Positions 1 to 13,075 of a DNA stretch of 13,075 nucleotides are shown here, piece after piece. The stretch lies in contig JACQWU010000157.1 in the NCBI GenBank assembly GCA_016209155.1, positions 1 through 13,075 on the forward strand, written 5' to 3'. Origin of the DNA: Candidatus Desantisiibacteriota bacterium (GTDB lineage Bacteria > JACRDZ01). Under the pieces are notes generated by a model, which saw only the letters and a program-made list of their open reading frames with translations, made no database searches and had not been told where the DNA came from. Position numbers and translations under genes: made by a program. The number at the start of each line of letters is the position of its first letter. Position 1 is the first letter of the stretch.

Positions 1-23
1 TCTAACAAATCAACAAAAAATTC

Positions 24-52
24 TTGACAATTTATAATTACCCTTCAATAAT
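24..52 (+). promoter_or_regulatory. Sigma-70-type promoter upstream of the DGR locus
   Basis: A perfect -35 box TTGACA (24-29) is followed after 17 bases by AATAAT (47-52), one mismatch from TATAAT. It lies about 60 bases before the ribosome binding site of the first small ORF. It is the best promoter candidate for the small ORF and the large NTPase gene, and possibly for the whole DGR, since no equally good promoter was seen before the avd or RT genes. This is called from sequence match and spacing only. Confidence 0.6.
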
Positions 53-111
53 ATAACTTTAACTTGATATAATATATTTTATTGAACAGGAGAAGGAGGT
101 TGGACAAGATA

Positions 112-219
112 ATGACTCGTAATGAAGTAATAGAACACTTAAAAAAATTCAAAGAAGAAAACAAAGATAAATATCACCATTCCAAAATATTTAAGGATAA
201 CTTATGGACTGGGCAATAA
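112..219 (+). CDS. 35-aa ORF coupled to the large target gene; possible nucleotidyltransferase N-terminus remnant or leader peptide
   Basis: The ATG at 112 follows a strong purine-rich Shine-Dalgarno (AGGAGAAGGAGGT, 88-100). The frame runs 35 codons to TAA at 217-219 and overlaps the ATG of the large gene (204) by 16 bases, so the two are probably translationally coupled. The first ~20 residues (MTRNEVIEHLKKFKEENKDK) resemble the N-terminal helix of small MNT-type nucleotidyltransferases, which usually continue KYG.xx.GLFGS. Here that continuation is lost (KYHHSKIF), so this could be a truncated antitoxin-like gene whose start was captured in front of the target gene. It could equally be a short leader peptide. 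The resemblance is recalled, not searched; the ORF and its ribosome binding site are seen directly. Confidence 0.4.
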   Translation: MTRNEVIEHLKKFKEENKDKYHHSKIFKDNLWTGQ

Positions 220-3200
220 TAAATAAAATTCAAATTAAATTACAAGAACATAAAGATTCTCGTGTAAAAGAACTTCCACAGGGGGATATTAATGTTTTAG
301 TTATGAGCAACCTTTTAGCCCCGCATATTAATGCCAGTGAATTTGATATTCGGTTCATTGCTTCGGGTGCTTCCGGTGCCGGAGTTCTTTTAATAGTCAC
401 CGATGAAAAAGTTCCAATTATTATCAAATATGGGAAAAAAGAAATTGTTGATAGGGAAAAAGAAAATTATACTCTGAAAGTAAAAGAGTTTATTCAATCT
501 GAAATTATCCCAACCTTGAAAGATAGCTACATGACACTTGGTGAATATGCATCCATAGCATATATCTGGGGCGGCGGGTGGAATGAAGCCGGGAAATTTC
601 GTGATTACTTTAAGCATGAGGAATCCAGCAAAAAAATAAATGAACAAATCAGTTCTTTAATGGACGGGCTTTTTAAATGGTACAGACTTAAAAGAGGAAC
701 AATGATTCCTATTGACCAGTGGCAATGGAATCCCTCCAATGCTCTTGTCTCTGTTGAAAACAAAATCAAAGCCTGGGACAGCAATGATGGTGCTAAGAAA
801 AATTTAATTGCAGCAATTAGAAATCAGGAAAAATGGAGAAACGCAATAAGGATTGCAAACTTCAGCCAGGGTTTTTGTCATGGTGATTTGAACTGTAATA
901 ATATTATAATTTCTCAGAATAGTATTCCATTTCCAAAAATAATTGATTTTGCAAGTGTACGTGAAGGAATTACCCCTGCCAAGGACTGGGCAAAGTTTGA
1001 AAGGGAAATTAAATTCAGGTTTCTGCGGGATATCACATTGGATTCAACTGCATTTAGAAAAATGGTTAAACGAGTTGACGAAGTCTGTAATTCATTGAAT
1101 ACAACTGATGTTGATAACTCTATAAAAAAGCCATGCTATTTAATAACTTTTATAAGAAAAAAGTATTCGGAAAAAGTCAGTTCATTTTCTGATGCCCCAT
1201 ATCTTGAATATCTCTTTTATCTTTTCTATATAACACTATCATATATTATCCACCCGGAAATAAAAGATGATCTGGAAATACAAAACACAGTAATTGATTC
1301 TGCATACAGGACATTAGAAGAGATTGAAAAGTTATTCCCATACAAATATAAAAATTATACTTATCCCGGAATTTTGATTACAGAAGAAGAACCTTCTCCT
1401 AAAACTTATAAAAAAGATATTATTGATTTGCCAATAAAATTAGAAATTCCTGATAGTTATCAAAAATGGGTGGTTGATCGTTGTGAGGAAATCAATATAG
1501 AAAAATTAGTGGAAAGCAAAGACAGCGAAATTCTTTTAAGTGTAAAAATGCCGCAGATTTTTGTTCCTTTATATACCAATTCACTGGAAAACAAAACCAA
1601 TGAAGAAAAAGAGATCGAGCGTCATGAAATAGAAAAAAAACAGGAGTTGGTTAATATTGAAAAATTATCGGCGGAGAATGAATATTTAGTTATAAAAGGG
1701 CAGGCGGGTTCAGGTAAGACCACTTTATTAAAACATCTGGCTTATACTATAGCTAAAAAAATAAATCCGGATGGATTAAATGATTACCTGCCAGTACTAA
1801 TATTTTTAAATGATTTAAAGAAGGTTTCCAATTTGTCTGATAATAACATTGCCGGTACACCAAAAGCTGAAGAATTATTAACCGGTTACTTTGAAAAAAA
1901 CTGTCCCTCTCTGACTCTGGATATAATAAAAAGATTTTGCCGTGAAGGTAAAGCTATTTTTATATTTGACGGGCTGGATGAAATTAATACGGAAATAAGA
2001 AAAATCGTAGTTACTTCTTTTTCTGATTTTAGAACAAATAATAATTATCCAAAAATAGTATTGGCAGGAAGGCCGCACGGTATAGACACAAATGATAATA
2101 ATGTCTTATGTAAATTCCCCAATAAGTGCATTGAGATTAATACTTTAAATAATGAACAGATTAAAGATTTTGTAAAAAAATGGTTTTTATACGATTCTAA
2201 ACTGCAAAAAGAAGGCAAAACACCTGAGGGGATGATGTGTGAAATTACAGCTCATGAACGAGTTAAGGAACTGGTTATCAATCCACTGATGCTGACTGCT
2301 GTTTGTATTTTGTATCATTATGACCGAAAACTTCCGGAGCAGCGTGTTGAGTTGTATGAAAGGTTTATAAGCAATCTGATTTTTAAGAGATTTGATAATC
2401 CGCTAAAAATAGTAGAATTTTTAATGAGACTGGCTTTCAAAGTTCATACTGAAAAAACGAAAGAAGGAAGAGAGAGAGAAAGAAAATTTGATAACGCATT
2501 AGCCATCAAAGTAATGGAAGAAGTTTATCAGAAAGAAAAAGATGAAACCGATGTTGCATACAGGCAGAGGCTTGAGAGGCAATTTAAGAATATTGAACAA
2601 AATTGCGGACTGCTTGAAGTCAGCAATGATAAACAGTACAGGTTCTGGCATTTAAGTTTTCAGGAGTTTTTAAGTGCAAGGGATATTCAATCCCGGAATA
2701 TGAATTATGACAGGGCAATTGAAGAGTACTGGGATGATGACTGGTATGATGAAGTCATTAAGCTGCTTATAGGATATCTGGCTTTTAGCAGTAACAAGAA
2801 ATGGGCAAATACTATTGTTGAAAGCGAATTAAAAAATAAAGAAAATAATGTTTTCCCATTCAGGCGGATGTTGTTAGCCGCAGATGCGCTTAATGATATT
2901 CATAAAGATATGAGAGATAATAAGGTGCTTAAACTTGCTCAGGATTGTTTAAAGGATATTTGGGGAAAAGGGAATGATCCGAAAATATGGGTAAATGCGG
3001 GTGAAACCCTGGGCTGGTTGGGGGATACCAGAAACCTTAAAGAATTTATTCCTATTGAAGGTGGTGAATATAACTTTAAAGATTTGGGTGTTAAAAATAT
3101 AAAACCATTTGAAATAAGCAAATATCCGGTAACCAATCAATGGTTTGAAAAATTTATTAAAGCAAATGGATATGAAAATATGAATTATTGGAGTGAAGAA

Positions 3201-3695
3201 GGTAAAAAGTGGCTGAATCAACTAAAAGCCAAATACCCTCTATATTGGCACGAACGAAAATGGAAATGCCCAAATGCTCCAGTGGTTGGAGTATGCTGGT
3301 ATGAAGCGAATGCTTTCTGCCGATGGTTAAAACAAGGTTATAGATTGCCCACTGAACAAGAATGGCAAGCAACTGCCGCTGGGCTAAAAAACAGAATATA
3401 TCCATGGGGAAATGAGTTGCAAGATAATAGCTGTAATACTTATGAAACTAAAATTGGAAGAATTTCACCTGTGGGAATTTTTGCTAAAGGTTGCACTCCT
3501 CTTGGTGTAGCTGATATGGCTGGTAATGTGTGGGAATGGACTGACAGTTGGTTTGATGAAAGTAAAAATAGCAAGGTGCTTCGCGGGGGTTCATGGAACC
3601 TCAATCAGGAGCTCGCCCGATGCGCTAACCGTTACAGGAGCAATCCGGTGAACCGTGACAACAATCTCGGTTTTCGTTGTGCCAGGACTTTGTAG
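204..3695 (+). CDS. DGR target protein 1: kinase-like + NACHT NTPase + FGE-sulfatase/C-type-lectin-fold variable domain
   Basis: This 1163-residue protein has three recognisable parts. Residues ~50-260 look like an aminoglycoside-phosphotransferase/kinase-like fold: glycine-rich GASGAG (55-60), a candidate ATP-binding lysine K75, HGDLNCNN (226-233, catalytic-loop pattern) and IIDF (246-249, metal-binding Asp D248). Residues ~490-830 are a NACHT-type STAND NTPase: Walker A GQAGSGKTT (499-507), Walker B ending DGLDE (589-593) and the conserved WHLSFQEF (815-822). A short helical linker follows. Residues ~948-1163 are an FGE-sulfatase-like domain with RLPTEQEW (from 1047), GNVWEWTDSW (from 1107), LRGGSW (1126-1131) and C-terminal GFRCARTL. 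The last ~38 codons are VR1. The start is supported by AAGGA at 193-197, six bases before the ATG. By analogy to STAND proteins, ligand binding by the variable domain would drive NTP-dependent switching and an output by the kinase-like part; this is inference. The protein is intracellular, with no signal peptide or clear membrane segment. Confidence 0.88.
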   Translation: MDWAIINKIQIKLQEHKDSRVKELPQGDINVLVMSNLLAPHINASEFDIRFIASGASGAGVLLIVTDEKVPIIIKYGKKEIVDREKENYTLKVKEFIQSEIIPTLKDSYMTLGEYASIAYIWGGGWNEAGKFRDYFKHEESSKKINEQISSLMDGLFKWYRLKRGTMIPIDQWQWNPSNALVSVENKIKAWDSNDGAKKNLIAAIRNQEKWRNAIRIANFSQGFCHGDLNCNNIIISQNSIPFPKIIDFASVREGITPAKDWAKFEREIKFRFLRDITLDSTAFRKMVKRVDEVCNSLNTTDVDNSIKKPCYLITFIRKKYSEKVSSFSDAPYLEYLFYLFYITLSYIIHPEIKDDLEIQNTVIDSAYRTLEEIEKLFPYKYKNYTYPGILITEEEPSPKTYKKDIIDLPIKLEIPDSYQKWVVDRCEEINIEKLVESKDSEILLSVKMPQIFVPLYTNSLENKTNEEKEIERHEIEKKQELVNIEKLSAENEYLVIKGQAGSGKTTLLKHLAYTIAKKINPDGLNDYLPVLIFLNDLKKVSNLSDNNIAGTPKAEELLTGYFEKNCPSLTLDIIKRFCREGKAIFIFDGLDEINTEIRKIVVTSFSDFRTNNNYPKIVLAGRPHGIDTNDNNVLCKFPNKCIEINTLNNEQIKDFVKKWFLYDSKLQKEGKTPEGMMCEITAHERVKELVINPLMLTAVCILYHYDRKLPEQRVELYERFISNLIFKRFDNPLKIVEFLMRLAFKVHTEKTKEGRERERKFDNALAIKVMEEVYQKEKDETDVAYRQRLERQFKNIEQNCGLLEVSNDKQYRFWHLSFQEFLSARDIQSRNMNYDRAIEEYWDDDWYDEVIKLLIGYLAFSSNKKWANTIVESELKNKENNVFPFRRMLLAADALNDIHKDMRDNKVLKLAQDCLKDIWGKGNDPKIWVNAGETLGWLGDTRNLKEFIPIEGGEYNFKDLGVKNIKPFEISKYPVTNQWFEKFIKANGYENMNYWSEEGKKWLNQLKAKYPLYWHERKWKCPNAPVVGVCWYEANAFCRWLKQGYRLPTEQEWQATAAGLKNRIYPWGNELQDNSCNTYETKIGRISPVGIFAKGCTPLGVADMAGNVWEWTDSWFDESKNSKVLRGGSWNLNQELARCANRYRSNPVNRDNNLGFRCARTL
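3574..3689 (+). repeat. DGR variable repeat VR1 (3' end of target 1)
   Basis: This 116-base copy of the template repeat (5159-5274) encodes residues ~1125-1162 of target 1. Aligned codon by codon, it differs from TR at nine positions between 3592 and 3670, all adenines in TR: AAC>CTC twice, AAC>TAC, AAC>AGC, GAG>GTG, AAC>GAC and ATC>CTC. The tenth difference, T>G at 3686, lies at the 3' edge, beyond the initiation (IMH-like) stretch TCGGTTTTCGTTGTGCCAG. Cysteine, glycine, arginine and tryptophan codons that form the fold lack changed adenines and are intact. Confidence 0.93.
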
Positions 3696-3749
3696 CTCTT
3701 TGCACTTTTACGCTTTTACCCTTTACCGCCGTTAGGCGGTCGAAATTTT
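3690..3749 (+). promoter_or_regulatory. Post-VR1 target-recognition segment with hairpin (stem 3725-3730/3735-3740)
   Basis: The 60 bases after VR1 match those after VR2 (7296-7355) at 55 positions. Inside is a hairpin with arms ACCGCC (3725-3730) and GGCGGT (3735-3740) around a four-base GTTA loop. DGR targets studied experimentally need a hairpin/cruciform just downstream of the VR for efficient retrohoming, and this fits that role. It is followed by a T-run (AAATTTT), so it may also work as a weak transcription terminator. Confidence 0.65.
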
Positions 3750-3766
3750 AAAAATTAGGAGATACA

Positions 3767-4114
3767 TTGCCTAAAGAAGTTGATGCTATTACAAAACTTT
3801 ATGATTTTATTCTTTGGATAATCCCGAAGCTGGAAAAATTTCCACGCAGTCAGAAATTTTTACTGGCGGACAGAATTGAAAATTTTTTACTCGATATTCT
3901 TGAACTTTTGATTGAAGCGTCTTATTCCAAAAATAAATCCAATCAACTCAAAAATGCAAATTTGAAACTTGAACAACTGCGTTATTTAATAAGATTATCC
4001 AAGGACCTTAAATTACTTGATTTAAAAAGTTATGAATTTTCTGCTCAGACAATTAATAATATTGGCATTTCTATTGGAGGTTGGTTAAAATATACAAATC
4101 ATGAAAACATATAA
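3767..4114 (+). CDS. avd: DGR accessory variability determinant (Avd-like four-helix-bundle protein)
   Basis: This 115-residue, lysine/leucine-rich, predicted all-helical protein matches the Avd/four-helix-bundle family as I know it: KFPRSQKF near residue 25, then DRI, LLDILELLIEA, LKLEQLRYLIRL.KDLKLL and a C-terminal IGGWLK. Avd proteins form pentameric barrels that bind the DGR reverse transcriptase and TR RNA and are needed for cDNA synthesis. The start is TTG at 3767, supported by AGGAG (3757-3761) five bases upstream; no ATG competes with it. The gene lies 71 bases after target 1 and overlaps the RT start by 14 bases, so the two are translationally coupled. Its length is close to the family norm (~110-130 residues). 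Confidence 0.9.
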   Translation: MPKEVDAITKLYDFILWIIPKLEKFPRSQKFLLADRIENFLLDILELLIEASYSKNKSNQLKNANLKLEQLRYLIRLSKDLKLLDLKSYEFSAQTINNIGISIGGWLKYTNHENI

Positions 4115-5213
4115 CAATCTATTTGATAAAATAATTTCATTTTCTAACCTTCTTCTCGCTTCCCAAAAAACGCAAAAAGGCAAGCGTTTTAAAGATGGAA
4201 TTGCTTTGTTTAATTTGAATCTGGAAAAGGAATTGATTAAACTGCAAAAAGAATTACAGGAAATGACTTATCATCATGGTGAATACCGTGATTTTTTTGT
4301 TTACGATCCAAAAAGACGGTTAATCAGCGCTGCTCCATACCGGGATCGAGTGGTTCATCATGCTCTTTGTAATATTATTGAACCAATTTTTAATAAAGCA
4401 TTTATTTATGATTCATATGCTAACCGGAAGGAAAAAGGTACTCATGCCGCAATTAATAGATATACTGAATTTGCCGGAAAAAATAAATATGTTTTGCAAT
4501 GTGATATACAAAAATATTTTCAAAGCGTTAACCATGAAATACTTCTGGAGATTATTTCAAAAAAGATTACATGCGTAAAAACACTCTGGCTTATTAGAGA
4601 AATCATCAATACACGATGCGATGAAAATTATTTCTTTTACTTTGAAAATGACGACCTTTTCAGCCCGTTTGAAAAAAAGAAAGGAATTCCTATAGGTAAT
4701 TTAACAAGCCAATTTTTTGCCAATGTTTATCTAAATGGTTTTGATCATTTCATAAAAGAAACGATTAAATGTCCATACATTCGCTATGTCGATGATTTTG
4801 TTGTATTCGGCAATGATAAAGAACAATTGCATGAAGTAAAAAATCAAATGGATATTTATCTTGCTTCATTACGTTTAAAACTTCACGAGAGAAAATGCAG
4901 AATATATCAAATCAAAGATGGACTTAACTTTCTTGGTTATAGAATATTTCCTGAGTATCGATTACTTAAGAAAGATAATATATTACGAATGAAAAGAAAG
5001 CTTAAAAAATTAAGCCATCAATATAAACATGGCTCAATTTCTCTTGATAAAATTCATCAAAGTATTCAAAGTTGGATAGGCCATGCTTCCCATGCCGATA
5101 CTTACAATTTAAGATCAAAGCTATTGGGAAGTGTAGCTTTTCAAAGGGGTGCGACCAGAGGTGCTTCGCGGGGGTTCATGGAACAACAATCAGGAGAACG
5201 CCCGATGCGCTAA
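4101..5213 (+). CDS. DGR-type reverse transcriptase
   Basis: This 370-residue retroelement RT shows catalytic Asp 135 in LQCDIQKYF, the motif [14 protein letters not shown] (195 onward) and the catalytic YVDD box (Y229-D232). The I/LGxxxSQ form of motif 4 (here IGNLTSQ, 198-204) is characteristic of DGR RTs, whereas most retroviral and group II RTs carry a QG form. These enzymes copy TR RNA with high misincorporation opposite adenine. ATG 4101 sits inside the end of avd. There is no maturase or endonuclease domain, which fits a DGR and not a group II intron. The last 18 codons (353-370) lie inside the template repeat, and the stop TAA (5211-5213) uses two adenines of a TR AAC codon, so the conserved enzyme probably ends near residue 350 and the tail is TR-derived. 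Confidence 0.93.
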
Positions 5214-5274
5214 CCGTAACAGGAACAATCCGGAGAACCGTAACAACAATATCGGTTTTCGTTGTGCCAGTACT
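5159..5274 (+). repeat. DGR template repeat (TR)
   Basis: This 116-base repeat has the same orientation as the RT and both targets. Read in the VR frame it is dense in AAC/AAT codons: from 5182 to 5253 it holds 30 adenines, 19 of which are changed in at least one VR. Both VRs differ from this copy only at its adenines, which marks it as the template. The 3' part TCGGTTTTCGTTGTGCCAG (5252-5270) is unchanged in all three copies and is the likely IMH/IMH* region. At 5271 TR has T where both VRs have G, which marks the end of transferred sequence. Confidence 0.94.
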
Positions 5275-5436
5275 AAAAAAGTTTGTTTTTGCCGGAGCCT
5301 TATCTTTTAAGAAAAGATAGGGGTGTGCATTTACTTAAGTCCAGGTCGCAATCCTGTGTTGGCTTATTTTAGCCAACCAAAATAAAAATAGCTCTATCCG
5401 GGGTTAGTAGGGAGACTGAAAACTCCGGGAGAGTAT
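5275..5436 (+). ncRNA. Structured non-coding stretch after TR, likely 3' part of the DGR template RNA
   Basis: No credible gene lies between TR and the second target. Three stem-loops can be drawn: CCTTATCTTTT (5298-5308) with AAAAGATAGGG (5312-5322), 11 bp including one G-T pair; GTTGGCT (5358-5364) with AGCCAAC (5371-5377); and CCGGGGTT (5398-5405) with AACTCCGG (5421-5428), one G-T pair. In the studied Bordetella phage DGR, a structured spacer 3' of TR binds RT-Avd and primes cDNA synthesis. This stretch sits where that element would be. It is drawn by eye and no folding energy was computed. Confidence 0.4.
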
Positions 5437-5448
5437 AAAGGAGAAAAA

Positions 5449-7301
5449 TTGGGAAAATTTAAAATTAAAATTTTAAGTGATAATCCGGAAGAAATAAAAG
5501 AAAACATTAAGTTTGATTTTCATGCTTATAAAAAAACATTTGTTGATATCATATCCTCAAATGATAATGAAACTCCGCTTGTAATAGGGCTTGAAGGCAG
5601 ATGGGGGAGAGGTAAAACCACATAGATATAAAAAAATTATGGGATAAACTTAATCTTAAGGCAATACCTGAATTTTTAGTAGACTATATTCCTTTTTTAA
5701 AAGGTTTTTCAAATATAATAAAAGAAGAAGATTATAAAAAAAACCTGCCGTATTTTAACCTTTTCAGCACATTTTTAAAACAATTAATCAGGCTTTGGAT
5801 TCATTGTGAAGATTCATTTAAAATAACTGATGGAGAAAGCATTGGGGTTGGAGAAATAGATGATAAAAAAGGTGTTGTGGTAATTTTTATTGACGACCTT
5901 GACAGGTGTAATAAAGAAAATATTGTAAAAGTTCTAGAAGCTGTGAAACTTTTTCTTGATTTTAGAGGATGTATTTTCGTAATGGGGGTTTCTATAGAAA
6001 TTATAGTAAAGGCTACTTCTTCTGTGGCTCATTGTGAAGATGGAAGTGAATACCTTGAAAAGATGATTCAGGTATCATACGGACTTCCACCAATTCACCA
6101 GGATGATATGAAAATTTATTTCGAAGAAAAAATTTCCCTATTTTCCTATAATGATATCTTAAATAAATACTCAGACGTAATTATAAAATCATTTGGAGAT
6201 AGGATTACTCCAAGAAAAATTAAGCAGTTCATTAATAATCTAAACCTGCAAATTAAGATATCAGATAATAAGGGTTTATTTGAAAAAGATTTTTATGATG
6301 AAAATAATAATAAAATAATTTTAAAAATTGATCATTATATATACTGGAATATTCTGAAAGAAGCATTTAGAATAAATTTTGATAGTATTAAAGATAATAC
6401 AGATATTATAAAAATGACACAAACCGCATATAAAGAAAATGAAGCTCAAATAAAAAATAGTAATTTTGAAAATATTGATAAAATCCGATACGAAGTTGTT
6501 AAGGATATACTAAAAAATCAAATGTTACGGGAGATAGTTATAAATTTACCTGATAATGCTGAGATTATAAATATATTAAAATTTGAATCTTTAGCAGTTG
6601 GTCAAATACATATAGAAACAGAAGATATGAAGGGAATGCGTGAGCATTATCGTAGTGGGGCAATGGTAAAAATTGAAAAAGGTCCGTTTTTATATACAGA
6701 GGAAAAAATTAAAGAAAAAATAGATTACGATTATGAAATAGATATATTCCCTGTTACAATTGAAGAATATTGCAAATTTATAGATATTAAGAAGCCGGAT
6801 AAAAAGGAATTAGATAATTGGATTTCTTTAGAAGGTAGGATTAAAGAGAAAGATGGAAAATATATTGTGGAAAAATGTTACGAGAAACATCCTATTATTT
6901 ATGTATCATGGTATGGTGCTAAGGAATATGCAAAATGGATGAAAAAAAGACTGCCCGAAGAAAAAGAATGGGAGAAAGCGGCAAGGGGACCAAATGGTTG
7001 GATATATCCATGGGGTGATGAGTTTGATAAAGGAAAATGCAATACCTCTGAATCCAATAATAATGATACAACTGAGGTAGACAAATATCCGAATGGAAAA
7101 AGTTATTATGGATGCTATGATATGGCAGGTAATGTCTGGGAGTGGACGGACAGTTGGTATGATAAAAATATGGATAGCAAGGTGCTTCGCGGGGGTTCAT
7201 GGTACTACGATCAGGAGTACGCCCGATGCGCTGACCGTGACAGGTACCTTCCGGAGTACCGTAACCTCGATATCGGTTTTCGTTGTGCCAGGACTTTGTA
7301 G
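5449..7301 (+). pseudogene. DGR target 2: KAP-type P-loop NTPase + FGE-like variable domain, disrupted between Walker A and B
   Basis: The N-terminal piece starts at TTG 5449, five bases after AAAGGAG (5437-5443). It encodes 58 residues typical of KAP NTPases: FHAYKKTF.DII, then Walker A GRWGRGKTT (50-58). It then hits TAG at 5623-5625. The next frame is open from 5616 to 7301 and carries FIDDLDRC (Walker B, ~5886-5909), VKLFLDFRGCIFVMGV, YLEKMIQ and ITPRKIKQFINNL, all KAP-like. From ~6657 follows an FGE-like domain (RLPEEKEW, GNVWEWTDSW, LRGGSW, GFRCARTL) ending in VR2. Walker A and B are only ~90 codons apart, and the WFNAW(R/K)Y segment expected after Walker A is missing, so an internal deletion with frameshift is likelier than a one-base error. 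A separate product could begin only at GTG 5877, without Walker A. An assembly error is possible. Confidence 0.8.
7180..7295 (+). repeat. DGR variable repeat VR2 (3' end of target 2)
   Basis: This 116-base copy of TR lies in the same frame relative to the FGE-like domain as VR1. It differs from TR at 13 positions between 7203 and 7271, all adenines in TR: five AAC>TAC, two AAC>GAC, two AAT>GAT, AAT>CTT and AAC>CTC. It also shares with VR1 the G (7292) that replaces the TR T at 5271. No stop codon is created and all non-adenine positions are intact, although the gene is broken upstream. Confidence 0.94.
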
Positions 7302-7355
7302 CTCTTTGCACTTTTATTCTTTTACCCTTTACCGCCGTAAGGCGGTAAAAATTTT
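7296..7355 (+). promoter_or_regulatory. Post-VR2 target-recognition segment with hairpin (stem 7328-7336/7341-7349)
   Basis: This is the second copy of the 60-base segment found after VR1, with five differences. The hairpin is longer here: TTTACCGCC (7328-7336) pairs perfectly with GGCGGTAAA (7341-7349) around GTAA. The loop has four bases in both copies but differs at one base (GTTA versus GTAA). This conservation outside any reading frame supports a role in DGR target recognition. A terminator role at the end of the locus is also possible. Confidence 0.65.
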
Positions 7356-7419
7356 AAAATTTTTGATTATTAACTGATTTGGGAAATATATTCCAATGAA
7401 CTTTTATTCTAACTTCAAA

Positions 7420-7448
7420 TTGCCAATGAAGCGATAATAATATATAAT
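7420..7448 (+). promoter_or_regulatory. Sigma-70-type promoter of the Fic gene
   Basis: TTGCCA (7420-7425) and a perfect TATAAT (7443-7448) are separated by 17 bases. The predicted start of transcription is near 7455, leaving a short leader before ATG 7490. The direct repeat TGAAGCGAT occurs at 7427-7435 (inside the spacer) and 7461-7469 (just after the start site), 34 bases apart, and could be a regulator site. Confidence 0.6.
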
Positions 7449-7489
7449 TGCATCAATATTTGAAGCGATTAAATAGGGTGAAAAATATT

Positions 7490-8443
7490 ATGACAAAATA
7501 TATATGGCAGAAAAAGGATTGGTATGATTTTAATTATGATCATAAAGCATTGATTGAATTACTTGCAAAAGCACGTCTTATGCAGGGAAATATGCTCGGG
7601 AAAATGTCATTGCTTGATATAAACCAGGAGATAGAAGCTCAGGCTGAAGTTCTTATTGAGGAAGCAGTAAGAACAGCAGAGATAGAAGGTATGTCATTAA
7701 ACAGAGATGCAGTAAGATCATCGGTAGCTATGCGTTTAGGGCTTCCGCATGGGGTAAACATAAAAGATAGAAATGCGGATGGACTTGTTGAGGTTTTGCT
7801 TGATGCAATACATTTTAATGAAAAACCACTTACGCAGGAAAGATTAAACGCCTGGCAGGCAGCGCTTTTCCCGACAGGATATTCAGGTCTAAAGAAAATA
7901 CGTACCGGAGAATTGCGGGGTCATGATCCAATGCGTGTAATATCAGGACCTATAGGTAAAGAAAAAATGCATTTTGAAGCACCGCCTGCGCAGCAGATTA
8001 AAAAAGAATTAAGCCATTTTATAAATTGGTGGAATGATTCATCGGATAAAATGGACGGTATGTTACGGGCTGCTGCCGCGCATCTGCGATTTATAACAAT
8101 ACACCCTTATGAGGATGGAAATGGAAGAATAGCGCGCGCACTGACAGATATGGCTCTTTCACAGGATTAAAAAATAAAAGTAAGATTTTATAGTGTTTCT
8201 TCACAAATCATGAAAAATCGGGAGGATTATTACAATATTCTTGAAAATATCCAGAACTGTCGTCTTGATGTCACTGAATGGTTTGTATGGTTTATAAAAT
8301 GTGTTATATCCGCGATAGAACATTCGCAAAATATTATTGCAAATGTGTTCAAAAAAGCTGAATTCTGGAAAAAACATGCACAAACACAATTAAATGAAAG
8401 ACAGAGAAAAGTGATAGCTAAACTTCTTGAAGCAGGTCCCTAA
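7490..8443 (+). pseudogene. Fic-family protein (DUF4172-Fic type), interrupted by an in-frame stop and truncated
   Basis: The preferred start is ATG 7490 (MTKYIWQKKDW, the typical beginning of DUF4172), not TTG 7448, which overlaps the -10 box. The inhibitory-helix motif TAEIEG (62-67, (S/T)xxxE(G/N)) and the catalytic loop HPYEDGNGRIAR (205-216) are complete, so the ancestor was an AMP-transferase-type Fic enzyme with built-in autoinhibition. TAA at 8168-8170 stops it after codon 226. The same frame then reads KIKVRFYSVSSQI and onward to LNERQRKV..LLEAGP before TAA at 8441. Relatives as I recall them have D-E-K at the stop, so a single GAA>TAA change explains it. Full-length relatives run to ~370 residues with a C-terminal winged helix, which is missing here. 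A 226-residue truncated product could still be made. Confidence 0.8.
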
Positions 8444-8862
8444 AGCAAAATCAACTTCTTTGCTGTCTTTTGTGCGCATATAGTGTAAGGATATATTCAT
8501 CCCTTTAGCATCATGCAAATATTGGATATGTTTAAGCAGGCTTACTGCAACAGTAAGGGCGAACCTACTCGTTTACGAAGCATTTCCAGTAAAAGACGGA
8601 TTGCCCTGATTTCACTTATACGACTAAAATCCATTACATCTTTACGCACAATATCCGTATAATATTGCTGGCGCCAGCGCTCGGCATACTCATCAGATAA
8701 GGAAAGAAATGGTTCAGGAAAACCGCCTAATCTATTTAATGCAGAAACTGCTTCGTAAGGTGGCAAGAGACCGGATAATTCCTTTACCGAAAGCGGATTT
8801 AAATGGAAAAGAAAATATCTGCCTGCAAGGGAATCTCCTGTTTGCCGAAAAGTATCCAATTA
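8441..8862 (-). pseudogene. Remnant of an AAA_14/DUF4143 ATPase, internally deleted
   Basis: On the minus strand, 8859-8545 reads LDTFRQTGDSLAGRYF, then LNPLSVKELSG, LGGFPEPF, WRQQYYTDIVRKDV and LLEMLRKRVGSP. This is the middle of the AAA_14/DUF4143 ATPase family, just after the usual GSAR motif. A stop codon (8860-8862) lies immediately upstream, and the Walker A half is absent. After RVGSP the frame shifts and the family's C-terminal part appears: VAVSLLKHIQYLHD, then LHYMRTKDSKEVDFAL, ending at 8441. About 100 residues normally lie between these pieces, so there has been an internal deletion with frameshift. The remnant abuts the broken Fic end exactly (8440/8441), suggesting one rearrangement joined the two. 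Not functional. Confidence 0.75.
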
Positions 8863-8877
8863 TTGCAAAATAGTCAA

Positions 8878-8907
8878 GACTAAAATGCATTTTGATGCAT
8901 TTTAGTC
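8878..8907. repeat. Perfect 13-bp inverted repeat with 4-base loop
   Basis: Arms GACTAAAATGCAT (8878-8890) and ATGCATTTTAGTC (8895-8907) flank TTTG. The repeat lies at the boundary between the pseudogene remnants and the minus-strand operon and includes the stop codon of the small lipoprotein frame (8902-8904). It could be a low-GC transcription terminator for that operon or a trace of a mobile element. The stem is AT-rich and has no clean T-run, so terminator is only one option. Confidence 0.6.
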
Positions 8908-9163
8908 GTATTTTCTAAATTTAATTATTTCTTTTTCTCCTAAAAATTTAGGTTGTCTTTTAATTACATATAAATCAATTACAGTTTTAAACCTGGCAAA
9001 TATTTCTCTCAATCTAACTTTAGTTCCATAAATGTTTTTAACATCATCAGCACAATATCCGATTGCATCTTTCGATTTCCTCAGCATTAAAGGACACTGA
9101 GGAGGAACAAGCAGAAAGAAAAATAGAAATAATTATGACTAATTTAAATTTTTTAAATTTCAT
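8902..9163 (-). pseudogene. Small predicted lipoprotein, probably frameshifted near 9075-9085
   Basis: ATG 9163-9161 begins MKFKKFKLVIIISIFLSAC: a lysine-rich start, a hydrophobic stretch and a lipobox ending LSAC with the lipid-bearing Cys at residue 19. That frame continues SSSVSFNAEEIE and soon stops at 9047. From about 9080 the neighbouring frame reads KSKDAIGYCADDVKN and onward to EKEIIKFRKYD, stopping at 8902. Joining them gives a plausible ~85-residue lipoprotein, so I treat it as one gene with a one-base frameshift (real or sequencing error). I do not recognise the family. It lies 16 bases after the slipin stop and is probably in the same operon. No clear ribosome binding site was seen, which lowers confidence. 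Confidence 0.4.
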
Positions 9164-9179
9164 ATTTGATTTATTAATG

Positions 9180-9947
9180 TTATGTATTAGTGATTTTTTT
9201 GCCTTCAACCTGCAAACTTTTAATAGTTTGAGCAAATTCTGTTGGTACTAAAATGATAAGACTATTCTGTTCAGAGCCAATCTCCTGCCAGGTCTGGAGC
9301 TGTCTTAAAATTAAAGCATTGGGGGATTCAGAGATAATTTTGGCAGCTTCTGTAAGCTTTTTGCTCGCCTCTTCTTCGGCAGACGCTTTGACAATTCGCG
9401 CTCTTTTTTCACGCATGGCTTCAGCCTCTTTTGCCATAGCGCGCTTCATATTGTCAGGTATTTCTATATTTTTAATTTCAACACTAATTATATTAATACC
9501 CCAGACATCCGTCGGGGACTGCAAAGCATCTAACACTTCTTTGCCAATTTGGTCTTTATTTGATAATAGGGTATCCAGATCATATTTTCCTAAAACATCT
9601 CTTAGTTTTGACTGCGCAAGTAAAGTGGAAGCCAGATTAAAATTATCAACTGCAATAATTGATTTTGCGGCATCGAATATTTTGTAATAAACAACTGCAT
9701 CTATTTTTATAGGGACAGAATCTTTAGTCATAATTTCCTGCGGAACAACGTCCATGGTTCGGACGCGCATATCAACAAGTTTTACATACTCAATTCCAGG
9801 GATGATTACATTAAAACCCGGATTAATTTCTCTATTCAACTTACCAAGACGGAAAACCACACCTTTTTGCCACTGGTCAACAATTCGAATACCCATAATT
9901 ACAATTATTACTGTAACTATAATTAATAAAATTAGTAAGCCTGACAT
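9180..9947 (-). CDS. Slipin (stomatin/prohibitin-like SPFH membrane protein)
   Basis: The 255-residue protein has one N-terminal membrane segment (residues 3-19), then an SPFH domain: QWQKGVVFRLGK, INPGFNVIIPGI, DMRVRTMDVVPQEIMTKD, LLAQSKLRDVLG, GINIISVEIKNIEIP. A charged coiled-coil-like stretch follows (KRAMAKEAEAMREKRA), then ILRQLQTWQEI. Members oligomerise on the membrane and organise microdomains; bacterial slipins often pair with an NfeD membrane protein, but none is encoded next to it here. The start has AAAGGAG six bases upstream. It follows thrC by 17 bases, so both are probably co-transcribed. Length is normal for the family. Confidence 0.92.
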   Translation of the reverse strand: MSGLLILLIIVTVIIVIMGIRIVDQWQKGVVFRLGKLNREINPGFNVIIPGIEYVKLVDMRVRTMDVVPQEIMTKDSVPIKIDAVVYYKIFDAAKSIIAVDNFNLASTLLAQSKLRDVLGKYDLDTLLSNKDQIGKEVLDALQSPTDVWGINIISVEIKNIEIPDNMKRAMAKEAEAMREKRARIVKASAEEEASKKLTEAAKIISESPNALILRQLQTWQEIGSEQNSLIILVPTEFAQTIKSLQVEGKKITNT

Positions 9948-9964
9948 AATTATCTCCTTTTTTA

Positions 9965-11311
9965 TTATTTATCGTCAATTGCCCTGTTTATAGCATCGAG
10001 AACTGCATCATATTTGGCAGGCAGTGCAATTGGCAGATTGGCATGATGGGGAGTAACATTTTTAATCCTGTTTTCGTGGTATTTAAGCTTAAATTCTGTA
10101 AATTTGAGCCCATGCGCTGTTGAAATAACAATCACACGCTCATGAGATTTTATTACATCCTTTTTTACAAGCTTAAATAATACAGCAAGAGCTACTCCGG
10201 TATGAGGGCAGTTATATAGCCCTGTCTTATCTCCGTGAGCTGATGCATTTGCAAGTTCATCTTCAGTTGCCTGCTCCACTATACCGTTAAACTCTTTAAG
10301 CACTTTTATCGCTTTATTTATGCTCACCGGATTGCCAATTTGAATTGCGCTTGCCAGCGTTTTTTTTGCGCGCACCGGTTTTGTATCCTTAAAGCCGGTT
10401 AGATAGCTTTTATACAGAGGATTGGCATTTGCAGCTTGCGCACAGATAATTCTCGGGCGCTTACTGATTATGCCCAGTGCTTCCATTTCAAGGAAACCTT
10501 TCCCCAGAGCTGCAACATTTCCAAGATTTCCTCCGGGGATAATAATTGTGTCGGGGACTTCCCATTCAAACTGCTGGACAATTTCATAACTTACAGTTTT
10601 TTGACCTTCGATTCTAAGTGAATTCATTGAGTTGGCAAGATAAATATTATTTTTAGCGCAGATTTCCTGTACGATTTTCATGCATCCGTCAAAATCCGTA
10701 TCAAGTGAAAGTGTCAGCGCACCGCTTGCAAGCGGTTGAATAAGCTGAGCATTCGAAACTTTATTTCTCGGCAGAAATACTATTGCCTGCATAGATCCGA
10801 TTGCGCAATACGCGGCAAGTGAAGCTGAGGTATCTCCTGTTGATGCGCATGCAACAGCAGGAATATGCTTTCCTTCCGACTGCATCTGTTTTACCATGGA
10901 AACGAGCACTGTCATACCAAGGTCTTTAAATGATCCTGTATGACTGTTCCCGCATTGTTTTATCCATAAATCATTTACCCCGATTTCTTTCCCGAGCCGT
11001 TCAGCCCAGAATAAATTACTGCCGCCTTCATATGTAGATACTATATTTTCGTTAGCAATATTCGGGCATACAATTTCCTTTTTCCCCCATACTCCGCTGC
11101 CATACGGCCAGTCTGTTCGTTTGTAGCGGTCATCAAAAATGTGTTTCCATTCTTCTTTTGAATGCGCTTTTTTTAATTTTTCTATATCATGACAAACTTC
11201 AAGCAACCCTCCGCAGTTCGGACAGCGATATATAATTTCATTCAGCGCATATTTCCCGGAACATCCGCCTGCGCATTGGAACCATGCATTAAAGGTTTCT
11301 TTTTTTTCCAT
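9965..11311 (-). CDS. thrC: Threonine synthase (PLP-dependent)
   Basis: This 448-residue enzyme converts O-phosphohomoserine to threonine in the cytoplasm. An N-terminal zinc-ribbon-like segment carries C13, C17, C30 and C33. The PLP lysine is K129 in [11 protein letters not shown], followed by [15 protein letters not shown] and the phosphate-binding loop PGGNLGN. The preferred start is ATG 11311: GGAGG (11321-11317) lies five bases upstream, and an earlier in-frame TTG at 11323 would place that Shine-Dalgarno inside the gene. It is first in a minus-strand operon with the slipin gene. A related PLP enzyme of the same fold is possible but less likely, given the full-length match to the threonine synthase pattern. 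Confidence 0.9.
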
Positions 11312-11338
11312 TTTTACCTCCAATATATTTATTTGAAT

Positions 11339-11368
11339 ACTATATTATAAAAGTATATTATATGTCAA
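11339..11368 (-). promoter_or_regulatory. Sigma-70-type promoter for the thrC operon
   Basis: On the minus strand TTGACA (11368-11363) is followed after 18 bases by TATAGT (11344-11339). Transcription would start about 20 bases upstream of the thrC ATG, giving a short leader that contains the Shine-Dalgarno. No attenuator or riboswitch-like structure fits in so short a leader. Confidence 0.5.
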
Positions 11369-11407
11369 TAACTGATGTCAGTAATCTGAAATTTCTGTTC
11401 GGGTTAA

Positions 11408-11436
11408 TTGACATAATTTCATTTTTCTCTTATTAT
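11408..11436 (+). promoter_or_regulatory. Sigma-70-type promoter for the glucan phosphorylase gene
   Basis: TTGACA (11408-11413) and TATTAT (11431-11436, one mismatch) are spaced by 17 bases. The predicted start of transcription is near 11443, about 33 bases before the ATG. Confidence 0.65.
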
Positions 11437-11442
11437 ATATGC

Positions 11443-11459
11443 TATATATGCCATATATA
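11443..11459. promoter_or_regulatory. AT-rich inverted repeat at the glucan phosphorylase transcription start
   Basis: TATATATG (11443-11450) and CATATATA (11452-11459) are inverted around a single C and sit at the predicted transcription start. The position suits an operator, but alternating TA sequence forms palindromes easily, so this is weak. Confidence 0.25.
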
Positions 11460-11475
11460 TAACAAGGAGGACTTT

Positions 11476-13075
11476 ATGAAAAATTTGCATGTTTTTACCG
11501 TAGTCCCCAATTTACCTAAAAAAATTCAGCGTTTATCTGAACTTTTTTACAATCTCTACTGGAACTGGGATCACGAAGCGCTTGAACTTTTTATCCGTAT
11601 TGAACATGAACTGTGGGATAAGGTAAATCATAATCCGATGGTGCTGCTTGGTAAAATAAACCAGAAAAGATTGGAAGAACTTTCAGAAGACGAAGGTTTT
11701 GTAACCCACCTGGAAAGAATACTCACTAAATTCTATTATTACCGCCGTGAAAAAACATGGTTTGATATTGTACATGGAGGACAGTATCAAAATCTGGTTA
11801 TTGCATATTTTTCAGCGGAATTCGGCCTTGCGGAATCTCTTCCTATTTATTCAGGCGGATTAGGGATACTTGCCGGTGATCATTTGAAATCTGCCAGCGA
11901 TCTTGGTGTCCCGATAGTCGGCATGGGACTTTTATATCAGCAGGGATACTTCAGGCAGTATTTGAATATTGACGGCTGGCAGCAGGAAAGTTATCCCAAA
12001 AATGATTTTTATAATATGTGTATAGAATCGGTAAAAACTGAAGATAATAAGCCTCTTACAATCAGTGTTGATTTTCCCGGCAGGCAGGTAAAAGCTGCGA
12101 TATGGAATGTACAGGTAGGCAGAATTCATCTATATTTACTGGACACAAATATCCTCGAAAATTCTCTTGAAGACAGAAAGATAACAGATCAGCTATATGG
12201 CGGTGATCTTGAGATGAGAATAAAACAGGAAATATTACTGGGAATCGGCGGCGTAAGAGCTCTTCGCGCTCTAAAAATAAATCCAACTATATTTCATTTA
12301 AACGAAGGGCATTCTGCTTTTTTATCGGTTGAACGGATCCGTTTACTTATGGAAGAAAACAACCTATCTTTTGATGAAGCTTATAAAGCATGCAAAGCCA
12401 GCAATATTTTTACAACTCATACTTCGGTTCCTGCGGGGATTGATATTTTTCCGCCATTTTTAATAGAAAAATATTTTAATGGATTTTATCAAAAAATGGC
12501 TATTGATTTTGATACATTTATGGGTCTTGGCAGAATGAATGTTCCGAATAATGGGGAACCATTCAATATGGCAATATTAGCTATAAAAACAACAGTATTC
12601 AGAAATGGCGTAAGCAAGCTTCATGGAATAGTTTCACGTAAAATGTGGAAAGGTTTATGGCCGGAATTGAATGAGGAAGAAATCCCGATTAAATCCATCA
12701 CCAACGGAGTCCATGTACGTTCCTGGATATCCCATGAAATGGAAAATCTGCTTACAAGATATTTGGGTCCTTCATGGATAAATAATCCTGCTGATCAGAG
12801 CGTATGGAATAATATTTCAAAGATTCCAAGTTCCGAACTCTGGCGGGTACATGAAAGACGACGGGAATTGCTTGTTGTGTATGTCCGGGAAAAATTGCAG
12901 AATCAGATACGCGAAAGAGGAGGCTCGATGTCTGAAATTATTCAGTCTGAACAGGTACTCAATCCTGAAGCATTTACTATCGGCTTCGCAAGAATATTTG
13001 CTTCTTATAAACGCGCTACTTTAATATTTAATGATCCAGACAGACTTGAAAAAATTCTTAATAATAAAGAAAGAC
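11476..13075 (+). CDS. glgP: Alpha-glucan (glycogen/maltodextrin) phosphorylase, 3'-truncated by window end
   Basis: The frame is open from ATG 11476 (AAGGAGG at 11464-11470, five bases upstream) to the window end, 533 complete codons. The N-terminus (LSELFYNLYWNW) matches the DUF3417-type start of the alpha-glucan phosphorylase family. Family blocks follow in order: YFSAEFGLAESLPIYSGG, GILAGDHLKSASDLGVP, HLNEGHSAF, TTHTSVPAGIDIF, SKLHGIVSRKMW and TNGVHVRSW. The enzyme releases glucose-1-phosphate from glycogen or maltodextrins. The PLP-binding lysine and the C-terminal part of the catalytic domain lie beyond the window. The gene is transcribed alone or first in an operon, divergent from thrC. 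Confidence 0.92.
   Translation, partial: MKNLHVFTVVPNLPKKIQRLSELFYNLYWNWDHEALELFIRIEHELWDKVNHNPMVLLGKINQKRLEELSEDEGFVTHLERILTKFYYYRREKTWFDIVHGGQYQNLVIAYFSAEFGLAESLPIYSGGLGILAGDHLKSASDLGVPIVGMGLLYQQGYFRQYLNIDGWQQESYPKNDFYNMCIESVKTEDNKPLTISVDFPGRQVKAAIWNVQVGRIHLYLLDTNILENSLEDRKITDQLYGGDLEMRIKQEILLGIGGVRALRALKINPTIFHLNEGHSAFLSVERIRLLMEENNLSFDEAYKACKASNIFTTHTSVPAGIDIFPPFLIEKYFNGFYQKMAIDFDTFMGLGRMNVPNNGEPFNMAILAIKTTVFRNGVSKLHGIVSRKMWKGLWPELNEEEIPIKSITNGVHVRSWISHEMENLLTRYLGPSWINNPADQSVWNNISKIPSSELWRVHERRRELLVVYVREKLQNQIRERGGSMSEIIQSEQVLNPEAFTIGFARIFASYKRATLIFNDPDRLEKILNNKER

Follow-up and report, generated by a model that had tools for sequence, protein, structure and literature searches.

The stretch of DNA analysed here (13,075 nucleotides, hereafter the window) carries what is, judged from its sequence, a genuine and complete DGR, in which one TR and two VRs accompany a NACHT-FGE target and a KAP-FGE target, the latter with an NTPase that is broken as assembled. 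It is likely a chromosomal element and one of the cellular DGRs with NTPase sensors, with the whole cycle and the sensor roles proposed below. More tentatively, and with considerable doubt, we propose that the rare DGR lineage to which it belongs, present in at least five phyla, represents a two-slot cassette whose single template co-diversifies NACHT and KAP sensors with exchangeable effectors and, jointly, that VR retrohoming in the wider group needs a polypyrimidine tract beside the hairpin, a tract unseen after the VR of BPP-1.

As outlined in Table 1, bAvd, RT, TR, two VRs and two hairpins were all located, and target 1, bAvd, RT, TR, target 2 and both VRs share the + strand, in agreement with the original prediction of a complete DGR in one orientation. 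RTs of the DGR lineage combine the motifs [IVL]GxxxSQ and YxDD, and the window RT contains both. In the RT tree of the loci examined it groups with DGR RTs and apart from non-DGR RTs, as had been expected, and its neighbours are RTs of loci with A-biased TR/VR pairs. No relatives of the window RT were found in the viral contigs searched.

Table 1 Features of the DGR and their positions in the window.
Feature	Position	Strand	Evidence and remarks
Target 1: kinase-like (TCAD9/APH, aa 1-~390) - NACHT (aa 494-661) - FGE/C-type-lectin (aa 964-1161)	204..3695	+	Pfam and motifs
VR1	3574..3689	+	91% identical to TR; 9/10 mismatches at TR A
Polypyrimidine tract after VR1 (CTTTGCACTTTTACGCTTTTACCCTTT)	3696..3724	+	
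Hairpin ACCGCC-GTTA-GGCGGT after VR1	3725..3740	+	
bAvd accessory protein	3767..4114	+	PF22296 1.1e-20; TTG start
DGR-type reverse transcriptase (RT)	4101..5213	+	PF00078 9.5e-29; IGNLTSQ, YVDD; 3' end of ORF overlaps TR
TR	5159..5274	+	34 adenines; 12 AAC/AAT codons in VR frame
Structured TR-spacer RNA, resembles Rfam RT-14	5291..5435	+	Rfam RF02921 and model R1
Target 2, N-terminal piece: KAP from its start through Walker A, ending at TAG	5449..5625	+	PF07693 positions 2-35
Target 2, remainder in other frame: KAP from before Walker B, FGE	5622..7301	+	PF07693 positions 145-287, PF03781
VR2	7180..7295	+	13/14 mismatches vs TR at TR A
Polypyrimidine tract after VR2	7302..7327	+	
Hairpin TTTACCGCC-GTAA-GGCGGTAAA after VR2	7328..7349	+	

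In both VRs nearly all differences from the TR sit at TR adenines (binomial p 1.2e-4 for VR1 and 1.2e-6 for VR2). The only non-A change, T to G, occupies the identical 3' position in VR1 and VR2, which fits slightly differing, IMH-like homing sites (IMH and IMH*); apart from this common base, the confinement of the differences to adenines was borne out within the window assembly. The 22 A changes fall on codon position 1 (16 changes) and position 2 (6), with none at position 3, and the variable codons are mostly AAC or AAT. Since 12 codons of the TR are AAC or AAT, A changes in them never give stops. Further copies of the VR1 region were not found in the host genome, which is 79% complete.

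Target 1 is intact, and as a NACHT-FGE protein carrying VR1 at its C-terminus it places the element among the STAND/KAP NTPase-FGE-DGR systems. Its translation contains the motifs HGDL...N, IDF, GQAGSGKTT and IFDGLDE. Pfam TCAD9 scored above the cut-off, and the N-terminus searched alone gave a weak APH match below it as well; with the readable HGDL...N and IDF motifs, these matches make a kinase-like effector likely, consistent with the kinase reading of the original prediction. A single-sequence fold of aa 1-400 reached a mean pLDDT of 36, too low for use. In a sequence search of solved structures the FGE domain matched FGE/EgtB-type chains, and the remainder of target 1 had no match. No separate effector gene was recognised adjoining target 1. 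A small ORF (82-219) overlaps its start and resembles, by eye, the start of a minimal nucleotidyltransferase.

The window RT belongs to a supported clade (99/89) of six loci (window, L110, L095, L028, L111 and L029), which spans at least five phyla: that of the window, Nitrospirota (L028), Thermodesulfobacteriota (L029; the L095 genome, too, was drawn from this phylum) and the phyla of the genomes G1103 and G1152. The comparison comprised four genomes of the window's phylum and three and eight, respectively, of the latter two; no close RTs were found in the three further genomes of the host's phylum, and class and phylum searches yielded no clade members past the six. All six carry a NACHT-FGE target, and four of them a KAP-FGE protein, which lies downstream of the TR in the window, L095 and L028 and upstream in L029. 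The order target, Avd, RT, TR and, where present, second target is kept in the related loci. The gene pair, sought in related genomes as had been suggested, thus recurs in three others, where the KAP domain is intact. The N-termini of the NACHT proteins vary: kinase-like in the window, calcineurin in L110 and L029, HD-CE in L095, methyltransferase in target 1 of L111, calcineurin again in its second target (a call based on 36% homology to L110) and without recognised domain in L028. Target 1 of the window and target 1 of L110 are 51% identical over aa 390-1161, with little similarity before and with differing N-termini (kinase-like versus calcineurin), which amounts to an effector exchange; the N-terminal effector end is exchangeable across the clade. 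Furthermore, a 1-nt indel relative to the TR puts one VR out of frame in L095 (VR1) and in L111 (VR2), and a new homing event could restore the frame in both.

The two NTPase targets with a common FGE-like C-terminus that had been described were recovered in part: the NACHT-FGE protein is intact, whereas the KAP-FGE protein is split into two frames and lacks about 70 residues. In the N-terminal piece of target 2 the Walker A motif (GLEGRWGRGKTT) reads into a TAG, and the distance from Walker A to the next common anchor is about 28 residues, versus about 97 in the KAP protein of L029. Compared with the three intact relatives, the residues absent between Walker A and Walker B include the tryptophan-rich motif VWF-x-x-W-x-Y, which all three (L028, L029 and L095) conserve. 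The KAP NTPase is hence broken in the window assembly as it reads, and an error of the MAG assembly is possible; a complete NTPase in target 2 is not needed for membership in the NTPase-FGE-DGR systems. A programmed frameshift was ruled out, as frame shifting cannot rebuild a domain from which about 70 residues are absent. For the claim that one TR serves two NTPase sensors, the recurrence of the pair in three other genomes speaks in favour and the broken KAP switch against. Next to target 2 lies a DUF4172-Fic gene (7448-8443) with an in-frame TAA near 8168 and a C-terminus that ends early; it is likely a pseudogene, and a frameshift was ruled out here as well, with both ORFs in one frame and the TAA between them. 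A 105-aa ORF on the - strand (8542-8859) has no Pfam match and looks by eye like a fragment of a larger ATPase-type protein.

The break in target 2 is probably recent, because VR2 matches the TR outside adenines save for the one common 3' base, or else it is an assembly error. We consider it rather unlikely that the break arose in assembly and that the organism itself has two intact targets: the host assembly is fragmented (352 contigs, 79% complete) and target 2 continues past the break for 559 codons without a stop, as such an error would allow, but the loss of about 70 codons plus a frame change is unlike a single-base slip, and the adjoining Fic gene has a stop, too. The same broken KAP and the stop in the Fic gene, together with the VR frameshifts in L095 and L111, could be taken to mean that the locus is a decaying relic with target 2 as a pseudogene, in which target 1 alone may still diversify. 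With RT, Avd and target 1 intact, and with VR2 differing from the TR at adenines and the common 3' base only, as after recent homing, we hold this to be unlikely.

Hairpins are found 3' of both VRs, and each is preceded by a polypyrimidine tract. The hairpin loops GTTA and GTAA do not match the GRNA loop of phage DGR hairpins (PMC3240598). As a measure of the tract we took the best 35-nt pyrimidine fraction downstream, whose mean is 0.80 for 51 VRs of the loci examined, 0.56 for 41 TRs and 0.59 for 472 other gene ends; a fraction of about 0.8 was reached by 71% of the VRs versus 2% of the other gene ends, the loci being related, so that p-values overstate independence. No such tract was seen after the 41 TRs. 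A short GC hairpin stands downstream of 53% of the VRs versus 16% of the other gene ends, and several close relatives have the tract after the VR without such a hairpin.

The TR is followed by a covarying structured RNA, which coincides in place with Rfam RT-14 (RF02921). This model matched window positions 5283-5434 with 37.9 bits, below the gathering threshold of 48.1, which the relative L073 passes with 51.9 bits; in L073 (10601-10754, - strand) the structured RNA after the TR coincides with RT-14. An RNA model built from six loci, R1, matched 36 of 45 loci, once each, and gave 124 bits on the window, which is within its training set. The model-fitted alignment, which leans to its own structure, contains 88% standard pairs and covaries strongly across the 36 loci, with a score of 0.69 versus 0.23 after shuffling. 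RT-14 was reportedly introduced by Weinberg in 2017. In a search that reached a minority of subscription papers, no publication was found to connect DGRs with a pyrimidine tract or with RT-14.

Earlier work already describes NTPase-FGE-DGR systems, loci with two targets and the replacement of STAND by KAP (PMC8195603, PMC10907252). In section 7 of Kaur 2021, STAND-FGS proteins with varied effectors, KAP replacing STAND and DGR linkage are reported, and single organisms are noted to have several NTPase-FGS copies whose NTPases differ (PMC8195603). The window shares with these systems the N-terminal effector or adaptor, the central NACHT/nSTAND/KAP NTPase, the C-terminal FGS (FGE) and the RT with a four-helix accessory protein; it differs in its NACHT-FGE target, to which a TCAD9/APH-like, kinase-like effector is fused, and in the placing of NACHT and KAP targets on either side of one TR, an exact pair unnamed in the text examined. 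Clade 5D DGRs of multicellular bacteria, as presented in Doré 2024, comprise two-target loci, e.g. DGR 3 and 6 of Thiohalocapsa PB-PSB1, with a single C-type-lectin domain per target and NACHT/nSTAND1 or, in some cases, KAP NTPases (PMC10907252). The window host is, in contrast, not known as multicellular and its locus mixes NACHT and KAP; the likeness is one of architecture, the window RT having been placed in our own tree of the loci examined. The Bordetella phage BPP-1 DGR is alike in Avd, RT, TR/VR, adenine mutagenesis and a hairpin after the VR. It differs in its phage tail target, in its RT, to which the window RT is 39% identical, and in what follows its VR, where the pyrimidine fraction over 35 nt peaks at 0.43 and a polypyrimidine tract is absent. 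The surmise that the exact pairing of kinase-NACHT-FGE and KAP-FGE is undescribed was upheld insofar as no other locus examined has it, while the general architecture is published in the two papers cited (section 7 of PMC8195603 and section 12 of PMC10907252). New, as far as the literature searched shows, are the combination of a kinase-like NACHT-FGE with KAP-FGE, the occurrence of the pairing and the exchange of effectors within a rare clade of several phyla, the polypyrimidine tract after VRs and the RT-14 link.

In the mechanism we propose, RT and bAvd would bind a transcript holding the TR and the structured spacer, adenines would be miscopied as the TR is reverse-transcribed, and VR1 or VR2 would be replaced by the cDNA. 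Replacement would stop at the common 3' sequence, helped by the hairpin and pyrimidine tract behind each VR, and every such event would give an NTPase protein a new binding surface on its C-type-lectin face. Target 1 would act in an NLR-like manner: the diversified lectin domain may bind something in the cell, possibly from an invader, NACHT would switch, and the kinase-like domain would serve as effector. Target 2 would formerly have been another such sensor, with KAP as its switch. A role of such DGR-diversified proteins in kin recognition or cell-cell discrimination, put forward for the same class as an alternative to phage defence in section 19 of Doré 2024 (PMC10907252), appears quite improbable to us; in neither target did Pfam recognise a part for secretion or for the cell surface, and nothing in the window tells kin recognition and phage defence apart.

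For the intracellular sensor reading, which we prefer, it matters that DGR-diversified NTPase proteins have been proposed as a bacterial counterpart of somatically diversified immune receptors, a proposal for which no experimental test was found in the literature examined. A clade that keeps its NTPase-lectin bodies and changes the effector end would provide natural module swaps for testing it, the tract after the VRs and the spacer RNA would be concrete, mutable cis elements, and the RT-14 link would connect DGR template RNA with an Rfam family whose name refers only to a neighbouring RT. Elsewhere in the host genome, contig C230 (L002/L116) encodes, from position 44 onward, the N-terminus of a second RT (45% identity over aa 7-128), which runs into an unrelated long ORF that is methyltransferase-like by eye.

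What the first reader, a model, noticed from the sequence alone, without database searches (positions are those of the whole stretch)
5596..5910. Second DGR target is broken between Walker A and Walker B yet has the more diversified VR
The KAP frame stops right after GRWGRGKTT, and the downstream frame resumes with Walker B only ~90 codons later, lacking the WFNAW(R/K)Y block. VR2 nevertheless carries 13 adenine changes with no stop and a perfect 9-bp recognition hairpin. Either the break is recent, or the DGR still homes into a dead target that keeps a store of VR sequence, or the fragment from GTG 5877 is still made.
Basis: partly seen in the sequence, partly recalled or inferred. Interest (0 to 1): 0.7.

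Follow-up and report, generated by a model that had tools for sequence, protein, structure and literature searches.

The report
Recently broken second DGR target gene
A bacterial system that hypermutates the tips of two sensor-like proteins has lost about 65 amino acids from the ATPase engine of one of them, most likely a recent and ordinary gene death, while the DNA tip that the system rewrites is still intact and still looks targetable.

Summary
The break is in the sequence. The KAP frame starts at TTG 5449, runs through Walker A (GRWGRGKTT) and stops at TAG 5623-5625. Another frame (5628-7301) carries Walker B, the rest of KAP and the FGE/VR2 domain. Intact KAP-FGE relatives, two in the same kind of DGR locus (a Nitrospirae MAG in the same gene order; Dethiosulfatarculus), show that 62-70 codons are missing, including the invariant WF..W block. 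The block is not elsewhere in the assembled genome.

The 9-bp hairpin is real.

Best reading: a recent loss-of-function deletion in an otherwise complete, known-type NACHT/KAP DGR. Homing does not need an intact target frame (BPP-1 precedent), so VR2 may still be rewritten, but its changes cannot be dated against the break. The adjacent Fic gene is also broken, and two other DGR loci show broken targets with diversified VRs. Assembly error cannot be excluded without reads.

Side finding: a periodic CTTT-rich tail follows most DGR target stop codons in this lineage.

The parts
204..3695 (+). DGR target 1: TCAD9 + NACHT + FGE-sulfatase (CLec-type) protein, 1163 aa, intact
3576..3685 (+). VR1: 9 of 32 core adenines changed relative to TR, no other mismatch
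3696..3740 (+). 3' tail of target 1: four CTTT units spaced 7-8 bp, then hairpin ACCGCC-GTTA-GGCGGT (3725-3740)
3767..4114 (+). bAvd accessory protein, 115 aa, intact
   Evidence: PF22296, E 1.1e-20
4101..5213 (+). DGR reverse transcriptase, 370 aa, YVDD present; frame runs into TR
   Evidence: 69% identical to the RT of L025
5161..5270 (+). Template repeat (TR), 110-bp core shared with both VRs
5449..5625 (+). 5' remnant of target 2: TTG start with SD-like AAAGGAG, 58 codons through Walker A GRWGRGKTT, then TAG
   Evidence: (KAP_NTPase positions 2-35)
5611..5640 (+). Deletion junction: 62-70 codons (about 187-211 bp, length 1 mod 3) missing relative to intact relatives, including the WF..W block; the exact breakpoint inside this interval is not resolvable
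5628..7301 (+). 3' remnant of target 2: open frame with KAP Walker B and C-terminal part, then FGE/CLec domain; no ATG/GTG/TTG before GTG 5877
   Evidence: (KAP positions 145-287; FGE E 2.3e-47)
5877..7301 (+). Largest conventional ORF in the 3' remnant (474 aa from GTG), what a gene caller would report; lacks the P-loop
7182..7291 (+). VR2: 13 of 32 core adenines changed relative to TR, no other mismatch
7302..7349 (+). 3' tail of target 2: four CTTT units spaced 7-8 bp, then perfect 9-bp hairpin TTTACCGCC-GTAA-GGCGGTAAA (7328-7349)

Best explanation
Target 2 is a KAP NTPase-FGE (CLec) gene of a two-target DGR, recently inactivated by an internal deletion of about 187-211 bp. The deletion removed the segment between Walker A and the sequence before Walker B and shifted the frame. 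The rest of the DGR (RT, Avd, TR, target 1) is intact. VR2 keeps TR homology, the VR-side end (CCAGGACT), the CTTT tail and the hairpin, so it should still be a legal landing site, because DGR homing reads DNA and not the target protein. Shown here: the break, its size, intact relatives in the same kind of locus, intact homing elements. Inferred: that the deletion is in the living genome, that it abolishes NTPase function, that it is recent, and that homing can continue.
For: Intact 703-aa KAP-FGE in the same gene order (NACHT-FGE/Avd/RT/TR/KAP-FGE) in L025, and intact 689-aa KAP-FGE in L026 next to Avd, RT and NACHT-FGE. Spacing gap of 62-70 codons against four relatives. WF..W block in 6 of 6 relatives, not in the window. 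The missing block was not found elsewhere in the assembled genome. The downstream remnant keeps 68 of 77 positions invariant in relatives, like intact members (68/74, 68/74, 68/84, 68/81). With no stop in the 518 downstream codons before VR2, neutral drift since the break is below about 0.04 substitutions/site. The adjacent Fic gene is also broken by an in-frame TAA, with an uninterrupted homologue in G008. Broken targets with diversified VRs also occur in L036 (single in-frame TAG, intact RT) and L038. BPP-1 homes into a truncated, nonfunctional reporter given IMH and hairpin (PMC3240598).
Against: No reads were available, so an assembly or strain-mixture artefact is not excluded; the source is a MAG (78.8% complete, 352 contigs). 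The nearest intact homologues are only about 34-39% identical to the remnant, so the exact deletion is not defined. The clean downstream frame also fits continued selection on the fragment.
Confidence: 0.72

Rival explanations
1. Assembly or consensus artefact: the gene is intact in the cell and about 200 bp were dropped by the assembler, or a minority deletion allele was chosen.
For: The genome is a fragmented MAG. The remnants on both sides look fresh. All intact relatives keep the block.
Against: Other protein genes on the contig (target 1, Avd, RT, SPFH protein, threonine synthase) are full-length. No direct repeat of 7 bp or more lies within 5561-5700, although a collapsed repeat would leave one copy and could not be seen. 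The neighbouring Fic gene is independently broken.
Confidence: 0.17
2. The downstream fragment (from GTG 5877 or a non-canonical start) is still made and used as an NTPase-free, DGR-diversified CLec protein.
For: Open frame of 474 codons without decay; family-invariant residues retained; CLec-only DGR targets exist in other lineages (PMC10907252).
Against: No ATG/GTG/TTG for 83 codons, then a GTG inside the KAP core just before Walker B. The SD-like AAAGG is the codons of the conserved DDKKG motif. The product would start in mid-domain without the P-loop. The open frame upstream of GTG 5877 also persists, which selection on this product would not explain.
Confidence: 0.09
3. The dead target is kept as an archive of VR sequence that can recombine into target 1.
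For: VR1 and VR2 share the core plus near-identical 3' flanks (67 of 80 bp) and similar 5' flanks (50 of 60 bp), so exchange is physically possible.
Against: The three adenines changed in both VRs carry different bases, so there is no trace of exchange in this genome.
Confidence: 0.02

Closest known systems
Cellular DGRs of clade 5D with two STAND/KAP-NTPase-CLec targets (Thiohalocapsa PB-PSB1 and relatives; PMC10907252)
   Same: RT plus Avd, two targets each with a central NTPase and a C-terminal FGE-type CLec domain holding one VR; that paper reports NACHT or nSTAND1 targets and mentions KAP in some loci.
   Different: Here one target is interrupted. Clade assignment was not tested by a tree.
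L025, MAG Nitrospirae bacterium Glo_13 (PIVU01000022)
   Same: Same gene order NACHT-FGE/Avd/RT/TR/KAP-FGE; RT 69% identical, Avd 72%.
   Different: KAP-FGE is intact at 703 aa.
L026, Dethiosulfatarculus sandiegensis
   Same: KAP-FGE, Avd, RT and NACHT-FGE in one locus; RT 59% identical.
   Different: KAP-FGE (689 aa, intact) lies upstream and NACHT-FGE downstream of the RT.
L036, Calothrix sp. HK-06 DGR
   Same: Target frame interrupted upstream of a diversified VR while the RT is intact.
   Different: A single in-frame TAG in the FGE domain instead of a deletion in a KAP domain.
Bordetella phage BPP-1 DGR
   Same: TR/VR adenine mutagenesis; hairpin downstream of VR; target need not be a functional gene (PMC3240598).
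   Different: Phage element with one target (mtd) and a different locus layout.

Membership tests
Diversity-generating retroelement | Reverse transcriptase of DGR type with intact catalytic motif | tested here: met
   RVT_1 E 9.5e-29, YVDD in the translation, 69% identical to the RT of another TR/VR-bearing locus
Diversity-generating retroelement | Accessory protein Avd | tested here: met
   bAvd PF22296 E 1.1e-20
Diversity-generating retroelement | TR/VR pairs differing only at TR adenines | tested here: met
   110-bp cores, 9 and 13 adenine-only changes, no other mismatch
Diversity-generating retroelement | Distinct VR-side 3' boundary and downstream hairpin | tested here: met
   CCAGGACT in both VRs against CCAGTACT in TR; hairpins at 3725-3740 and 7328-7349
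Diversity-generating retroelement | Active mutagenic homing | not testable with these tools
   One consensus sequence only; no reads or population data
Functional KAP P-loop NTPase (target 2) | Walker A and Walker B in one continuous reading frame | tested here: not met
   Walker A frame ends at TAG 5623; Walker B is in another frame
Functional KAP P-loop NTPase (target 2) | Segment between Walker A and B with the WF..W(K/R) block | tested here: not met
   Present in 6 of 6 relatives, absent here
DGR clade 5D (PMC10907252) | Position of the RT in the clade 5D branch of the RT tree | not tested
   Only the target architecture was compared

The most novel reading that the evidence does not exclude
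The DGR keeps rewriting VR2 although the target protein can no longer be made, so that the locus is a natural record of homing without selection on the product. VR2 alleles in the population would then show the unselected A-to-N spectrum, next to the selected spectrum in VR1.
Probability: 0.2. Interest if true: 0.6.

Novelty: new member of a known kind. Interest (0 to 1): 0.34.

Why it matters
If the break is real and homing continues, VR2 and VR1 in one cell would separate the mutational spectrum of a DGR from selection on its product, which usually has to be engineered with reporters. The locus also documents turnover of DGR targets: KAP-FGE genes are intact beside the DGR in two relatives, broken here, and broken or split in three of five KAP-FGE genes found without a neighbouring DGR RT (broken: L046, L088; split: L089; intact: L090, L006). 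Otherwise it is an ordinary pseudogene.

Tried and rejected
1) VR2 is unusually diversified: rejected (p = 0.42; relatives 8-21 changes). 2) Absence of stops in VR2 as evidence for selection: rejected, stops are unreachable by adenine mutagenesis. 3) Simple frameshift or split gene: rejected, the WF..W block is absent, not just out of frame. 4) Missing block relocated elsewhere in the genome: not found; only a weak hit, C26 at E 0.09. 5) Allelic copies in IMG/VR: none by exact 26- and 27-mers, and no RT relative. 6) Further DGR targets in the same genome: no other TR/VR match. 7) Plasmid relatives of KAP-FGE: no full-length match. 8) Rfam: nothing at gathering thresholds. 10) VR1/VR2 exchange: no shared substitutions. 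11) Whole-set pyrimidine test mixed TR and non-VR stops into the DGR group; it was replaced by the curated test. 12) A structure prediction was not run: a mid-domain fragment would not decide between the rivals.

Full report
What is there. The window is a whole 13,075-bp contig (C97) of a metagenome-assembled genome, 78.8% complete in 352 contigs. It holds a DGR: target 1 (204-3695, TCAD9-NACHT-FGE), bAvd (3767-4114), RT (4101-5213), TR (5161-5270) and a second target with KAP and FGE domains. Both VRs match TR over 110 bp except at adenines: 9 changes in VR1 (3576-3685) and 13 in VR2 (7182-7291). No other TR/VR copy exists in the assembled genome.

The break. From TTG 5449, behind an AAAGGAG, 58 codons lead through Walker A GRWGRGKTT to TAG 5623-5625. 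A second frame, shifted by one base, is open from 5616/5628 to 7301 and encodes Walker B FIDDLDRC, the rest of KAP and the FGE domain. Pfam KAP_NTPase matches the first piece at positions 2-35 and the second at 145-287. Chance of an 87-codon open stretch before GTG 5877 is about 0.0005 in sequence of this composition, so this frame was coding.

Intact relatives. A scan of genome contigs with the RT gave 20 loci. L025 (Nitrospirae bacterium Glo_13) has the same gene order and an uninterrupted 703-aa KAP-FGE. L026 (Dethiosulfatarculus sandiegensis) has an uninterrupted 689-aa KAP-FGE on the other side of the RT. In L026 and three further KAP proteins (L088, L089, L090), 100-108 residues lie between GKTT and the KLGF-type motif; the window has 38. 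Hence 62-70 codons are missing, with a length of 1 mod 3 from the frame shift, about 187-211 bp. The WF..W block is in all six relatives and not in the window. A search of the own genome with the L026 protein found no relocated copy.

The VR arguments. The difference between VR1 and VR2 is not significant (p = 0.42), and intact targets in related loci carry 8 to 21 changes. Unequal diversification of two targets in one DGR has been reported (PMC10907252). TR codons with adenines are almost all AAC/AAT; enumeration shows that no adenine change can give a stop. So VR2 says nothing about whether the gene was alive when it was rewritten.

Age. In the 518 downstream codons before VR2 there is no stop. 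If the stretch has been neutral since the break, divergence is below about 0.04 substitutions per site at the 5% level (transition weight 2, indels ignored). The remnant retains family-invariant residues as well as intact members do. This fits a recent break or a fragment still under selection; the rest of the anatomy (start codon in mid-domain, SD-like bases explained by the DDKKG codons) favours a recent break. This weighing is inference.

Surroundings and precedents. The next gene, Fic (7448-8443), is interrupted by an in-frame TAA at 8168-8170; reading it through gives a protein 37% identical over residues 9-329 to an uninterrupted frame in G008. The SPFH gene and threonine synthase on the contig are full-length. 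In other genomes KAP-FGE genes are also broken or split: L046 (N-terminal half replaced by other sequence, two frames), L088 (several frames, part missing) and L089 (two overlapping frames); none has a DGR RT within the stretch read. Two other DGR loci show interrupted targets with diversified VRs: L036 (TAG, 14 changes, intact RT) and L038 (target and RT both interrupted, 12 changes). Some of these may be sequencing errors.

Mechanism. In BPP-1 the IMH and hairpin suffice to direct homing into an unrelated, truncated, nonfunctional reporter (PMC3240598). Target translation is therefore not required there. VR2 keeps TR homology, the VR-specific boundary, the tail and the hairpin, so homing into it should remain possible; this is inference and needs population data.

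Side finding. Right after the stop codon of the DGR targets lies a run of CTTT units spaced mostly 7-8 bp: at least three units in 15 of 21 targets against 1 of 143 other ORF ends in the same loci. TRs lack it. The pattern was seen before it was counted, so the test is descriptive, and the targets are related. Between window VR1 and VR2 the 80 bp after the core are identical at 67 positions, although the two proteins are only 43% identical in the FGE region. The same tail follows the DGR-less KAP-FGE genes L046, L088, L089 and L006, suggesting former or remote targets. A full-text search for DGR with 'pyrimidine-rich' found no paper, which is weak evidence of novelty.

Verdict. A real feature of the assembled sequence, most likely an ordinary recent pseudogene in a known kind of system. 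An artefact is the main rival.

Noticed in passing
window 3696-3740 and 7302-7349; L025-L040 after VR stop codons: A periodic CTTT-rich tail (units spaced mostly 7-8 bp), often followed by a CCGCC..GGCGG-type hairpin, sits right after the stop codon of DGR targets across Nitrospirae, Desulfobacterota-like and cyanobacterial loci (15 of 21 with three or more units; 1 of 143 control ORF ends) and is absent after TRs. Candidate target-recognition element or specialised terminator.
   Followed up: partly
L046, L088, L089, L006: KAP-FGE genes without a DGR RT nearby carry the same tail after their stop codon; three of the four are broken or split. They look like orphaned DGR targets.
   Followed up: partly
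window 7448-8443: DUF4172-Fic gene interrupted by one in-frame TAA at 8168-8170.
   Followed up: yes
L036 4390, L038 5600-7010 and 7950-9010: Interrupted DGR targets (and, in L038, an interrupted RT) with diversified VRs.
   Followed up: partly
window 5330-5440; L025 9240-9360: Downstream of TR a motif AGTCCAG...CCTGTG with complementary segments recurs in related DGR loci; possibly the structured 3' part of the TR RNA. No Rfam match.
   Followed up: no
window 4101-5213: The RT frame runs on into TR (also in L026), whereas in L025 it stops just before TR.
   Followed up: no
G000 C230:47-412, C314, C294, C224: Further RT-like fragments in the same genome, one 45% identical to the DGR RT and near a contig edge.
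   Followed up: no
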